From Phormidium ambiguum IAM M-71 (lineage in GTDB: Bacteria; Cyanobacteriota; Cyanobacteriia; Cyanobacteriales; Aerosakkonemataceae), in contig NZ_MRCE01000005.1 of the NCBI RefSeq assembly GCF_001904725.1, forward strand, positions 190,269 through 254,268: a stretch of 64,000 nt of DNA, written 5' to 3'. The translations under genes and the position numbers were made by a program. Shown piece by piece: positions 1-64,000 of the stretch (position 1 is its first letter; every line of letters begins with the position of its first letter). A model generated the notes under the pieces. The model was not told where the DNA came from, ran no database searches, and saw only the letters and a program-made list of their open reading frames with translations.

Positions 1-1839
1 GTGTCGGAATCTTTGGGGGAAATTAAAGGAACTCAGGTTTATTCTGGTTCTTTAAGGGAACATATTACTAATATTTGGTCGCAATATCGCGGTTTTATTT
101 TTGGTTTGGCAACTGGCGCGGTTGTCAGGTTAATTGCACCTTTATTGAAAGATAAATCTGTCGATCCGGCAGTAATTGTTGTTGATGAAAATGGTAAATT
201 TGTTATTAGTTTGTGTGGGGGTCATCAAGGTGGGGCCGATCGATTGGCGCGGGCGATCGCACTTTCATTAAATGCTACTCCAATTTTAACTGGGGCGGCT
301 AATGGTTTGGGTTTACTTCCTGTCGATTTGTTGGGCGTTCCTTTTGGTTGGAATAAAGGCACAGGTGATTGGACAAAAGTTGCTGCTACTATTGCTAGAA
401 ATGAACCTGTTCAAGTAATTCAAGAAGTCGGTTCTACTCTCTGGCAAAATCATCTCCCAGAAGGTCATCCTTTCTATTTTGAAAACAATGAAATTACCCA
501 GTCCTGTAGGACAGGCATCTTGCCTGTCATTCCTAATGCAACCCCTAAAGCCAGAATTTGGATCGGTTTCACCCAAAGAAAGTTTTCCCCTGATTCTGAT
601 TTACCGAAAGTACAATGGCATCCGCGAGTTTTATGGTTAGGAATTGGTTGCGAAAGAGGCAGTTCTAAAAAGTTAATTGAAACTGCAATTCAACAGGTTT
701 GTAAAAATTATCATTTGGCGGAAAGTGCGATCGCCGGAATTGCTACAATTGATATTAAAGCTGATGAAGTTGGTTTGATTGAAGTTTGTCAGGAAAGAAA
801 TTGGCCTTTAAAAACTTTTCCGGCGGAAGTTTTAGGTAAAATTAATGTACCCAATCCTTCAACTATTGTCGCTGCGGAAGTGGGAACTCCTAGTGTGGCG
901 GAAGCGGCGGCGATTTGTGCGGTTGGGGACTGGGGACTGGGGACTGGGGACTGGGTGGAGAAATCTTCGAGTGCTAATTTATTAGTAAAAAAACAAATTT
1001 TTCGTTTAGAAGGAGAACGCGGGGCTGTGACAATTGCTGTTGGATTATCTGAGAAAGAATATAGCGATCGCACTGGGAAAATTTTATTAATTGGTACGGG
1101 TCCCGGTCAATTAGAACAAATGACTATTGCGGCACAAATGGCAATTTCTCAAGCTGATGCTGTGGTTGGTTATTCTTTATATATTGACTTGATTAACCCG
1201 CTATTAAAACCAGGTCAAATTGTGGAATCTTTGCCAATTACTCAGGAAGTTGAAAGGGCAAAAAGAGCGATCGAATTGGCAGATAAAGGTTTAACTGTGG
1301 CGGTAATTTCTTCGGGAGATTCCGGCATTTATGGCATGGCGGGTTTAGTATTAGAAGAACTGCAAGCGCATGGTTGGGATGGGCAAGTTCCGGGCGTGCA
1401 AGTGTTTCCCGGAATCACGGCTTTACAGGCTGCGGCTTCTTTGGTGGGTGCGCCATTAATGCACGATTTTTGTGCGGTTAGTTTGAGCGATTTGTTAACA
1501 CCTTGGTTGGTGATTGAAAAGCGGTTAATTGCCGCAGCAGAAGCGGATTTTGTCACGGCTTTATATAATCCAAAATCCCAAACTCGAACTGAACAAATTG
1601 CTTTTGCTCAACAGATTTTTTTAAAGTATCGTAATCCCGCTACACCAGTGGCGATCGTCCGTTCTGCTTACCGGGATACCCAAGAAATTACGATTACTAC
1701 TTTAGAAAAGTTGCTGGAAAACTCGATCGATATGTTGACAATTGTGTTAATTGGTAACTCGAATACACGGGTTCATGGGGAATGGATGATTACACCAAGG
1801 GGTTACAATGTTGAGGGAATTGAATATAGCGATTTGTAG
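1..1839 (+). CDS. cobJ: CbiG-CobJ fusion, cobalamin (B12) ring-contraction enzyme, 5' partial
   Basis: Two-domain corrin enzyme of the kind common in cyanobacteria. Residues 1 to about 305 are CbiG (cobalt-precorrin-5A hydrolase), recognised by the GGHQGGADRLA and TGAANGLG stretches. Residues about 358-600 are the CobJ/CbiH precorrin-3B C17-methyltransferase, with the SAM-site sequence LIGTGPGQ and the later SSGDSGIYGM motif. The reading frame is open from base 1, and the visible N-terminus lacks the usual first stretch of CbiG, so the GTG at base 1 is probably not the true start and the gene continues to the left. Two repeats are embedded in frame: a hairpin repeat at 501-528 and a heptamer repeat at 924-957 in the interdomain linker. 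The domain calls are strong; the completeness of the N-terminus is unknown. Confidence 0.93.
   Translation: MSESLGEIKGTQVYSGSLREHITNIWSQYRGFIFGLATGAVVRLIAPLLKDKSVDPAVIVVDENGKFVISLCGGHQGGADRLARAIALSLNATPILTGAANGLGLLPVDLLGVPFGWNKGTGDWTKVAATIARNEPVQVIQEVGSTLWQNHLPEGHPFYFENNEITQSCRTGILPVIPNATPKARIWIGFTQRKFSPDSDLPKVQWHPRVLWLGIGCERGSSKKLIETAIQQVCKNYHLAESAIAGIATIDIKADEVGLIEVCQERNWPLKTFPAEVLGKINVPNPSTIVAAEVGTPSVAEAAAICAVGDWGLGTGDWVEKSSSANLLVKKQIFRLEGERGAVTIAVGLSEKEYSDRTGKILLIGTGPGQLEQMTIAAQMAISQADAVVGYSLYIDLINPLLKPGQIVESLPITQEVERAKRAIELADKGLTVAVISSGDSGIYGMAGLVLEELQAHGWDGQVPGVQVFPGITALQAAASLVGAPLMHDFCAVSLSDLLTPWLVIEKRLIAAAEADFVTALYNPKSQTRTEQIAFAQQIFLKYRNPATPVAIVRSAYRDTQEITITTLEKLLENSIDMLTIVLIGNSNTRVHGEWMITPRGYNVEGIEYSDL
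501..528. repeat. Dispersed hairpin repeat inside the cbiG-cobJ coding sequence
   Basis: GTCCTGTAGGAC is followed by GACAGGCATCTTGCCTGTC, giving two overlapping small dyads. This CCTGTAGGACAGGCATCTTGCCTGTC type is a familiar intergenic repeat in filamentous cyanobacteria. Here it is translated as about ten residues (near residues 167-177, SCRTGILPV) without breaking the frame. Confidence 0.7.
924..957. repeat. STRR1-like heptamer tandem repeat inside cbiG-cobJ
   Basis: Three copies of TGGGGAC and a degenerate fourth (TGGGTGG) run in tandem. Rotated, the unit reads CCCCAGT on the other strand, matching the short tandemly repeated heptamers (STRR1) described in heterocystous cyanobacteria. Three heptamers equal seven codons, so the array keeps the frame and encodes GDWGLGTGDW in the linker between the two enzyme domains. 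Confidence 0.75.
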
Positions 1840-1910
1840 GATGTAAGGCATAATTGAGAGTGCTAAGCGCGATAAGGTTAAGACACCATCCTACTTATTA
1901 CAAAAAACTA

Positions 1911-1992
1911 ATAACCATTCTCCGCAAAATTGCGCTTAATAATTGCCCCTCCCCGTTTACGGGGAGGGGTTTGGGGTGGGGTTGATTAAGCT
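1911..1992 (-). repeat. TIR-hairpin element, copy 1 (inverted orientation, right end decayed)
   Basis: Contains a degenerate terminal repeat (ATAACCATTCTC), then AAAATTGCGCTTAA, the GC-rich core CCCCTCCCCGTTTACGGGGAGGGG and GGGGTGGGGTT. This matches the reverse complement of the copies at 16056, 50273 and 57831. The distal terminal repeat has been lost or has drifted. It lies between two convergent genes and could also act as a bidirectional terminator. Confidence 0.7.
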
Positions 1993-2018
1993 TAAAAATT
2001 ATAATTAATTATTCCTAC

Positions 2019-3548
2019 CTAATCCTCTTTTTGTAACTCAGCAATTTTAGTATATATTTCTTGAAAATTATCTAAAATTCGGGAATAAACCGGAATAATC
2101 TTTTGGTAAATAGCTACATTTTCTGGAATTGGTTGATGATGGTAAGTTAAACTAATTTCTTGGGAAAGTTGTTCTAAACTGGTAATTTTTTTGATAGCAT
2201 AAAGTCCAAGAATTGCTGCACCAAAACTGGAACTTTCATAAATCTCAGGAACGCTGACAGGTTGATTAAAAACATCAGCTAATATCTGTCTCCATAAATA
2301 GGAATTAGCAAATCCACCAGAGGCACGAATACTGTTAATTTCGCCTGCAAAATCTTCTAAGGCTTGCAAAACTAAGTATAAGTTATAGACAACTCCTTCT
2401 AACATGGAACGGACTAAATGTGCTTTGGTATGACGTAACGAGAGTCCAATAAAACTACCTCTAGCATTAGCATTCCAAATTGGCGATCGCTCTCCGGTTA
2501 AATAGGGATGAAATATCAAACCTTCGGCTCCGGCTGGTACGGTTTGCGCGATCGCAGTTAACATATTGTATGGGTCTTGTTTGAGAGTTTTAGCGGTTAA
2601 TACTTCGGCATCTGCTAAATTATCTCTAATCCAGCGTAAAATAATCCCACCATTATTAACTGCGCCACCAATTACCCAATAATTCTCAGTTAAAGCATAG
2701 CAAAACAATCGTTGTTTTGGATCGCAAATTGGTCGATCGACTACAACTCGAATTGCACCACTGGTACCAATTGTAACGGCAACTATTCCTGGTGCGATCG
2801 CGCCTACTCCTAAATTAGAAAGTACCCCATCAGCTGCACCAATTACTGTGGGAATATGTGACGGAATTCCCATTACTAAAGCGTATTCTTCCCGCAAAGA
2901 TTGGAAAATATGTGTTGTCGGTACTAACCTTGATAAATGATGTTCTGTAATACTTGCTAGTTCCAAAGCTTCTCGATCCCAATTTAAGTTAATTAAATTG
3001 AATAATCCCGTTGTTGAAGCAATAGAATAATCAATTACATATTCCCCAAATAATTGATAAAAAATATACTCTTTAATTGAAATAAACTTCGCCGCCTTCG
3101 CAAAAACTTCTGGGTATTCTTCCCGCAACCAAATAATTTTAATCAAAGGCGACATTGGATGAATGGGTGTTCCTGTGCGAAGATAAATTTCCTTACCTTG
3201 TTTCTCTTTTTGAACTATTTCCGCCCATTTAGCACTACGATTATCGGCCCAAGTAATACTTTTGGTCAACAATTTTCCTTGATTATCCACAGCAATTAAA
3301 CTGTGCATTGCTGAACTAAAAGACAAGCATAAAATCTCAGCAGGATTAATTTTACTAGTTTCAATAACTTGTTGTACTGTGGTAAGAACTGCTGAAAATA
3401 TTGTCTCTGGTTCTTGTTCTGCTGCTCCGGGAACAGGTGTTAATAAAGGATAATCAACAGCGGCTCTTTGCAGCATTTTCCCAGTTTCGCTAAATAAAAC
3501 TGATTTAGTACTTGTAGTGCCAATATCAACAGCAATTACATAACTCAT
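2019..3548 (-). CDS. gntK: Gluconokinase, FGGY family
   Basis: A 509-residue FGGY carbohydrate kinase. The N-terminus MSYVIAVDIGTTSTKSVLF holds the ATPase phosphate-1 motif. WADNRS and SPLIKIIWLREE follow the gluconokinase pattern, and GTSGAIRVV and ASGGFANSYLWRQILADV are the adenosine-side motifs. The predicted reaction is gluconate + ATP to 6-phosphogluconate in the cytoplasm, feeding the oxidative pentose phosphate pathway. The length is normal. It lies 55 bp downstream of thiM on the same strand and may be co-transcribed with it, although no metabolic link is evident. Xylulokinase is the main alternative within FGGY; the sequence looks closer to gluconokinase. Confidence 0.85.
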   Translation of the reverse strand: MSYVIAVDIGTTSTKSVLFSETGKMLQRAAVDYPLLTPVPGAAEQEPETIFSAVLTTVQQVIETSKINPAEILCLSFSSAMHSLIAVDNQGKLLTKSITWADNRSAKWAEIVQKEKQGKEIYLRTGTPIHPMSPLIKIIWLREEYPEVFAKAAKFISIKEYIFYQLFGEYVIDYSIASTTGLFNLINLNWDREALELASITEHHLSRLVPTTHIFQSLREEYALVMGIPSHIPTVIGAADGVLSNLGVGAIAPGIVAVTIGTSGAIRVVVDRPICDPKQRLFCYALTENYWVIGGAVNNGGIILRWIRDNLADAEVLTAKTLKQDPYNMLTAIAQTVPAGAEGLIFHPYLTGERSPIWNANARGSFIGLSLRHTKAHLVRSMLEGVVYNLYLVLQALEDFAGEINSIRASGGFANSYLWRQILADVFNQPVSVPEIYESSSFGAAILGLYAIKKITSLEQLSQEISLTYHHQPIPENVAIYQKIIPVYSRILDNFQEIYTKIAELQKED

Positions 3549-3603
3549 AAAGCTTTTTAAGAACCTAGAAATTTAAAAGTAAGGATTGTTTTAGTAGATT
3601 TAA

Positions 3604-4425
3604 CTAACAATTTTTCTTGATAGTCAATTTTAAACGATTGGCGATGTCTTCAGCTTTTAAATTATATAAAGTATCTAAAAAGTTAATTTGCAAACTACCA
3701 GATCCAGCAGATTTTTCCGCAGCTATTTCTCCCGCAATTCCCATAACTGCCATTGCATGAGCAGCAGCAATAGTCGCATCAGAATTAACTGCTAGAAACG
3801 CACCTATTATAGCGGTAGCAGTACAACCCATTCCGGTAACTTTTGACATCAGTGGATGTCCATTTTCTATCTGAAAAATTTGCTTCTGACTCACCACAAA
3901 ATCAACTGCACCACTAATAACAACCGTGCATTGATAAAGGTTTGCCAGAGTTTGAGCAACCGTTACAACTGTTTGGGAATCTTGAGTGCTATCTACTCCT
4001 TTAGTGGTGATATTTTGATTGGCAATTGCGGCAATTTCGCTGGCATTACCACGAATTACAGTTGGGGTAGCTATATTTAATAGTTTTTTTGTAGTTTCAG
4101 TTCGATAAGTTGTTGCGCCTGCGCCTACTGGATCGAATGCGATCGGTTTGTTAAATTTTTTAGCAGATAACATTGCTTTTTGCATTGCAGCAATCCAATC
4201 ATCATTTAAAGTGCCAATGTTAATAACTAAAGCTGCTGCAATGTTCACCATTTCTTCTACTTCATTTAAGGCGTGCGCCATTACCGGAGAAGCACCTAAA
4301 GCTAATAAGGCATTGGCGGTATTATTCATTACTACGTAATTAGTAATGTTATGAATGAGCGGGGTTGTTTCTCGGATAGTAATTAAATCTTGCCAGAGAA
4401 TTTGTGTGGAATAATTCATCGTCAA
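3604..4425 (-). CDS. thiM: Hydroxyethylthiazole kinase
   Basis: A ribokinase-like thiamine salvage enzyme that phosphorylates 4-methyl-5-(2-hydroxyethyl)thiazole. Family signatures visible are PLIHNITNYVVMNNTANALLA near the N-terminus, NIGTL, PVGAG followed by an RGNASEI motif, and VTGMGCTATAIIGAF, which carries the active-site cysteine and the anion-hole glycines. At 273 residues it is full length. Two in-frame ATGs lie at 4425 and 4419, and the first is used here. I looked upstream for a TPP riboswitch (CTGAGA and the downstream thi-box core) and did not see one. The gene stands alone, without thiD or thiE. Confidence 0.93.
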   Translation of the reverse strand: MTMNYSTQILWQDLITIRETTPLIHNITNYVVMNNTANALLALGASPVMAHALNEVEEMVNIAAALVINIGTLNDDWIAAMQKAMLSAKKFNKPIAFDPVGAGATTYRTETTKKLLNIATPTVIRGNASEIAAIANQNITTKGVDSTQDSQTVVTVAQTLANLYQCTVVISGAVDFVVSQKQIFQIENGHPLMSKVTGMGCTATAIIGAFLAVNSDATIAAAHAMAVMGIAGEIAAEKSAGSGSLQINFLDTLYNLKAEDIANRLKLTIKKNC

Positions 4426-4774
4426 TGAGTGTAGTTTTACTCTTACTTTGCCACAACTAACTGATATTGAGAATTCTTCCCTAGTTTTTCCCGATTTATA
4501 TATAAATTGACAAGTGTTCAGTCAGCATCAGCGAACATTACCAAAGATTTGCTTTGTTTAGGAGTTACTTAACTCAATCAATCCTCCAATTACGTTTATG
4601 AAAAAAATTGCTTTTGGATTGAAGAACCTTATCATCGTCAAAAACTAGTTATATAGAAACCAATTTTGGGGAATTTAGCAAAGACAAAAATGTAATCCTG
4701 AAATCAACAAGGTACATTATATATTTTTTTTGATACACAAAAACCAAAATATTAAATTATTGAGGAGTTCAATT
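4426..4774. other. Intergenic region, 349 bp, no gene recognised
   Basis: AT-rich spacer between the divergent thiM and the small membrane-protein gene. It should hold both promoters. A 16-codon ATG frame at about 4599 is too short to support. The only clear signal is the ribosome-binding site TGAGGAG near 4761-4767 before the next gene. Confidence 0.6.
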
Positions 4775-5047
4775 ATGCAAGTCAAATATTCTGAATATTC
4801 TGAAATTATCCCTCAATTTACTAACTCAGTTAATTCCCAGAGTCAACAAATTGTGGAATTATCTCCAGCAAATTCACTAAATTTAGTTGAAGGAAATACA
4901 ATTTCTATTCCTCCAGTAGGAATTGTGCCTCTGGTTTTAGTTTTAGGGGTGACTGCTTACCAACAATATCGCGCTTTTGTGCGACGACAAAGAGTGCAAC
5001 TTTTGGAAAAAATCTGGCAATTAAGTCCTGAAGATACAGTTTGGTAA
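4775..5047 (+). CDS. Small single-span membrane protein, unknown function
   Basis: A 90-residue protein starting at ATG 4775, preceded by TGAGGAG at suitable spacing; an upstream in-frame ATG at 4730 lacks such a site. The first half is polar, rich in Ser, Gln and Asn. One hydrophobic helix (about residues 47-60, VGIVPLVLVLGVTAY) is followed by a basic tail (RAFVRRQRVQLLEK), which predicts a cytoplasmic C-terminus. It ends 14 bp before the peptidoglycan-binding-domain gene and so probably shares its mRNA. I do not recognise the family. Confidence 0.6.
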   Translation: MQVKYSEYSEIIPQFTNSVNSQSQQIVELSPANSLNLVEGNTISIPPVGIVPLVLVLGVTAYQQYRAFVRRQRVQLLEKIWQLSPEDTVW

Positions 5048-5061
5048 AAAGGAGATTAACA

Positions 5062-6144
5062 ATGTTTTCTGCCTCTTCCGATCAAGGTTACGTTTTAGTT
5101 TTGGGCAATATTTTTCAATACAAACCGATTCTGAAATTAGGTAGTAGTGGTTCCGAGGTGGTAGAACTACAAAAGTTATTGTTACGTTGGAAAGCACTAC
5201 TAGGTTCGCGTCAAGCTGAACGTCAATTTTATAATTCAAAATTGCATAAAGGCAAGTTCGATCGCGCAATGAAACTTATGGTAGAAGAGTTTCAGGAAGT
5301 TATGTTTTTACCTGTCAATGGTGTAGTAGATATTTACACTTGGCAAGCACTTTATGCAGGTTCTCCGATTCATTTACCAAAGCTAAAAAAAGGTAGTAAA
5401 GGAGAAATTGTTAAAATCTTACAAAAAGCTTTGGTAAAGACTGGTGATTATCTTTATGATAGTCCAATTGATGGCATTTTCACTTCTGTAACTGAATGGG
5501 CAGTGCGGCATTTTCAGCGGCGTGTTGAAATTACAGTTGACGGAATTGTCGGTTTTGAAACTTGGGATACTTTAAGCAAAATTTTATTAACAGTAGCACA
5601 TCAAAATCTTCCTGTGGTAAGAAGCATAGATCTGAGTCAAATTTGGTACGTACTTTCCGAAAATAGCCAGGATTTAGCATTGGAAAGAGCGATCGTGCGA
5701 TCGCTAGGTGGGGAAACAAAATTTACTCGTTACTATTACAATCGAGTAGATTTAAACGATGATGGGAAACACGAAGTTATTGTTTATTTAGTCACACCAG
5801 ATAGTAGCAATACTCATGAATATCCCATCCTTATTTTTCAACCTGAAGGCAAAGGTTATCGCTTAGTTTCCCACATAGGTTACGGTGCTGCACCAATCAT
5901 TGTCACCGAACAAATGAGCTACGGATGGAAAGATATTGTGATTCATTCCAAACATCAAGGTGAGTCGAATTATTGGTTTGCTCAATTCGATGGAGAGCAA
6001 TATTTAGGTGGTGTTCATAGTGGACGTTCTTACGAAGTTCCCTCTAATATTGCAATTTCTGGAATGGCTTATATTGCTGACGATGTTACTATTGATTCTG
6101 GCTTAGAATTAGGAAATTACCGTGTTGATTCTTGGTTGGAATAA
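5062..6144 (+). CDS. Protein with two peptidoglycan-binding domains and a C-terminal Ca-loop-like domain
   Basis: The start at ATG 5062 is chosen because of AAGGAG at 5048-5053; the frame opens earlier at 5041. Two PG_binding_1-type helical domains are visible at about residues 28-95 (LGSSGSEVVELQKLL through FDRAMKLMVEEFQ) and 110-180 (KKGSKGEIVKILQKAL through VDGIVGFETWDTL). The C-terminal half (about 200-360) contains DLNDDGKHEVIVYL, resembling the calcium loops of FG-GAP/VCBS repeats, in a beta-rich region. No signal peptide is visible, although this domain pair normally acts at the cell wall. The small membrane protein immediately upstream may be a partner. No catalytic domain was recognised. 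Confidence 0.75.
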   Translation: MFSASSDQGYVLVLGNIFQYKPILKLGSSGSEVVELQKLLLRWKALLGSRQAERQFYNSKLHKGKFDRAMKLMVEEFQEVMFLPVNGVVDIYTWQALYAGSPIHLPKLKKGSKGEIVKILQKALVKTGDYLYDSPIDGIFTSVTEWAVRHFQRRVEITVDGIVGFETWDTLSKILLTVAHQNLPVVRSIDLSQIWYVLSENSQDLALERAIVRSLGGETKFTRYYYNRVDLNDDGKHEVIVYLVTPDSSNTHEYPILIFQPEGKGYRLVSHIGYGAAPIIVTEQMSYGWKDIVIHSKHQGESNYWFAQFDGEQYLGGVHSGRSYEVPSNIAISGMAYIADDVTIDSGLELGNYRVDSWLE

Positions 6145-6192
6145 ACTTAATTAAAGTTGGCATTGATGAAGCATACTGTCACTTAAGGATGA

Positions 6193-6407
6193 GCACTTCG
6201 CAATCAACAAAAACCACATCTCTATTTTCATCTACTTTTGGGTGAAGCTTTTCGAGCCGAATTTGTGTTAGATGGATTAGAGGAACCTGCATTTCCATCT
6301 GATTACCCAAATAACTACTTACTTAGTGGGGGTGGTAATTTTAGCGAAATTCCACCTGTATTGGTGGTGCGACTAAAATTGTTAGCAACTTATACCAATT
6401 CTCTATG
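6193..6407 (+). pseudogene. C-terminal remnant of a SAM-dependent methyltransferase, ending in a repeat
   Basis: The frame from 6193 reads HLYFHLLLGEAFRAEFVLDG followed by LEEPAF and, further on, NFSEIPPVLVVR. This resembles the conserved tail of a class I SAM methyltransferase family. No start codon, SAM-binding motif or N-terminal part remains. The frame then runs into the TIR element at 6392 and stops at its internal TGA (6405-6407), giving the tail YTNSL. I read it as the leftover 3' end of a deleted gene. The family assignment is from recognition of the motif only. Confidence 0.55.
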
Positions 6408-6481
6408 AAGATGCGCTGCACGGCACCCCATCCCAAACCTCTGGGGCAAAGATTAAGCGCTATTTTACAGAGAATTGGTAT
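6392..6481 (+). repeat. TIR-hairpin element, copy 2 (short form)
   Basis: Begins with ATACCAATTCTCT and ends with its exact complement AGAGAATTGGTAT. It contains GCGCTGCACGGCACCCCAT and GATTAAGCGC, but the central GC-rich hairpin seen in the long copies is reduced to CCTCTGGGGC. It lies 40 bp before the MATE gene. Confidence 0.8.
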
Positions 6482-6521
6482 TAATATTTGCGATGCAGGA
6501 TGTAGTTAATCAAAATGTACA

Positions 6522-7877
6522 ATGTATACTCTGCAAAAATCCTCGATAATTTCAGAAATTAGGGCAACTTTACGGTTAGGAATTCCGTTAGCAGCAGCCC
6601 AATTAGCTCAAAGTTTAACTGCATTTGTAGATACAGTAATGATGGGCTTATTAGGAAGTCAAATTATAGCTGCTGGTGGTTTAGGTGCTGTTACTTTTGC
6701 TATTTTGCTAATTGTTAGTTCTGCAATTGTGTCTGCGGTTAGTCCTTTAGTAGCAGAAGCTTATGGTGCGAATCAAACTAAAATGGTCGAATGTGTCGTT
6801 CGCCAAGGTTTGTGGTTAGCAATTATTTGTGGAATTCCTATTACTGTCATACTTTTTTATGGAAAAACAATTTTGTTATTTTTTGGACAAGATGCTAGTA
6901 CTGTAACTTTAACAGAACAATACTTGCAAGCGATCGCACCTGGCTTTGTACCAGCTATAGCTTTTACAGTACTGAGAAACTTTGTTGCTGGAGTTTCTCA
7001 AACTCGTCCAATCATGGTAATAGTAATTTGCGGAACTTTTTTAAACATCATTGCTAACTATGTTTTGATGTTTGGAAAATTAGGATTACCAGCATTAGGA
7101 TTAGCTGGAATTGGTTGGGGAAGTACGCTAACTTTTTGGTGTATGCTGATTGCGATCGTAATATACATCAAAACTGAAAAAACTTTAAAAAAATATGATG
7201 TATTTAGCAATCTGCACCAATTCAATCCAAAAATTTTCGGCGAATTATTGCATATAGGATTACCAACAGGTATTTTGTCAGCTGTAGAAGCAGGATTATT
7301 TACAGTAACAACATTTATCATGGGAATGTTAGGAACAGTTACCTTAGCAGCACATCAAATTGCTTTACAAACAGCAGCAACAACCTTCACAGTTGCTTTA
7401 GGAATTTCCTTTGCAACTACTGTTCGCGTCGGACAAGAAGTTGGACAAAAAAATGTTCAAGCTTCACGTTTGGCGGGATATGTTGGGATTAGTTTGGGTG
7501 GATTATTCATGGCATTTATGGGCATTTTATTTTGGTTAATACCAGAAAGAATCGTTTCCCTTTATCTTGATATTAATGATCCCACAAATGCTGAAGTGGT
7601 AACTCAAGCAAAAGCCTTGCTTAAAGTAGCTGCATTCTTTCAAATTGTTGATGGGATTCAAGTAAATGCCGTAGGTGCTTTGCGAGGTTTAAAAGATACT
7701 AAAATACCTATGTTAATTGGCATTTTTGCTTATTGGTGTATTGGGTTCACTAGTGGCTATTTACTAGGCTTAAAACTAGGTTTTGGCGGTGTGGGACTTT
7801 GGTGGGGTTTAGCAATTGGCTTAGCAGTAGCATCAGTTATTTTAACTTGGCGTTTTAGCGTTGTTGAAGTGAAGTAA
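6522..7877 (+). CDS. MATE family multidrug/cation efflux transporter
   Basis: A 451-residue protein with twelve hydrophobic segments in two homologous halves, as in NorM-type MATE antiporters. The N-terminal half starts with LRLGIPLAAAQLAQSLTAFV and DTVMMGLLG, and the second half with LLHIGLPTGILSAVEAGLFT. GALRGLKDTKIPM near the end is a typical MATE loop. It would export cationic or hydrophobic compounds in exchange for Na+ or H+ across the plasma membrane. The start ATG follows the TIR element by 40 bp, so the promoter must lie in or next to that element. The substrate cannot be inferred. Confidence 0.92.
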   Translation: MYTLQKSSIISEIRATLRLGIPLAAAQLAQSLTAFVDTVMMGLLGSQIIAAGGLGAVTFAILLIVSSAIVSAVSPLVAEAYGANQTKMVECVVRQGLWLAIICGIPITVILFYGKTILLFFGQDASTVTLTEQYLQAIAPGFVPAIAFTVLRNFVAGVSQTRPIMVIVICGTFLNIIANYVLMFGKLGLPALGLAGIGWGSTLTFWCMLIAIVIYIKTEKTLKKYDVFSNLHQFNPKIFGELLHIGLPTGILSAVEAGLFTVTTFIMGMLGTVTLAAHQIALQTAATTFTVALGISFATTVRVGQEVGQKNVQASRLAGYVGISLGGLFMAFMGILFWLIPERIVSLYLDINDPTNAEVVTQAKALLKVAAFFQIVDGIQVNAVGALRGLKDTKIPMLIGIFAYWCIGFTSGYLLGLKLGFGGVGLWWGLAIGLAVASVILTWRFSVVEVK

Positions 7878-7880
7878 AAA

Positions 7881-7915
7881 GTAGAGACGTTGTATGCAAT
7901 ATGCAACGTTTCTAC
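7881..7915. terminator. Hairpin repeat between convergent genes
   Basis: GTAGAGACGTTG and CAACGTTTCTAC form a stem around TATGCAATATG. The GTAGAGACGTTGCATGCAACGTCTCTAC type is a widespread cyanobacterial palindromic repeat. It sits exactly between the MATE gene and the convergent methyltransferase gene, whose stop codon shares its last base. It may terminate both transcripts, though there is no strong T-run. Confidence 0.6.
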
Positions 7916-8787
7916 TACTCAGAAATTAAATTTACAGATTCTTGAGGTATCAGAAACATCGAATCATAATTCAAGATAAATACCTCTTTTCCCTTATAAC
8001 GTTCACCTTTAAAATTCTGTGCTTTTTTCTGACCCTTTTTCTGATCGTCAGTTCTATTAATTGTGTAATTCCATTCTCGATCGTGGATTTCCGTCGCCCA
8101 TTCATACAATTGTCTAACTTCCAGGCTATTATCATAAGTGATCAGAAATTTTATTCTATGCTTGTGTTTTTTGAGGATTTCACATAGTCTATAGTGATCG
8201 TTTCGAGAAAAAGAATGGGTATAAAATTTATCTTGATCGGCATTGAAATAAGGAGGATCGATAAACAAAAAAGCATCATTGAAAACAGTTTCAATAACTT
8301 GCTCAAAATCATAGCAAGTAATCTTTACATTTTGGAGTTTTTCCGAAGTTCGTCGGATATTTCTCGGCCAATTTTCCGGGCGCATACTATACTTATGCCC
8401 ATAGCCCCAATAGCAGTTTTGTGGCTTCATTATGCCTGAGTATGAGGTACGATTAAGATAAAACCATCTCGCTGCTTTTTCTAAATCTGTTTGCGGTTTA
8501 AACTCATTTTTATAGTAAGTGTGTCTTTCTTTTGTCGCTTCTTCTCCTGCTAGATAATTAATTAATTCTTCTGGTTGGTCTCGAATTATTATATATGTGT
8601 TGATTAACGCTCGATCGATATCGTTAAGCCAATTATTTTTTACCTTTGGTTTAGCAAAAAAAATTGAACTTCCGCCAGCAAAAGGTTCGACATAATCGGA
8701 GTGAGGGGGAATGTGTTTTAAGATCAGATTTCGGGCATAAAATTTGCCTCCTGCATAACGAAATGGAGAATTTATAGATTGATTCAT
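7915..8787 (-). CDS. DNA adenine methyltransferase, D12 class (Dam-like), solitary
   Basis: A 290-residue N6-adenine methyltransferase. FRYAGGK (residues 9-15) is the family's N-terminal motif, YVEPFAGGSSIFF (32-44) is the SAM-binding motif I, and DPPY at 177-180 is the catalytic motif IV. Length and motif order fit the DpnIIA/Dam type, which usually methylates GATC-containing sites. No restriction endonuclease gene is adjacent, so it appears to be an orphan methylase. The abundant HIP1 octamer in this genome contains GATC, but the recognition site cannot be read from the sequence. It diverges from the GNAT gene with only 28 bp between start codons. Confidence 0.92.
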   Translation of the reverse strand: MNQSINSPFRYAGGKFYARNLILKHIPPHSDYVEPFAGGSSIFFAKPKVKNNWLNDIDRALINTYIIIRDQPEELINYLAGEEATKERHTYYKNEFKPQTDLEKAARWFYLNRTSYSGIMKPQNCYWGYGHKYSMRPENWPRNIRRTSEKLQNVKITCYDFEQVIETVFNDAFLFIDPPYFNADQDKFYTHSFSRNDHYRLCEILKKHKHRIKFLITYDNSLEVRQLYEWATEIHDREWNYTINRTDDQKKGQKKAQNFKGERYKGKEVFILNYDSMFLIPQESVNLISE

Positions 8788-8815
8788 AGTTAATGTTTTT
8801 TGAGGAATTAAACTT

Positions 8816-9235
8816 ATGATAATTCAATTAGCGGGAACGGATGAGCAAATTCTGAATTGTTTTTCTGCAATGTCTCAATTGCGTCCACATCTTCTGCGGG
8901 ATGAGTTTGTCGATCGCATTCGTCAACAAATGAATTCAGGTTACAAGTTAGCGTTTTTAGAAACTGAAAATCGTGTGGTTGCTGTGACGGGATTTCGGAT
9001 TTCTGAATGTTTATCTTGGGGAAAGTTTTTGTATGTTGATGATTTGGTTGTGGATGAATTAGTAAGGTCGAAATCTTACGGAGAAAAATTGTTTCAGTGG
9101 TTAATGGAATATGCTAAACAACATGATTGTCAACAGTTAGAACTTGATTCTGGAGTGCAAAGATTTGATGCTCACAGGTTTTATTTTCGTCAACGTATGA
9201 GCATCTCTGGTTATCATTTTTCTCGAAAATTATAG
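8816..9235 (+). CDS. GNAT family N-acetyltransferase
   Basis: A 139-residue single-domain GNAT protein. LAFLETENRVVAVTGFRI gives strands 2-3, FLYVDDLVVDELVRSKSYGEKLF gives strand 4 and the acetyl-CoA pyrophosphate loop (a variant of RxxGxG/A, here RSKSYG), and CQQLELDSGVQRFDAHRFYF gives the C-terminal half. It would transfer an acetyl group from acetyl-CoA to a small-molecule or protein amine; the substrate is unknown. It is divergent from the adenine methyltransferase and no operon partner follows. Confidence 0.85.
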   Translation: MIIQLAGTDEQILNCFSAMSQLRPHLLRDEFVDRIRQQMNSGYKLAFLETENRVVAVTGFRISECLSWGKFLYVDDLVVDELVRSKSYGEKLFQWLMEYAKQHDCQQLELDSGVQRFDAHRFYFRQRMSISGYHFSRKL

Positions 9236-9242
9236 CAATGAT

Positions 9243-9290
9243 GATTTTTTTGAACCGCAGAGACGCAGAGGACACAGAGAGAAGAGAAGG
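9243..9290. repeat. Dispersed GAACCGCAGAGACGCAGAG repeat, copy 1
   Basis: GATTTTTTTGAACCGCAGAG continues into GACGCAGAGGACACAGAGAG. Its reverse complement is found at 48121-48173 with few differences. This purine-rich family is common in cyanobacterial intergenic DNA. It follows the GNAT gene directly. Confidence 0.7.
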
Positions 9291-9392
9291 AGGAATTCAG
9301 AGTTAAGATTGAGGTTTTTAGTTCATTGAATTTATCAGTATTCATTTGTGATTTAAAAACTTGGATTTCCGATTTTACGAGAAGTCTAATAA

Positions 9393-11321
9393 TTATCCCC
9401 TAAGTAATCTTAGTCCACTTAATGTGACTAAAACTGTTGACCCTTCATGTCCAATTACGCCTATGGGTAAGGTGATGTTTCCGGCGAAGTTAGCTATTAG
9501 TAATAGGACAATGAAACTTAAGGCAAAGATGATGTTTTGTTTGACTACTGTTTGCGATCGCCTTCCCAATTCTACCGCAGTGGCGATCTTTTCTAAGCGA
9601 TCGGTCATTAACACAATATCCGCAGTTTCTAAGGCGACATCGCTACCTGCTGCACCCATCGCAATTCCTACTGTTGCTTGTGCTAAAGCGGGTGCATCGT
9701 TAATACCATCACCTACCATTGCTACTGCACCATATTGCTTTTGTAGTTGACGGATTAAATATAGTTTATCTTCGGGTAATAACTCAGCTTTGATTTCGGA
9801 AATACCGACAGCTTGCGCGACACTTTCCGCAGTTTCTTTATTGTCACCTGTGAGCATAATTAAATGTTCGATGCCGAGTTTTTTCAGAGATGCGATCGCA
9901 CTAACAGCATTCTCTCTCACGCGATCGGCAATTACAATTAATCCTAAAACTTGGTTGTCACAAACTACCCAAACTACAGTTTTTCCTGTCTGTTGAAACT
10001 CTCTCGCTTGCTGAAGTAATTCTGTGTTAAAATCAGGAATTAAAGACTGGATAAAATTCAAATTACCAACTACAATTGATTTAGATTTTAATTGACCTTT
10101 GATTCCTTGTCCGGGATGAGCTTGAACTTCGGTAACAGTTGGAATTGTCATTTGTTCAGCAGCAAAACGACAAATTGCTTGTCCAATTGGGTGTTCGGAA
10201 TGTGATTCTAACGCCGCCGCTATTTGTAAAACTTCCGTTTCTGATTTCCCCGCAGCAGCAAGAATAGTGTAAACTTCTGGTTGTCCAGTGGTGAGAGTTC
10301 CAGTTTTGTCAAAAGCGATCGCCTTTACCCGTCCAATTAATTCTAACTGCGCTCCATTTTTAAACAAAATTCCCTGTCTCGCACCATTAGAAATTCCTGA
10401 AAGTAAAGTTGGCATAATCGCCGCCATTAACGCACAGGGAGAAGCAACAACTAAAAAAATTAATGCTCGATAAATAGTAGTTTCCCAATTCCAATCTCCC
10501 AAAAATGGCGGTAAAATTGCTAACAAAATACCTACAATTACTACAATTTTTGCATAACCCCGCTCAAATTTTTCGATAAATTGTTGGGAAGGTGGCGTTT
10601 CCGTTTGTGCTTGTTCTACTAAACGAATCACCCGTTGAATTAAACTACTTTCTGGAGGTTGTTCTAAGCGCAATTTTAACGCCCCATTACCGTTTAAAGT
10701 TCCGGCAAAAACTTCATCGCCAATAGTTTTATCAACCGGAATAGATTCCCCAGTAATTGCAGCTTGATTAATAGTGCTGTAACCTTCAATAATTACCGCA
10801 TCAACAGGAATTAATTCACCTGGTTTAACTAAAATTCGATCGCCAATTGCTAAATTAGCGATCGCCACCTCAACTTCCCCATCTTTTTGTAATACCTTAG
10901 CAGTATCAGGAGTTAAACTCATCAAACTGCGAATACTGCGTTCCGTTCGCCGCATAGCATAACTTTCCAACGCCCCACTAATCGCAAAAATAAGAATCAA
11001 AATCGCCCCATCAATTATTAAATGATATTCTCTTTGCCACAATCCCAAACCAGCTGCCCCCAAAGCTGCCACAATCATTAAAAGGTCTACATCTAATTCC
11101 TTTTCTTCAAACAAAGTAGTCAAACCTTCACGAGCACTTTCGTAACCTCCAATCACATAAGCAGCAGACAAAATCAACAGCGCCAATCCCACCCAATTAA
11201 GATGTAGCGTTAACCAACCAAAGCTAACTAAAATTGCACATAAAATAGCTGCCATTGCATCAGGATTTTCCCGACTCCATGACAAAAAATGAGATTGCGG
11301 CAACTTAAGAGAGTTAAGCAT
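9393..11321 (-). CDS. coaT: Cobalt/heavy-metal exporting P1B-4 ATPase (CoaT type)
   Basis: A metal-transporting P-type ATPase without an N-terminal heavy-metal-binding domain. The transmembrane metal site is SPC (VVASPCALMAA) rather than CPC, and the last membrane region has HEGST; this SPC plus HEG pair defines the P1B-4 (CoaT/CtpD) group that exports Co and sometimes Zn or Fe. DKTGTLT (phosphorylated Asp), SEHPIG and GDGINDAP are intact, and TGES is the actuator loop. The start ATG at 11321 is preferred over TTG 11333 because the promoter at 11346-11378 would leave almost no leader for the latter. The regulator coaR lies nearby on the other strand. Confidence 0.92.
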   Translation of the reverse strand: MLNSLKLPQSHFLSWSRENPDAMAAILCAILVSFGWLTLHLNWVGLALLILSAAYVIGGYESAREGLTTLFEEKELDVDLLMIVAALGAAGLGLWQREYHLIIDGAILILIFAISGALESYAMRRTERSIRSLMSLTPDTAKVLQKDGEVEVAIANLAIGDRILVKPGELIPVDAVIIEGYSTINQAAITGESIPVDKTIGDEVFAGTLNGNGALKLRLEQPPESSLIQRVIRLVEQAQTETPPSQQFIEKFERGYAKIVVIVGILLAILPPFLGDWNWETTIYRALIFLVVASPCALMAAIMPTLLSGISNGARQGILFKNGAQLELIGRVKAIAFDKTGTLTTGQPEVYTILAAAGKSETEVLQIAAALESHSEHPIGQAICRFAAEQMTIPTVTEVQAHPGQGIKGQLKSKSIVVGNLNFIQSLIPDFNTELLQQAREFQQTGKTVVWVVCDNQVLGLIVIADRVRENAVSAIASLKKLGIEHLIMLTGDNKETAESVAQAVGISEIKAELLPEDKLYLIRQLQKQYGAVAMVGDGINDAPALAQATVGIAMGAAGSDVALETADIVLMTDRLEKIATAVELGRRSQTVVKQNIIFALSFIVLLLIANFAGNITLPIGVIGHEGSTVLVTLSGLRLLRG

Positions 11322-11345
11322 AAAAACATACAAAGCGACTCCCTC

Positions 11346-11378
11346 AGCTTAAACCTTGACATTAATGTTAAAGTCAAG
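11346..11378 (-). promoter_or_regulatory. MerR-type coaT promoter/operator with 20-bp spacer
   Basis: On the minus strand TTGACT (11377-11372) and TAAGCT (11351-11346) are separated by 20 bp instead of 17. The perfect dyad CTTGAC/GTCAAG (11355-11360 and 11373-11378) overlaps the -35 box. MerR-family activators, including Synechocystis CoaR, act at promoters with such lengthened spacers by distorting the DNA. The predicted start of transcription is about 20 bases before ATG 11321. This is inferred from pattern; no footprint exists. Confidence 0.6.
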
Positions 11379-11420
11379 CAATTCACTCAAATCTCTTATC
11401 TGCGCCTCAGAGGTTTGTAT

Positions 11421-11500
11421 ATGAACCACGATAGCGAAGCGAAACGCGCTAGCGTTTTAGACACGAAGCACACGAAGAAAGAGAAGAAGAATGAGTTTTC
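11421..11500. repeat. Nested dispersed repeats between coaT and the Uma2 gene
   Basis: ATGAACCACGA and ACACGAAGCACACGAAGAAA are parts of the common cyanobacterial GAACCACGAAG repeat. Between them lies a segment with AGCGAAGCGAAACGCGCTAG, itself a known dispersed hairpin repeat. It looks like one repeat inserted into another. Confidence 0.6.
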
Positions 11501-11563
11501 ACAATTAATTTAGGATTACTGTAAAGTAGTGAATATTCGATCGCACTTTTTGAGCAAAAAACC

Positions 11564-12268
11564 ATGCTCACCACCACAAACTACCAAATCCTCTGGGAAA
11601 AACTGCCAGATGATTACATATTGCCAAACGATCCAGTTGACAACATCAATCAACCTTCCCTAGCAGCGGCGCTCACAGAGAGTTTACAACTTTCTGGAAG
11701 ATTACCAGACACCGCCCTTACCGCTACCAACTACGGAATTTGTGCCACCGTCAATGGCAAAATTGTCGTCAAAGCACCAGACTGGGCATACATTTCTCGT
11801 ATTACCGTTCCCCGCGAGCAAGTCAATCGGAGTTACACCCCCCAACTGCAAGGAGAAATTCCGACAATAGTAATGGAGTTTCTGTCAGACAGCGAAGGTG
11901 GAGAATATTCAATTAAAGAAACCTATCCCCCAGGCAAATTCTTCTTTTACGAACGCATTTTGCAAGTTCCTAATTATGCAATTTTTGAACCCCAAGCGGG
12001 AACTCTCGAACTCTATCAACTAAACGATGAAAAAAAATATAAGTTGCAATCTCCAAATGAACAAAATCGTTTTTGGATAACAGAAATGCAGCTGTTTTTA
12101 GGAGTTTGGCAAGGAAATCGAGAAAATCGCAATAGTTTTTGGTTACGTTGGTGGGATGAACAAGGTAACTTACTCCTTTGGGGTACCGAACGAGTAGAAC
12201 AAGAACGCCAACGGGTAGAACGCCTTGCAGCACAATTAAGAGCAGCAGGTATCGAACCAGAATTATGA
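11564..12268 (+). CDS. Uma2 family protein (DUF820, PD-(D/E)XK nuclease fold)
   Basis: A 234-residue Uma2 protein. APDWAYI and TIVMEFLSDSEGGEYSIK sit where the PD and E-x-K residues of the PD-(D/E)XK core are expected, followed by FFFYERILQVPNYAIF. The C-terminus (VEQERQRVERLAAQLRAAGI) is the coiled-coil tail typical of this very abundant cyanobacterial family, whose biological role is unproven. The stop codon overlaps the coaR start (ATGA at 12265-12268), so the two are probably translated from one mRNA. The gene separates coaR from coaT, which are directly adjacent in the Synechocystis arrangement. Confidence 0.85.
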   Translation: MLTTTNYQILWEKLPDDYILPNDPVDNINQPSLAAALTESLQLSGRLPDTALTATNYGICATVNGKIVVKAPDWAYISRITVPREQVNRSYTPQLQGEIPTIVMEFLSDSEGGEYSIKETYPPGKFFFYERILQVPNYAIFEPQAGTLELYQLNDEKKYKLQSPNEQNRFWITEMQLFLGVWQGNRENRNSFWLRWWDEQGNLLLWGTERVEQERQRVERLAAQLRAAGIEPEL

Positions 12269-13440
12269 TTAGAAAAGCAGAAAAGCAAAATAATTTCCCA
12301 ATCCCCAATCCCAATAATCTCACAATTCACGAACTCACCCGATTAGTTGGGGATGATGTAACACCGCGAATGGTGCGACATTATCATCAATTAGGGTTAA
12401 TGCCACAACCTGTACGATCGTCTAGCAATTATCGGTTATATTCAGAACAAGATGTGCAAAGACTCAAAAGAATTGTGGCTTTAAAACGCCAAGGTTTTCA
12501 GTTATCCCACATTCACAAACTATTAGAAGTAGAACCAGAATCCGAAAGAGAAACCTTGATGATGCAGTTACAGCAACAATATCGCACAGTAATGCAACAA
12601 ATTGTTCAATTGCGACAAACAGCGACAGCATTAGAAGGTTTAATTGGAAGAGATCGACATTGCCAAATTGTGCAATCAGAAGCTTTATCACAACTGAAAC
12701 AATTAGAAGTAGAAGCGCAAGTTGGGTTAGGCGGATTAGAATTACTGTGGAATAATTTAGATGCTCAAGTTCACGCTCATCCCGAAGCTTTTCAGGAATC
12801 ACTACAAAGATTATTACCTGATTTGAGCGATCGATCGGAAATTGAAATCGATTTACTTTCCCAATTAGTATTAGCTTGCGGAGATGTTAGCTTAGTTCCC
12901 TTTGTACATTTAAGTAAGTCACAGGAACAAAACGCGATCGCAGCGGCGCGTCAAGCTTTAAAATCTGGTTGTGCGATCGTTGTTGATACAACAATGGTAG
13001 CAACATCATTAGATCGAACAAGATTAACTCATTTAGGTTGTCGAGTTGAAACTCTAATTGATAATCCTCACATTCACAACGCCACCGAAGTAGAAGCAGA
13101 ATTTTGGCGGAATCATCCCTTACAAGAAAAAGTTAACCAATTACCCAAAGATTGCATTATCGTAATTGGTTACGCTCCTTCCATGTTAATAGCAGTTTGT
13201 GAAGCAGTGAAAAAAGGCATAATTCAACCATCATTAATTATTGGAATGCCGATCGGATTTAGTCATGCTCCAGCTGCCAAACGTCAACTAATGAAATCCG
13301 CTATTCCTTATATTACGATAAAAGGTACGATCGGCGGCGGTTTACTTGCCGCCACAACACTTAATAGTTTAGTCGCTTCGTTACTGTCAAAACCTGATTG
13401 TCATTGTTATTTAGAAATGGCGAAGTTCGAGAACAAATAA
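12265..13440 (+). CDS. coaR: CoaR, MerR-family cobalt-responsive activator with precorrin-isomerase-like domain
   Basis: A 391-residue regulator. The N-terminal MerR helix-turn-helix (about 14-85) includes TPRMVRHYHQLGLM and NYRLYSEQDVQRLKRI, followed by a coiled coil (about 90-130). The C-terminal part (about 190-375) is related to precorrin-8X isomerase CbiC/CobH: ACGDVSLVPFVHLS, GCAIVVDTTMVATSL, FWRNHPL and GYAPSMLIAVCEA. The end carries Cys379-His380-Cys381, the CHC motif shown to matter for cobalt sensing in Synechocystis CoaR. It activates coaT when cobalt is high. The start is ATG 12265, overlapping the Uma2 stop; the frame is open upstream, but only inside the Uma2 gene. Confidence 0.95.
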   Translation: MIRKAEKQNNFPIPNPNNLTIHELTRLVGDDVTPRMVRHYHQLGLMPQPVRSSSNYRLYSEQDVQRLKRIVALKRQGFQLSHIHKLLEVEPESERETLMMQLQQQYRTVMQQIVQLRQTATALEGLIGRDRHCQIVQSEALSQLKQLEVEAQVGLGGLELLWNNLDAQVHAHPEAFQESLQRLLPDLSDRSEIEIDLLSQLVLACGDVSLVPFVHLSKSQEQNAIAAARQALKSGCAIVVDTTMVATSLDRTRLTHLGCRVETLIDNPHIHNATEVEAEFWRNHPLQEKVNQLPKDCIIVIGYAPSMLIAVCEAVKKGIIQPSLIIGMPIGFSHAPAAKRQLMKSAIPYITIKGTIGGGLLAATTLNSLVASLLSKPDCHCYLEMAKFENK

Positions 13441-13443
13441 AAG

Positions 13444-13474
13444 AAAAAACCACTCGTTATTTTGAGTAGTTTTT
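13444..13474 (+). terminator. Rho-independent terminator of coaR
   Basis: AAAACCACTC and GAGTAGTTTTT form a stem with one mismatch around GTTATTTT and end in a T-run, starting a few bases after the coaR stop codon. Confidence 0.65.
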
Positions 13475-13575
13475 GAGTTTGGGGTATGGTAATTAATAGC
13501 ACTGACTTTAATATACAGCAAAAATGTGACATAAAAATGACAATCAATCGATGGAAATAATTACTATTAGTTTCT

Positions 13576-13722
13576 AATCAAGATGATTTTTCATATTACG
13601 TCTGCTTATTAGGGGTAATTTACCCAGACTGTAGAGCCGTTGTATACAACGGCTCTACAATGTTTTGCCGATATTATGGTTGATTAGCCGGACATAATAT
13701 CATTACAAAAATCATCTTGATT
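13576..13722. repeat. 147-bp inverted-repeat (MITE-like) element
   Basis: The ends are 16-bp perfect inverted repeats, AATCAAGATGATTTTT at 13576 and its complement ending at 13722. The next inner segments (ATATTACGTCTG and the complement of CGGACATAATAT) also pair imperfectly. The centre holds a separate perfect hairpin, TGTAGAGCCGTTGTA/TACAACGGCTCTACA at 13630-13659. No open frame lies inside. It lies just downstream of the rhomboid gene and downstream of coaR. Confidence 0.7.
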
Positions 13723-13740
13723 TCAAGGAATTTTAATTAA

Positions 13741-14448
13741 TTAAAAATGTTTTTTTCTCGAAGCAAACAAACCAAGTAAAGGGCCAAGAATTACACCGAA
13801 AACAAAGCCTCCTGCGTGCGCCCAGTAAGCAACACCACCACTTTCCATGCCTATACTACTGCGGACATTAAGGCTAGCAATTCCATAAAGTGCTTGTTGA
13901 AGAAACCAAAAACCCAAGAAAAAAATTGCGGGAATTCTTACAGGATAAAGAATGAAACCAAGAGGAATTAATGTGAGAACTCTAGCATGAGGAAAGCGGA
14001 TAATATATGCTCCTAATACTCCAGCGATCGCACCGCTAGCACCCAACGCTGGAATGTTAGATACAGGAGAAAAAAACCATTGAGCTAAGCCAGCTAGTAC
14101 ACCACAAGTCAGATAAAAGATTAAAAACTTAAATCGACCGAGTTGTTCTTCAATGTTGTTACCAAAAATCCACAAAAACAACATATTTCCTGCTAGATGC
14201 AAAAAACCACCATGCAGAAATTGTGAAGTTACAAGAGTAAGTAATTGGGGAAATATTTGATTTGTATTACCGCCGAGCAAGCTAGCGGTTAACTCTCTGG
14301 GGACGATCGCATAAGTACGAACAAAAGTTTCTAACTCTTGAGGAGGTAATCGCATTTCATGAATAAACACGACTACATTAAGTGCTATCAGTGCATAAGT
14401 TAAATAAGGCGTAATTTTTATGGGATTATCATCATTTAAAGGAACCAC
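13741..14448 (-). CDS. Rhomboid family intramembrane serine protease
   Basis: A 235-residue polytopic protein with about six membrane segments. The catalytic serine is Ser138 in GASGAIAG and the catalytic histidine is His211 in WAHAGGFVFG. HLAGNMLFLWIFG (84-96) supplies the conserved oxyanion-region His and Asn. It cleaves membrane-spanning substrates within the bilayer; substrates are not predictable here. The stop codon lies 18 bp from the 147-bp inverted-repeat element, which may serve as its 3' boundary. It has no obvious operon partner. Confidence 0.93.
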   Translation of the reverse strand: MVPLNDDNPIKITPYLTYALIALNVVVFIHEMRLPPQELETFVRTYAIVPRELTASLLGGNTNQIFPQLLTLVTSQFLHGGFLHLAGNMLFLWIFGNNIEEQLGRFKFLIFYLTCGVLAGLAQWFFSPVSNIPALGASGAIAGVLGAYIIRFPHARVLTLIPLGFILYPVRIPAIFFLGFWFLQQALYGIASLNVRSSIGMESGGVAYWAHAGGFVFGVILGPLLGLFASRKKHF

Positions 14449-14610
14449 AATTATCTTTCCTGTTTAGCTAACATTTTTCTGTAAAAATTGTAAATCTTTA
14501 AACTAGTATTACTGTATTGAATAATGAATACTAGTACCATAAGGCATAATTTAAGAATCAAATTATTGCTTATTGGCATTCTCGAAAAACAAACAAATAA
14601 AATGTAAGTG

Positions 14611-14642
14611 TAGGATGCGTTGGCTTACTCTAACGCACCCTA
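14611..14642. repeat. GTAGGGTGCGT-type hairpin repeat
   Basis: TAGGATGCGTT and AACGCACCCTA form an 11-bp stem with one mismatch around GGCTTACTCT. It belongs to the GTAGGGTGCGTTA dispersed family also present at 32135 and 51425. It lies 20 bp past the 3' end of the methyltransferase lipoprotein gene and could terminate it. Confidence 0.6.
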
Positions 14643-14662
14643 TAATTAGCAAATGGATTTAT

Positions 14663-15346
14663 CTAAGTTTGATTTTGCAAATTTTCAGGAACTTGTTGAG
14701 GAACAACCCAATAATAAACAAAGTGTTCCCGAATCGGAGTTTCTACCCGTTCTACACGCTGGGGTTTCCATTCTCCCATATCAAAATTATGGGATACAAT
14801 CCGAGTACCTGGTTTCAGTTCTCGCAACAACTTATCTCGAAGTTGTAAGTTAATTTCAGGTAACAAATAAAGAGTTACCACTGTTGCATTACTTAAATTA
14901 GTTTGGAAAAGGTCTTGTTGTCGGAACTGGACTTTATCAGCAACACCCGCTGCTTTTGCGTTAGCTCGACTTCGTTCGATCAACTGTGGATCGATATCAA
15001 TACCAGTACCACTAGCGCCATATTTTTTAGCTGCTGCAATTACAATTCTGCCATCACCACTACCTAAATCATAAACAACATCTTTGCTCGTTACATTGGC
15101 TACTTCTAACATTTTCGTTACCACTTCCGGGGGTGTTGGTACAAAAGGTACATCAGGCTCTTTTTGTTGTGCTACTGATGCTGGTGCTGGCGATGAAACG
15201 GGCTGAGTTTCCGTATTAGCTTGGGTGGAAATATTTGGTTCTATTTGTGTTTGCTCTAAGTTAGATTCTGCGGTACACCCAACAATTAATAACCCACCAA
15301 TACCGACACTAGCAATTAAAAACTTTTGAATTTGTTGTAACTGCAT
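14663..15346 (-). CDS. Lipoprotein with class I SAM-dependent methyltransferase domain
   Basis: A 227-residue protein. Residues 1-24 form a lipoprotein signal peptide ending in LLIVGC (lipidated Cys24), followed by a disordered Gln/Thr/Pro/Ala linker to about residue 70. The rest is a Rossmann-type methyltransferase with the SAM motif VVYDLGSGDGRIVIAA (about 91-106), GIDIDP for the ribose-binding acid and LYLLPEINLQLRDKLL. AGGAG precedes the ATG at good spacing. Predicted location is outside the plasma membrane, where SAM is not known to be available, so the role is unclear. It precedes the CAP-domain lipoprotein gene in the downstream direction of neither operon strictly, but both lie on the same strand, 37 bp apart. 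Confidence 0.85.
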   Translation of the reverse strand: MQLQQIQKFLIASVGIGGLLIVGCTAESNLEQTQIEPNISTQANTETQPVSSPAPASVAQQKEPDVPFVPTPPEVVTKMLEVANVTSKDVVYDLGSGDGRIVIAAAKKYGASGTGIDIDPQLIERSRANAKAAGVADKVQFRQQDLFQTNLSNATVVTLYLLPEINLQLRDKLLRELKPGTRIVSHNFDMGEWKPQRVERVETPIREHFVYYWVVPQQVPENLQNQT

Positions 15347-15383
15347 TGTGAATTTCTCCTGCTTAAATTAATCGATTTGAGAG

Positions 15384-15953
15384 TTAACGCAGAAATAATT
15401 GCGTAATGTAGTAAGTATTACCTTCTCGCCAAACGCCAATACCTGTTTCGGTGAATACTGGATGTAAGATATTCTGGCGATGTCCGGGGCTATTCATCCA
15501 ACCTTCGATCGCAAATGGCACAGGTTGAGGGGCGTTACGACTTTTAAAAAGGTTCTCTCCTACTGCCCAATAAAAAATTCCTCCAGCACGCACTCTTTGA
15601 GATAAAGTGCTACCATCTGATCCTGTATGACTAAAAAAGTTATCCCGCGCCATTTGTCGGCTATAGTTACGCGCAACTTGGGCTAATCTTTCATTGTTTT
15701 TTAGTGGTTTAAGTTTGTTTTTTTGGCGTACTTTGTTAATACCTTGGTGCACTGCTGCTTCCATTTGGGCTGTTGCAGAATTTTGTGCTTTAGGAAGCAG
15801 TATTTTGGCGGGTGCATTTCTTCCTGGTAATGGAGGCAAAAAATCTCTAGCAGGTTCACATCCGACTAATAGCAAGGCTACAAAGGCACAAAATAACAGG
15901 GTTTTGTCCGATTTATTTTTGCTTACTATTTTAGTCGGCTGATTTATCTGCAT
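15384..15953 (-). CDS. CAP (SCP/PR1) domain lipoprotein
   Basis: A 189-residue secreted protein. The signal peptide ends in LLLVGC (Cys32), a lipobox. The CAP domain (about 68-187) shows AVHQGINKVRQKNKLKPL, FFSHTGSDGSTLSQR, WAVGENL, GWMNSPGHRQNIL and TETGIGVW, including the CAP-tetrad His and Glu residues (FSHTG, GENL, GHRQNIL). Bacterial CAP proteins are extracytoplasmic, with mostly unknown roles. It lies upstream of the methyltransferase lipoprotein on the same strand with a 37-bp gap, so they are probably one transcript. No clear Shine-Dalgarno sequence precedes the start. Confidence 0.9.
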   Translation of the reverse strand: MQINQPTKIVSKNKSDKTLLFCAFVALLLVGCEPARDFLPPLPGRNAPAKILLPKAQNSATAQMEAAVHQGINKVRQKNKLKPLKNNERLAQVARNYSRQMARDNFFSHTGSDGSTLSQRVRAGGIFYWAVGENLFKSRNAPQPVPFAIEGWMNSPGHRQNILHPVFTETGIGVWREGNTYYITQLFLR

Positions 15954-16055
15954 TTGTCACAAGAAAATACGGCTTTGTTATTTATTATTTCTAACAAATG
16001 TGATCGGAAAGTGACAAACCCTAAAAAATCTAGATTCTATCTGAAGATAGATGTA

Positions 16056-16161
16056 ATACCAATTCTCTATAGAAGATGTGCTTAATTAACCCCACCCCAA
16101 ACCCCTCCCCGTAAACGGCAAGGGGCTATGATTTAAGGGCAATTTAACAGAGAATTGGTAT
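16056..16161 (+). repeat. TIR-hairpin element, copy 3 (long form)
   Basis: Perfect 13-bp terminal inverted repeats ATACCAATTCTCT/AGAGAATTGGTAT bound GTGCTTAATTAACCCCACCC, a GC-rich partial hairpin (CCCCTCCCCGTAAACGGCAAGGGG) and GGGCAATTTAAC. It lies downstream of the CPA2 antiporter gene. Confidence 0.85.
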
Positions 16162-16214
16162 AAGATTAAAGTAGTTCACCTCAAAATAAAAGCCTGATTT
16201 CAACCATATTTCAC

Positions 16215-18278
16215 TTATTGATTATTGCGGGGAAAATGAACGACGATGCGAGAAATATCTGTGTGACTGCGAGCGATAGTTTCTGGCGTAACTACCCAAT
16301 TAGAAAAACCGAACATATCAGAACTGTGTCTGGCTTTTAAGAGTAATAAATCGTAAGGCTTAAGCATTTTTGAAACTGTGCCTACGGCATTTTCACTAAT
16401 TCGTTGAATTTTGACATCAGGGCTTAAGGATAATGCGTCAATGTTGAAGGAAGAACGCTCAGAATTGATGCCTATTTGTAATAACTCTAATGATGCTTTG
16501 AGTTCTACAGATAACATTTGAGCTAGGGTGACTGTTTGTTTGAAAGTTGCGGTTGATGTTTGCCTTTCCGAGAAAATTAACACTATGCGATCGATATTTT
16601 TAATCGGTTGAATAAACTGAGCAACTAAAACAGGTACAGATGCACGGTAAACTATTTTATCAATTACACTTCCAAAGAAGTTTTCCCGTGTAGTAGAGTA
16701 ACCTTTCCAGCCACAAATTATTAAATCAGCATTGCGTTCTTCGGCAGTTCGTAAAATTCCTTTATCAACTGAATCATCAACTCGACTAATAGATTCTACG
16801 TTTGTCACAGCTGCATGAGCAATAGTTTCAGCTGCCGTTAAAAGTTGATTAGATTTAGCTTTGGCTTCTGCGGAAACTGGCCCTTGGCTATCAGTTAAAA
16901 TGTGTAGAGCAAGTAAGGTTCCCTCATTAGATTTGGCTAGAATTAAGGCTAATTGTAATAAATTGTCTTCAGTATTGGGGTTAGCAACAGGAACTAAAAT
17001 TCGATCGGCTAATGATTTTTTGTTACTAGTAGTAACACTAGTTGTTTCTATTCTCATTTTGCCACCCCAACGATCGGTAATCCAAGGAGAAGCAATACAA
17101 GTAACGAGAATCATAGCAATAATTCCATTAACTGTAGCTTGATCGACGAGTTTAATGTTGTAAGCTACTGTAATGGCAGCTAAAGTAGATGCCGCTTGAG
17201 CTACTGATAAGCCAAACATTACCATAATGTCAGGAAATGGCAAACGGAATAATTTACCTGGTGCCCAAGCAGCTGCAAATTTGCTAACAACTTCGGCTAA
17301 AATCATTACACCTGCTATCATCAAAGATTGAGGCTGTTTAATCAGAATTGCCGGATTAATTAACATCCCAACTGAAATCAGAAAAAATGGCACAAATAAA
17401 GTATTGCCAATAAACTGAATTCGATTCATTAAAGGACTAAGTTGGGGAATTAATTGAGTAATGGCAATGCCAGCTAAAAATGCACCGATAATTGGCTCAA
17501 TTTCAATTAATTGGGCAGCATAAGAAACTACAAATAATGCAGCAATGACAAAGGTAAATTCCGCACCTTCATCATGTCCGAAACGACGAAAAAACCACCG
17601 CCCAATTTTAGGAACTCCCCATAATGTGGCAAAAGTGTAAATGGCAAGGGAAGGAATTAAGAATAACCAAAAATTTAGGGTGAGACTTCCTTGATGTGCT
17701 TTGACGACGACAGCGAGAACTAGCAGTGCTAATACATTAGTAATTAAAGTTCCTCCTAATGTTAATGTTACAGCTTGCGATCGCATAATTCCCTGTTTTG
17801 TCACCACTGGTAATGCTAAAAGTGTATGGGAAGCAAAACAAGAAGCTACTAAAATTGAAGCTAAAAAACCATATCCTAAGAGCAACATTGCTCCTGTACC
17901 TAATAACATTGGTACGGCAAAAGTTGCTAAGCCAAAAACGATCGCACTTTTAGCATTTAATTTCAGATCGTCCAGGCTAGTTTCCAATCCCGCCATAAAC
18001 ATTAGAAACAGTAATCCTACTGTTCCTAATAAAACAATTGTGGCATCTCTTTGCAAAAGATTAAGTCCATGAGGGCCAACAATTACTCCAGCTAAAATTA
18101 AACCAACAATTCCAGGTAATTTTAATCGCTCAAATAACAAGGGCGCAACCAACATAATGCCCAAAATTATCAAGAAAACTGCAACTGGATTAGTAATGGG
18201 ACTAAATATTGCCGATGATTTCAAAAACTCAAGAAATGAAGACCATCCATTTTGTAGATTCAGCCAAAGGGTACTCAT
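16215..18278 (-). CDS. Cation:proton antiporter (CPA2 family) with C-terminal universal stress domains
   Basis: A 687-residue protein. Residues about 30-410 form about twelve membrane spans of a Na+(K+)/H+ exchanger: LFERLKLPGIVGLILAGVIV and GPHGLNL, FMAGLETSL and EIEPIIGAFLAGIAIT are typical. The cytoplasmic part holds a universal stress protein domain (about 425-555) whose nucleotide-binding motif GxxGx9GS is visible in GWKGYSTTRENFFGS, followed by a second, more degenerate USP-like half (about 560-685). It exchanges monovalent cations for protons at a cell membrane, perhaps gated by nucleotide binding. It is divergent from the calcium ATPase gene across 286 bp. Confidence 0.9.
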   Translation of the reverse strand: MSTLWLNLQNGWSSFLEFLKSSAIFSPITNPVAVFLIILGIMLVAPLLFERLKLPGIVGLILAGVIVGPHGLNLLQRDATIVLLGTVGLLFLMFMAGLETSLDDLKLNAKSAIVFGLATFAVPMLLGTGAMLLLGYGFLASILVASCFASHTLLALPVVTKQGIMRSQAVTLTLGGTLITNVLALLVLAVVVKAHQGSLTLNFWLFLIPSLAIYTFATLWGVPKIGRWFFRRFGHDEGAEFTFVIAALFVVSYAAQLIEIEPIIGAFLAGIAITQLIPQLSPLMNRIQFIGNTLFVPFFLISVGMLINPAILIKQPQSLMIAGVMILAEVVSKFAAAWAPGKLFRLPFPDIMVMFGLSVAQAASTLAAITVAYNIKLVDQATVNGIIAMILVTCIASPWITDRWGGKMRIETTSVTTSNKKSLADRILVPVANPNTEDNLLQLALILAKSNEGTLLALHILTDSQGPVSAEAKAKSNQLLTAAETIAHAAVTNVESISRVDDSVDKGILRTAEERNADLIICGWKGYSTTRENFFGSVIDKIVYRASVPVLVAQFIQPIKNIDRIVLIFSERQTSTATFKQTVTLAQMLSVELKASLELLQIGINSERSSFNIDALSLSPDVKIQRISENAVGTVSKMLKPYDLLLLKARHSSDMFGFSNWVVTPETIARSHTDISRIVVHFPRNNQ

Positions 18279-18564
18279 GAATCACCTAACTATTATGAAC
18301 TTATCAGCTTTGTCATCTTCTCTAGGTTAGATTTATTGACGAAGCAAATCCTACTAGTAAAAATTAGATTCTAAACTAGATGAAGTATAAAAGGAACTAT
18401 TAATTATTAGCCATATTCACAAAGGTAGTTTTGTCACTTTTTTATCACATTTATTATTTATACTGTAGGCATTGTCAAGCAAAATTTTTATCTCTGCAAA
18501 GTTTTTATTTATAAAATTTTTGTTATTAATGCACCTACCCTAAGTAAGATTTGGCATAAACAAT

Positions 18565-21312
18565 ATGATAGTGCAAAATGAAAAAAATCAATCGCAGCAA
18601 TCGCACAATTTATCTGTTAAAGAAGCTGCTCAAAATTTAGATACCAATTTGGAAACGGGATTGTCATCAGCTGAAGTAGCAAAAAGACAGGAACGTTTTG
18701 GTGCTAACGAACTAAAGGGAAAATCGGGGAAAAACCCAATTATCATGTTTCTCCTGCAATTTAATCAACCATTGTTGTATATTTTGTTGATTGCAGGTGC
18801 TATTAAAGCATTTTTGGGAGAATGGGTAAATGCTTGGGTAATTTGGGGCGTAACTTTAATTAATGCAATTATTGGATATGTGCAAGAATCAAAAGCGGAA
18901 AGTGCGATCGCAGCTTTAGCTTCTTCAGTTAAAACTGATGCTACCATTTTGCGCGACGAGCAAAAAGTTAAAGTTCCTTCCCATGAATTAGTACCTGGAG
19001 ATTTAGTACTTCTCACCTCTGGAGACAAAGTACCAGCTGATTTACGATTGATATTTGCGCGGAATTTACAAATTAATGAATCAGCACTTACAGGAGAGTC
19101 AATCGCCGTAGAAAAAGACACCAAATCAGTCGATTCAAATGCACCTTTAGCCGAACGAATTAACATGGCTTATGCTGGTAGCTTTGTTACTTTTGGACAA
19201 GGAAAAGGGATTGTCGTTGCGATCGGAGAAGCGACTGAAACTGGGCGAATCTCTCAATTAATGCAGCAAAACACTACTCTTTCCACTCCCTTAACTCGCA
19301 AATTTGATAAGTTCAGTCGCACCTTACTTTATATTATTTTGGGAGTCGCAGCTTTCACATTTGCTGTTGGTTTGGGATATGGTAATACCTGGGTGACAAT
19401 GTTTGAAGCAGCCGTCGCTTTAGCTGTTAGTGCAATTCCCGAAGGTTTACCCGCAGTTGTTACTATTACCTTAGCAATTGGTGTTTCTCGAATGGCGCGT
19501 CGTCATGCCATTGTGCGTAAATTACCAGCAGTAGAAACCCTTGGTGGCGCTACTGTTATTTGTTCCGATAAAACAGGTACATTAACAGAAAACCAAATGA
19601 CTGTACAAGCTATTTATGCAGGTGGTAAACATTACACTGTTACTGGTACAGGCTATGCTCCAGATGGGGAAATTCTGTTAGATGAAAAGCCTGTTGATTT
19701 GGCAAATTCTCCGGCTTTATTACAGTGTTTAATTAATGGTTTATTATGCAATGATTCCCATATCGAATTTAAAGACGATCGATGGCAGGTAATTGGCGAT
19801 CCAACTGAAGGCGGACTAATCGCAGTTGGCAACAAAATGGGATTAACTCAGGCAGATTTAACAACAGAAATGCCTAGATTAGATGTCATTCCTTTTGAGT
19901 CAGAGTTTCAGTATATGGCAACTTTGCATAAAAAAGGAACTGAGGATTGGGGACAATTTAATAATGATAAATCAGGGATTATTTATGTTAAAGGTTCAGT
20001 TGAATCTTTGCTTTCTCGTTGTCATAAAATGTTAGATAACGAAGGAAATTTGATTCCTATAGATGCAAAAATTGTGCATCGAGAAGTGGATGCAATGGCG
20101 AATCAAGGTTTAAGAGTACTGGCTTTTGCACTAAAAGAAGTATCAGATAAACAGGATTCTTTAGACCATAAAGATATTGCGGAAGGTTTAATTTTAATTG
20201 GATTGCAAGGGATGATCGATCCACCGCGACAGGAAGCAATTAAAGCTGTGCAAGCCTGTCAAAATGCGGGAATTCAAGTGAAGATGATTACAGGCGATCA
20301 TGCGGTGACAGCAAAAGCGATCGCATCCCGAATGGGATTAAATAAAAATGGAGAAGTTCTGGCATTTACGGGACAGCAAATAGCCGAAATGGAGCAACAA
20401 GAACTCTCATCAGCGGTAGAAAATGGATCGGTATTTGCGCGTGTTGCTCCCGAACAGAAATTACGCTTAGTTGAAGCCTTACAATCTAAAGGTGAAATTG
20501 TGGCGATGACGGGTGATGGTGTCAATGATGCACCTGCGCTGAAACAAGCAGATATTGGGATTGCAATGGGACAGGCGGGAACAGAAGTAGCGAAAGAAGC
20601 TGCTGATATGATTTTGACTGATGATAATTTTGCTTCAATAGAAGCAGCAGTGGAAGAAGGACGTACTGTTTATCGAAATTTGCAAAAAGCGATCGCATTT
20701 ATTTTGCCAGTCAATGGTGGCGAATCAATGACCATATTAATTAGCGTTTTGTTAGCCAGAGCTTTGCCAATTTTATCTTTACAAGTGTTGTGGTTAAACA
20801 TGGTAAATTCGATCGCCATGACCGTTCCTTTAGCCTTTGAACCAAAAACAGAAAGGGTGATGCAACACCCGCCACGCAACCCCAACGAACCTTTACTGAA
20901 TCGCCAACTTTTATGGCGAATTTTAGTAATTTCTATGTTTAATTGGATTTTAATTTTCGGCGTTTTTGAATGGGTTAAAGGAAATACAGGAAATCTGGCT
21001 TTAGCTCGGACAATGGCAATTCAAGCTTTAGTCGCCGGACGATTGTTTTACCTTTTAAGTATTAGTCAATGGGGAAGTGCAATCGTTAATAAATTGCGAG
21101 GTAGAGTGACACAAATAACTTCTTCTCCAGCAATCGCAATTGGCATTGTTTGTACGATAATTTTGCAAATTATCTTCAGCCAATGGAGCTTAATGAATAA
21201 GTTATTTTACACTGCACCATTAAGCCTTAATCAAGGGTTAGTTTGTCTACTTATTGGTTTACCAATGATTCTAGTAGCCACCTTTGTCAATCGCTTCGAT
21301 CCTCCGAATTAA
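18565..21312 (+). CDS. pacL: P2-type calcium-transporting ATPase (PacL-like)
   Basis: A 915-residue cation ATPase with an N-terminal cation-ATPase domain (LSVKEAAQNLDTNLETGLSS), actuator TGES, the TM4 ion site AVSAIPEGLPAV, the phosphorylation motif CSDKTGTLTEN and the hinge MTGDGVNDAPALKQADIGIA. TM5/TM6 (LPVNGGESMTIL and WLNMVNSIAM) fit a P2 pump; PEGLP and the NxxNxxA-like TM6 suggest Ca2+, but some relatives move Mn2+ or Na+. TM6 reads LNMVNSI where SERCA pumps have the D of NxxTD, so the substrate call is tentative. It exports cations from the cytoplasm. It stands alone and is divergent from the antiporter. Confidence 0.85.
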   Translation: MIVQNEKNQSQQSHNLSVKEAAQNLDTNLETGLSSAEVAKRQERFGANELKGKSGKNPIIMFLLQFNQPLLYILLIAGAIKAFLGEWVNAWVIWGVTLINAIIGYVQESKAESAIAALASSVKTDATILRDEQKVKVPSHELVPGDLVLLTSGDKVPADLRLIFARNLQINESALTGESIAVEKDTKSVDSNAPLAERINMAYAGSFVTFGQGKGIVVAIGEATETGRISQLMQQNTTLSTPLTRKFDKFSRTLLYIILGVAAFTFAVGLGYGNTWVTMFEAAVALAVSAIPEGLPAVVTITLAIGVSRMARRHAIVRKLPAVETLGGATVICSDKTGTLTENQMTVQAIYAGGKHYTVTGTGYAPDGEILLDEKPVDLANSPALLQCLINGLLCNDSHIEFKDDRWQVIGDPTEGGLIAVGNKMGLTQADLTTEMPRLDVIPFESEFQYMATLHKKGTEDWGQFNNDKSGIIYVKGSVESLLSRCHKMLDNEGNLIPIDAKIVHREVDAMANQGLRVLAFALKEVSDKQDSLDHKDIAEGLILIGLQGMIDPPRQEAIKAVQACQNAGIQVKMITGDHAVTAKAIASRMGLNKNGEVLAFTGQQIAEMEQQELSSAVENGSVFARVAPEQKLRLVEALQSKGEIVAMTGDGVNDAPALKQADIGIAMGQAGTEVAKEAADMILTDDNFASIEAAVEEGRTVYRNLQKAIAFILPVNGGESMTILISVLLARALPILSLQVLWLNMVNSIAMTVPLAFEPKTERVMQHPPRNPNEPLLNRQLLWRILVISMFNWILIFGVFEWVKGNTGNLALARTMAIQALVAGRLFYLLSISQWGSAIVNKLRGRVTQITSSPAIAIGIVCTIILQIIFSQWSLMNKLFYTAPLSLNQGLVCLLIGLPMILVATFVNRFDPPN

Positions 21313-21357
21313 GCGAAACTTTCTAATATCATGTCCAAAGAAGATGGTAATTTAATC

Positions 21358-22632
21358 TCACAACAATCGCAACTGACCGTCTGTTTCTACTGTTGAAACT
21401 TCCCAATCTTCCTCATCTTCCCCTAATAATCTTTGCGCGGCTTCCATCATTTCTGTAGCGAGATCTCGTAAATCTTCTCGATTATCCAAATAAGTTTGCA
21501 GTGCTTCTAAAGGAGTCATACTACTAGTAGAAGCCAGTTCTGGTAAACGAGGTTTTGCTAATTGACTGACTAATTCTGCTTGAATAGTATAAGTATGAGC
21601 ATCGGTTAAAGCTTGGTGCAAAGATGCGGTATCAATTAAGTCTAATTGTTCCGATCGCAATTTGTAAATTAACCTAATTACTGCATCTTTTATCTGCTTT
21701 TTGGCGATCGCCTTGATTATACTCCCCTGCGGATCTTCAGCTTTCGATACATCGACTTCGATCGTACAAAAACAGCGCACGGGTAAAGGACAAAACTCCC
21801 ACTGAGTATTCCCCTTTTCCAAATTAATCATTACATAACCTTTATCTTCCTTTTCCTCACTAAAATCTACCCTTTCAATACTTCCAGGGTAAACTACCGG
21901 AGGATCGTTAGATTTGTTCAAATTTTGATGTTTATGAACGTGACCTAACGCAACATAATCAAAACAAGACCGAGTTAAAAAAGATATTGGAATTGTAAAA
22001 CCTTTGCCAACTGCTAATAACTTTTCTGCACCTAAAGTTGCGCGATCGACCATTAAATGCGCTAACATAATTGTCGGTAAATTAGGATCTAAACGTCTAA
22101 TTTCCCCTTCTAAAGCAGGTTCTAATTTTTTAATTAATAACTCATTAACTTCAGCTAAACTTAAACCTTCCGTTTCCGGTCGAGTTAACAAAGTCGATCG
22201 TGTAATCCAAGGTAAAGTAATAACTTGAACCGCACCATTAGTAGTTTTAATACAATGAGTCGTAATCGTATCACCAACAATAAACCCAGGAACTCCCAAA
22301 GTCCGATAAATTCCTAAACTTGCGCCTCCCTGTCCTTGGGAATGTTGGTCATGATTTCCGACTAACAAAACCGTCGGAATTTGAGCATCAACTAAGCGGC
22401 GAAATTGACTAGCAAAAGCTTCTTTGACATAAGGTGGTGGCGTAGCATCAGGAAAAGCATCACCACCAAATAATACTAAATCAACAGGTTCGGAAATTGC
22501 GCGATCGATACATTTTTCTAATGTACTCACAAAATCTTCCAACCGCGTATTCAAACCCGTAACAGGGTTCACTTTTCCATGAGAAAACCCGCTTCCAATA
22601 TGAATATCAGATAAGTGCAGAACTTTAATCAT
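21358..22632 (-). CDS. sbcD: SbcD-type DNA repair exonuclease (Mre11-like metallophosphoesterase)
   Basis: A calcineurin-like nuclease. The metal-site motifs are DIHIGSG (D-x-H), GGDAF (GD-x-x-D-type), GNHDQHS and, later, AHLMV and GHVHKHQ. The C-terminal cap region (about 260-425) is the usual DNA-binding/SbcC-interacting part. Together with SbcC it cleaves hairpins and blocked double-strand ends; sbcC is not in the window. The start ATG 22632 (MIKVLHLSD) is preferred over GTG 22641. It converges with the calcium ATPase gene and is followed upstream by cysH on the same strand. Confidence 0.88.
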   Translation of the reverse strand: MIKVLHLSDIHIGSGFSHGKVNPVTGLNTRLEDFVSTLEKCIDRAISEPVDLVLFGGDAFPDATPPPYVKEAFASQFRRLVDAQIPTVLLVGNHDQHSQGQGGASLGIYRTLGVPGFIVGDTITTHCIKTTNGAVQVITLPWITRSTLLTRPETEGLSLAEVNELLIKKLEPALEGEIRRLDPNLPTIMLAHLMVDRATLGAEKLLAVGKGFTIPISFLTRSCFDYVALGHVHKHQNLNKSNDPPVVYPGSIERVDFSEEKEDKGYVMINLEKGNTQWEFCPLPVRCFCTIEVDVSKAEDPQGSIIKAIAKKQIKDAVIRLIYKLRSEQLDLIDTASLHQALTDAHTYTIQAELVSQLAKPRLPELASTSSMTPLEALQTYLDNREDLRDLATEMMEAAQRLLGEDEEDWEVSTVETDGQLRLL

Positions 22633-22695
22633 ATTCGTCACTTGTCATTTGTCGAATATTTTAACAATACACCTATACAAAAAATTTTTAGGTAA

Positions 22696-22739
22696 GTTGT
22701 TGCGCTTCAGCGCCAGATTTTAGCGATGAAGCGCACAAC
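22696..22739. repeat. Hairpin repeat between cysH and sbcD
   Basis: GTTGTTGCGCTTCA and TGAAGCGCACAAC pair, with one bulged base, around a 17-base loop that itself contains GCG/CGC complementarity. It looks like a dispersed palindromic repeat and lies just downstream of cysH on the transcribed strand, where it may act as a terminator. Confidence 0.55.
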
Positions 22740-22754
22740 GTACCCATTACCAAA

Positions 22755-23492
22755 TTAAATGTGAATTCCGCACTCGGTTTTACCAGTTCCGCGCCAACGA
22801 CCTGCACGTTCGTCTTCACCTTCTGCAACTGGAGTTGTAATTGGTTCATCGCCAATGCTGGGATATCCTTGATCGTGCAAAGGATTGTAGATCATTTTAT
22901 GTTCCGCAGCGTAAGCCCAGCTTTGTTTGCGAGTCCAATTCGCTAAAGGATTGACTTTAATCCGATTTTCTTTGTCTTCTTCAAAAATAGGCATATTGGC
23001 GCGAGTTGGCGCTTGGTCACGACGACGACCAGTAATCCAAGCTACTGTATCTAATTCTGCCAAACCGCGTTGTAAAGGTTCAATTTTGGTCAAATGGTGG
23101 AATTTGAGAATATCTGTGTCCCAAAGTGCTTCTCCGTGTGCGGCGGCGAATTCTTCACGAGTATTAATATCGGGTATTTTATAAGTACGGAGATCTAAGT
23201 TATAGATTTCAGTAGCTTTTTTAACTAGCTCTAATGTTTGGGGAAAATGGTACAATGTGTCCAAAAATATTACAGGAACTGCCTTTGCTGGCTTGATTTC
23301 CCGGTATAAAATATCGGTAATTACCAAGTCATCAACGTTAAAAGCACTAGTTTGCACAAAACCACTGGTAATATTTTCGACGCACCAAGCTATAATCTCG
23401 CTGGGATGAGCGTTTTCAAAGCGTTGGTTTAATTCGTCTAGGTTAAGTTGGCTAATGTCGATCGACTTTTGTGTTTCTGGAGTTTGAACCAT
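22755..23492 (-). CDS. cysH: Phosphoadenylyl-sulfate (PAPS) reductase
   Basis: A 245-residue assimilatory sulfate reductase of the adenine nucleotide alpha-hydrolase-like fold. QTSAFNVDDLVITDIL is the nucleotide loop, IFLDTLYHFPQTLEL, WITGRRRDQAPTRA and VNPLANWTRKQ are the substrate motifs, and the C-terminal TECGIHI carries the catalytic Cys241. The paired cysteines that bind a 4Fe-4S cluster in APS reductases are absent, so PAPS (thioredoxin or glutaredoxin dependent) is the expected substrate. It reduces PAPS to sulfite in cysteine biosynthesis. It is divergent from a glutaredoxin-like gene, a sensible partner but not proven. Confidence 0.93.
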   Translation of the reverse strand: MVQTPETQKSIDISQLNLDELNQRFENAHPSEIIAWCVENITSGFVQTSAFNVDDLVITDILYREIKPAKAVPVIFLDTLYHFPQTLELVKKATEIYNLDLRTYKIPDINTREEFAAAHGEALWDTDILKFHHLTKIEPLQRGLAELDTVAWITGRRRDQAPTRANMPIFEEDKENRIKVNPLANWTRKQSWAYAAEHKMIYNPLHDQGYPSIGDEPITTPVAEGEDERAGRWRGTGKTECGIHI

Positions 23493-23664
23493 AATATCTT
23501 TTGCCTATTCCTTGGGCTAATGTTCTATACTATTAAGCTTACCCCACAATTGCACATATTCCGATCGGGAATCAGAGATTTTTAAATTAAAGATTTTTTA
23601 GGTATTAATGCTTTTAGCTTGGCGAACTGTAACATGATTCCAAGCTGAAGTCAGGAGTAGAAAA

Positions 23665-23946
23665 TTGCGATTAATACTGTACAGCAAACCAGGTTGCCAC
23701 TTGTGCGAAGGTTTGCAAGACAAACTGGAACAAGTGGAAGGAATTGATTTTGAGTTAGAGGTGCGGGATATTACCACCCGCGATGATTGGTTTGCGACTT
23801 TTCAATATGAAATTCCGGTTTTATGTAGGGTTAGAGGCGAAAACCCACAGGTAGAGGAACAGCTTCCCCGCCCTTCGCCTCGGTGTTCAGTCTTACAATT
23901 GGAGCAATTGCTACAGAAGTATTTAGTTAATAATGGTTCAGAATAA
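23665..23946 (+). CDS. Glutaredoxin-family protein (DUF836-like)
   Basis: A 93-residue thioredoxin-fold protein with an N-terminal CxxC redox motif, CHLC at residues 10-13 (SKPGCHLCEGL), and the cis-proline motif YEIPVLC. It belongs to the short glutaredoxin-like group found in cyanobacteria. The start is TTG 23665, supported by AGGAG at 23653-23657. A proline/arginine insertion (EEQLPRPSPRCS) lies in the second half. It ends 31 bp before murE and is probably co-transcribed with it. It is divergent from cysH. Confidence 0.85.
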   Translation: MRLILYSKPGCHLCEGLQDKLEQVEGIDFELEVRDITTRDDWFATFQYEIPVLCRVRGENPQVEEQLPRPSPRCSVLQLEQLLQKYLVNNGSE

Positions 23947-23977
23947 AGCCCAATACCCTTTGTGAGGAGTTCCTGAC

Positions 23978-25480
23978 ATGAAGCTGAGAGAAATTTTGGC
24001 AAGCGTCCCTAACATTGTGCAGTCGCCCAATCATCCGGCGTTGGATGCGGAAGTGACTGGGTTGACGACTAATTCCCATGCTTGCAAACCGGGAGATTTG
24101 TTTATTGGAATGCCGGGAACTAGGGTTGATGGGGGAGATTTTTGGCCGAGTGCGATCGCATCTGGTGCAGTAGCAGCTTTGGTTTCCCCCACAGCAGCAC
24201 AAAAAAAGGCAGAAGACATGGAAAAACCTTGCATTATTCCCGCCACTGACATGAATCAAGCTTGCGCCCAAGTTGCTGCCGCTTTTTATGGTTATCCCGC
24301 CCAAAAGCTGACAATGATTGGCGTGACGGGTACTAATGGCAAAACTACTACCACTCATTTAATCGAGTTTCTGTTGCAAAAAGCATCCATTTCTACAGCT
24401 TTGATGGGAACTCTGTATGCCCGTTGGCCAGGTTTTGCACAAACTGCAATTCATACTACGCCTTTTTCGGTGGAATTACAGGAACAGTTGGCTGCGGCTG
24501 TAGCTGCTGGTTCTCAAATGGCGGTGATGGAAGTTAGTTCCCATGCTTTAGCCCAAGGTAGGGTGATGAATTGTCCTTTTGAGGTGGCGGTGTTCACTAA
24601 TTTAACTCAGGATCACCTTGATTATCACAAGGATATGGAAGACTATTTTGCAGCCAAGGCGTTGTTATTTAGTCCTGAATATCTCAAAGGTCGAGCAATT
24701 GTGAATGCTGACGATACTTATGGAAAGCGACTCATTGCACAGTTGGGTTCTGAAAAAGTTTGGAGTTACAGCACTCAAGATAAATCTGCTGATTTATGGG
24801 CGGATAATTTGCAGTATCAACCAAATGGAGTGAAGGGTATTTTACATACTCCGGTTGGTGAAACCCAATTTTCTTTGCCTTTGGTAGGTCAGTACAATTT
24901 ATCTAATATGTTGGCGGCTGTGGGTGCAGCGTTACATTTGGGGTTGGAATTAACCAAAATTGTAGAACTTTTACCTTTATTTTCTGGTGTTCCGGGGAGA
25001 ATGGAGCGGGTACAAATTAAAGCCGATCAGGATATTAGCGTGATTGTAGATTATGCTCATACTCCTGATAGTTTGGAGAATTTGTTGAAGGCTTCTCGAC
25101 CTTTTATTTCCGGGAAAATGATTTGTGTGTTTGGTTGTGGTGGCGATCGAGATCGCACGAAACGCCCAAAAATGGGTGGGATTGCGGCTCAATTAGCCGA
25201 CAAAGTTGTAGTAACTTCTGATAATCCCCGTACTGAAGATCCCGAAAAGATTTTGCAAGATATTCTGGAGGGTATTTCTACCTCAGTAAATCCCACAGTA
25301 ATGGTCGATCGGGCCTTAGCAATTCGCACGGCAATTTTAGAAGCTCAACCCGGTGATGGTGTGCTAATCGCTGGTAAAGGTCACGAGGATTATCAAATTT
25401 TGGGCACGGAAAAGATTCACTTTGACGATCGAGAACAAGCTCGATCGGCATTATCAGAACGCTTGAATTTCAGTTCCTAG
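23978..25480 (+). CDS. murE: UDP-N-acetylmuramoyl-tripeptide synthetase (meso-DAP adding)
   Basis: A 500-residue Mur ligase. The N-terminal UDP-binding domain has GLTTNSHACKPGDLFIGMPG, the ATP P-loop is GVTGTNGKTTTT (about 113-124), then MEVSSHALAQGR and TNLTQDHLDYH. The C-terminal domain has FGCGGDRDRTKRP and SDNPRTEDP; the DNPR tetrad identifies meso-diaminopimelate as the amino acid added. GKGHEDYQ follows. It acts in cytoplasmic peptidoglycan precursor synthesis, and its length is normal. Its gene follows the glutaredoxin-like gene by 31 bp. Confidence 0.96.
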   Translation: MKLREILASVPNIVQSPNHPALDAEVTGLTTNSHACKPGDLFIGMPGTRVDGGDFWPSAIASGAVAALVSPTAAQKKAEDMEKPCIIPATDMNQACAQVAAAFYGYPAQKLTMIGVTGTNGKTTTTHLIEFLLQKASISTALMGTLYARWPGFAQTAIHTTPFSVELQEQLAAAVAAGSQMAVMEVSSHALAQGRVMNCPFEVAVFTNLTQDHLDYHKDMEDYFAAKALLFSPEYLKGRAIVNADDTYGKRLIAQLGSEKVWSYSTQDKSADLWADNLQYQPNGVKGILHTPVGETQFSLPLVGQYNLSNMLAAVGAALHLGLELTKIVELLPLFSGVPGRMERVQIKADQDISVIVDYAHTPDSLENLLKASRPFISGKMICVFGCGGDRDRTKRPKMGGIAAQLADKVVVTSDNPRTEDPEKILQDILEGISTSVNPTVMVDRALAIRTAILEAQPGDGVLIAGKGHEDYQILGTEKIHFDDREQARSALSERLNFSS

Positions 25481-25490
25481 TAAAGAGCTT

Positions 25491-25525
25491 GGTAGTGGGT
25501 AATAGGAATCCGATTACCCACTACC
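25491..25525 (+). terminator. Hairpin after murE
   Basis: GGTAGTGGGTAAT and ATTACCCACTACC form a perfect 13-bp stem around AGGAATCCG, 10 bp after the murE stop. No T-run follows, so it may instead be a dispersed repeat of the GTAATGGGTAAT type. Confidence 0.55.
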
Positions 25526-25884
25526 TACTGCCAGCTTCAACCCGATCGCTAGCAACTTGCACTATTTATTATTTGTCTTTCTCTAATTAAATTAGCAATT
25601 AATTTTTTTTTATTCAATTTACAATATTAATGTTTGAAATTATAACATTTTTTATATAAAAAACATTTAATGCTTCTGTAAAGCTTTGTTGTAATTTACC
25701 TTAGTAAACACTTGGTTGATTTACCTATTCTATGTATATTTATTGATATTAATTGGTTTATATTAAAAAGGGTTAATTATTTATTAAGAATCATAAATTT
25801 TAGCTGTAATTCATCCATAAAAAGTTATATAAAAGGAATTAGACTTTGATTACGTATAATAAATATTTTTTCTAAGGAACTAGA
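25526..25884. promoter_or_regulatory. AT-rich leader of the pix phototaxis operon
   Basis: This 359-bp region is strongly AT-rich and holds no gene. A good -10 box TATAAT lies at 25855-25860 in the context TACGTATAAT, but no matching -35 was seen. AAGGA at 25876-25880 precedes the pixG ATG. If 25855 is the -10, the leader is about 20 bases; a promoter further upstream is equally possible. Confidence 0.4.
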
Positions 25885-27222
25885 ATGACTACAAACAATC
25901 TAGCTGCTAATAAGCTAAGTGACCAGCTGGCAAATCTAATTCAAAATCAATACAGTGGCAGACTAGATATCCAGGGAGTAATTACCACTTGGAGTCTTTA
26001 CTTTTGTCTTGGTCGTTTAGTTTGGGCTTCCGGGGGATGCCATGTAAATAGACGCTGGTATAGACATTTAAGCCAATATCTTAATCAAGTAACTACGGAA
26101 GATATTCGGTTGCGCGAAGGGGATATTACACCTTATTGGGAATATTTAGTTTTAATTGTTTTAGTAAAGCGACAGAAAATAACAGGCGAGCAAGCGGTAG
26201 CAGTAATTAAAAGTGCTGTTTCAGAAGTTTTATTTGACATTCTTCAACAAGAAGAGAAAGCACCTTTAGCTTTTGCGATCGAACCACAAGAAGTTTTAGA
26301 TGCGTCTCTCACTTTAATAAATCCAGAAAAAGCCCTGAGAGAAACACTACAACTTTGGGAAAATTGGACTAAAGCTGGGTTAACAAACATCTCTGCGAAT
26401 TTAGCGCCTGTAATTAAGCAAGCTGAAGAATTAAAAGAATTAGCTTCACCAAAAGTTTATGAAACTTTGATGAAAGTGGTGAATGGGAAAAGGACATTAA
26501 GGGATTTGTCAGTTTTTATTAAACAGGATTTATTAACGGTGACGCGATCGTTAATTCCTTACATTCGGAAAAAAGTGATTGCCCTAACCGAAATCTCTGA
26601 TTTACCCAAACCAGTTTTGACGATGATTGCACCCCCGCCGCCAACAGCTAGAGTGGAAAGCACAATTCCCACTCCACCGGGACAAACCGCAATTCAACCC
26701 ACATCACCACCCAGAACCGCACCACCTAGAACTGCATTACCTTTACCAACAACCGCGCCTGTTGCTGCGACACCAGCAACTCAATCTTCATCCATAATCA
26801 GACCATTGGTAGCTTATGTAGAAGATAGCGCCCTCGACTGTCAAATTATGGAAGGATTAGTCAGCAAAGCAGGTTATGGTTTTTTGAGTATCAAAGATTC
26901 CATTCAAGCTTTACCAATTTTGCTGGAACATAAACCGGATTTAATCTTTTTAGATTTAGTCATGCCAGTGGCTAATGGTTACGAAATTTGTGCTCAAATT
27001 CGCCGGATTTCCAGCTTTAAAAATATCCCTGTAATTATTGTCACAGGCAACGATGGGATAGTCGATCGGGTACGCGCCAAATTAGTTGGTGCTTCTGACT
27101 TTTTATCCAAGCCAGTAGGAGAACAAAAGGTATTAACTGTATTACAGAGAAACCTAAATTCAGCATCATCTTTGCCATCCAATGACAATCAAACTCAATC
27201 TTTAGGTTATCAACCTTCTTGA
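25885..27222 (+). CDS. pixG: PixG/PtxA-type response regulator with PATAN domain
   Basis: A 445-residue protein. Residues 1-230 resemble the PATAN region of PatA-like regulators (SDQLANLIQNQYSGRLDIQG and FCLGRLVWASGG). Residues about 240-305 are a Pro/Thr/Ala linker, and 310-430 are a CheY-type receiver with AYVEDS, the phosphorylatable Asp in FLDLVMPV, VTGN and the conserved Lys in LSKPVG. In Synechocystis pixG is the first gene of the positive phototaxis operon; in Nostoc the equivalent is ptxA. PATAN-type regulators act on the type IV pilus motors. It is first in a five-gene run on the same strand. Confidence 0.88.
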   Translation: MTTNNLAANKLSDQLANLIQNQYSGRLDIQGVITTWSLYFCLGRLVWASGGCHVNRRWYRHLSQYLNQVTTEDIRLREGDITPYWEYLVLIVLVKRQKITGEQAVAVIKSAVSEVLFDILQQEEKAPLAFAIEPQEVLDASLTLINPEKALRETLQLWENWTKAGLTNISANLAPVIKQAEELKELASPKVYETLMKVVNGKRTLRDLSVFIKQDLLTVTRSLIPYIRKKVIALTEISDLPKPVLTMIAPPPPTARVESTIPTPPGQTAIQPTSPPRTAPPRTALPLPTTAPVAATPATQSSSIIRPLVAYVEDSALDCQIMEGLVSKAGYGFLSIKDSIQALPILLEHKPDLIFLDLVMPVANGYEICAQIRRISSFKNIPVIIVTGNDGIVDRVRAKLVGASDFLSKPVGEQKVLTVLQRNLNSASSLPSNDNQTQSLGYQPS

Positions 27223-27323
27223 TTTAGTCATTGAAAATAAGTTTCGAGTGGGAGGAATGAGTAATTAACCAACTTAAAAGCTAAGTGTTCATTCAAATTA
27301 TTAATGGCGTAAGCGAGGAATCT

Positions 27324-27686
27324 ATGAGTACAGTATTGCTGGTTGAAGATAGCACTAGTCAAATAGAAATTATGAGTCGTTATTTGCAACAATTAGGCTT
27401 TTCAGTAGTAATTGCCAAAAGTAGCGAAGAAGCACAAGCCAAATTAAAATTACATAAGCCAAATTTAATTATCCTTGATGTAATTCTGCCTGGACAAAGT
27501 GGGTTTGAACTGTGTCGAGAAATCAAAACCGATCCAGATACAAGTCAGATTCCAGTAGTAATTTGTTCAACCAAAGATACAGATGTTGATAAACTCTGGG
27601 GCAGTATGTTGGGTGCAGATGCTTATCTACCAAAACCAGTAGAAGCTAATGAACTAGTGCGAACAATTAGACAGATCGTTAAATAG
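27324..27686 (+). CDS. pixH: PixH/PtxB-type CheY-like response regulator
   Basis: A single receiver domain of 120 residues. STVLLVEDSTSQIEIM gives the acidic pocket, LIILDVILPGQSGFEL the phosphoacceptor Asp, VICSTKD the switch Thr/Ser region and YLPKPVE the conserved Lys. The start ATG 27324 follows GCGAGGAA; the frame opens earlier at 27285, but those residues are outside the receiver fold. It is the second gene of the pix operon and receives phosphate from the PixL kinase. Confidence 0.9.
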   Translation: MSTVLLVEDSTSQIEIMSRYLQQLGFSVVIAKSSEEAQAKLKLHKPNLIILDVILPGQSGFELCREIKTDPDTSQIPVVICSTKDTDVDKLWGSMLGADAYLPKPVEANELVRTIRQIVK

Positions 27687-27724
27687 CTATTGGTTGTTAA
27701 ACAATTACGCAATTAATAAAAAAT

Positions 27725-28261
27725 ATGATAGATAGTGCCAAACAAGTGTCCGCCCTGACTCGCGTAAATACTCCGACTATTAATCAAAACTCTCCACCAG
27801 TTGGAGAGAAATTTTTACGTTTTCAGTTAGGGGAAGAAGGTATTGCTTTGCTACCTTTAAATGTCATCAAACAGGTGATGCAGGTATCAGTAGCAGAAAT
27901 TTTAACAGTTCCGCAAATGCCAGCTTGTGTATTGGGAATTTACAATTGGCGCGGGGAAATGTTGTGGATGGTAGATATTGGGAAGTTTATGGGTTTTCCC
28001 GATTTAACAACGAGTGTAACAGACAATGTAATGGCGATCGCTATTCAAGTACAAGAACAATATCTAGGGATAGTCGTGCAACAAATTAATGATATTGAGT
28101 TGCATGATTTAAACCAGATTAATATGCCGTCTTTGGGGTTATTTTCGCCGGAAATACTCCCTTATTTAGAAGGGTACTTAATTGGCGCAGATAAGGAAGT
28201 ATTAATGGTGCTCAATGGTGAAGCGATCGCTCAGGCTCCGCTATGGCAATTAAATCGCTAA
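27725..28261 (+). CDS. pixI: PixI/PtxC-type CheW adaptor
   Basis: A 178-residue CheW domain protein: FLRFQLGEEGIALLPLNVIKQVM at the start of the fold, QMPACVLGIYNWRGEMLWMVDIGKF in the middle and PYLEGYLIGADKEVLMVLNGEAI at the end. It couples the photoreceptor PixJ to the kinase PixL. It is the third gene of the operon, 38 bp after pixH. A hairpin TACATCAATTTTTGATGTA at 28345-28363 lies between it and pixJ and could reduce read-through. Confidence 0.88.
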   Translation: MIDSAKQVSALTRVNTPTINQNSPPVGEKFLRFQLGEEGIALLPLNVIKQVMQVSVAEILTVPQMPACVLGIYNWRGEMLWMVDIGKFMGFPDLTTSVTDNVMAIAIQVQEQYLGIVVQQINDIELHDLNQINMPSLGLFSPEILPYLEGYLIGADKEVLMVLNGEAIAQAPLWQLNR

Positions 28262-28538
28262 TTTCGCCAAAAAATTTTCTGGTTTTGTTGATTTCTCAAT
28301 GATTTTTGGGAATGCTAAATTAGAAACAATAATTTGATTTTTTTTACATCAATTTTTGATGTAGTTGTGTAAATACCTACAACTTCTTAAAAAGACTTAT
28401 ACATTTAGTAGTAGGTAATATCATCAGGGAAATTTTCTTCTCTGCCTATCGAAGAAGAATATCCACTTACTATTTTGAATTGGCCAATTCAAAATCAAAC
28501 GCTCTTATTAACAAGTAAAATCACCAATAATTGCCAAA

Positions 28539-31500
28539 ATGACTACACATTATCAGCCCAAACCAAACCAACAACAAACAAACGCTTCTTCTAATGGTAA
28601 CAAAGTAATTAGTGGTTCACCTATCAGAATAATTGCTACAGCCGTAAACAGCCTCAAAACAGATATTGAGAAAAGTTCCCTTTGGGATGCTCCAGAAGTT
28701 ACGGATAAAATGCAGAAACTAGAAACTTTAGTTGCCACAGTCGATCAAAAATTTAAAGTCAGCTGGGAAGCTAGCGTACAAGCGAAATTCAAGCTAGAAA
28801 GAGAGAAAGCTTTAGCAATTGTTTCGGAAATTCGTCAAGGCGTAGACTTTGATAGTAAGACAAGAATTGCAGTTACAGAACTTCGCAAAAATTTAGGATG
28901 CGATCGCGTCCTCCTGTATCGTTTTGATAGCGAAAACTACGGCGTAATTATGTCAGAAGCAATGGAATTAGAATTAACTCCATTGGCAGGACAAGCATTA
29001 GAAAGTCATTTCTTTGGGGCCGATCGATCGGCAGAATATTTTACTTCGCCAGTTTTACAAATTGATGACACAGCAAGCGAAGAATTTACCGCACAACAAA
29101 AGCAATTATGGAACAAATTACAAATTAAATCCTTACTTACAGTACCCTTAATAGTTGGGCAACAAGTCTGGGGTTTACTAATAGCATTACAACATAGAGA
29201 AAGTCGTCATTGGCAAGAAAGTGAAAGTCAAATAGTTTATCAAATTGCCACAGAAATTCTCGTTCACCTACAACAATCAGAATATCGTTGGCAATTAACA
29301 GTTCAACCAGAACAAGAGAAAATTTTAAACAATGTACTTTACCGAATTCGCCAATCACAAAATTTAGATGCTTTATTTAAAGCTACTTGTCGAGAAGTCC
29401 GACAGTTACTAAATACCGATCGCGTTTCTGTATTTCAATTCATCCCCGGAAAAGACTTTAACGAAGGGCAATTTATCGCCGAAGATTTGCGTCAAGGCAT
29501 TTCTTCCGAACTAGGAAATATCTTTGCTGATAGTCGTTTTGGAAAAGATTTTGCTCCCTTATATCGTCAAGGTAGAATTCAAGCCGTTTCTGACGTTTAC
29601 ACTTCTGGATTATCAGAATGTCACATTGAACAATTACTGAATTTCCAAATTCGCGCTAACTTAATTGTGCCGTTAATGAAAGGTGAAGAACTTTGGGGAT
29701 TACTTTGTATTCACCAATGTACTAAACCCCATAAATGGCAAAACTATGAAATTGAATTTGTCAAACGAGTTGCCGCACAATTTGGTATTGCTTTAGACCA
29801 AGCTCATTACCTGGAACAACTACATGATAAAACTGAGCGATTAGCAGTTGTAGCCGAACGGGAAAAGAATTTTATTCAAACGATCGGTAAAGTTGGCAAA
29901 TCAATTGCTGAACAAGTTCAGCAGTTGCGAAATATGGAGTCAATTTTTACATCTACAACCCAACAACTACGACGTTTACTGAAAGCAGACCGCATCGCTA
30001 TCTATCGATTTCATGAAGATTGGAGTGGTACTTTTGTTACCGAATCTGTTGGTAATGATTGGACTCCCATGCTGAATAAACAACTGTTAGATCACCACTT
30101 TGTCGATGATATTATCGATCAGGGTGGTGTACTGCAAAAAAGTGGCATGAAGTTTCGAGTTAGCGAGACTTATTTGCAGTCAACTAGAGGTGGTCATCAG
30201 CACGATCGGTCCCATTTTGTAGTAGATGATATTTATCAAGCAAATTTCCCGGAATGTTACATAGATCTTTTGGAGCAATTTGAAGCCAAAGCTTACATAA
30301 TTGTGCCCATTTTTGCAGGAAACAAACTGTGGGGTTTACTATGTACTTATCAGAATTCTAGCTCTCGGCATTGGGAAGATTCAGAAGTAAACTTACTATC
30401 TCAAATTGCTACCCAATTTGGCATCGCACTATTACAAAATTCTAGTTTGAAACAACTAGAAGCCAAATCTGAACAACTAGTTCATGTAGTAGAAAGAGAA
30501 AAAACCCTCACCAAAGTTATTGACAAAATGCGTCTATCTTTGGATGTAAATACTATCTTTAAAACTACTACCCACGAACTGCGACAACTCCTCAAAGCAG
30601 AACGAGTTTCAGTATATCAATTCCGTCCAGATTGGAGTGGAGTATTTGTTGCTGAATCAGTAATTAGTGGTTGGCCAAAATGGGTAGGGCCAGACATTAC
30701 AACTGTTTGGGAAGACAGTTATTTACAAGAAACTCAAGGTGGTCGTTATCGGCAAAATCAAAAATATGCCGTAGAAAATGTTCACTCTATTGCTAACGAC
30801 ATTAACAATGCTGGTTTATCTCAGTGTCACGTGGAAATGTTGGAGCAAATGCAAATCAAAGCTTATATTATTGTGCCAATTTTTGTTGGGGATAATCTTT
30901 GGGGTTTGTTAGCTGCTTATCAACATTCCGAAATTCGTCACTGGGATGACGCAGAAGTGAATATAGTTGCACAAATTGGTATCCAAATGGGTGTGGCTTT
31001 GCGACAAGCTAAATATTTGGAACAAGTAAAACAACAATCAGAACAATTAGCACAAGCAGCCAAAAAAGAAAAAGAAGCAAAAGAACTATTCCAACAACGA
31101 GCAATTCAATTACTTGGTGCAATTCAGCCAACTTTGAAAGGTGATTTAACCGTCAGACTTCCAGTAACAACAGATGAAGTTGGAACTCTTGCCGATGCTT
31201 ACAATAACACCTTGCAAGCTCTCCGAAAAATTCTGACTCAAGTACAAACAGCCACAGAAAAAGTTGCTCAGACTTCCCAAAGTAGCGGTGTATCAATTAC
31301 TGAACTTTCCCAACAAGCACAATTGCAATATCAAAAATTATCAGAAGCACTAAAATTAGTGCAAGCAATGGTAAATTCAACCCAAGCTGTAGCGAAAAAT
31401 GCAGCTTTAGTAGAAGTAGCGGTACAAGAAGCAAATCAAACTGTTTTACAGGGTGATACTGCAATGAACCGCACCGTTGATGAAATTATGGCAATTCGGG

Positions 31501-32075
31501 AAACGGTAGCAAAAACTGGCAAGAAAATTAAACGCTTGAGTGAGTCTTCACAAAAGATTTCTAAGGCGGTGAATTTAATTGGTAATTTGGCGACTCAAAC
31601 TAATTTGTTAGCACTTAACGCTGCAATTGAAGCCACAAGAGCCGGAGAGTATGGTAAAGGCTTTGCAGTGGTAGCGGATGAAGTGCGGAGTTTGGCGCGT
31701 CAGTCAGCAGCAGCTACTACAGAAATTGAGCAATTAGTACAAGATATTCAATCGGAAACTGGCGAAGTTGTGCAAGCAATTGAAATGGGAATTCAACAGG
31801 TAGTGGAGGGTACTAATTTAGTCAATGAAACTCGCCAAAGTTTGAATAAAATTGTCGGTGCTACCGCACAAATTCAAGATTTGGTGCAAGGAATTACCCA
31901 AGCAACACAACAGGAAACTCAACAATCTAAGTTAGTAACTGAAGCAATGACAAGCGTGGCGAAAATTGCTAATAAAACTTCGGAAAATTCTTTGCAGATT
32001 TCTTCTTCTTTCAAAGAATTGCTGACAATGGCTGAAGATTTACAGTCAAATGTTGGTAAGTTCAAACTGAATTAA
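28539..32075 (+). CDS. pixJ: PixJ/PtxD-type cyanobacteriochrome chemoreceptor (4 GAF-HAMP-MCP)
   Basis: An 1178-residue soluble methyl-accepting protein with no membrane span. Four GAF domains lie at about 90-245, 262-422, 455-632 and 655-822, then HAMP (about 858-910) and an MCP signalling domain with the tip [23 protein letters not shown]2 has Cys361-His362 and a DSRF tetrad where DXCF cyanobacteriochromes have a second cysteine. GAF4 has Cys763-His764 with W724, D726 and [10 protein letters not shown] as in red/green types. GAF3 has Cys573-Tyr574 and GAF1 has no cysteine at this site. So two domains probably bind bilin, one is doubtful and one does not. It controls the PixL kinase for phototaxis. 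Confidence 0.93.
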
Positions 32076-32134
32076 TCTAAGTTGTTAGCGATTGTTACTT
32101 GGTAGTCATTAATATAACTTTCTAGTTATGTTCC

Positions 32135-32200
32135 GTAGGGTGCGTCAGACAGAATGATTTAGGCAATGAACAATGATTTTTTGCTTCTGACGCACTCTAC
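32135..32200. repeat. GTAGGGTGCGTCAGA inverted-repeat element inside the pix operon
   Basis: GTAGGGTGCGTCAGA at 32135-32149 and TCTGACGCACTCTAC at 32186-32200 are 15-bp inverted repeats with one mismatch, separated by 36 bp. The element sits between pixJ and pixL on the operon transcript. It belongs to the same family as 14611 and 51425. Confidence 0.75.
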
Positions 32201-32264
32201 AAACTACAAAGTAAGAGCAAAATGAAAATGACGAATAAACAACGATCGATCACACCGCAAAGCC

Positions 32265-35200
32265 ATGAACAATGACAATGAAATTCGTGAACAAGGCTAT
32301 CAATATTTTCTTGCTGAAGCACCAGAGTTGTTGCAAAATATTGAACAGGAATTGTTGAATTTAAGAGAAGATTACAGCTTAGTTAAAGTCCATAGTTTGA
32401 TGCGATCGACCCACACTTTAAAAGGTGCGGCTGCTAATGTTGGGTTGGAAACAATTAAAACTATATCGCATCATTTGGAAGATGTATTTAAGGCACTTTA
32501 TAACCCAGAAATACAAATCGATACCGATCTGGAAATGTTGCTTTATGAAGGTTATGAGTGTTTACGTCTACCCTTAATGGCAGAAATTACAGGTAGTTAT
32601 GTAAATGAATCGGAAGCTTTAGATAGAGCGGTAACTGTTTTTGCTAAATTACAAGAAAAATTAGGTGATTATTTCGGTAAAGAAGCGCAAATTCCTAGTT
32701 CAATAGAGTTAGGGTTTGATATTACTAAATCTATTTTTGAAGTTGGCGTAAAACAACGTTTAGAAACTTTAGCTACTACGTTAGATGCTGGTAATGTTGA
32801 AGAGTTAGAGACTGTTTTAAGAGAAGGAATACAAGTTTTTATTGGCTTAGGAGAATCTTTAAATTTACCGGGATTTGGCGCGATCGCACAAACTACTTTA
32901 ACTGCTTTAGAATTACATCCAGAACTAATAGAAACTATTGCAACAGAAGCTTTATTAAACTTTAGCGAAGGATGGTCTGCGGTCATGGAAGGCGATCGCA
33001 TTTCCGGCGGTCAACCTTCTGCGGCTTTACAAGAACTAGCTGGTGTAAATCTAGGAAAAGTAACAACAGAAGATGTCTTAAAAAATGAATCAATTCAGAT
33101 TTTTGCTGATAATTTAGATATTTTACCTGAACCTGAATTAACAGTTGAAGAATTACCAGAAACAGAAGTAAATCTCGATTCGGATATTGAAATTGAAACA
33201 ACATTCATCGAACCTAGTTTAGATGATGTTTTTGGTAACTTGACAGAAACAGAAGAACAGCCAATTTTTGCTAATGAAATAGACTATCCTGAAGCCAAAA
33301 TAGAAGTCAACCCAAAAGAAAATTTAACTGTTACAAAAATAGAAAAAGCTACAGCAGAACATATAACAGAAAGCCATGATTTCCTGGTCAAAGAACAGCC
33401 AGAAACTTCCCAAGTAATTAATCGTCAACCAACTGAACAATCACCAATAAAAGTTAAATTTCAAACTTCTGGATCGAGTCCACAAACTGCGGCAAATACT
33501 AAAGCTACACATTCATCAGTGCGGGTAGATTTAGAATTGCTGGAACGCCTCAGTCACTTAGCAGGTGAAATGTTGATTGGGCAAAATAGACAATCTAATA
33601 TTAGCGAACAATTGCAAGAATCGATCGAACAATTATGGTATCGCTTACGAAGACATCAACAAACAATTAGCGAATTGCGTGATTGGTCCGATCAAATGCT
33701 CATTGCTCAAGAACGTCAGCGAGTGATTGAAAATTGGGCAGCAAATTTTGACTCTTTAGAATTAGATCAATATAGTGAATTACATGAATTGTTGCAAGCG
33801 ACTTTAGAAGACTTAGTGCAGTTAGAAGAAGCGATCGAATCTACTGATTATTTATCTAAACAATCTAGTCAAATTTTAGCTAAACAACGTCGCCTATTAA
33901 ATAACACTCAAGATGATTTAAGAACGGCCAGAATGTTGCCATTAGGCGAAATATTTAGCCGTTTTCCGCGACTTTTGCAACAGTTATCTGCGGCGCATCA
34001 CAAACGAGTTAAATTAACATTAATTGGCACAGAAGTATTAGTCGATCGCGCTTTAGCCGAAAAGCTTTACGACCCTTTATTACATTTAGTTCGTAATGCT
34101 TTCGATCATGGTATTGAATCACCCGAAATTCGCGCCAATCAAGGTAAACCAGAAACAGGAAACATTCAAATTTGTGCCTATCACCGCGCTAACAAAACAA
34201 TTATTGAAGTCAGAGATGATGGTCAAGGTTTAGATTTAGATCGCATCCGCCGTCGGGCTGTTGAAATGCAAATTTTATCTGTAGAACAAGCAGATAAAGC
34301 TTCCGAATCTACACTGCTTAATTTATTATTTGAACCAGGATTTTCTACCGCTGCTCAAGTTAGTGACCTTTCAGGGCGTGGCATTGGTTTAAACGTAGTC
34401 CGTTCCCAAATGGAAATGTTATCTGGATCGGTAATAGTTAATTCCGAACCACAACAAGGAACTACATTTTTATTACAGTTTCCCTTAAGCTTAACGATGG
34501 CAAAATTAATGATTTGTGAAGCCAAAGGAACTGTATATGCCTTACTTTCTGACGCTATAGATCAGATTATTTTACCTAAATCCGATCAAGTTCAATATAC
34601 TAATGGTCAAAAAGTTCTGCATTTAGGTAATCAACAAAATGCCATAATTCCTGTTTATAACATGGCCGAATTAATGACAGAAAATTCAGGAATTTCTCAC
34701 CAGAAATCAGCTAATATATTTGAGCAAAAAAATCTCCAAACAGAAACATTCAAATTTTCAACGGTTCCCTTATTATTACTACGACAAACTTCCCAAGTGG
34801 ATTTATGGCAAGGAACCGAAATTGTCGCCTTAGAAATTGACCAAATTATGGGCGAGCAAGAATTAGTAATTCGGTCTTTAGGAAAAGCGATCGCACCTCC
34901 TAGTTATATTTATGGTGGTAGTACATTAGCAGATGGTCGTTTAACATTAGTAATCGATCCCATTATCTTAGTTAGTCAATTACTTGACCAAGTAACAGAA
35001 AGAACAACTAATTCCGATTGGCAATTACCTATACATGAGCACAAATTAGAGCCAGCACTTTTATCAGATTCTCCAGTATCTTTACCACTACTTTCTGCTA
35101 CACCGAAAAAGATTTTAGTTGTCGATGATTCTATTAGCGTGCGCCAAACATTAGCTATGACTTTACAAAAGTCAGGCTATCAAGTAGTACAAGCACAAAA

Positions 35201-35504
35201 TGGTCGAGAAGCACTACACCAAATTCAACAAAATAACAGCATTCAATTAGTAATCTGTGATATTGAAATGCCCTCTATGAACGGATTTGAATTTTTAAAT
35301 AGTTATCATCAAGATGCAACATTGCCCCAAGTACCTGTAATCATGTTAACCTCTCGTACAGGAGACAAACATCGCTTATTAGCTCAAGAATTAGGTGCAG
35401 TAGGTTACTTTACAAAACCATATAAAGAAAGCGAAATGCTAAAAGCGATCGCCGATTTACTGACTCACAAAATACCAACATTAGCTTATACCAATTCTCT
35501 GTAA
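32265..35504 (+). CDS. pixL: PixL/PtxE-type CheA-CheY hybrid histidine kinase
   Basis: A 1079-residue chemotaxis kinase. The N-terminal HPt domain has the phosphoacceptor His50 (MRSTHTLKGAA). A long acidic linker spans about 280-400. The dimerisation and ATPase parts (about 420-740) include RTARMLPLGEIFSRFPRLLQ, HLVRNAFDHGIE and GRGIGLNVVRSQMEML. A CheW-like domain follows (about 745-900), and a receiver domain (about 948-1068) has Asp999 in VICDIEMPSMNG. It is the last gene of the operon. The final residues YTNSL and the stop codon are encoded by the TIR element at 35488. Confidence 0.93.
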   Translation: MNNDNEIREQGYQYFLAEAPELLQNIEQELLNLREDYSLVKVHSLMRSTHTLKGAAANVGLETIKTISHHLEDVFKALYNPEIQIDTDLEMLLYEGYECLRLPLMAEITGSYVNESEALDRAVTVFAKLQEKLGDYFGKEAQIPSSIELGFDITKSIFEVGVKQRLETLATTLDAGNVEELETVLREGIQVFIGLGESLNLPGFGAIAQTTLTALELHPELIETIATEALLNFSEGWSAVMEGDRISGGQPSAALQELAGVNLGKVTTEDVLKNESIQIFADNLDILPEPELTVEELPETEVNLDSDIEIETTFIEPSLDDVFGNLTETEEQPIFANEIDYPEAKIEVNPKENLTVTKIEKATAEHITESHDFLVKEQPETSQVINRQPTEQSPIKVKFQTSGSSPQTAANTKATHSSVRVDLELLERLSHLAGEMLIGQNRQSNISEQLQESIEQLWYRLRRHQQTISELRDWSDQMLIAQERQRVIENWAANFDSLELDQYSELHELLQATLEDLVQLEEAIESTDYLSKQSSQILAKQRRLLNNTQDDLRTARMLPLGEIFSRFPRLLQQLSAAHHKRVKLTLIGTEVLVDRALAEKLYDPLLHLVRNAFDHGIESPEIRANQGKPETGNIQICAYHRANKTIIEVRDDGQGLDLDRIRRRAVEMQILSVEQADKASESTLLNLLFEPGFSTAAQVSDLSGRGIGLNVVRSQMEMLSGSVIVNSEPQQGTTFLLQFPLSLTMAKLMICEAKGTVYALLSDAIDQIILPKSDQVQYTNGQKVLHLGNQQNAIIPVYNMAELMTENSGISHQKSANIFEQKNLQTETFKFSTVPLLLLRQTSQVDLWQGTEIVALEIDQIMGEQELVIRSLGKAIAPPSYIYGGSTLADGRLTLVIDPIILVSQLLDQVTERTTNSDWQLPIHEHKLEPALLSDSPVSLPLLSATPKKILVVDDSISVRQTLAMTLQKSGYQVVQAQNGREALHQIQQNNSIQLVICDIEMPSMNGFEFLNSYHQDATLPQVPVIMLTSRTGDKHRLLAQELGAVGYFTKPYKESEMLKAIADLLTHKIPTLAYTNSL

Positions 35505-35560
35505 AATTGCGCTTAATCATTGCCCCAGGGGTTTGGGGTGGGGTTCGCAGTGCATCTTGT
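35488..35560 (-). repeat. TIR-hairpin element, copy 4 (inverted, short form, overlaps pixL stop)
   Basis: ATACCAATTCTCTGTAAAAT, then GCGCTTAA, GCCCCAGGGGTTTGGGGTGG and GCAGTGCATCTTG. It is the reverse orientation of the family, with the inner hairpin deleted to a CCCCAGGGG junction. The distal terminal repeat is not recognisable, so the right boundary is approximate. Confidence 0.75.
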
Positions 35561-35578
35561 TGAGCCGATAAATTTGCT

Positions 35579-35702
35579 AAGCTGTTCCGCATTTAAATTA
35601 GATTGTTTGGAAACAGAAGAAAATTGGTCTAATCCTCTCCCCTGCTCCCCTGCCCCCCTGCTCCCCTGCGGTCTCAATAAGTGATTTAAATGCGGATAGC
35701 TT
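35579..35702. repeat. Inverted-repeat element with CCGCATTTAAAT ends and C-rich core
   Basis: AAGCT..CCGCATTTAAAT (35579-35598) and ATTTAAATGCGG..AGCTT (35684-35702) are inverted repeats. The centre has tandem TCCCCTGC-type units (about 35637-35669). It directly follows TIR copy 4 and ends 10 bp from the 3' end of the convergent histidine kinase gene. Confidence 0.65.
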
Positions 35703-35711
35703 ATATCATTT

Positions 35712-37256
35712 CTACTTTGCCTGACTATCGCCAGTAGGTAAAAAGATTGTAAATACCTCACCTTGTTCAGGACGTTCCCGCACAATCAACTTACCACCTA
35801 AAGCTTGAAAAAGACTTTTTGTGACATCATGACTGAGGCTCAAACTACCTGTTTCTGGCTGAAAAGTTAACAACTGACCAATCAATTTTCGCTTGGAAAT
35901 ATGATTGTTAAAACACTTCCCTTTTTGATTATCATCTAAATTCTTAGTTTGGGTTAATAGTTGCAACTTCAGCTGATTTCCGGCTGGCATTACTTGTATT
36001 TGAATATGACTACCTGCTGGTAAACTGCGAGTAAAGTTGTCAATTAAACTAGTGAGAATTCGCTCTAACATCGTTGGATCGCTAACTACAGTGGGCATTT
36101 GTTGTGGCAATAAAACATCTAAGGTTTGATTGCGACGCAAAGCTTGTTTTTCCCAACGAGGAATACTTTCTTGGAAAACTTGTGATAATGAAGTTGTAGT
36201 TAAATAAACAGGAGTTTCCGCAGCATCGGATGTTTCCATTTCGGCTGCTTGAAACAGTAATTCCATTCTTTCGATTTGTTCAGTACATTCATGGTCAATT
36301 ACTTCTAATCTTTTAATAATATCTGGAGCTAAATCTTTCCGTCTCAATAAAAGTCTAGTGAAAGTGCGAATTGTTGCTAATGGTGTTTTTACTTCATGAG
36401 CAAATGCTTGCAATAGTTCTACTTCATTAGAATTTAAATTTTGAATTTTAGTTTTAGAATTTAGCGAAGAATCTTGAGATTTGATATTTTGATTTGGTAA
36501 ATTTTCCTGTTCTTCATGATGTTCTTCTGCTTGAGGTAAATATTTGAGTAACAGACGACTAAACTCCATCACAGTCCGGTAATCTGGGGCTGTGGGTGCG
36601 AAGCGATTTACTAAAGTATCTAACTTTTTGATTTGATGGGGACAAGTTAGCAACATTCGCAATCGCAGAGAATCCCAAGCTTGCTGTACTACCTCTGGAT
36701 CGAAGGAAAATAAAAAAGCGGGATTTCCTTGGCGATCGCTCCCCAACACCATAACTAAACTAAAACTAGTAGTGAAAACCAGACAAAACTGTTCCGTTGC
36801 TAACGGATCGCCTGGCAATAAAGGTAAGGAATTACTACGATCGCCATTTGCGGTGTGATGTTCTGTCGCGGGGGGTAATTGAAAAGGCATCCAAGCCCAA
36901 GGTTTGCCTAACTGCGTAGAAAAAACCCAAGTAGGATAGTAATGAGAAAGAGTCGGATCGCTCAAAATTGGCAAAGGCCCTGTTAAAATTAGCCCTTGAG
37001 TTAAAGATGAAGAATCATCTTCCTGAATAGCTTTTTCGTCAAATTTCCAACTGGAGCGGAGTAATTTTTCTAAGGCGGCGATCGCTCCAAACCACTCTCG
37101 TTCTGCTTTCAAATATTGCAAGCTTAGCTGACTTGTAGCGGATGGCTCAGTTTGAGTCTTCGCTTTCCTATCACCTGACAATACAACATCTGCCGCCGAT
37201 TTCTCCGTCGTTTCGGCTAAAATTTCACTTAAAGTTGGCAGTAACCATTTTTGCAC
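35712..37256 (-). CDS. Sensor histidine kinase with degenerate ATP-binding domain
   Basis: A 514-residue cytoplasmic kinase-like protein. The N-terminal 270 residues are an unrecognised sensor region with no membrane span. The HisKA domain (about 275-340) has a good H-box, FAHEVKTPLATIRTF. In the HATPase part the N-box is LTSLIDNFTRSLPAG, but no DxGxG box is visible (QTKNLDDNQ lies there) and the G2 region reads TGSLSLS. The end, QALGGKLIVRERPEQGEVFTIFLP, is normal. Either ATP is bound in an altered manner or the protein relies on another kinase. It converges with pixL, but nothing shows that it belongs to phototaxis. Confidence 0.8.
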   Translation of the reverse strand: MQKWLLPTLSEILAETTEKSAADVVLSGDRKAKTQTEPSATSQLSLQYLKAEREWFGAIAALEKLLRSSWKFDEKAIQEDDSSSLTQGLILTGPLPILSDPTLSHYYPTWVFSTQLGKPWAWMPFQLPPATEHHTANGDRSNSLPLLPGDPLATEQFCLVFTTSFSLVMVLGSDRQGNPAFLFSFDPEVVQQAWDSLRLRMLLTCPHQIKKLDTLVNRFAPTAPDYRTVMEFSRLLLKYLPQAEEHHEEQENLPNQNIKSQDSSLNSKTKIQNLNSNEVELLQAFAHEVKTPLATIRTFTRLLLRRKDLAPDIIKRLEVIDHECTEQIERMELLFQAAEMETSDAAETPVYLTTTSLSQVFQESIPRWEKQALRRNQTLDVLLPQQMPTVVSDPTMLERILTSLIDNFTRSLPAGSHIQIQVMPAGNQLKLQLLTQTKNLDDNQKGKCFNNHISKRKLIGQLLTFQPETGSLSLSHDVTKSLFQALGGKLIVRERPEQGEVFTIFLPTGDSQAK

Positions 37257-37734
37257 TGATAATCACCCACCAAGACTTGCAACTAACCAGCAGGATTCTT
37301 TTATCAGCCTATCAGTATAGGTTATCTATCTATGGGGGTAAAACCGAACCATTGGTTATGGATTACCGTTGTTAAGGATAATTTGCAGAGTAATTTTCCT
37401 TATCGTCAGGTATGAAGTTGCTAATTTGCTAGCAAAAATCAACCTGGCTCGATCGCGCAACTTTGAGAAACACCATAGTTTGAGAGAAATATTTTTGAGC
37501 AATTTCTAAGATAAATAGTTAACTATTTATCTTAGAAATTGCTCTTAACAATTAGTAGCTTTTATTGTCACCAACAATTATTACCTTTCTATTGATAGAG
37601 AGCTAGTTACATCTAAAGACTGATCAATAACTCGGCTAAAAATAACACTATAGGAAATGGAACTAGTAATAAACATATTTCAAAAATGTTTACTTATTAG
37701 TTGTTGCAAAAAGCTTGTGCTTAAGGAGGAAGAA
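37257..37734. other. Intergenic region between divergent genes, 478 bp
   Basis: Contains the promoters of the histidine kinase (minus) and the stress protein (plus) and the 48-bp palindrome at 37497-37544. AAGGAGG at about 37723-37729 is the ribosome-binding site that fixes the start of the stress gene at 37735. An in-frame ATG at 37657 is not supported. Confidence 0.6.
37497..37544. repeat. 48-bp perfect palindrome without spacer
   Basis: GAGCAATTTCTAAGATAAAT followed by AGTT, then the exact reverse complement of those 24 bases. The axis lies between 37520 and 37521, and there are no mismatches and no loop. It lies upstream of both divergent genes, so an ordinary terminator role is unlikely. 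Confidence 0.9.
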
Positions 37735-38388
37735 ATGGCTTTAGGAAATAACCGACGTGCTGTAGGTGTTTTTAGTAGTTATCGGGCGGCAGAATTAGCA
37801 CTTCAAGATTTAAAAAATTCTGGCTTTCCAATGGATCGAGTATCTGTAATTGCCAAAGATGCTGATAAGAATAGAGATCGAATTGCAGGTGCGGACGTTG
37901 AAGATGCGCGTGGCAACAAAGCAGATGAAGGTGCAGCTACAGGCGCGATCGCAGGCGGTACTTTAGGCGGATTAACTGGCTTATTAGTCGGTCTGGGCGC
38001 TCTAGCTATCCCTGGAATTGGGCCTGTAATGTTGGCAGGTGCTACTGCAACTGCGATTGCTACAACTCTATCAGGAACTGCGATTGGGGCTGCGGCTGGT
38101 GGCTTATTAGGTGCATTAATTGGTTTAGGAATCCCTGAAGAACGGGCTAGAGTTTATCACGATCGCGTATCTCGTGGCGACTATTTAGTAATAGTTGATG
38201 GTAGTAACGATGAGATTGCTCGTGCGGAAACAATTTTGCGCCGTCACAACATTGAAGATTGGGGAATTTATGATTCCGCTCACGACACAGATCGGAACGT
38301 CCGTCGTGATTACACCAATGATTACGCTACAACCAATGATGCCGATCCGAAAGTGATTGTTGTTGATAACCGCGATCGCGCACTCTAA
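37735..38388 (+). CDS. General stress protein (heat-induced stress protein YflT/17M-like)
   Basis: A 217-residue protein. Residues 5-60 match the 17M-type domain (RAVGVFSSYRAAELALQDL and GFPMDRVSVIAKDAD). A glycine/alanine-rich hydrophobic hairpin follows (about 65-130, with repeated GxxxG patterns such as GAIAGGTLGGLTGLLVGLG), which could insert in a membrane. The C-terminal part (about 135-217) repeats the ferredoxin-like strand-helix layout, ending with a polar tail. Start ATG 37735 follows AAGGAGG. This type is induced by stress in other bacteria. It lies upstream of the BON lipoprotein gene on the same strand. Confidence 0.82.
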   Translation: MALGNNRRAVGVFSSYRAAELALQDLKNSGFPMDRVSVIAKDADKNRDRIAGADVEDARGNKADEGAATGAIAGGTLGGLTGLLVGLGALAIPGIGPVMLAGATATAIATTLSGTAIGAAAGGLLGALIGLGIPEERARVYHDRVSRGDYLVIVDGSNDEIARAETILRRHNIEDWGIYDSAHDTDRNVRRDYTNDYATTNDADPKVIVVDNRDRAL

Positions 38389-38402
38389 ATTTTTGATTAA
38401 TA

Positions 38403-38439
38403 GACAAAACTCCTTCCACTTCTTACCTGGAGTTTTGTC
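38403..38439 (+). terminator. Terminator hairpin after the stress protein gene
   Basis: GACAAAACTCC and GGAGTTTTGTC form a perfect 11-bp stem around a 15-base loop. The A-tract/T-tract layout is terminator-like although the T-run is inside the stem. It implies at least partial separation of the BON gene from the upstream message. Confidence 0.6.
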
Positions 38440-38488
38440 AATTGTTCAATCAGATTTTTAAAATTTATCTTTTCAGGAGAAGACAAAA

Positions 38489-38962
38489 ATGAAAAAACTA
38501 ACTCCATTTTTAATCACTGGTCTTTTAATGTTTGGTGCAGTTGCTTGTGCCGATAATGAAAAGACAACTCAAAATGCCCCTGATAGCACTAATCAAGTCC
38601 AAACTGAAGCACCAAAAGCAGAGAATGTTCAAGACGCTCAAGGTGATGCTACCAGTCAAGTTCGTAGAGATCAATTAAACTCTGATATTCGCGCCCGCGA
38701 ACAGCGAAATAATATTACTGGAGGGGACGCAGATCGGGCTGAAGCTGATATTGAGAATGAAGTTCGCAATAAGTTGGAAGCTAACATTACCAAAGGTCAA
38801 TTAACTGTTGATTCTAAGGAAGGTGTTGTCACTGTAGCCGGAACAGTTCCTAATCAACAAGATTTAGCTAAAATTGCACCTTTGGCACAGGAAATTAAAG
38901 GTGTGAAAAGCGTAAATGTGAAAGCAACTGTTGCTCCTGCACAACCAGGAACTAATAATTAA
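38489..38962 (+). CDS. BON-domain lipoprotein (OsmY-like)
   Basis: A 157-residue protein. The signal peptide ends at GAVAC with Cys20 as the lipidated residue. A polar, Gln/Asp-rich linker follows to about residue 80, then one BON domain (about 82-150): ADIENEVRNKLEANI, GQLTVDSKEGVVTVAGTVPN, LAPLAQEIKGVKSVNV-like pattern. BON domains bind membranes and are typical of osmotic-shock proteins such as OsmY. CAGGAG lies 8 bases before ATG 38489. It probably acts at the periplasmic face of a membrane. Confidence 0.85.
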   Translation: MKKLTPFLITGLLMFGAVACADNEKTTQNAPDSTNQVQTEAPKAENVQDAQGDATSQVRRDQLNSDIRAREQRNNITGGDADRAEADIENEVRNKLEANITKGQLTVDSKEGVVTVAGTVPNQQDLAKIAPLAQEIKGVKSVNVKATVAPAQPGTNN

Positions 38963-38984
38963 AAATTTGCAACGCATCTACTTA

Positions 38985-39029
38985 AAATAAATATCCCCGA
39001 CTTCTTAAAGAGGTCGGGGATATTTATTT
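38985..39029. terminator. Bidirectional terminator between the BON gene and bioF
   Basis: AAATAAATATCCCCGACTTC and GAGGTCGGGGATATTTATTT pair over 20 bp with one mismatch and a 5-base loop (TTAAA). A/T tracts flank both sides, so it can stop transcription from both convergent genes. The bioF stop codon begins inside its right end. Confidence 0.85.
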
Positions 39030-40191
39030 ACAAATTTTTTAAAGCCGTTACTAATTTTTCCAATTGCTCTGTTTGATGAGTTGCCATTACAGAAATCCGA
39101 ATTCGACTAGTAGGAACCGTTGGGGGACGAATTGCTGGAGCAAAGATTCCCGCTTCTTTTAACTTAATTCCTGCCGCTAATGCAGTTGCGGCATCTTTGA
39201 GTTGTAAACATAAAATTGCTGATTCTGAAGGTAACAATTTTATATTAGGTAATTCTTGAGCAATTAACAGTTTTAGAGTTTCTATATTTTGCCATAATTG
39301 AAAGCGACGTTCTGGTTCTTGTTGGACAATTTTAATTGCTTCCAGGGCAGCAGCCGTATCAGCTGGTGATAATCCAGTAGTGTAAATCCAAGTAGGAGCG
39401 CGATTTCGCAAAAAATCAATTAATGTTGATGACCCTGCAACATAACCACCTAAACTTCCCAACGCTTTACTTAATGTGCCGATTTGAATTAGTTGGCGAT
39501 CGGTACAATTAAAATGTTCGACACATCCGGCACCATTTTTGCCTAAAACTCCGGTTGCGTGGGCTTCATCAACTAATACCATGCAGTGAAAATGTTCGGC
39601 TAAATCTAATATTTTTGGTAAGGGGCATAAATCCCCATCCATACTAAATACAGTATCGGTAATAATTAAGCAGCGACGGTATTTTTCTCGATGTTGTTTT
39701 AGCTGATTTTCTAAGTCGGCGATGTGGCAATGTTCGTAATCAAGTATTGTGGCTCCGCTGAGAATTGCACCATTTTTGAGGCTAGAGTGATTGTATCGAT
39801 CGCAAAGAATTAAATCTCTTTTGCCGACTACAGAAGCGATCGCACCTAAGTTGGCCATATATCCAGAACTAAATACAAGTGCGGCTTCTGTTTGTTTCAA
39901 AGAAGCGATCGCTTTTTCCAATTCTCGATGTAGTTGGCGATGTCCGCTTAGTAACCGCGAACCTGTGCTTCCTGTACCGTATTTTTCTGTAGCAAATATA
40001 GCAGCCGCAATTAAAGATCGATCGCCTGCTAGACCTAAATAATCATTACTGGCAAAATTAATTACGGTGCGTCCTTCTAGTTGCACAATAGCACCAGGAA
40101 GACTAGAAATAGTTTGCTCAAAACGATACCAATCTGCACGGTGAATTGTAGTTAGAGATGGTTCTATCCAAGCGTAAGGATCGATCGACAT
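39028..40191 (-). CDS. bioF: 8-amino-7-oxononanoate synthase
   Basis: A 387-residue alpha-oxoamine synthase. [49 protein letters not shown] and [15 protein letters not shown] are class signatures, and the PLP lysine lies in [12 protein letters not shown]. It condenses pimeloyl-ACP/CoA with alanine in biotin synthesis in the cytoplasm. Glycine C-acetyltransferase is the closest alternative, but the overall pattern fits BioF. The length is normal. No other bio genes are adjacent. Confidence 0.92.
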
Positions 40192-40236
40192 TCGATTTCA
40201 GATGTGAGATTTTTAGATTTCAGATTAAAGCGTAAA

Positions 40237-40256
40237 CCCCACAGATAGATCTGGGG
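40237..40256 (-). terminator. Hairpin between the 75-aa gene and bioF
   Basis: CCCCACAGAT and ATCTGGGGG form a stem with one bulged A. On the minus strand it is followed by TTTACGCTTT, as expected for a weak terminator of the small upstream gene. Confidence 0.45.
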
Positions 40257-40305
40257 GCTGGGAGCAAGTTAATGGTATTTTAAATTACACAGTAGTAAAC
40301 ATCTA

Positions 40306-40533
40306 CTAAAGTTGATTTTCTGAAGGGTTTGGTGGATTTTTAATCTGCTCATTTTTACCCTTCACGGGTGGAAGTTGTTCCACCAAGCCCATCTCAAAAG
40401 CAACATCAGGTAAGTCCCCAACAATATACTTACCAGGTTCAAACACGCGCCCTGGAGTGAAACAATACTGCTTGAGTACAACTTCTTGAGCAGGGGGAAA
40501 CATTTCTCTAGACATTCTTCTTTCTAGTGGCAT
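40306..40533 (-). CDS. Small conserved-looking protein, unknown function
   Basis: A 75-residue soluble protein with LKQYCFTPGRVFEPGKYIVGDLPDVAFEMG in the middle (written here only to residues 20-49: key residues are the single Cys and GRVFEPG/GDLPD) and a charged Lys/Asn/Pro tail. GGAG lies 9 bases before the ATG on the minus strand, which supports a real gene. The FxPGxYxxGDLP pattern looks like a small beta domain, but I do not recognise the family. Confidence 0.6.
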   Translation of the reverse strand: MPLERRMSREMFPPAQEVVLKQYCFTPGRVFEPGKYIVGDLPDVAFEMGLVEQLPPVKGKNEQIKNPPNPSENQL

Positions 40534-40816
40534 GGTTGACTCTCCAACAAATTCTTAGTACTTTTCAATTGTGACAGCTAACAAAACTACGTTTGGTATA
40601 TTAATTTTACTTGTATAATGTAAGTTAGATGTTAATTACATATTAGAGAATGTAACTTTAATCTGTTTAGGGTTATCTGTCAATCAATATAAATGTATAA
40701 TATTAAAATTTAATTAAGGTTAACAAATTGCCAAAATCAACACAGAAATCTTACTCTCATACGTTCGATCGTATAAACGAGTATTGTCCTCTATACTGAA
40801 ACCATCCTGATTCAAC

Positions 40817-42991
40817 TTGGACATACATACCAGTAAACTCAAACTAATTAGATCTCTGCAATACATTTCACAATTATTAAGTATTGCAGTGTTGATTTTG
40901 GGCTGCTTGGTAAGTTTCGGTTGGATGTTTAATATTACTGTATTTAAAAGCGTGTTGCCCCAACTAGTAACGATGAAAGCAAACACAGCGATCGCATTGA
41001 TTCTAGGAGCTATTTCTCTATGGCTATTACCTAAAAAAACCGAAAAATCGTTAAATAAGAGAAAATTATTTTGGGTAATCAATTTATTATCTTTTCTAGT
41101 ATTTTTGATAGGAAGTTTAACGTTAATTCAATATATTTGTAATGTCGATTTAAGAATAGATCAATTGATTTTCTCAGAAATAAAACATCAAGATATACCA
41201 GGAATTCCTGGTAGAATGGCACCCAATAGTGCTTTAGCTTTAATTTTGCTTGGAGGGTCAATAATTTTACTAAATAAAAAAATATATTTGCTCGCTCAAT
41301 TACTCAGTGTCATTGGTTTTTTATTAGGATTTTTAGGATTATTGGGATACCTTTATGGGATCACAGAATTTTATGGTGTGGGTACTCATACAGCAATGGC
41401 ATTGCATACAAGCCTAGCATTTATTTCCTTATTTATTAGTAGTTTATTTATTTACCCACATCGCGGATTAATGTCTGTAATTACTAATGAATTTGCAGGC
41501 GGAATTATGGCGAGACGTTTGGCAATAGCCGTGATTAGTGTACCACCTTTTTTATGTTGGTTAGTTTTACAGGGAAAAAGAGCAGGATTGTACGACAGCG
41601 AAGTAGGAATCGCACTTTTGGGAGTATTAAATATTTTAGTTTTAGGAATTATCATTTGGTGGAATGCGAAAACTTTAGGAGTAATAGATTATCAAGCTAG
41701 CCATGACTCATTGACAGGTTTACCAAATCGCAAAATGTTTAGTGATTTGCTATCTAATTCATTAATAAATGCTTCCCGCCGTCAAGGAAAAGCATCGGTC
41801 ATGTTTTTAGACTTAGACCGTTTTAACAAGATTAATGATATTTTAGGTCATGATGTAGGCGATCGCTTATTGCAAGCAACTGCACAAAGACTAACAACTT
41901 GTTTTCGAGAATATAATATAATCGCCCGTTGGGGAGGAGACGAATTTACTATTCTATTACCCTATCTCAATAATACTGATTATGCTGCTAAAGTAGCCCA
42001 AAAAATTCTCGATGTTTTTAAGCAACCTTTTATTATTGATAATCATTATTTGCATATTACTTGTAGTATTGGAATCGCCATTTATCCTGAAAATGGTCAA
42101 GATAGCGATACTTTAATTAAAAATGCTGATGTAGCATTATACAATGTGAAACGAAACGGTAGAAATAATTATATTTTTTATAGTCCAACTATTAACGCTG
42201 AAGACTCGGAATTATTAATTTTAGAAAATCGTTTACACCATGCTTGGGATAGAGGAGAAATACTCCTTTATTACCAACCTAGAGTTAATATTACTACAGG
42301 AAAAATTACAGGAATTGAAGCTTTAGTCCGATGGAAATCTCCTGAATTAGGCTTTGTTCCTCCAGTCAAATTTATTCCGATTGCTGAAGAAACCGGATTA
42401 ATTGTACCTTTAGGAGAATGGATACTATACAAAGCTTGCACAGAAATGAAAGCTTGGATCGATCGAGGTTTGTCAGATATTAGAGTAGCTGTCAACTTAT
42501 CAGCGCGACAGTTTCAACAATCAGATTTAGTGCCATTAGTAACTCAAACATTAAGACGAACTGGACTAGATGCGAAATTTTTAGAACTAGAAATTACCGA
42601 AACTATTGCTATGCAAAATATAAAATCCAGTAAGGAAAAACTTAATCAATTATCGGAAATGGGAATTCATATTTCGATGGATGATTTTGGTACGGGATAT
42701 TCTTCTTTGTGTTATTTGAAACAATTTCCGCTGCATTCCTTAAAAATCGATCGCTCTTTCGTTAAAGATATCACTTTCGATCCTTGTGATTTAGCGATCG
42801 CTTCCGCCATAGTCGCGTTAGGAAAAGGATTAAATATTAACGTAGTCGCAGAAGGCGTGGAAACAGAAGCACAATTAGACTACCTACGCCAACTAGGATG
42901 TGCGGAAATTCAAGGCTATTTATTTAGCCCACCTTTACCAGCTAAAGATACAATTAAATTACTTAAGGAACATCAATCTGTTTGTGGTTAA
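40817..42991 (+). CDS. Membrane-bound GGDEF-EAL cyclic-di-GMP protein
   Basis: A 724-residue protein. The N-terminal 290 residues hold about eight hydrophobic spans, probably a membrane sensor of MASE type. The GGDEF domain (about 295-455) has the intact active site RWGGDEF and the substrate motif LTGLPNR. The EAL domain (about 475-720) has EALVRW, DDFGTGYSSL, KIDRSFV and AEGVET, all with the metal-binding residues kept. Both cyclase and phosphodiesterase activities are possible. The start used is TTG 40817, with no clear ribosome-binding site, so the N-terminal end is less certain. A radical SAM gene follows closely. Confidence 0.9.
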   Translation: MDIHTSKLKLIRSLQYISQLLSIAVLILGCLVSFGWMFNITVFKSVLPQLVTMKANTAIALILGAISLWLLPKKTEKSLNKRKLFWVINLLSFLVFLIGSLTLIQYICNVDLRIDQLIFSEIKHQDIPGIPGRMAPNSALALILLGGSIILLNKKIYLLAQLLSVIGFLLGFLGLLGYLYGITEFYGVGTHTAMALHTSLAFISLFISSLFIYPHRGLMSVITNEFAGGIMARRLAIAVISVPPFLCWLVLQGKRAGLYDSEVGIALLGVLNILVLGIIIWWNAKTLGVIDYQASHDSLTGLPNRKMFSDLLSNSLINASRRQGKASVMFLDLDRFNKINDILGHDVGDRLLQATAQRLTTCFREYNIIARWGGDEFTILLPYLNNTDYAAKVAQKILDVFKQPFIIDNHYLHITCSIGIAIYPENGQDSDTLIKNADVALYNVKRNGRNNYIFYSPTINAEDSELLILENRLHHAWDRGEILLYYQPRVNITTGKITGIEALVRWKSPELGFVPPVKFIPIAEETGLIVPLGEWILYKACTEMKAWIDRGLSDIRVAVNLSARQFQQSDLVPLVTQTLRRTGLDAKFLELEITETIAMQNIKSSKEKLNQLSEMGIHISMDDFGTGYSSLCYLKQFPLHSLKIDRSFVKDITFDPCDLAIASAIVALGKGLNINVVAEGVETEAQLDYLRQLGCAEIQGYLFSPPLPAKDTIKLLKEHQSVCG

Positions 42992-43057
42992 AATTTATCT
43001 ATAAAGTATGTGAAGCAGTTATTTATGTTAAAAAATTTACCTAAAAATCAAGAAAAT

Positions 43058-43840
43058 ATGTCATTTTGTTCAGTATATGGCCCTGTAAATTCTTGGCGTT
43101 TTGGTCGATCGCTGGGGATCGATCCGATAGGCGCAATTTCCACCTGTTCCTTTGACTGTGTTTATTGCCAGTTAGGAGAAATTGAAAAGTTAACTAGCGA
43201 TCGTCAAGTATTCATTTCTACCGGACAAATTCTGCAAGATTTACAATCTTTTGCCCCTTGGAATGTAGATGTAATTACCCTTAGTGGTAGTGGTGAACCA
43301 ACCTTAGCATTAAACTTAGGCGAAATACTCGCTAAAGTTAAAGAACTGACTGCTAAACCTTTAGTAGTATTGACTAACGGCACATTACTAAAAGATCCCG
43401 ATGTGCGTGCAGCATTAGCATTAACAGACCGAGTAGCAGTCAAATTAGACGCAGTTTCAGGCGAACAATTACGCCGAGTTAATCGCCCCGTAGCTGAGGT
43501 TAATTTCTCAGATATTTGGCAAGGAATTCAACTATTTCGGGCTGATTATCCCGGTAAATTAGCTATACAAACGATGATTTTGTCTGCTTGGAATTCCGAA
43601 ATTCAATCAGATTATATCAACCGCATTAAATTACTCGTTCCTGATGAAATTCAACTCAATACACCCTCACGCCCTAAACCTTTAACTCATCAATTAGAAG
43701 CTAGAGGTAACACTCAAATTGCTGATTGTGTTTATCCAGCCAATACTCTGAAATGTGTTGATGCTGACTACTTAAAAACATTTGCCGATCGCATTCAGCA
43801 GCAAACAGGTATTTCAGTCCGTTGGAAAATTTCTGACTAA
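43058..43840 (+). CDS. Radical SAM protein (COG0731-like Fe-S oxidoreductase)
   Basis: A radical SAM enzyme of about 260 residues. The 4Fe-4S motif CSFDCVYC (CxxxCxxC) follows the characteristic start SVYGPVNSWRFGRSLGIDPI; LSGSGEPTL and VLTNGTLL are the second and third strands. Relatives are annotated as radical SAM proteins of unknown reaction, distantly like TYW1. The start MSFCSVYGP at 43058 is preferred because family members begin there; GTG 43010 and ATG 43025 are in frame upstream. It begins about 65 bp after the GGDEF-EAL gene. Confidence 0.83.
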   Translation: MSFCSVYGPVNSWRFGRSLGIDPIGAISTCSFDCVYCQLGEIEKLTSDRQVFISTGQILQDLQSFAPWNVDVITLSGSGEPTLALNLGEILAKVKELTAKPLVVLTNGTLLKDPDVRAALALTDRVAVKLDAVSGEQLRRVNRPVAEVNFSDIWQGIQLFRADYPGKLAIQTMILSAWNSEIQSDYINRIKLLVPDEIQLNTPSRPKPLTHQLEARGNTQIADCVYPANTLKCVDADYLKTFADRIQQQTGISVRWKISD

Positions 43841-43855
43841 AGTGGAAATTATTCG

Positions 43856-44353
43856 TTAGAGATGTTTAATTCCGTAAATTCCCAGTAAATCTCTGTCTGA
43901 ATCTGTAATATCACCTGGGAAAAAGTTTTGGTTTTCTACCTCTTCCCAAGAGTAGGGATTGCTTTTTGGAAAAGCATCGATTTCTATTCCTGTTTCATCA
44001 ATAGCTAAGTCAACCCCAGATAAATAAGCCTCTTGTATTGCATCATTTAGGAAAGGTTTTAAACTAGGGTTTTCCTTAATTATTTTTTTTATTTCGTTTC
44101 GTTGTTCTCTAATTGTCCTAATCCAGCTTCTAGACCTATGCGTAGGTTGATACTCCCACTTTAATAAATGTCCAATGAGAATTTTCAGCCGATTTACTAA
44201 CTCTCGTTTTTCCTGTTTACCCAAAGATTCTATTTCCTCAATCAAATTCTCAATATCAAGATTCTCTAGATCGCGCTGACGCAATAACTCTACTTGTTTT
44301 TGAGTCCAAGCATAAAAGTCAGTATCGTATAGGTTGATAATTGGAAGGTTCAT
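43856..44353 (-). CDS. DUF29 family protein, paralogue 1
   Basis: A 165-residue protein with the DUF29 signature: LYDTDFYAWTQKQVELLRQR, NLIEEIESLGKQEKRELVNRL, GHLLKWEYQP and RSWIRTIREQR. It is mostly helical and its function is unknown; DUF29 genes occur in many copies in cyanobacteria. It is about 70% identical by eye to the protein at 49724-50221, and the bases before both ATGs (CTGAGGAAGA) are also shared. It converges with the radical SAM gene with a 15-bp gap. Confidence 0.88.
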   Translation of the reverse strand: MNLPIINLYDTDFYAWTQKQVELLRQRDLENLDIENLIEEIESLGKQEKRELVNRLKILIGHLLKWEYQPTHRSRSWIRTIREQRNEIKKIIKENPSLKPFLNDAIQEAYLSGVDLAIDETGIEIDAFPKSNPYSWEEVENQNFFPGDITDSDRDLLGIYGIKHL

Positions 44354-44505
44354 ACTGTCTTCCTCAGATGGCTTTAACCCTATTAAATCTTACATCACTA
44401 AATCTCGGCAATCCACAAGTTTGAGCAAAGGACATAATGAAACGCCCAAAATAGATTAAAGAAACACAGCGCACGAGAGTTTTAGCAAATGTATTTCTTG
44501 AAAGT

Positions 44506-45162
44506 TTATCCAAAACTTCTTTCCGCTGTCCAATGTCTATCAGAAGATTGATATATTTTCACATCTTGTAAGCCAACTTGCAAAATTAGTTGATTCACTT
44601 CATCAATGGTAAAAGCAGCGTGCAGAGAATCGGCGAATAATTGTTTTTGGTGCGCGTCGTATTCTGTACCAATACTTTCTACTAAACTATGCAAAATTTC
44701 TTGATTAGCAGGTCGAATTAAATCACGAATTAGCAGCGCACCTTTTGGTTTTAAAACTCGATTAATTTCTTGTAAAAAAGGGAGTGGATCTGGTAAATGA
44801 TGAAACAAACTATTAGAAATTACCAGATCAAAGTATTGGTTAGGATAGGGTAATCGTTTAGCATCTACCAATTCTAAAGTTATCTGTTTTTGTAAACCTG
44901 CTTTTTTTATATGTTCTGCGCCAATTTTCAACATATTTTCTGCTAAGTCGATCGCTATTATTTGCCATTGGGGACGTTGTTGAGAAAGTAGTAAAGGAAT
45001 TCTGGCGGTACCAGTACCCAAATCTAAAACTTTGGCTACTTTTGGCGCTAATTCGATCGCCTTTTGAGCAAAAGCTGCATTTACTTCCGTAAAATCCATC
45101 GCATCATAAGCAACAGCTTCCTCCCAACTATCCATGACTTCCGGCTCTAAAACTCGCTGCAT
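44506..45162 (-). CDS. Class I SAM-dependent methyltransferase
   Basis: A 218-residue methyltransferase of type 11. VAKVLDLGTGTARIPLLLS is motif I, IIAIDLAENMLKIG the ribose-binding acid, VDAKRLPYPNQYFDLVISNSLFHHLPDP motif post-I to II (shown by its key D, F and H-H residues) and INRVLKPKGALLIRD motif III. The substrate is unknown. AGGAG precedes the ATG at good spacing. It has no operon partner. Confidence 0.86.
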   Translation of the reverse strand: MQRVLEPEVMDSWEEAVAYDAMDFTEVNAAFAQKAIELAPKVAKVLDLGTGTARIPLLLSQQRPQWQIIAIDLAENMLKIGAEHIKKAGLQKQITLELVDAKRLPYPNQYFDLVISNSLFHHLPDPLPFLQEINRVLKPKGALLIRDLIRPANQEILHSLVESIGTEYDAHQKQLFADSLHAAFTIDEVNQLILQVGLQDVKIYQSSDRHWTAERSFG

Positions 45163-45473
45163 TAGTAATTCTCCTAAAAATTAAATGTTAGGTATGTTAG
45201 ATCAATTCCCAAAAGAATAATACAGATATATACATATCTTTTAAGAGCTAGTTTAGCCAATTTCTTAGGCTACGCGCCATCAAATGTTTCTCTTCCATAT
45301 TTATTTTGCCTGGTTGCTAATTATTTCTCAAAATTGGGGAAAGATAAAGTTAGGAGTGATCTTTTTATACGTAAATCGAACCAAGTTAACTTTTACTCAG
45401 TGATCTATGTCATCCACATATAAGTAAAAGATGTGCATACTGCCAGGAGAAGACTTTTTCAGAGGTTGGAGAT
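45163..45473. other. Intergenic region, 311 bp, no gene seen
   Basis: AT-rich spacer between the divergent methyltransferase and TPR genes. GGAG at about 45466-45469 lies shortly before the TPR ATG. No repeat or convincing hairpin was seen. Confidence 0.5.
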
Positions 45474-46577
45474 ATGGATATTCAGGGGTATCGGATATAC
45501 CACAAAGAGAATAAAATGCGTATCCCAAATGGTGAAAGAACTACGATCGCTCACCCGTTACGGGAAGATTGGCAAGATAAGGAAACGGAAAAGCTGGAAA
45601 AACAGCCTTTATCTGCCAAGGCAATTCAATTAATTGCACAAGCATCTGATTGTCATCAAAATCAGCAGTATAACGCGGCAGCTAAATTTTTCCAACAAGC
45701 TCTTACTATCTATCGGGAAATACAGTATCGTTCCGAAGAGGGAGTTGTTCTAGGGAAAATAGGGAACACTTTTTACGCTTTGGGTGATTATGTAAAAGCG
45801 ATTAACTATTATCTACAATGGTTGGATGTATCGAGGGAATTAAAAGATCTCCGTGCTGAGGGGTTGGCATTAGGAAACTTAGGTAATGCTTATCGCCATT
45901 TAGAAGACAATGTGAGAGCAATTGAATACCAACAACAAAGTTTGGCAATTGCTAAAACAGTAGGTGACGATCGCGGAGAAGTAGCGGCGCTAAATAATTT
46001 AGGATTGGCGTTTAAAGCATTAGGAAATTACGAAAAAACTGTAGAGTATTTGCAACAAAGTTTGTTGTTGATGCAGAAGTTACAAGATCGACAAGGAGAA
46101 GCACAAGTTCTGCGAAATTTGGGCAATGTTTATTATGCGTTAGGAAACTACGCTCAAGCAATAGATTCTTATCAACAACGATTAGCGATCGCCAAAGATA
46201 TCCAAGATGGTAGAGGCGAATTACAAGTACTCAGAAATTTAGCGAGTGCTTGCTATGCAGTTGGTGATTATTCAAGATCTATTGAGTATTATCAAATGCG
46301 CTTAGAAATTGCCCGACAATTTGAAGATCATCGCGTTGAAGAACAAACATTAGGAAATTTGGGTGTTACTTATGAAGCAGTGGGCAATTTTGCTAAAGCA
46401 GTAGAATGTTACGAACAACGTTTAGCTGTAGCTATTTTTATGCAAGATAGCCGAGTTGAGCAGCAATCTTTGGGAAGTTTAAAAGTTGCTTGTTATGCAA
46501 TGGGCGATTATGGTAGAGCATTTAAATATCAAGAAATGCGGAATAATCCCTCGCAAAATTTCATTGGTAATCGCTAG
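45474..46577 (+). CDS. Tetratricopeptide repeat protein, eight TPR-like units
   Basis: A 367-residue soluble protein. From about residue 48 it is built of eight 40-residue units of the NB-ARC/kinesin-light-chain TPR type, recognisable by LGNLGNAYxxLGDYxKAIEYYQQ-like patterns such as GKIGNTFYALGDY, GNLGNAYRHLED, RNLGNVYYALGNY and GNLGVTYEAVGNF. No catalytic domain or signal peptide is present. It probably acts as a protein-binding scaffold; partners are unknown. An alternative start lies at 45516 (MRIPNGERT). Confidence 0.85.
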   Translation: MDIQGYRIYHKENKMRIPNGERTTIAHPLREDWQDKETEKLEKQPLSAKAIQLIAQASDCHQNQQYNAAAKFFQQALTIYREIQYRSEEGVVLGKIGNTFYALGDYVKAINYYLQWLDVSRELKDLRAEGLALGNLGNAYRHLEDNVRAIEYQQQSLAIAKTVGDDRGEVAALNNLGLAFKALGNYEKTVEYLQQSLLLMQKLQDRQGEAQVLRNLGNVYYALGNYAQAIDSYQQRLAIAKDIQDGRGELQVLRNLASACYAVGDYSRSIEYYQMRLEIARQFEDHRVEEQTLGNLGVTYEAVGNFAKAVECYEQRLAVAIFMQDSRVEQQSLGSLKVACYAMGDYGRAFKYQEMRNNPSQNFIGNR

Positions 46578-46603
46578 TTGAAGAAGGCAAAAGTTTTTTG
46601 TGC

Positions 46604-48067
46604 TTATTTAGCTTTTACGACTTTTAAATTTTTCAGAGTTGCATCTACACAACCAATTATTTCGCTGCCCATTGCTTGCATATTTAGTAAATATTCAAGA
46701 GCATCTGGAGTAATCAGTTCTCCTGGCATCAAAACTGGAATTCCTGGTGGGTAAGGACAAATTGTTTCGGCACAAATTCGTGCTACTGCACGCTCGATCG
46801 GTAATGTTTCTGTTGCCGCAAAAAAAGCTTGTCGAGGAGTCATTTTTGGTGGTTGAGGGTTAAAATAAACTGGAGAATCGAATAATTCGGACGATCTTTT
46901 TCCTTGATGCTCTTGAGCTAATTTCCGAAAAGATAGAACTAGTTTTTCAATATCGGCTTGGGTATTTCCTAAACTAATAATAAAAGTTAAGTGTTTGGCA
47001 GAAGAAAACTCAGCTAATATGCCTTGTTGAGCGAGGAAATCTTCAGCGGCAAATCCGGTTATACCTAATTCAGAGACTATGACAGTTAATCTAGTACGAT
47101 CGATATTTTTAAACCCTGCTGAAGGATACAATTCTAAAACAGATAATTGCGGAATTCGACTAATTTCCCTTCTTGCTATTTCAGCAAGTTGTAAAGTTTG
47201 CGTTAATAACTCTTTGCCAAACAAAGCCATTTGTTGTCGTGCTGCATCTAAAGAAGATAATAACAAATAACTAGGGCTAGAAGATTGAAGTAATTGTAAA
47301 GCTTTACTGATGCGATCGCGTTCTATTCTTTCACCTTGAACGTGCAAAATTGCCGATTGAGTCAAACTACTTAAGACTTTATGAATTGATTGGACAGATA
47401 AATCTGCGCCTTTTGATAAAGCGGTGGGAGGTAAATCTGGATGAAAAGCGAAATGGGGGCCATGAGCTTCATCAACTATTAGCGGGATATTATATTGATG
47501 GGTGAGATTAGCGATCGCTTCCACATCTCCACAAACACCATAATAAGTTGGATAAACCATCATTACCGCTTTCGCATCAGGATGTTCCTGCAAAGCATCA
47601 GCAACACCTTCTGGCGTAATACTGTGAGCAATATCTAAATTAGAGTCATATTCAGGTTGCACAAAAATAGGAATTGCACCCGAAAGAATCAACCCAGAAA
47701 TTGCCGACTTATGCACATTACGCGGCAAAATAATTTTGTCCCCATCCCCACAAGTCGCCAAAATTCCCGCAATAATTCCCGCCGTAGAACCATTCACCAA
47801 AAACCAAGAATCATCCGCACCAAAAGCCGCCGCCGCCAACTCTTGCGCCGCCTTAATTACACTTTCAGGAGCCGCTAAATTATCTAATTTTTCTAACTCC
47901 GTCAAATCAGCCTTAAACACCTGAGAACCCAACAAATCTCGCATCTTTTGCGAAACTCCCCTACCTTGTTTATGACCCGGAGTGTAAAAAGCCGCATGGT
48001 CATCTTCTACATAACTTTTAATCGCATCTAATAAAGGTGTTTTTGCCTGAAAAATACGATCGAACAT
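46604..48067 (-). CDS. Orn/Lys/Arg decarboxylase family PLP enzyme
   Basis: A 487-residue fold-type I PLP enzyme. HAAFYTPGHKQGRG at the start, LVNGSTAGIIAGILA (phosphate cup), PRNVHKSAISGLIL, PTYYGVCGD, DEAHGPHFAFHP and the Schiff-base lysine in SIHKVLSSLTQS are diagnostic, and ERAVARICAETICPYPPGIP closes the domain. It lacks the N-terminal wing of the large inducible enzymes and resembles the short cyanobacterial/Bacillus SpeA-type group. The predicted reaction is decarboxylation of arginine or lysine to agmatine or cadaverine; the choice cannot be made here. Confidence 0.88.
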   Translation of the reverse strand: MFDRIFQAKTPLLDAIKSYVEDDHAAFYTPGHKQGRGVSQKMRDLLGSQVFKADLTELEKLDNLAAPESVIKAAQELAAAAFGADDSWFLVNGSTAGIIAGILATCGDGDKIILPRNVHKSAISGLILSGAIPIFVQPEYDSNLDIAHSITPEGVADALQEHPDAKAVMMVYPTYYGVCGDVEAIANLTHQYNIPLIVDEAHGPHFAFHPDLPPTALSKGADLSVQSIHKVLSSLTQSAILHVQGERIERDRISKALQLLQSSSPSYLLLSSLDAARQQMALFGKELLTQTLQLAEIARREISRIPQLSVLELYPSAGFKNIDRTRLTVIVSELGITGFAAEDFLAQQGILAEFSSAKHLTFIISLGNTQADIEKLVLSFRKLAQEHQGKRSSELFDSPVYFNPQPPKMTPRQAFFAATETLPIERAVARICAETICPYPPGIPVLMPGELITPDALEYLLNMQAMGSEIIGCVDATLKNLKVVKAK

Positions 48068-48120
48068 TTAATATTTCCCCCTAAAAACCATAGTAATCAT
48101 AAATCAATTAGCAAAACTTC

Positions 48121-48173
48121 TTCCTCTCTTTCTTCTCTCTGCGTTCTCTGCGTCTCTGCGGTTCAAAAAATCC
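48121..48173. repeat. Dispersed GAACCGCAGAGACGCAGAG repeat, copy 2 (inverted)
   Basis: CTCTGCGTCTCTGCGGTTC followed by AAAAAATCC is the reverse complement of the copy at 9243-9290. It lies upstream of the decarboxylase gene. Confidence 0.7.
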
Positions 48174-48256
48174 AAAGTCATAAGACATAACTAATAAGAG
48201 AGATGAAATAAAAACAAAAACTTCCTAGTTTTAAGATAGTCGAACTAAAAAACATT

Positions 48257-48493
48257 ATGGTCAACCCTATTCCCAACCCCACCCCGCAACCAGACATCCC
48301 CAACCCCCTACCCGAACCCTATCCCCAACCACCAGAACCAGTACCAGGGCCAATTCCCCAGCCAGTGCCAGGGCCAGCACCAGAACCAGTACCAGGGCCA
48401 GTTCCTCAGCCGATACCAGGGCCAGCACCAGAACCAGTACCGGGGCCAATTCCCCAGCCAGTGCCAGGGCCAATTCCCCAAACGGTTCCTTAA
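48257..48493 (+). CDS. Proline-rich tandem-repeat small protein
   Basis: A 78-residue ORF made almost only of Pro, Gly, Glu, Gln, Val, Ile and Ala. From about residue 28 it repeats the 8-residue units PVPGPIPQ and PVPGPAPE, matching a 24-bp DNA repeat (CCAGTGCCAGGGCCAATTCC-type) that runs to the end. No signal peptide and no clear ribosome-binding site are visible. It starts 45 bp upstream of ychF and may be co-transcribed. The reverse strand is also open here because of the repeat, so translation needs proof. A structural or adhesive linker-like peptide is possible. Confidence 0.5.
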   Translation: MVNPIPNPTPQPDIPNPLPEPYPQPPEPVPGPIPQPVPGPAPEPVPGPVPQPIPGPAPEPVPGPIPQPVPGPIPQTVP

Positions 48494-48537
48494 GCGTTTA
48501 AAATCGAATTTGCACCAGTTTTAAACCTTGGATTAAG

Positions 48538-49629
48538 ATGCTAAGAGCCGGAATTGTTGGACTACCTAACGTTGGTAAATCTACTTTGTTTAACGCTTTG
48601 GTGGCAAATGCAAAAGCAGAAGCCGCCAACTTTCCATTTTGTACAATTGAACCAAATGTCGGGGTAGTTGCTGTTCCCGACGAACGGTTAAATGTGTTAG
48701 CTAAAATATCAGATTCAGCGCAAATTATTCCTGCAAGAGTTGAATTTGTAGATATTGCGGGTTTGGTGAAAGGTGCGAGTCAAGGTGAAGGACTGGGAAA
48801 TAAATTTTTATCTCATATTCGGGAAGTTGATGCGATCGTTCACGTAGTCCGCTGTTTTGAAGATGATGATATTATTCATGTTGCAGGTTCTGTCGATCCA
48901 GCAAGAGATATTGAAGTCATTAATTTAGAATTAGGTTTAGCAGATTTAGATCAAGTTGAACGAAAGATCGATCGCACTCGTAAACTAGCACGCACCAGCA
49001 AAGAAGCACAACTAGAATTAGAAGCCTTAGAAAAAATCAATGCCATTTTAAACGAAGGAAAACCAGCCAGACAAGCGCGGTTAACCGACGAAGAAAAACA
49101 AGCAATTAAAGGTTTAGGTTTACTCACCAATAAACCAATTATCTATGGTGCTAATGTCTCTGAAGATGATTTAGCAAGCGGCAATGAATATGTAGAAAGA
49201 GTGCGCGAAATTGCTGCCCAAGAAAATGCTCAAGTCGTAATTGTTTCCGCCCAAGTAGAATCAGAATTAGTTTCTTTACCAGAAGAAGATAGAGCAGAAT
49301 TTCTCGAATCTTTGGGAGTAGAAGAAGGTGGATTAAAATCTTTAATTCGCGCCACTTACGAACTTTTGGGATTAAGAACTTACTTCACAACAGGGCCAAA
49401 AGAAACTCGCGCTTGGACAATTCACGCCGGAATGTCCGCACCCCAAGCCGCAGGTGTAATTCACACCGATTTTGAGCGGGGTTTTATTCGTGCAGAAACG
49501 GTTGCTTACAAAGATTTAGTAACAAATGGATCGATGAATGCTGCGAAGGAAAAAGGTTTAGTTCGCAGTGAAGGTAAAGAGTATGTGGTGCAAGAAGGCG
49601 ATGTAATGTTGTTTAGGTTTAATGTGTAA
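48538..49629 (+). CDS. ychF: Redox-regulated ATPase YchF (Obg-related)
   Basis: A 363-residue P-loop protein. [17 protein letters not shown] is the Walker A motif, [22 protein letters not shown] the G3/switch II region and the TGS domain covers about 275-362 ([15 protein letters not shown] through [13 protein letters not shown]). YchF prefers ATP over GTP because the G4 motif is altered (here N-x-x-E type, [13 protein letters not shown]). It associates with ribosomes and takes part in translation and oxidative-stress control. It is full length and strongly conserved. Confidence 0.97.
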
Positions 49630-49723
49630 ATTAGGGCGATTAATTCACATACCAAACCACCGATTAAGATAAAACTTAAGTCAGCAAGAAGCAAAATTTT
49701 CCAGAGTTTGGGTGATGTTGAAT

Positions 49724-50221
49724 TTAGATAGGCGAGATTCCGTAGATTGCCAGTAAATCCCTGTCTGAATCTATGAGACGACCCGGAAAAAAATTCGGGT
49801 TGTCTATTAGTTCCCAGGAGTAAGGGACTTCTGAAGGAAAAACTTGTATTTCCATATCTGTTTCATCAACAGCTAAGTCTACCCCGTCTGAATAAGCCTC
49901 TTTTATTGCTTCATCTAGGAATGGTTTTAAACTAGGGTTTTCTTTGATTAGTTTTTTAATTTTTTTCCGCTGTTCCCGAATGGTTCTGATCCAACTTTTA
50001 CTTCTTTGGTCGGGTTGATACTCCCATTTCAACAAGTGTCCAAGTAGAACTCCCAGACGATTTACTAATTCTTGTTTTTCCTGTTTACCCAAAGATTCTA
50101 TTTCCTCAATCAAATTGTCAATATCAAGATTGTTTAAGTCACGCTGACGCAACAACTGTACTTGTTTCTGAACCCAAGCATAAAAGTCAGTTTCATATAG
50201 GTTGATTAATGGAAGGTTCAT
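49724..50221 (-). CDS. DUF29 family protein, paralogue 2
   Basis: A 165-residue DUF29 protein closely similar to that at 43856-44353: LYETDFYAWVQKQVQLLRQR, NLIEEIESLGKQEKQELVNRL and GHLLKWEYQP are shared. The frame is open to 50254, but the start is placed at ATG 50221 because the paralogue starts at the same residue (MNLP) and both have CTGAGGAAGA just before it. Its function is unknown. The 5' side is occupied by a TIR element 50 bp away. Confidence 0.88.
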   Translation of the reverse strand: MNLPLINLYETDFYAWVQKQVQLLRQRDLNNLDIDNLIEEIESLGKQEKQELVNRLGVLLGHLLKWEYQPDQRSKSWIRTIREQRKKIKKLIKENPSLKPFLDEAIKEAYSDGVDLAVDETDMEIQVFPSEVPYSWELIDNPNFFPGRLIDSDRDLLAIYGISPI

Positions 50222-50272
50222 GCTCTCTTCCTCAGCTAGTTCATACTTATTCAATCATAACTATAAAATCTA

Positions 50273-50377
50273 ATATCAATTCTCTATGAAGATGCGCTTA
50301 ATTAACCCCACCCCAAACCCCTCCCCGTCTACGGGGAGGGGCTATGATTTAAGCGCAATTTTACAGAGAATTGATAT
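50273..50377 (+). repeat. TIR-hairpin element, copy 5 (long form, matched variant ends)
   Basis: The ends are ATATCAATTCTCT and AGAGAATTGATAT, still perfect inverted repeats although both differ from the family ATACC/GGTAT by the same paired change. The inner part GCGCTTAATTAACCCCACCC and the hairpin CCCCTCCCCGTCTACGGGGAGGGG are intact. Confidence 0.85.
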
Positions 50378-50418
50378 AAGCATCATTAATATTTCTATGT
50401 TTAACAATCAAGTATTGA

Positions 50419-51327
50419 TTAAGGCATATACACCCAAGAACCCAGATTTTCATCATCTGTACCGACAATTATGCCACCATTTGCACCGGGAACAAGTTCG
50501 ATCGCTTCCACCTTATGATAATCTAACCGATACAATGGAAAAAGATCGGGGTTTTGTCGAAATGAAACTTCATTTCCATTGACTACAAATACACCTGCAA
50601 TATATACCGCCGATGTGAACGGCCCATCATTTCCTGGATCGGTTGCCGAACTAATAAAGAGTGTCCCTGTGCGATCGATCTTTAGATCGGAAATATGCCG
50701 CAAATCATTAGAATTAGGCCAAGGAACTGTTAAACTTTTACTACCTTTTACTTCAATTTTATAACTTGGTAAATTTAAAATCCCCCAATAAACTATTGCA
50801 GGTTTTTCCCTTTTTCCTCGTTCCGCCCAAACAGTTAATAATTTACCATCAATTTCTTGTATAGCAAATCCTTCAAAATTAGGTTTTTCAGGTAAATTTG
50901 GTAAATCAAATACTTTAAATAGGAAACTCTCACCCTTTCTTTCACCTAACCGGAAATTATACACTTTCCCTTTACTACTTAAGGCCATAAAAGAACTAGG
51001 TTCTCTAGGAACTGCGGTTATAGATTCTAAGTCTGAACCGAAATATAATTCCTGCAATCCATTTGATGAATTGAAAGGAAAATATTCAGGTTGATCTTTA
51101 CCTTTAATACTAATAATTGCTAAACGCCCTTCATCTTTTCCTTTATTATCATGAACAATCAAAAACTCTAAAAAATTATCTTTTTTCTCGATCAAAGCCA
51201 TGCCACTAATACCAAAATTTATTCCTCCTCTCACAGGTCGCCATTGTTCTGCTACAACTTTCTGAGGATTAAATAACAATATTGCTAATATAATTGTCCA
51301 AAATAATAAAATAACGAATCTTTTCAT
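50419..51327 (-). CDS. Secreted beta-rich protein, unknown function
   Basis: A 302-residue protein with a signal peptide (residues 1-26; hydrophobic FVILLFWTIILAILLF, probable cleavage after VVAEQ or VVA). The mature part is made of short beta-strand repeats with recurring G-x-F/I and D/N-G turns, for example GISGMALIEKKDN, GLQELYFGSDLESITAVPRE and HISDLKIDRTGTLFISSATD, which suggest a beta-propeller. No catalytic motif was recognised; an esterase-like or phytase-like propeller is only a guess. It is probably periplasmic. Confidence 0.7.
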   Translation of the reverse strand: MKRFVILLFWTIILAILLFNPQKVVAEQWRPVRGGINFGISGMALIEKKDNFLEFLIVHDNKGKDEGRLAIISIKGKDQPEYFPFNSSNGLQELYFGSDLESITAVPREPSSFMALSSKGKVYNFRLGERKGESFLFKVFDLPNLPEKPNFEGFAIQEIDGKLLTVWAERGKREKPAIVYWGILNLPSYKIEVKGSKSLTVPWPNSNDLRHISDLKIDRTGTLFISSATDPGNDGPFTSAVYIAGVFVVNGNEVSFRQNPDLFPLYRLDYHKVEAIELVPGANGGIIVGTDDENLGSWVYMP

Positions 51328-51424
51328 TTTATTTTTAGTAATTAATTTAGTTTGATTAACTTGTCATTTGTTATTTATTAGCAACGTATCAATAATAGGG
51401 CTTACGCAACTCGCATATTTTTGC

Positions 51425-51488
51425 TGTAGGGTGCGTGACATTGCCAAATAATTTGCACCCAGTCATGAGACTTGTAGCGTCACGCACC
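51425..51488. repeat. GTAGGGTGCGTGAC inverted-repeat element
   Basis: TGTAGGGTGCGTGAC and GCGTCACGCACCA are inverted repeats about 35 bp apart. It belongs to the same family as 14611 and 32135. It lies between two minus-strand genes. Confidence 0.65.
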
Positions 51489-51529
51489 AACCACTGATTG
51501 TCACTAATGACCAATCATAATTGACATAC

Positions 51530-51997
51530 TTAAAATGATGCTGCGTAAGTCAATTCAAACTCACGGGAAATTATGACACAGCAAGAATTATTTTGTTGTT
51601 CTAGTGTGTGAAATTCGAGCTTACCTACAACTGTTGTAATTGGTCGTCGTAAGGGTTTATTATCGTACTGGCTACGCTCACGAGTACTCCAATCCATAAT
51701 GGTAGCGTCGAGATTATTTTGAATTTCTGCTGCTAACATTAACAAATCAAATTTATTTTTAGATTGCCCAACTATCGGAAATTTCATGAGAATAGATTGG
51801 GTAATAATTGGTCTAGCATCGTTAGCGGTAACGTGCGTTTGACAAGCACCAAATTCTAAGTCGTAATGCTCGAAGTGAAAAATTTCTTTGTACTCAGTAA
51901 AGTTTGTTTGAATGTCTTTAATCGCTTTTTCTATTTGGGGAAATAGACCTAAATTTGGATCGGATAGTAATTTACGAATGTTGGAAATTTCACTCAT
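51530..51997 (-). CDS. Hypothetical protein, 155 aa
   Basis: A soluble 155-residue protein with no signal peptide or membrane span. Stretches such as FHFEHYDLEFGACQTHVTAND, ITTVVGKLEFHTLEQQ and CCVIISREFELTYAASF suggest alternating beta strands, and the first 35 residues are helical. I do not recognise the family. It lies on the same strand as its neighbours but is separated from them by 80 and 200 bp. Confidence 0.6.
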   Translation of the reverse strand: MSEISNIRKLLSDPNLGLFPQIEKAIKDIQTNFTEYKEIFHFEHYDLEFGACQTHVTANDARPIITQSILMKFPIVGQSKNKFDLLMLAAEIQNNLDATIMDWSTRERSQYDNKPLRRPITTVVGKLEFHTLEQQNNSCCVIISREFELTYAASF

Positions 51998-52077
51998 GAT
52001 CTTTACCTATTTAATTATTGTTAAGTAGTGACATGACTATTGCTAATAAAGCTCTAAAACAGAAAACTTTATCTAGC

Positions 52078-53016
52078 TTACTCATCACTAGCTAATTCTA
52101 GTTTTGAGAGCAAAGCTTCTGTCAGTAATTCCTTAACTCTTTGTGCTTGATACCATCTTAATAATATGATGCTTTTTGCTCCTTTAATTAAGAGAATTTT
52201 AATTAATTCCTGCCTAAAATTTTGTCTTAAATTATTGGGTAATGAGTGATAAGTTTTATTAAAAATAATTTTTAGCCATACTTTATAAATCTCAAACAAA
52301 GTGGCAACGCGATCGCTATTTAAATTCCGATTAGTTGTTTGTTCCGTATGAATGTGGAAAGTGGCCAACTCCTCATCAATAAAACCTACTTTATAATCCA
52401 CCATAATCCGCAGCCACATTTCTAAATCACATAATTGTTTAAACATTGGATCGAACAAACCAAGTTGGTGAAAAACCTCGCGGCGAATTAACACATTAGT
52501 CGGTTCACCAATTTTGTTATATGGCGGCTTTAAAAAATTTGGATCTCTCAGTAAAGTTAAACCAGATTGAATTGATTCTAGTTGAGTCCAGTGTTGATGT
52601 AGATTTTGCATTCCCTTAATAAAATTGGCATCGATCGATCGATCGAACACCAAGCGACGCGGACAAAAAACTAAACCAATATCTCCATCTTGTTCGGCCA
52701 ACTCTACCATTTTAGTAATGCAGTTTGGTGCGATCGCATCATCCTGAAATAAAAACTTGACATACTTACCTTGAGCTTGGGAAATACAAAAATTCCAATT
52801 CCCAACCAACCCATACCTAGAATGAGAAAAAATCCGACAATTTGGTAAATTTGCCGATCGCAATAACTTTAAAGAATCGTCCTGAGAAGCATCATCAGAA
52901 ATAATAATTTCGCTGTTAGGGTAACTATTACTTTGCAGACACTCAATCAAAGGAGTAATAAATTCCCCAGCGTTATAAACAGGAACACAAATACTGACCA
53001 GTGGATAACTACCCAT
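52078..53016 (-). CDS. Glycosyltransferase family 2
   Basis: A 312-residue GT-A fold enzyme. PLVSICVPVYNAGEFI is the nucleotide-binding start, EIIISDDASQDDSL the first acidic motif, KFLFQDDAIAP the DxD-like metal site (Q-D-D) and PTNVLIRREVF and LCDLEMWLRI form the acceptor side with the ED-type base. No membrane spans are present, so it is cytoplasmic or peripheral. It transfers a sugar from a nucleotide sugar, probably to a polysaccharide or a glycolipid. No polysaccharide cluster surrounds it. Confidence 0.9.
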   Translation of the reverse strand: MGSYPLVSICVPVYNAGEFITPLIECLQSNSYPNSEIIISDDASQDDSLKLLRSANLPNCRIFSHSRYGLVGNWNFCISQAQGKYVKFLFQDDAIAPNCITKMVELAEQDGDIGLVFCPRRLVFDRSIDANFIKGMQNLHQHWTQLESIQSGLTLLRDPNFLKPPYNKIGEPTNVLIRREVFHQLGLFDPMFKQLCDLEMWLRIMVDYKVGFIDEELATFHIHTEQTTNRNLNSDRVATLFEIYKVWLKIIFNKTYHSLPNNLRQNFRQELIKILLIKGAKSIILLRWYQAQRVKELLTEALLSKLELASDE

Positions 53017-53182
53017 TGACTACATTTACTTCCGAAACAAGCCTGATATAGTGACAGTTAACACTTAAATTAAAGTTGCAGGTAAACTTTACCACATAAC
53101 CTAAAATTAACGGCATACTGGAAACAGTAGCCCCTGTGCAACCTACTCCTTACCTTGAATTGGTAAAACTTGTCGAGTAATT

Positions 53183-53722
53183 ATGAGACGCAAACCCACC
53201 CCTGTCGCCAATAGACCTTCCTCAACTACTAGTAAACCCTCCCTGTTTAACTACACATCATTAGCCATTATTGCTGGCGTTTTTATTTTGGGAATTGGTA
53301 TTGGTCTTGCTTTTAGTACCACTGCAACTTCTGATTCCGGTACCAACGTCTATTCCCGCGAATTTATCGATCGCAGCGCCCCTAACGCCGCCCTTTGCGC
53401 CCAATTTGGTGCTAGCGCGATCGTCACCGACACCCGGGTTTTCGTTACCCTCAACCCCTTTAGCGTCTACATATCTCAACCAAGAATGCAGCCAGGGTGC
53501 GTGTTGCGTACCAACAACTGGTCAATTTTAGAGCAAAGAAAACTCGTCAACGGCGAACAAGTCCGAAACTGTAAACTAAGGATGAACACTTTCGCCTACA
53601 CAGGTGCCCTGGAAAGTTCACCCCAAATTGACTGCGTGTACCGCAACGACAACGATCAAAACCGATTTAATCAAATCCCTGGCGCTGGCGGTCCACCCCC
53701 GGCAGAAACTGGTGAATTCTAA
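53183..53722 (+). CDS. DUF3172 family membrane-anchored protein
   Basis: A 179-residue protein. A basic Pro/Ser/Thr N-terminus is followed by one hydrophobic span (about 28-48, SLAIIAGVFILGIGIGLAF), then a conserved domain with YSREFIDRSAPNAALCAQFG, VFVTLNPFSVYISQP and QPGCVLRTNNWSILEQ, the pattern of the cyanobacterial and plastid-lineage DUF3172 family. Three to four cysteines in the mature part could pair outside the cytoplasm. Its function is unknown. The last 56 bp overlap the convergent 191-aa ORF. Confidence 0.85.
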   Translation: MRRKPTPVANRPSSTTSKPSLFNYTSLAIIAGVFILGIGIGLAFSTTATSDSGTNVYSREFIDRSAPNAALCAQFGASAIVTDTRVFVTLNPFSVYISQPRMQPGCVLRTNNWSILEQRKLVNGEQVRNCKLRMNTFAYTGALESSPQIDCVYRNDNDQNRFNQIPGAGGPPPAETGEF

Positions 53723-54242
53723 CCTTTAAACTTTTCCTTCTCTGAACTGAAGAACCCTGAAAACGCCGAGAACGCCTCACAGACTGTCGGCGTTTTTTGC
53801 TATTACCCCTAACCCGCCGCCGTCGTCTTCTTTCGACTTGTGATACAGGTCGATCGGGATTAGCATTCTCATTAGTTGTAGTAGCTGAACTTGGCAAACC
53901 ATTAACTTCCAGACTATTCAAAGAATTAGGCAACTTTTGCAACGGCATTTGCGAATTATTGCTTCGCGGTCTTACTTTTGGCAAAGGTTGACCAAATTCA
54001 ATTACAGAGTTATTCACGCTGTTACTTCTCTGTAACGGTGGTACTTCCACAAACGGCATTTGTTGTTCGGGAAAAATTGCGGGAGGTAGTTCCGGCTCCG
54101 CCGCCGTTGGCTGGCTAGCCGTCCCTAAAATAGCGATCGCCATGACACTCAAATAAGTAAAAATTCGCCAGCGGCAAAAAGTATTGCATAATACAAAGTT
54201 TTGGCGATCGGAATTGCTTGCAATTAAATTTTTTGGCAGCAT
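53667..54242 (-). CDS. Secreted Pro/Arg-rich protein, uncertain
   Basis: A 191-residue ORF with a possible signal peptide (about residues 28-48, IFTYLSVMAIAILGTASQPTA cut at TAA), a low-complexity Pro/Asn/Ser middle and a very basic C-terminus (VERRRRRRVRGNSKKRRQSV). The first 48 residues include an unusual extended N-terminal region, so the start may be ATG at about residue 34. It overlaps the convergent DUF3172 gene by 56 bp, and that gene's terminator lies inside it. I do not recognise the family; the signal-peptide part is the best support for a real gene. Confidence 0.45.
   Translation of the reverse strand: MLPKNLIASNSDRQNFVLCNTFCRWRIFTYLSVMAIAILGTASQPTAAEPELPPAIFPEQQMPFVEVPPLQRSNSVNNSVIEFGQPLPKVRPRSNNSQMPLQKLPNSLNSLEVNGLPSSATTTNENANPDRPVSQVERRRRRRVRGNSKKRRQSVRRSRRFQGSSVQRRKSLKVRIHQFLPGVDRQRQGFD
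53760..53798 (+). terminator. Rho-independent terminator of the DUF3172 gene
   Basis: AAAACGCCGA and TCGGCGTTTTTT form a 10-bp stem around a 17-base loop and end in six T residues, 38 bp after the DUF3172 stop codon. It lies within the opposite-strand 191-aa ORF. Confidence 0.8.
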
Positions 54243-54498
54243 TTGTAAAGATACTGTGAAGTAAACAAAATTAACTCGAAATCCTGAAAACCTTACAAGT
54301 ATAGTGAAAATACTTAAAGTTAAAATTAAACAAGTTAGGCTCTGACCAAAAATTTACAAAAACTTATCAATTAAGGCGGAAAAGGTTACATAGTTTCGCC
54401 GATCGGAAAAATTTATGGTCAAAATACTCATCTCCAACCCAATTTTGAATCCTAACTTCCTGTTTTGAACTTTCCCTGTTAGTCTTTCGGCAAATCTT

Positions 54499-54843
54499 AT
54501 GTATATCACTAAATCCAATCATGAAGATACTGCACCCCTAAACGAGCTACTTCGTTTGAGCAACCAAACTAACGAGCAAATTTCCCAAAACTCTCATTCA
54601 CAAAAACTTTATCAGAAAGACAGCAAAAACCGTAAAACAACGGAAAAAGAATACACTCGATTTGTTAACCATGCGATCCCCCTATCCTCCCTAACAGAAA
54701 AAGACTTAGAAGCTTTAGCTGCAATGTTCGATCCAGAGGACTTAGCAGAAGTAGAAGCAGAACTCTCCCACTATCTCAACTTAATGTGTCCTGAGCCTTG
54801 TTGGGAAGAAGACCCTTTCGACTTTTTGCGTGATTATCTCTAA
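54499..54843 (+). CDS. Hypothetical acidic protein, 114 aa
   Basis: A soluble 114-residue protein with a polar Asn/Gln/Lys-rich first half. The second half is more ordered: IPLSSLTEKDLEALAAMFDP, then EDLAEVEAELSHYLNLM and a C-terminal acidic/aromatic CPEPCWEEDPFDFLRDYL. No known domain was recognised. The second half resembles a small helical adaptor. It precedes the candidate structured RNA and the HD phosphohydrolase gene. Confidence 0.6.
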   Translation: MYITKSNHEDTAPLNELLRLSNQTNEQISQNSHSQKLYQKDSKNRKTTEKEYTRFVNHAIPLSSLTEKDLEALAAMFDPEDLAEVEAELSHYLNLMCPEPCWEEDPFDFLRDYL

Positions 54844-54941
54844 CTAATTTGATTAGCATAAATTATTAACGCGAAATATGTAGATAGGCTGAGAGTTGAT
54901 CTTCTGCTAAACTTCCCATAAGGTAGGGATCAAGGAAAATA

Positions 54942-55051
54942 AGTGATCCCACTAGTGCAGCGTTGCAGAAATGAAAGCTAAATCTAAAAGCTTTCTGCCC
55001 TGAAACATATACGGCTCACACCCTTCTTGCACTAGTCAGCGGTCGATCGCT
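54942..55051 (+). ncRNA. Candidate structured RNA upstream of the HD phosphohydrolase gene
   Basis: In the 434-bp gap before the HD gene several nested stems can be drawn. AGTGATC pairs with GATCGCT (one G-U), ACTAGTGCA (54951-54959) pairs exactly with TGCACTAGT (55028-55036), and GCAG..GAAAGCT pairs with AGCTTTC..TGC inside. A further hairpin GGGATCA/TGATCCC lies just 5' at about 54927-54950 and would compete with the outer stem. The type is unknown; 6S RNA or a leader element are possibilities. I did not recognise a named Rfam motif. Confidence 0.35.
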
Positions 55052-55277
55052 CACGTCTAACGATAAATCGCTATTACTGGATATGCTAGTAACGCATTTA
55101 AAATTAACAAATAGTTTAAAAGCTGAAGACGCAGAGCTTTCCTACTCTTCAGCAATATGGCAATTTCTTATACAACTATCGATAGAGCGTCGGTTGTCAA
55201 TTAAACATCTATAATAGCCAAATGAGTAACACTTTGTCTCACTCCATATCGAGTTCAGGGTGTACCGCCGCTCTTAG

Positions 55278-57803
55278 ATGAAAAGGTTTGATTTGTGGAT
55301 ACAACAATTTAAGCAATGGCGGAGAGTTGCCCTCAGCATGGCTCATTTAAAAACATTCAATCGCACATACCGTTCATCAAAACCTAAACCTGACCAAGAG
55401 ATTACCTCTTTGCCACAAGGTATCGAACGGCATCCGTCTATCTACAAGTTTGTGCAGAAAAACCTGCGGAATTTGTTCTTAGAAACTAATTCCTGTCAAA
55501 CTCAAGCACTTAATTGTCGGCGCTCTAAAACTGGAAAACGCCCCAAAGTTGCCCTAATCATGGCAGTGATTACCCTCACTAGCACCATAGGCCATCGCTT
55601 TTACAATCAGCCAAAACTCGACGTAGGCACCATAGCCCCCGTCACCATCCGCGCTCCACGAGATGCAAAAGTCGAAGATACTAAAACCACAGAAACAAAA
55701 CAAAAAGCAGCCCGTAGAGGATTATTACCAGTATTAATGGTTAATCCCTCTGTTAATAATCAAATTTACCAAGAATTACAGCGAGAAATCGAGCAAATTA
55801 ACCAATCACGCCTAATCGCAGGCCAATTTCCTTTTACTTCCGCTTTATCAACTGCTACTCAGACTTATTTACGAAATTGCCCTGAATCAGAATGGCAAAC
55901 AATTTTAGCTGCATTAAATAATGCAACGGAAAAATCCGAAACAGGCAAACAATTTTCCGCTGTTATTGATATTTCACAATCCAAACCTGCAAAAGCACAA
56001 CAAGCCCTGAAAGAACTTCAAGCTTATCAACGCCTTAACCCAGAAGGATTGACAAAACTAGTTAATACAATTTCCCAAGTTCGGCAACGCTATGCCCAGG
56101 CATTAGCTTATTTGTCCCAAAAATTGGCAGAAGAAGAAATTTCGCCAAATTTATCTTTTTTGAACTTGACGGAGGGAGATTGGCGGAAAACTCAAACTGG
56201 AATTACTGAAGCCCTAGAACGTATTCTTACTCAAGGAATCGCTCCAGGTTTATCTGTGGCGCACAAACAACAAGCGGTGAAAATTCAGATCAAAAATTTA
56301 ATTCCAGAAACCGCTCAATCATCAGTAGTTCAATTAATAGTTAATATTTTAAAATCTAATTTAATTGAGGATACGGAACAAACTAAACTGCAAGCTGAAC
56401 AAGCTGCTCAGCAAGTTAAACCAGAAATAGTAGAAATCAGAAAAGGTGAGGAAATTGTCAAAGCAGGGCAAGAAATTACCCAAAGAGAATTTGTTTTGCT
56501 CGATCACTTTAAGTTAAGTCTTCGGGAAGTTAATTGGTGGGGTTTAATTGGTTGTGGAATATTAGTTAGTGGTGGTGTCGGCGTTTTTTGGTGGGTAGAA
56601 AAACGATTTCATCCAGGTTTGCGACAACGGGATCACATTCTTATATTGCTATTGACTTTAAGTACTCCGTTGTTGGTTAGTTTTGGTGTTAATTACAGCA
56701 GTTTGCCCGCAGTGGGTTTATTGGTGGGAACTTTTTATGGTTCGGCTTTGGGTGTAACTACTGTTGGTTTGCTGACTTTGGGTTTGCCTATTGGCATGGA
56801 AAATATTCTTTGGGATCACTTGTTGGCTAATGCAGCCGGGGCGATTCTGGGAAGTTTAATGGCGGGAAGATTGCGATCGCGCGAAGAACTCGCTTTACTA
56901 GGAATTGGCATCGGTTTAACCGAAGGAATCGTTTACCTAGCCCTGAATTTAATCCTCAGCGCCGCTATCGGTTCAATCTGGCTGACCATCCTCCAAGAAG
57001 CAGCGATTTACAGTCTTACTGGCGTAGCTTGGAGCGTTGTAGCATTAGGAATTAGCCCCTATTTAGAACAACTATTTGACTTAGTTACACCCGTTCGTTT
57101 AGCCGAATTAGCTAACCCAAATCGGCCCCTTTTAAAACGTTTAGCCGAAGAAGCACCCGGAACTTTTCAACATACTTTATTTGTCGCAACTTTAGCAGAA
57201 GCCGCAGCTAAAGCATTAGATTGTAATGTCGAATTAGTTCGTACCGGAACACTTTATCACGACATTGGTAAATTACATGACCCCCAAGGTTTTATTGAAA
57301 ATCAAATGGGAGGGCCAAATAAACACGACCAAATTAACGACCCTTACTTTAGTACCGCACTTATTAAAAAGCACGTCACCGAAGGGTTAGTTATGGCGCG
57401 CCGCTATCGCTTACCAAAAGCAATTCAAGCATTCATTCCCGAACATCAAGGAACAATGCAAATTGCCTATTTTTATCATCAGGCAAAACAACAAGCAAAA
57501 ACACCTGTAGATGAAGCTTTTTTCCGTTATGCTGGGCCGATTCCTCAATCACGGGAAACTGGAGTGGTTATGTTAGCAGATTCTTGCGAAGCAGCTTTAA
57601 GAAGTTTGAAAGATGCCACTTACGAAGAAGCTTTGGCAATGGTTAACAAAATTCTCAAGGCGCGTTGGCAAGATCATCAATTAGTTGATTCTGGTTTAAC
57701 TCGTGCGGAAATGTCCCAAATTGCCGAAATTTTTGTGCAAGTTTGGCAACAGTTTCACCATAAACGAATTGCTTATCCAAAAGCAGCTTTAAATAATGGA
57801 TAG
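55278..57803 (+). CDS. pgpH: 7TM-HD family phosphohydrolase (PgpH-type c-di-AMP phosphodiesterase)
   Basis: An 841-residue membrane protein. One span near residues 95-112 is followed by the extracytoplasmic 7TMR-HDED region (about 115-400), about seven membrane spans (415-620) and a cytoplasmic HD domain (about 640-800). The metal motif is visible as HTLFVATLAEAA..LYHDIGKL, with His-Asp at about 661-662, and HVTEGLVMARRY, PEHQGTMQIAYFYHQA and LADSCEAALRSL later. PgpH proteins hydrolyse cyclic di-AMP. It may be transcribed from a promoter near TATAAT at about 55211. Confidence 0.92.
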   Translation: MKRFDLWIQQFKQWRRVALSMAHLKTFNRTYRSSKPKPDQEITSLPQGIERHPSIYKFVQKNLRNLFLETNSCQTQALNCRRSKTGKRPKVALIMAVITLTSTIGHRFYNQPKLDVGTIAPVTIRAPRDAKVEDTKTTETKQKAARRGLLPVLMVNPSVNNQIYQELQREIEQINQSRLIAGQFPFTSALSTATQTYLRNCPESEWQTILAALNNATEKSETGKQFSAVIDISQSKPAKAQQALKELQAYQRLNPEGLTKLVNTISQVRQRYAQALAYLSQKLAEEEISPNLSFLNLTEGDWRKTQTGITEALERILTQGIAPGLSVAHKQQAVKIQIKNLIPETAQSSVVQLIVNILKSNLIEDTEQTKLQAEQAAQQVKPEIVEIRKGEEIVKAGQEITQREFVLLDHFKLSLREVNWWGLIGCGILVSGGVGVFWWVEKRFHPGLRQRDHILILLLTLSTPLLVSFGVNYSSLPAVGLLVGTFYGSALGVTTVGLLTLGLPIGMENILWDHLLANAAGAILGSLMAGRLRSREELALLGIGIGLTEGIVYLALNLILSAAIGSIWLTILQEAAIYSLTGVAWSVVALGISPYLEQLFDLVTPVRLAELANPNRPLLKRLAEEAPGTFQHTLFVATLAEAAAKALDCNVELVRTGTLYHDIGKLHDPQGFIENQMGGPNKHDQINDPYFSTALIKKHVTEGLVMARRYRLPKAIQAFIPEHQGTMQIAYFYHQAKQQAKTPVDEAFFRYAGPIPQSRETGVVMLADSCEAALRSLKDATYEEALAMVNKILKARWQDHQLVDSGLTRAEMSQIAEIFVQVWQQFHHKRIAYPKAALNNG

Positions 57804-57830
57804 CAGCATAAATCGGGATTTTATGAATTT

Positions 57831-57934
57831 ATACTAATTCTCTATGAATATGCCCTTAATTAACCCCACCCCAAACCCCTCCCCGTAGACGGGGAGGGGC
57901 AATGATTAAGCGCAATTTTACAGGGAATTGGTAT
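57831..57934 (+). repeat. TIR-hairpin element, copy 6 (long form)
   Basis: ATACTAATTCTCT at the left and AGGGAATTGGTAT at the right are near-perfect inverted repeats. The interior CCCTTAATTAACCCCACCCC and hairpin CCCCTCCCCGTAGACGGGGA match copies 3 and 5. It begins 28 bp after the HD gene stop. Confidence 0.85.
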
Positions 57935-58112
57935 TACATGATGAATAGGATTAATCAAAAAAAACTTTTTCAGTCTCCAATGACCTATCTTTATTGTATT
58001 TAAGCAAACATAACTATTTCATATATTCTTCATCCTTGAAGTGTAGCTAAAACATACTTTAAGGATGAAGATTTGATTTTGCGATCGCGTTTGAATTTAA
58101 AAGTAGTATCTA

Positions 58113-58228
58113 ATACCAATTCTCTATGAAGATGCGCTTTATTACACCCCCCTCTAGTCCCCCCTTAGCAAGGGGGGACGGCGTTAGCCGGGGGGTAAAT
58201 ATATTGCAGTTTCATACAGAGACGGTAT
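58113..58228 (+). repeat. TIR-hairpin element, copy 7 (chimeric core)
   Basis: The left end ATACCAATTCTCTATGAAGA and GCGCTT are family-typical. The core is replaced by a different repeat with CCCCCCTT/AAGGGGGG (58159-58177) and an outer CCCCCC/GGGGGG pair. The right end is a decayed AGAGACGGTAT. Confidence 0.75.
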
Positions 58229-58273
58229 AACTTAAAATAAATAGAGTAGAAGAGAAGAGATAGTTAAATTATT

Positions 58274-58343
58274 TCTCCCCATCCCCCCATCTCCCTACTT
58301 CCCCCTTTCCCCTTTTCCCCTTTTCCCTTTTCCCCCTTTCCCC
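58274..58343. repeat. Polypyrimidine C-run tract
   Basis: About 70 bp of C3-C6 runs separated by T-rich spacers (for example CCCCATCCCCCCATCTCCC and TTTCCCCTTTTCCCC). On the mRNA strand of the ABC permease gene this is a G-run tract starting 3 bp after its stop codon, able in principle to form G-quadruplexes. Confidence 0.7.
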
Positions 58344-58346
58344 AAT

Positions 58347-59210
58347 CTATCCTTTTACTCCACTGCCTAAATCACTGGGAACAATGTATTTTTGCAGAAT
58401 AATAAATAGTAACAAAATTGGCAGAATAGAAATTACTGAACCAGCCGCAATTAACCGCCAATCTAAGGAAAATGTTCCGGCTAATCTGGCTACACCTAAA
58501 GGCAATGTATAGTATTCTGGTTGGTCAATTACTATTAACGGCCAGAGGAAATCACTCCAAGAACCTATGAAGGTAAAAATTGCTAAAGTTACTAATGCGG
58601 GACGAATTGCTGGTAACATGACAAACCACCAAATTCCTAATTCGGAACAACCATCCATTCTGGCGGCTTCTTCTAATTCTTTGGGTACTCCTTGGAAGGC
58701 TTGGCGTAATAAGAAAATGCCGAATGCTGAGGCTAAACTGGGAAGGATAATTCCTAAATAGCTATTTTTTAAACCTAATTGTACTGTGAGAATATAGAGG
58801 GGAATCATCACGATTTGAAAAGGAATCATGATGGTAGAAACAATGAGGGCAAAAATGATGTTTCTGCCTTTAAATTCTAATCTGGCTAGGGGATAAGCTG
58901 CCAAAGCACAAAATAATAAGTTTAAAATAACTGTTAATCCAGCGACTAAGGTGCTGTTAAATAAGTATTGCCCGAAAGGATTGGTTTGCCAAACTCGGAT
59001 GAAGTTATCAAAGGTGGGTTGGGTGGGAAAAAATTGTGGGGGGAATTGAAAAATGTTTTCTGCTGGTGATTTTAAGGCAGTGCTAATTAACCAGAGTAGG
59101 GGAAAGAGCATGATTAAGGCGATCGCACTGAGCACGCCATAAATTAAAATATATTTTCCTGTAGATGATAAGGGAATTTTAGATTTAAAAATTTGCTGTT
59201 TACTTAACAT
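58347..59210 (-). CDS. Carbohydrate ABC transporter permease (MalG type)
   Basis: A 287-residue inner-membrane permease with six spans. The cytoplasmic EAA loop that docks the ATPase is visible as EAARMDGCSELGIWWFVMLP followed by AIRPAL. GVLSAIALIMLFPLLWLISTALKSP is the typical N-terminal start of MalG/LacG-type subunits. It should import a sugar or a sugar-like solute with a partner MalF permease, a binding protein and an ATPase, none of which lie in the window. Its ATG is 3 bp from the stop of the cyclo-ligase gene, so both are on one transcript. Confidence 0.9.
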   Translation of the reverse strand: MLSKQQIFKSKIPLSSTGKYILIYGVLSAIALIMLFPLLWLISTALKSPAENIFQFPPQFFPTQPTFDNFIRVWQTNPFGQYLFNSTLVAGLTVILNLLFCALAAYPLARLEFKGRNIIFALIVSTIMIPFQIVMIPLYILTVQLGLKNSYLGIILPSLASAFGIFLLRQAFQGVPKELEEAARMDGCSELGIWWFVMLPAIRPALVTLAIFTFIGSWSDFLWPLIVIDQPEYYTLPLGVARLAGTFSLDWRLIAAGSVISILPILLLFIILQKYIVPSDLGSGVKG

Positions 59211-59213
59211 TTT

Positions 59214-59786
59214 TCAGTTGTCTCCGGGAAATTGATTAATAATTTTTAGACCGTTTTCCGTACAAACTCCGGTTAAAGATCGATCCCATCGATCGATCGG
59301 TAACTCTACTAAATAACTAAATTCATAGACAATGCCAATGGTGATTTTGTTTGACCATTCAGGCAGAGTTAATAAGCGATCGTAAAATCCTGCACCGTAG
59401 CCTAATCGATATCCTCTCACATCACAAGCAACCGAAGGAACTAAAATTAAATCAACTTGGCTAGGGTCAACAATCGGAGACTCAGCAACAGGTTCTAAAA
59501 TGCCATATTTGTTGGTTTCTAATCGATCTCCGGCTTGCCAAAAGTGCCAAGAAAGTTCTTGATCGACGCAGCGAGGAAAACCCCAACGCCGAGAATTATC
59601 AGTAAATAAGGGTTTTAAGTCTGGTTCTTGGCGAAAACTAAAATAAGCTAAAACGGTTTTTGCTTCCTTGAAGATTGGGGAAGATTGTAAGTGGGTGCAG
59701 ATGCGATCGCTTTTTTCCTGCCATTCTGTTTTGAGGAGAGTTTGGCGGATTTTCAGAAGCGATCGACGTAAACTAGCTTTTTCCAT
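59214..59786 (-). CDS. 5-formyltetrahydrofolate cyclo-ligase
   Basis: A 190-residue enzyme that converts 5-formyl-THF to 5,10-methenyl-THF with ATP. The start KASLRRSLLKIRQTL, VLAYFSFRQEPDL, GILEPV and the ATP-site motif RLGYGAGFYDRLL are typical. The length is normal. It lies directly upstream of the ABC permease gene (3-bp gap) on the same strand. It is divergent from manC. Confidence 0.92.
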   Translation of the reverse strand: MEKASLRRSLLKIRQTLLKTEWQEKSDRICTHLQSSPIFKEAKTVLAYFSFRQEPDLKPLFTDNSRRWGFPRCVDQELSWHFWQAGDRLETNKYGILEPVAESPIVDPSQVDLILVPSVACDVRGYRLGYGAGFYDRLLTLPEWSNKITIGIVYEFSYLVELPIDRWDRSLTGVCTENGLKIINQFPGDN

Positions 59787-60027
59787 TCAGTAATTTTTCA
59801 AAAATGAATTACTCGATAGTTTAAGATTTCCAGAAATCAAGATTAACATAGGAATGTTAACAATTGAAATTCTTGGCCATAAAACTAGGGTTTCGCAAAT
59901 TTCAGTATTAAATAAGGAAAAGTCATTAAAGTGTTAAACTTACTTTTTCAAATATTTTAATTTTGCTGAAAAAAACCTAGTAAAATCAAGCCAAGTGGCT
60001 AATACTACTGATATTTACGGTAAACCA

Positions 60028-61089
60028 ATGACTAACTCATTAATCCCAGTAATCCTAGCAGGTGGCAAAGGTGAACGTTTTTGGCCCCTTAGTCGGAAAC
60101 AACGTCCGAAACAGTTTTTAAGTTTAGATGGTAGTGGGAAAAGTCTTTTGCAAGCAACTGCTCAGAGATTATTATCAGTTGCAGGTGGTTGGGATAAATT
60201 ATGGGTTTGTACTTCTAAAATTTTAGCTGAAGGTGTGAAAGAACAACTTCCCGAATTACCAGAAGAAAATTTATTAGTAGAACCAGAAGGAAGAGATACT
60301 GCACCCGCAGTTGCTTGGACAACTTTAGAAATTGCTAATCGTTATGGTAATGATACAGTGGTTGGTTTTTTTCCTGCCGATCATTGGATTGCAGATGAAG
60401 CAGCTTATAAACAAACTTTAGAAGATGCGGCTACATTGGCAAAAGAAAAAGAGGCAATTGTTACTTTAGGAATTAAACCAAATCAACCTTCTACTGGTTA
60501 CGGTTATATTGAACAAGGTGAGGCTGAAGGTACTTTTGGTCAGTCATTGGTTTATCGGGTAAATCGATTTACAGAAAAACCCGATCGCCAAACAGCAGAA
60601 GAGTTTTTGGCGACTGGGAGATTTAGTTGGAACAGTGGAATGTTTGTTTTTCGGGTGGGAGTTGTGATTCAAGAATTAGCAATTCACGCTTCCGAAATTC
60701 TCACTCCTTTAAAAGAACAAGGAATTGCAGCTTATCCTCAATTACCAAAGAAAAGTATTGACTATGCTTTAATGGAAAAAACTAATTTGGCTTATGTAAT
60801 TCCGGCGGCTTTTGGGTGGGATGATTTGGGTGATTGGAATGCGATCGAACGTTTGTTGAAAGGCAATAATCCAAATGTGGAATTAGCAACTCATGTCGGT
60901 ATGGATACCCAGGGAACAGTCCTTTATGCTGAAGGTGAAGACGAAGTAATTGTTACTATTGGGTTGGAAGATGTGGTGGTAGTGCGCGATCGTAATGTCA
61001 CTTTAATTGTCAAAAAAGAACGTACTCAGGAGATTAAGCAAGTCCTGAAAAAAATTCAAGAAGACCCGAGATTTACTCATCTTTTGTAA
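60028..61089 (+). CDS. manC: Mannose-1-phosphate guanylyltransferase
   Basis: A 353-residue nucleotidyltransferase. LAGGKGERFWPLSRKQRPKQ is the GTP-binding signature, EPEGRDTAPAVAW the second motif, FFPADHWI contains the metal Asp, and RFTEKPD and WNSGMFVFR bind the sugar phosphate. It makes GDP-mannose for polysaccharides and glycolipids. It is the short type without the phosphomannose isomerase domain. ATG 60028 (MTNSLIPVILAGG) is preferred because family members start there; a GTG at 59995 would add 11 residues. Confidence 0.92.
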   Translation: MTNSLIPVILAGGKGERFWPLSRKQRPKQFLSLDGSGKSLLQATAQRLLSVAGGWDKLWVCTSKILAEGVKEQLPELPEENLLVEPEGRDTAPAVAWTTLEIANRYGNDTVVGFFPADHWIADEAAYKQTLEDAATLAKEKEAIVTLGIKPNQPSTGYGYIEQGEAEGTFGQSLVYRVNRFTEKPDRQTAEEFLATGRFSWNSGMFVFRVGVVIQELAIHASEILTPLKEQGIAAYPQLPKKSIDYALMEKTNLAYVIPAAFGWDDLGDWNAIERLLKGNNPNVELATHVGMDTQGTVLYAEGEDEVIVTIGLEDVVVVRDRNVTLIVKKERTQEIKQVLKKIQEDPRFTHLL

Positions 61090-61118
61090 AATTTTAAAAT
61101 CTCAAAAGATACACATTT

Positions 61119-61155
61119 TCAGCTTGGGTTACAATTAACCCAAGCTGATTTTCTT
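61119..61155. terminator. Terminator between manC and the convergent hybrid kinase gene
   Basis: TCAGCTTGGGTT and AACCCAAGCTGA form a perfect 12-bp stem around ACAATT, followed by TTTTCTT on the plus strand and preceded by AAAA on the minus strand reading, so it can serve both genes. Confidence 0.8.
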
Positions 61156-61162
61156 GTGAAAT

Positions 61163-63619
61163 TTATGTATTTACCAAATGTTCTTCCAGTAATTTGACAA
61201 TTTCGCGGTCTTCAAATTGGCTAACTAATTCTAAAATGCGATCGATAAAAACCGCATATTTATGATCTAATTCACTAATCCGTTGAGCTTCCACTTCGAT
61301 CGCTGCAATATCACCTATTTTTGCCATTTGATACAATTTCTCTAATTCCTCTGCTGGTGGTACAACCAAATTTTGTGTACTTACAACAGCAGTTGCTTCT
61401 ACTATTGGAGATGGCCGATTTTCTTTTTCATATATCCACTGCAAATTAAGATATTTCTGTAAGTAAGAAAGCAGTTTTTCCAAATCGATTGGCTTACTTA
61501 GAAATTCATTACAACCCATTGCAATACTTTTGTCTTGGTATTCATTTAACACGCTAGCACTAGAAGCAATGATGATGGTATTTTGAAATTCTGGCGATTG
61601 TCGCAAGCGGCGGGTAAATTCAAAGCCATCTAAAACTGGCATTACTAAATCGGTAATAATTAAATCTGGTTGAAAGGTAGTAGCCACAGTAAAACCTACT
61701 TCACCATTATGAGCTTCTGCACATTCAAAACCCAAAGATTCAAGCAGTTCTAATAATACAATTCGATTAACTTGTTTATCATCTAACACCAAAATTTTCT
61801 GCCGCTTACCAGCATAACCAACTATTTTTCCTTGTTCGTTGCTAGCCGCAGAATTTATCCATTCTGTTGCTACAGGAAAGGTCACATCAAACCAAAACCT
61901 ACTGCCAACATTAGGAGTACTTTCTATTTGAATACTACTACCCATTAAATTCACGATTTTTTGACTAATAGCTAATCCTAATCCAGTACCTTCAGTGCGA
62001 CGCGAATTTGAGCCAGCTTGTTCAAAAGGCAGAAAAATATGTTCTAATTGTTCTGGGGAAATACCTACTCCAGTGTCTTCCACAGAAAAACGAATTAATG
62101 CGGTGTTGACGGCTGGATGAGAATTGCGATCGAGCAAATTAACCAGAAAGTTAATATGACCTCGATCGGTAAATTTGATCGCATTTCCTAACAGATTAAT
62201 TAAAACTTGGCGCAGACGCTTATCATCTGCTCGAATTCCTATTGGTAAATTTGGATCGCCATAATAATTAAAGCCAATATCTTTTTGTTCGGCACGAATT
62301 CGAGACATTTCTACTGCGGCTGACAAAAAAGACGGCAAATGAAACTCTTTCGGATAAAGCTCCATGCGACGAGCTTCAATTTTTGATAAATCCAGAATAT
62401 CATTAATTAGATTGAGTAAGTGATTACCGCATTGATAAATCACATCAATGCTAGAACGATGTAAGTTTAAATCAGTAGCTCGCGCTAAAATTTGAGCATA
62501 TCCTAAAATACCGTTAAGAGGTGTCCTCAATTCGTGACTCATATTAGCTAAAAATTCGCTTTTAGCGCGATTGGCAATTTCTGCTGCTTCTTTAGATTCT
62601 CTTAGTTGGGCTGTGCGTTTTTCAACGGTAATTTCTAACTCTTCTTTGGCTTTTAATAACTTAATTTCTGCTTCTTTTCTTTCAATAATTACGGCAGCTA
62701 AAATTAAAGTAGTAACGGTAATTACACCGATAAAAGTTTGGAGTAATAATAAGGTTTCATTTAAGCTAGTTTGATTAAATGAAGTATTTCCTCGTACTGC
62801 TCCCATAATGGCGATCGCAGATACTAAAAAAATCGCTGTTGCTACCCCTTTTTGTCCAAATCTAAATGCTGCCCACACTAATAAAGGAACTAGCATATAT
62901 TCCACTGGATAATTATAGCCAAAAGCAATTTGACCAATTACTAACATTAAAAATAACCAAATACTAACTTCTATAATTGATTGAGATTTCCGTTTCAATA
63001 AAGTAGGTAAAGTGTTTATATTGTTTGTTTGTGGGAATAATCCCGAACTATTTGGCTGACTCAAAATTAGAATAAACGGTGCAAATACCAAAACACCCAT
63101 TAAATCTCCTAACCAAAAAGTTAGCCAAGTATTAGCATATTCTGTTAAATTAATAAAATTGCATAAGTACATGGTAGTTACGCCAAATATTGGACTAACC
63201 ATGCAGCTAAAAAATTCAATACTGGTAAACTTAAAGACGTTTTCAGATGTATCAAAAATTCGGATTGATTTAATAAATTTTCTAATTAAAATAGCGCCAA
63301 CTAATGCTTGTAATACTGAACCGATCGCAATTCCAATTCCGGCTACAATCGACATTTCAAACAAGCGAGTATTCGTAATAAAAGCTAGAGTTGCGGCAAT
63401 AAATGCCCCGCACCAAATCCCACACCAAATATCGTATCCAAAAATTAAAAAACATACTAAAGCAATTCCCGAAGGAGGATAAACTGGGGTGACAAAGCCT
63501 GGGGGAATTGCTAATGATTGACCGAGTTTAGCAGTTATATAATAAACAATGGCGATTCCGATCGCTAATAACAGCCTATTAGCAGATTTAGGAAATAATT
63601 GACGCGACAAATTCAGCAT
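61163..63619 (-). CDS. MASE1 hybrid sensor histidine kinase with receiver domain
   Basis: An 818-residue protein. Residues 12-312 are a MASE1 membrane sensor with about eight spans ([20 protein letters not shown] is its signature). After a coiled coil comes HisKA with the phosphorylated His362 in [16 protein letters not shown], then the HATPase domain ([13 protein letters not shown]-type N-box, [19 protein letters not shown]). The receiver (about 615-735) has VLDDKQVN and Asp in [13 protein letters not shown] helical tail of about 80 residues ends the protein. It lies 31 bp downstream of another histidine kinase gene on the same strand. Confidence 0.93.
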
Positions 63620-63650
63620 AATTGAAATCTCCTAAATGATTTACTAAATT

Positions 63651-64000
63651 TTATTTGATAGGTAAGGTAACAGTAAATTCTGTTCCTTTCCCTGGAGTAG
63701 AAACAAAGTCGATCGTTCCCCCATGCTTTTCTTCTACTATATGACGAGAAATTGTCATTCCTAAACCCGTTCCTTTAGTAATTATTTTAGTAGTAAAAAA
63801 CTGTTCAAATATTCTTGATTGATTTTCCTGTTTGATTCCACTACCATTATCTTGAATTGAAATAATTACTTGCTCATTTTCTTTGTCTAATTTTGTCCGA
63901 ATAATAATTCGATTAGGATTGGCTTTAATTTCGGCAAAACTACGCCCAATATTAGATTCTTCTACTGCATCGATCGCATTTGCCACTAAATTCATAAATA
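63651..64000 (-). CDS. Sensor histidine kinase, C-terminal part (cut by the window edge)
   Basis: At least 114 residues of an HATPase domain: N-box NLVANAIDAVEE, G1 box QDNGSGIKQE, FEQFFTTK and G2 box GTGLGMTISRHIVEEKHGG, then GKGTEFTVTLPIK. The pattern (NAIDA, TTK) is of the NtrB/HK4-like class. The frame continues past base 64000, so the start and sensor region are outside. It ends 31 bp before the hybrid kinase ATG, so both probably form one operon. Confidence 0.9.
   Translation of the reverse strand, partial: FMNLVANAIDAVEESNIGRSFAEIKANPNRIIIRTKLDKENEQVIISIQDNGSGIKQENQSRIFEQFFTTKIITKGTGLGMTISRHIVEEKHGGTIDFVSTPGKGTEFTVTLPIK

What the first reader, a model, noticed from the sequence alone, without database searches (positions are those of the whole stretch)
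35484..35504. TIR carries an in-frame stop and forms the C-terminus of PixL
The terminal repeat read as TAT ACC AAT TCT CTR TRA encodes YTNSL followed by a stop, in either element orientation. PixL ends in exactly YTNSL at 35488-35504, and the methyltransferase remnant at 6193-6407 also ends YTNSL and TGA. Both ends of the element have this property, so insertion near a gene end in this frame yields a standard five-residue tail and a stop. It could limit damage when the element lands in a coding sequence.
Basis: seen in the sequence. Interest (0 to 1): 0.6.

Follow-up and report, generated by a model that had tools for sequence, protein, structure and literature searches.

The report
Mobile-element end caps genes at stop
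A roughly 100-base mobile DNA element in this cyanobacterium sometimes lands inside a gene's stop signal, and because its own end carries a replacement stop the protein merely gains five extra amino acids; this is real but a fairly ordinary, passive side effect.

Summary
PixL ends ...PTLA+YTNSL* inside the end of a decayed MITE, and the 6193-6408 remnant ends ...LLAT+YTNSL* likewise. The MITE (about 85 copies examined here) has TIR core TACCAATTCTCT, then an in-frame stop at both ends, and duplicates a 3-bp TNA target. Nine genes in this and two other cyanobacterial genomes end in this frame: YTNSL five times, plus YTNSP, YPNSL, HTNSL and NTNSL. Orthologues or empty sites show that six insertions hit the native stop codon itself, so the tail was added and nothing native was replaced. 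A TNA target can overlap a stop codon in only two ways: TAA/TGA itself, where the duplication restores the stop, or nnT-TAR, where the TIR supplies YTNSL*. Both are seen. Stop-codon hits are only marginally above random expectation, the TIR stop is no more conserved than neighbouring bases, and no clear mid-gene insertion was seen although about 64% of targets lie in genes. So it looks like a passive survivor effect, not an evolved safety device. Coxiella QMITEs are a published precedent. Full-length relatives with an IS630-type transposase share the TIR.

The parts
32265..35504 (+). PixL-like gene (Hpt / H-kinase_dim / HATPase_c / CheW / Response_reg); last five codons and stop come from the MITE end
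   Evidence: ORF; Pfam; the nearest orthologue ends at the residue before YTNSL
35486..35488 (+). TTA target-site copy; overlaps the last base of GCT and the first two bases of the former PixL stop codon (inferred)
   Evidence: Sequence; TNA duplication rule; Phormidium sp. LEGE 05292 PixL ends ...PSLA* here
35489..35558 (+). decayed MITE copy; its left end gives TACCAATTCTCTGTAA, its right TIR is missing
   Evidence: Comparison with intact copies; script
6193..6408 (+). 66-aa gene remnant (no Pfam hit) ending LLAT + YTNSL*
   Evidence: the sister-genome locus L322 has ...KLLAA* with TAA at the same point
6390..6392 (+). left TTA target copy
6393..6480 (+). MITE, 88 bp, both TIRs present
6481..6483 (+). 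right TTA target copy; with the following A it restores ACT TAA in the joined flanks
   Evidence: empty site in G001
16057..16160 (+). intact intergenic MITE copy, TAA duplication
50274..50376 (+). intact intergenic MITE copy, TAA duplication; strong hairpin when folded as RNA
57832..57933 (+). intact intergenic MITE copy, TTA duplication
58114..58227 (+). related MITE with the same left end and a divergent right end (TACCGTCTCTGTATGAA), TAA duplication

Best explanation
PixL and the remnant at 6193-6408 were hit by a roughly 103-bp MITE whose full-length relatives carry an IS630-type transposase and which inserts at TNA, duplicating those three bases. Each insertion hit a TTA made of the last base of the final sense codon plus the TA of the native TAA or TAG stop (nnT-TAR). 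The stop is destroyed, but this register always reads into the TIR as TAT ACC AAT TCT CTR TRA, giving YTNSL and a new stop, so the protein gains five residues. The only other way a TNA target can overlap a stop codon is TAA or TGA itself, and there the duplicated triplet is an intact stop. Hence every possible hit on a stop codon is nearly silent. Shown: the insertions, the duplication rule, orthologous native ends and empty sites, and recurrence in several genes and genomes. Inferred: that these insertions persist because they are nearly neutral and not because the TIR stop was selected; and that PixL's native stop was TAA or TAG.
For: TNA duplications: identical 3-bp copies TAA x17, TTA x13, TCA x3, TGA x1. 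Direct filled/empty pair: G001 L322 reads TTG TTA GCT GCT TAA where the window reads TTG TTA GCA ACT TA|TACC...GGTA|TTA A, with syntenic flanks. L078 (ketopantoate reductase) ends NCS+YTNSL; its G001 orthologue has AGT TAG at that point. L112 ends KNS+YPNSL; its right flank TTAGAGA matches CCT TAG AGA in G001. L186 (HlyD-like, G043) ends LEP+YTNSL with right flank TTAG, and orthologues end LEL* or LET*. L163 (G001) ends AGT+YTNSP with right flank TTAG. The PixL orthologue ends PSLA*. The other register, with the target copy being the TAA or TGA stop, is seen at L116, L123, L178 and L222.
Against: PixL's own right element end is lost, so its former stop is inferred from the reading register and from the orthologue's end (which is GCC TGA). 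Three further cases in this frame are not clean stop hits: L072 (HTNSL, two codons before the stop), L094 (NTNSL, native end unknown) and L182 (native end unclear; relatives run longer). Gene calling for the statistics was a simple codon-score method.
Confidence: 0.92

Rival explanations
1. The TIR stop is an adaptation: elements that restore a stop were favoured because they harm the host less.
For: Stop present at both ends in two spellings (TGA and TAA), intact in 91 of 100 ends. Four nnT-TAR hits against 1.3 expected in the own genome, P about 0.05.
Against: The stop triplet is no better conserved than neighbouring TIR triplets. Sister subfamilies with TACCAATTCTCT+ATAT or GAAT lack it. 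Related full-length ISs with TACCA-type ends lack it (L192, L194, L198). The excess of stop hits is marginal; for both registers together P = 0.11.
Confidence: 0.06
2. The tail is a native, functional C-terminal motif of PixL that happens to resemble the TIR.
For: None found.
Against: None of the PixL relatives inspected has it. The DNA match to the MITE continues for about 70 bases, well past the stop. The same tail occurs on unrelated proteins.
Confidence: 0.01
3. The element rescues insertions into gene interiors by quickly ending translation.
For: L072 sits two codons before the end, and L094 or L182 may be short truncations.
Against: About 64% of weighted TNA targets lie inside genes, yet no clear deep insertion was seen among about 85 elements. 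Most cases in this frame are exact stop-codon hits.
Confidence: 0.05

Closest known systems
Coxiella burnetii QMITE1/QMITE2 (PMC5896051, Table 2)
   Same: MITE ends supply the last residues and/or the stop of 11 functional genes, always at 3' ends; interpreted there as tolerance of C-termini or neutrality
   Different: Unrelated sequences; varied tails; no fixed target triplet that predicts the frame is reported
IS630-family insertion sequences and their MITEs (here the full-length L168 in G119, L193 and L197 in G001)
   Same: Same TIR; transposase between the ends matches NCBIfam NF033545 and Pfam DDE_3
   Different: The target duplication measured here is 3-bp TNA, not the 2-bp TA that I recall for IS630 from general knowledge
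Nezha and other cyanobacterial MITEs (cited in PMC10969869; Anabaena sp. 90 MITEs in PMC3542288)
   Same: Short multicopy inverted-repeat elements of cyanobacteria
   Different: Nezha's sequence could not be compared (paper not held); Anabaena 90 MITEs disrupt 15 ORFs, while here gene interiors seem spared
Rickettsia palindromic elements (described in PMC10969869)
   Same: Small repeats that alter protein products in frame
   Different: They are in-frame inserts that encode a longer peptide, not stop-codon caps

Membership tests
MITE | short, non-coding, with terminal inverted repeats | tested here: met
   Mostly 88-138 bp pairs of TACCAATTCTCT ends; an intact copy folds over its whole length (z = -10.8)
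MITE | target-site duplication | tested here: met
   34 of 50 pairs carry identical 3-bp TNA copies; an empty site exists in the sister genome
MITE | high copy number | tested here: met
   181 TIR-like ends with at most 2 mismatches against 20 for the reversed control pattern
MITE | autonomous partner with the same ends | tested here: met
   Full-length elements in G119 (1127 bp, TTA/TTA) and G001 (1420 and 1431 bp); none found at E<=1e-20 in the own genome
IS630 family | IS630-type DDE transposase | tested here: met
   The two L168 ORFs match NF033545 at 6e-21 and 5.5e-24 (each half is below the whole-protein cut-off of 100 bits) and Pfam HTH and DDE_3 models
IS630 family | 2-bp TA target duplication (from general knowledge) | tested here: not met
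   TNA copies with N = A, T, C or G equal on both sides. The claim is therefore 'relative with an IS630-type transposase', not a strict IS630 member

The most novel reading that the evidence does not exclude
The pairing of a TNA target with a TIR stop in the one frame that the TNA duplication cannot repair is a selected host-sparing design, making the family safe in every stop codon of the genome.
Probability: 0.06. Interest if true: 0.65.

Novelty: new member of a known kind. Interest (0 to 1): 0.33.

Why it matters
It gives a simple, predictive rule for how a bacterial mobile element can change protein ends without breaking genes: given the target triplet and the first 18 bases of the element, one can say exactly which stop codons can be hit and what tail results. 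It also warns annotators that xTNSL tails in these cyanobacteria are transposon sequence and not conserved motifs. If the stop were shown to be selected, it would be a rare case of a transposon end shaped by translation of host genes.

Tried and rejected
I first took the transposase type to be IS5/PIF-like because of the TNA duplication; the full-length relatives show an IS630-type transposase. PixL's decayed MITE does not fold better than shuffles as RNA (z = -0.2), so I make no terminator claim for it, although an intact copy folds very strongly. Paper searches for the TIR sequence found nothing relevant, and a search for insertion into the stop codon found nothing (an earlier attempt was malformed). 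The paper I recalled on Anabaena insertion sequences and their effects on ORFs was not found under the DOI I tried. Two apparent coding frames at L099 and L130 are chance TIR-like matches and were dropped.

Full report
The observation. PixL is an open reading frame at 32265-35504 that ends ...HKIPTLAYTNSL*, with YTNSL at 35487-35501 and TAA at 35502-35504. The matching DNA, TATACCAATTCTCTGTAA, is one of 11 copies of the pattern in the window against 0.34 expected by chance. The frame at 6193-6408 ends LLATYTNSL* in the same way. Pfam gives the expected PixL domains but no family for the 66-residue remnant, so 'methyltransferase' is not confirmed here.

The element. Pairing TIRs in the window and in fetched loci of the same genome gave 50 candidate elements, mostly 88-138 bp, with core TACCAATTCTCT at both ends. 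Identical 3-bp TNA copies flank 34 of them: TAA 17, TTA 13, TCA 3, TGA 1. The base before TNA is C or G in 77% of ends and A in only 3%. The genome has 181 ends within two mismatches. One end usually continues ATGAAGATGCGC and the other GTAAAATTGCGC, and both spell a stop in the same frame. Sister subfamilies continue ATAT or GAAT and have no stop there. The family is patchy: 20 of 196 genomes of the order have an exact TNA-plus-TIR match.

The full-length relatives. G119 holds a 1127-bp element with the same ends and a TTA duplication. Its two ORFs match IS630-family transposase models. G001 holds two relatives of 1420 and 1431 bp with the transposase between the ends; their flanking triplets no longer match each other. 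No copy was found in the window's own genome at E<=1e-20, so the MITEs here may have lost their mobiliser.

Genes that end in the element. In the own genome the frame that gives xTNSL or a close variant is used by PixL, the 6193-6408 remnant, a ketopantoate reductase (L078), an unassigned protein of about 480 residues (L112, YPNSL), an AcrB-type pump (L072, HTNSL) and a histidine kinase (L094, NTNSL). In other genomes it is used by L163 (YTNSP), L182 and L186. Two own-genome genes (L116, L123) and two elsewhere (L178, L222) have the TAA or TGA target triplet itself as their stop. Two genes read through in the third frame and gain 22-24 residues (L021, L026).

Native ends. The closest PixL, from Phormidium sp. 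LEGE 05292, ends ...PSLA* exactly where YTNSL begins, and none of the other relatives has the tail. For the remnant, the sister genome holds the empty site with syntenic flanks: GCT GCT TAA against GCA ACT TA|TACC in the window. L078's orthologue has AGT TAG at the point of insertion. L112's orthologue has CCT TAG AGA, matching the flank beyond L112's element. L186 and L163 have right flanks TTAG, so their joined flanks restore CCT TAG and ACT TAG; L186's orthologues end at the same residue. Six insertions are therefore exact hits on a stop codon, with PixL the one whose former stop is inferred and not read.

Why the frame is not an accident. A TNA triplet can overlap a stop codon only as TAA/TGA itself, or as TTA made of a preceding T plus the TA of TAA/TAG. 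The other offsets would need an A where the stop has T, or a T where it has A or G. In the first case the duplicated triplet restores the stop. In the second case translation always enters the TIR in the frame TAT ACC AAT TCT CTR TRA.

Is it selected? I scored TNA sites in roughly 300 kb of this genome with the measured preference. Among 85 non-genic insertions, 1.9 hits on TAA/TGA and 1.3 on nnT-TAR are expected; 2 and 4 are seen (P = 0.05 for the second, 0.11 together). About 64% of weighted sites lie inside genes, where no clear deep insertion was seen. The stop is intact in 91 of 100 ends, which is in line with neighbouring triplets. The simplest reading is purifying selection against genic insertions plus near-neutral survival of stop-codon hits.

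Comparison with what is known. Coxiella QMITEs supply the last residues and/or the stop of 11 functional genes, and the authors offer the same tolerance-or-neutrality reading (PMC5896051). The present family is a new example with a clearer rule. Held papers contain no relevant match to the TIR sequence. The 3-bp TNA duplication differs from the 2-bp TA that I recall for IS630 elements, which deserves a check against ISfinder.

Noticed in passing
L168 390-1516 (G119); L193 1004-2423 and L197 1212-2642 (G001): Elements with an IS630-type transposase whose family makes a 3-bp TNA duplication where 2-bp TA would be expected; L168's two ORFs overlap around a run of eight A's (about 927-934), suggesting programmed frameshifting or slippage.
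   Followed up: partly
L100 1516-1708 (G000:C4:177413-177609): A sister-subfamily MITE (ATAT/GAAT ends) apparently inserted at a TTA inside a stop-bearing MITE: a nested insertion.
   Followed up: no
L021 near 1516 (G000:C7, about 116.4 kb): A C5 DNA methyltransferase whose native C-terminus (relatives end ...QLVLFNY*) was replaced by a different palindromic repeat (cccgacttcttgaagaag) followed by this MITE read in the third frame.
   Followed up: partly
window 58114-58227: Subfamily with the same left end but a divergent right end (TACCGTCTCTGTATGAA); many single-ended hits in this genome share its left end.
   Followed up: no
window 35559-35710: Between the truncated PixL MITE and the convergent histidine-kinase gene lies a tract of repeated CCCCTGCTC-like units.
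   Followed up: no
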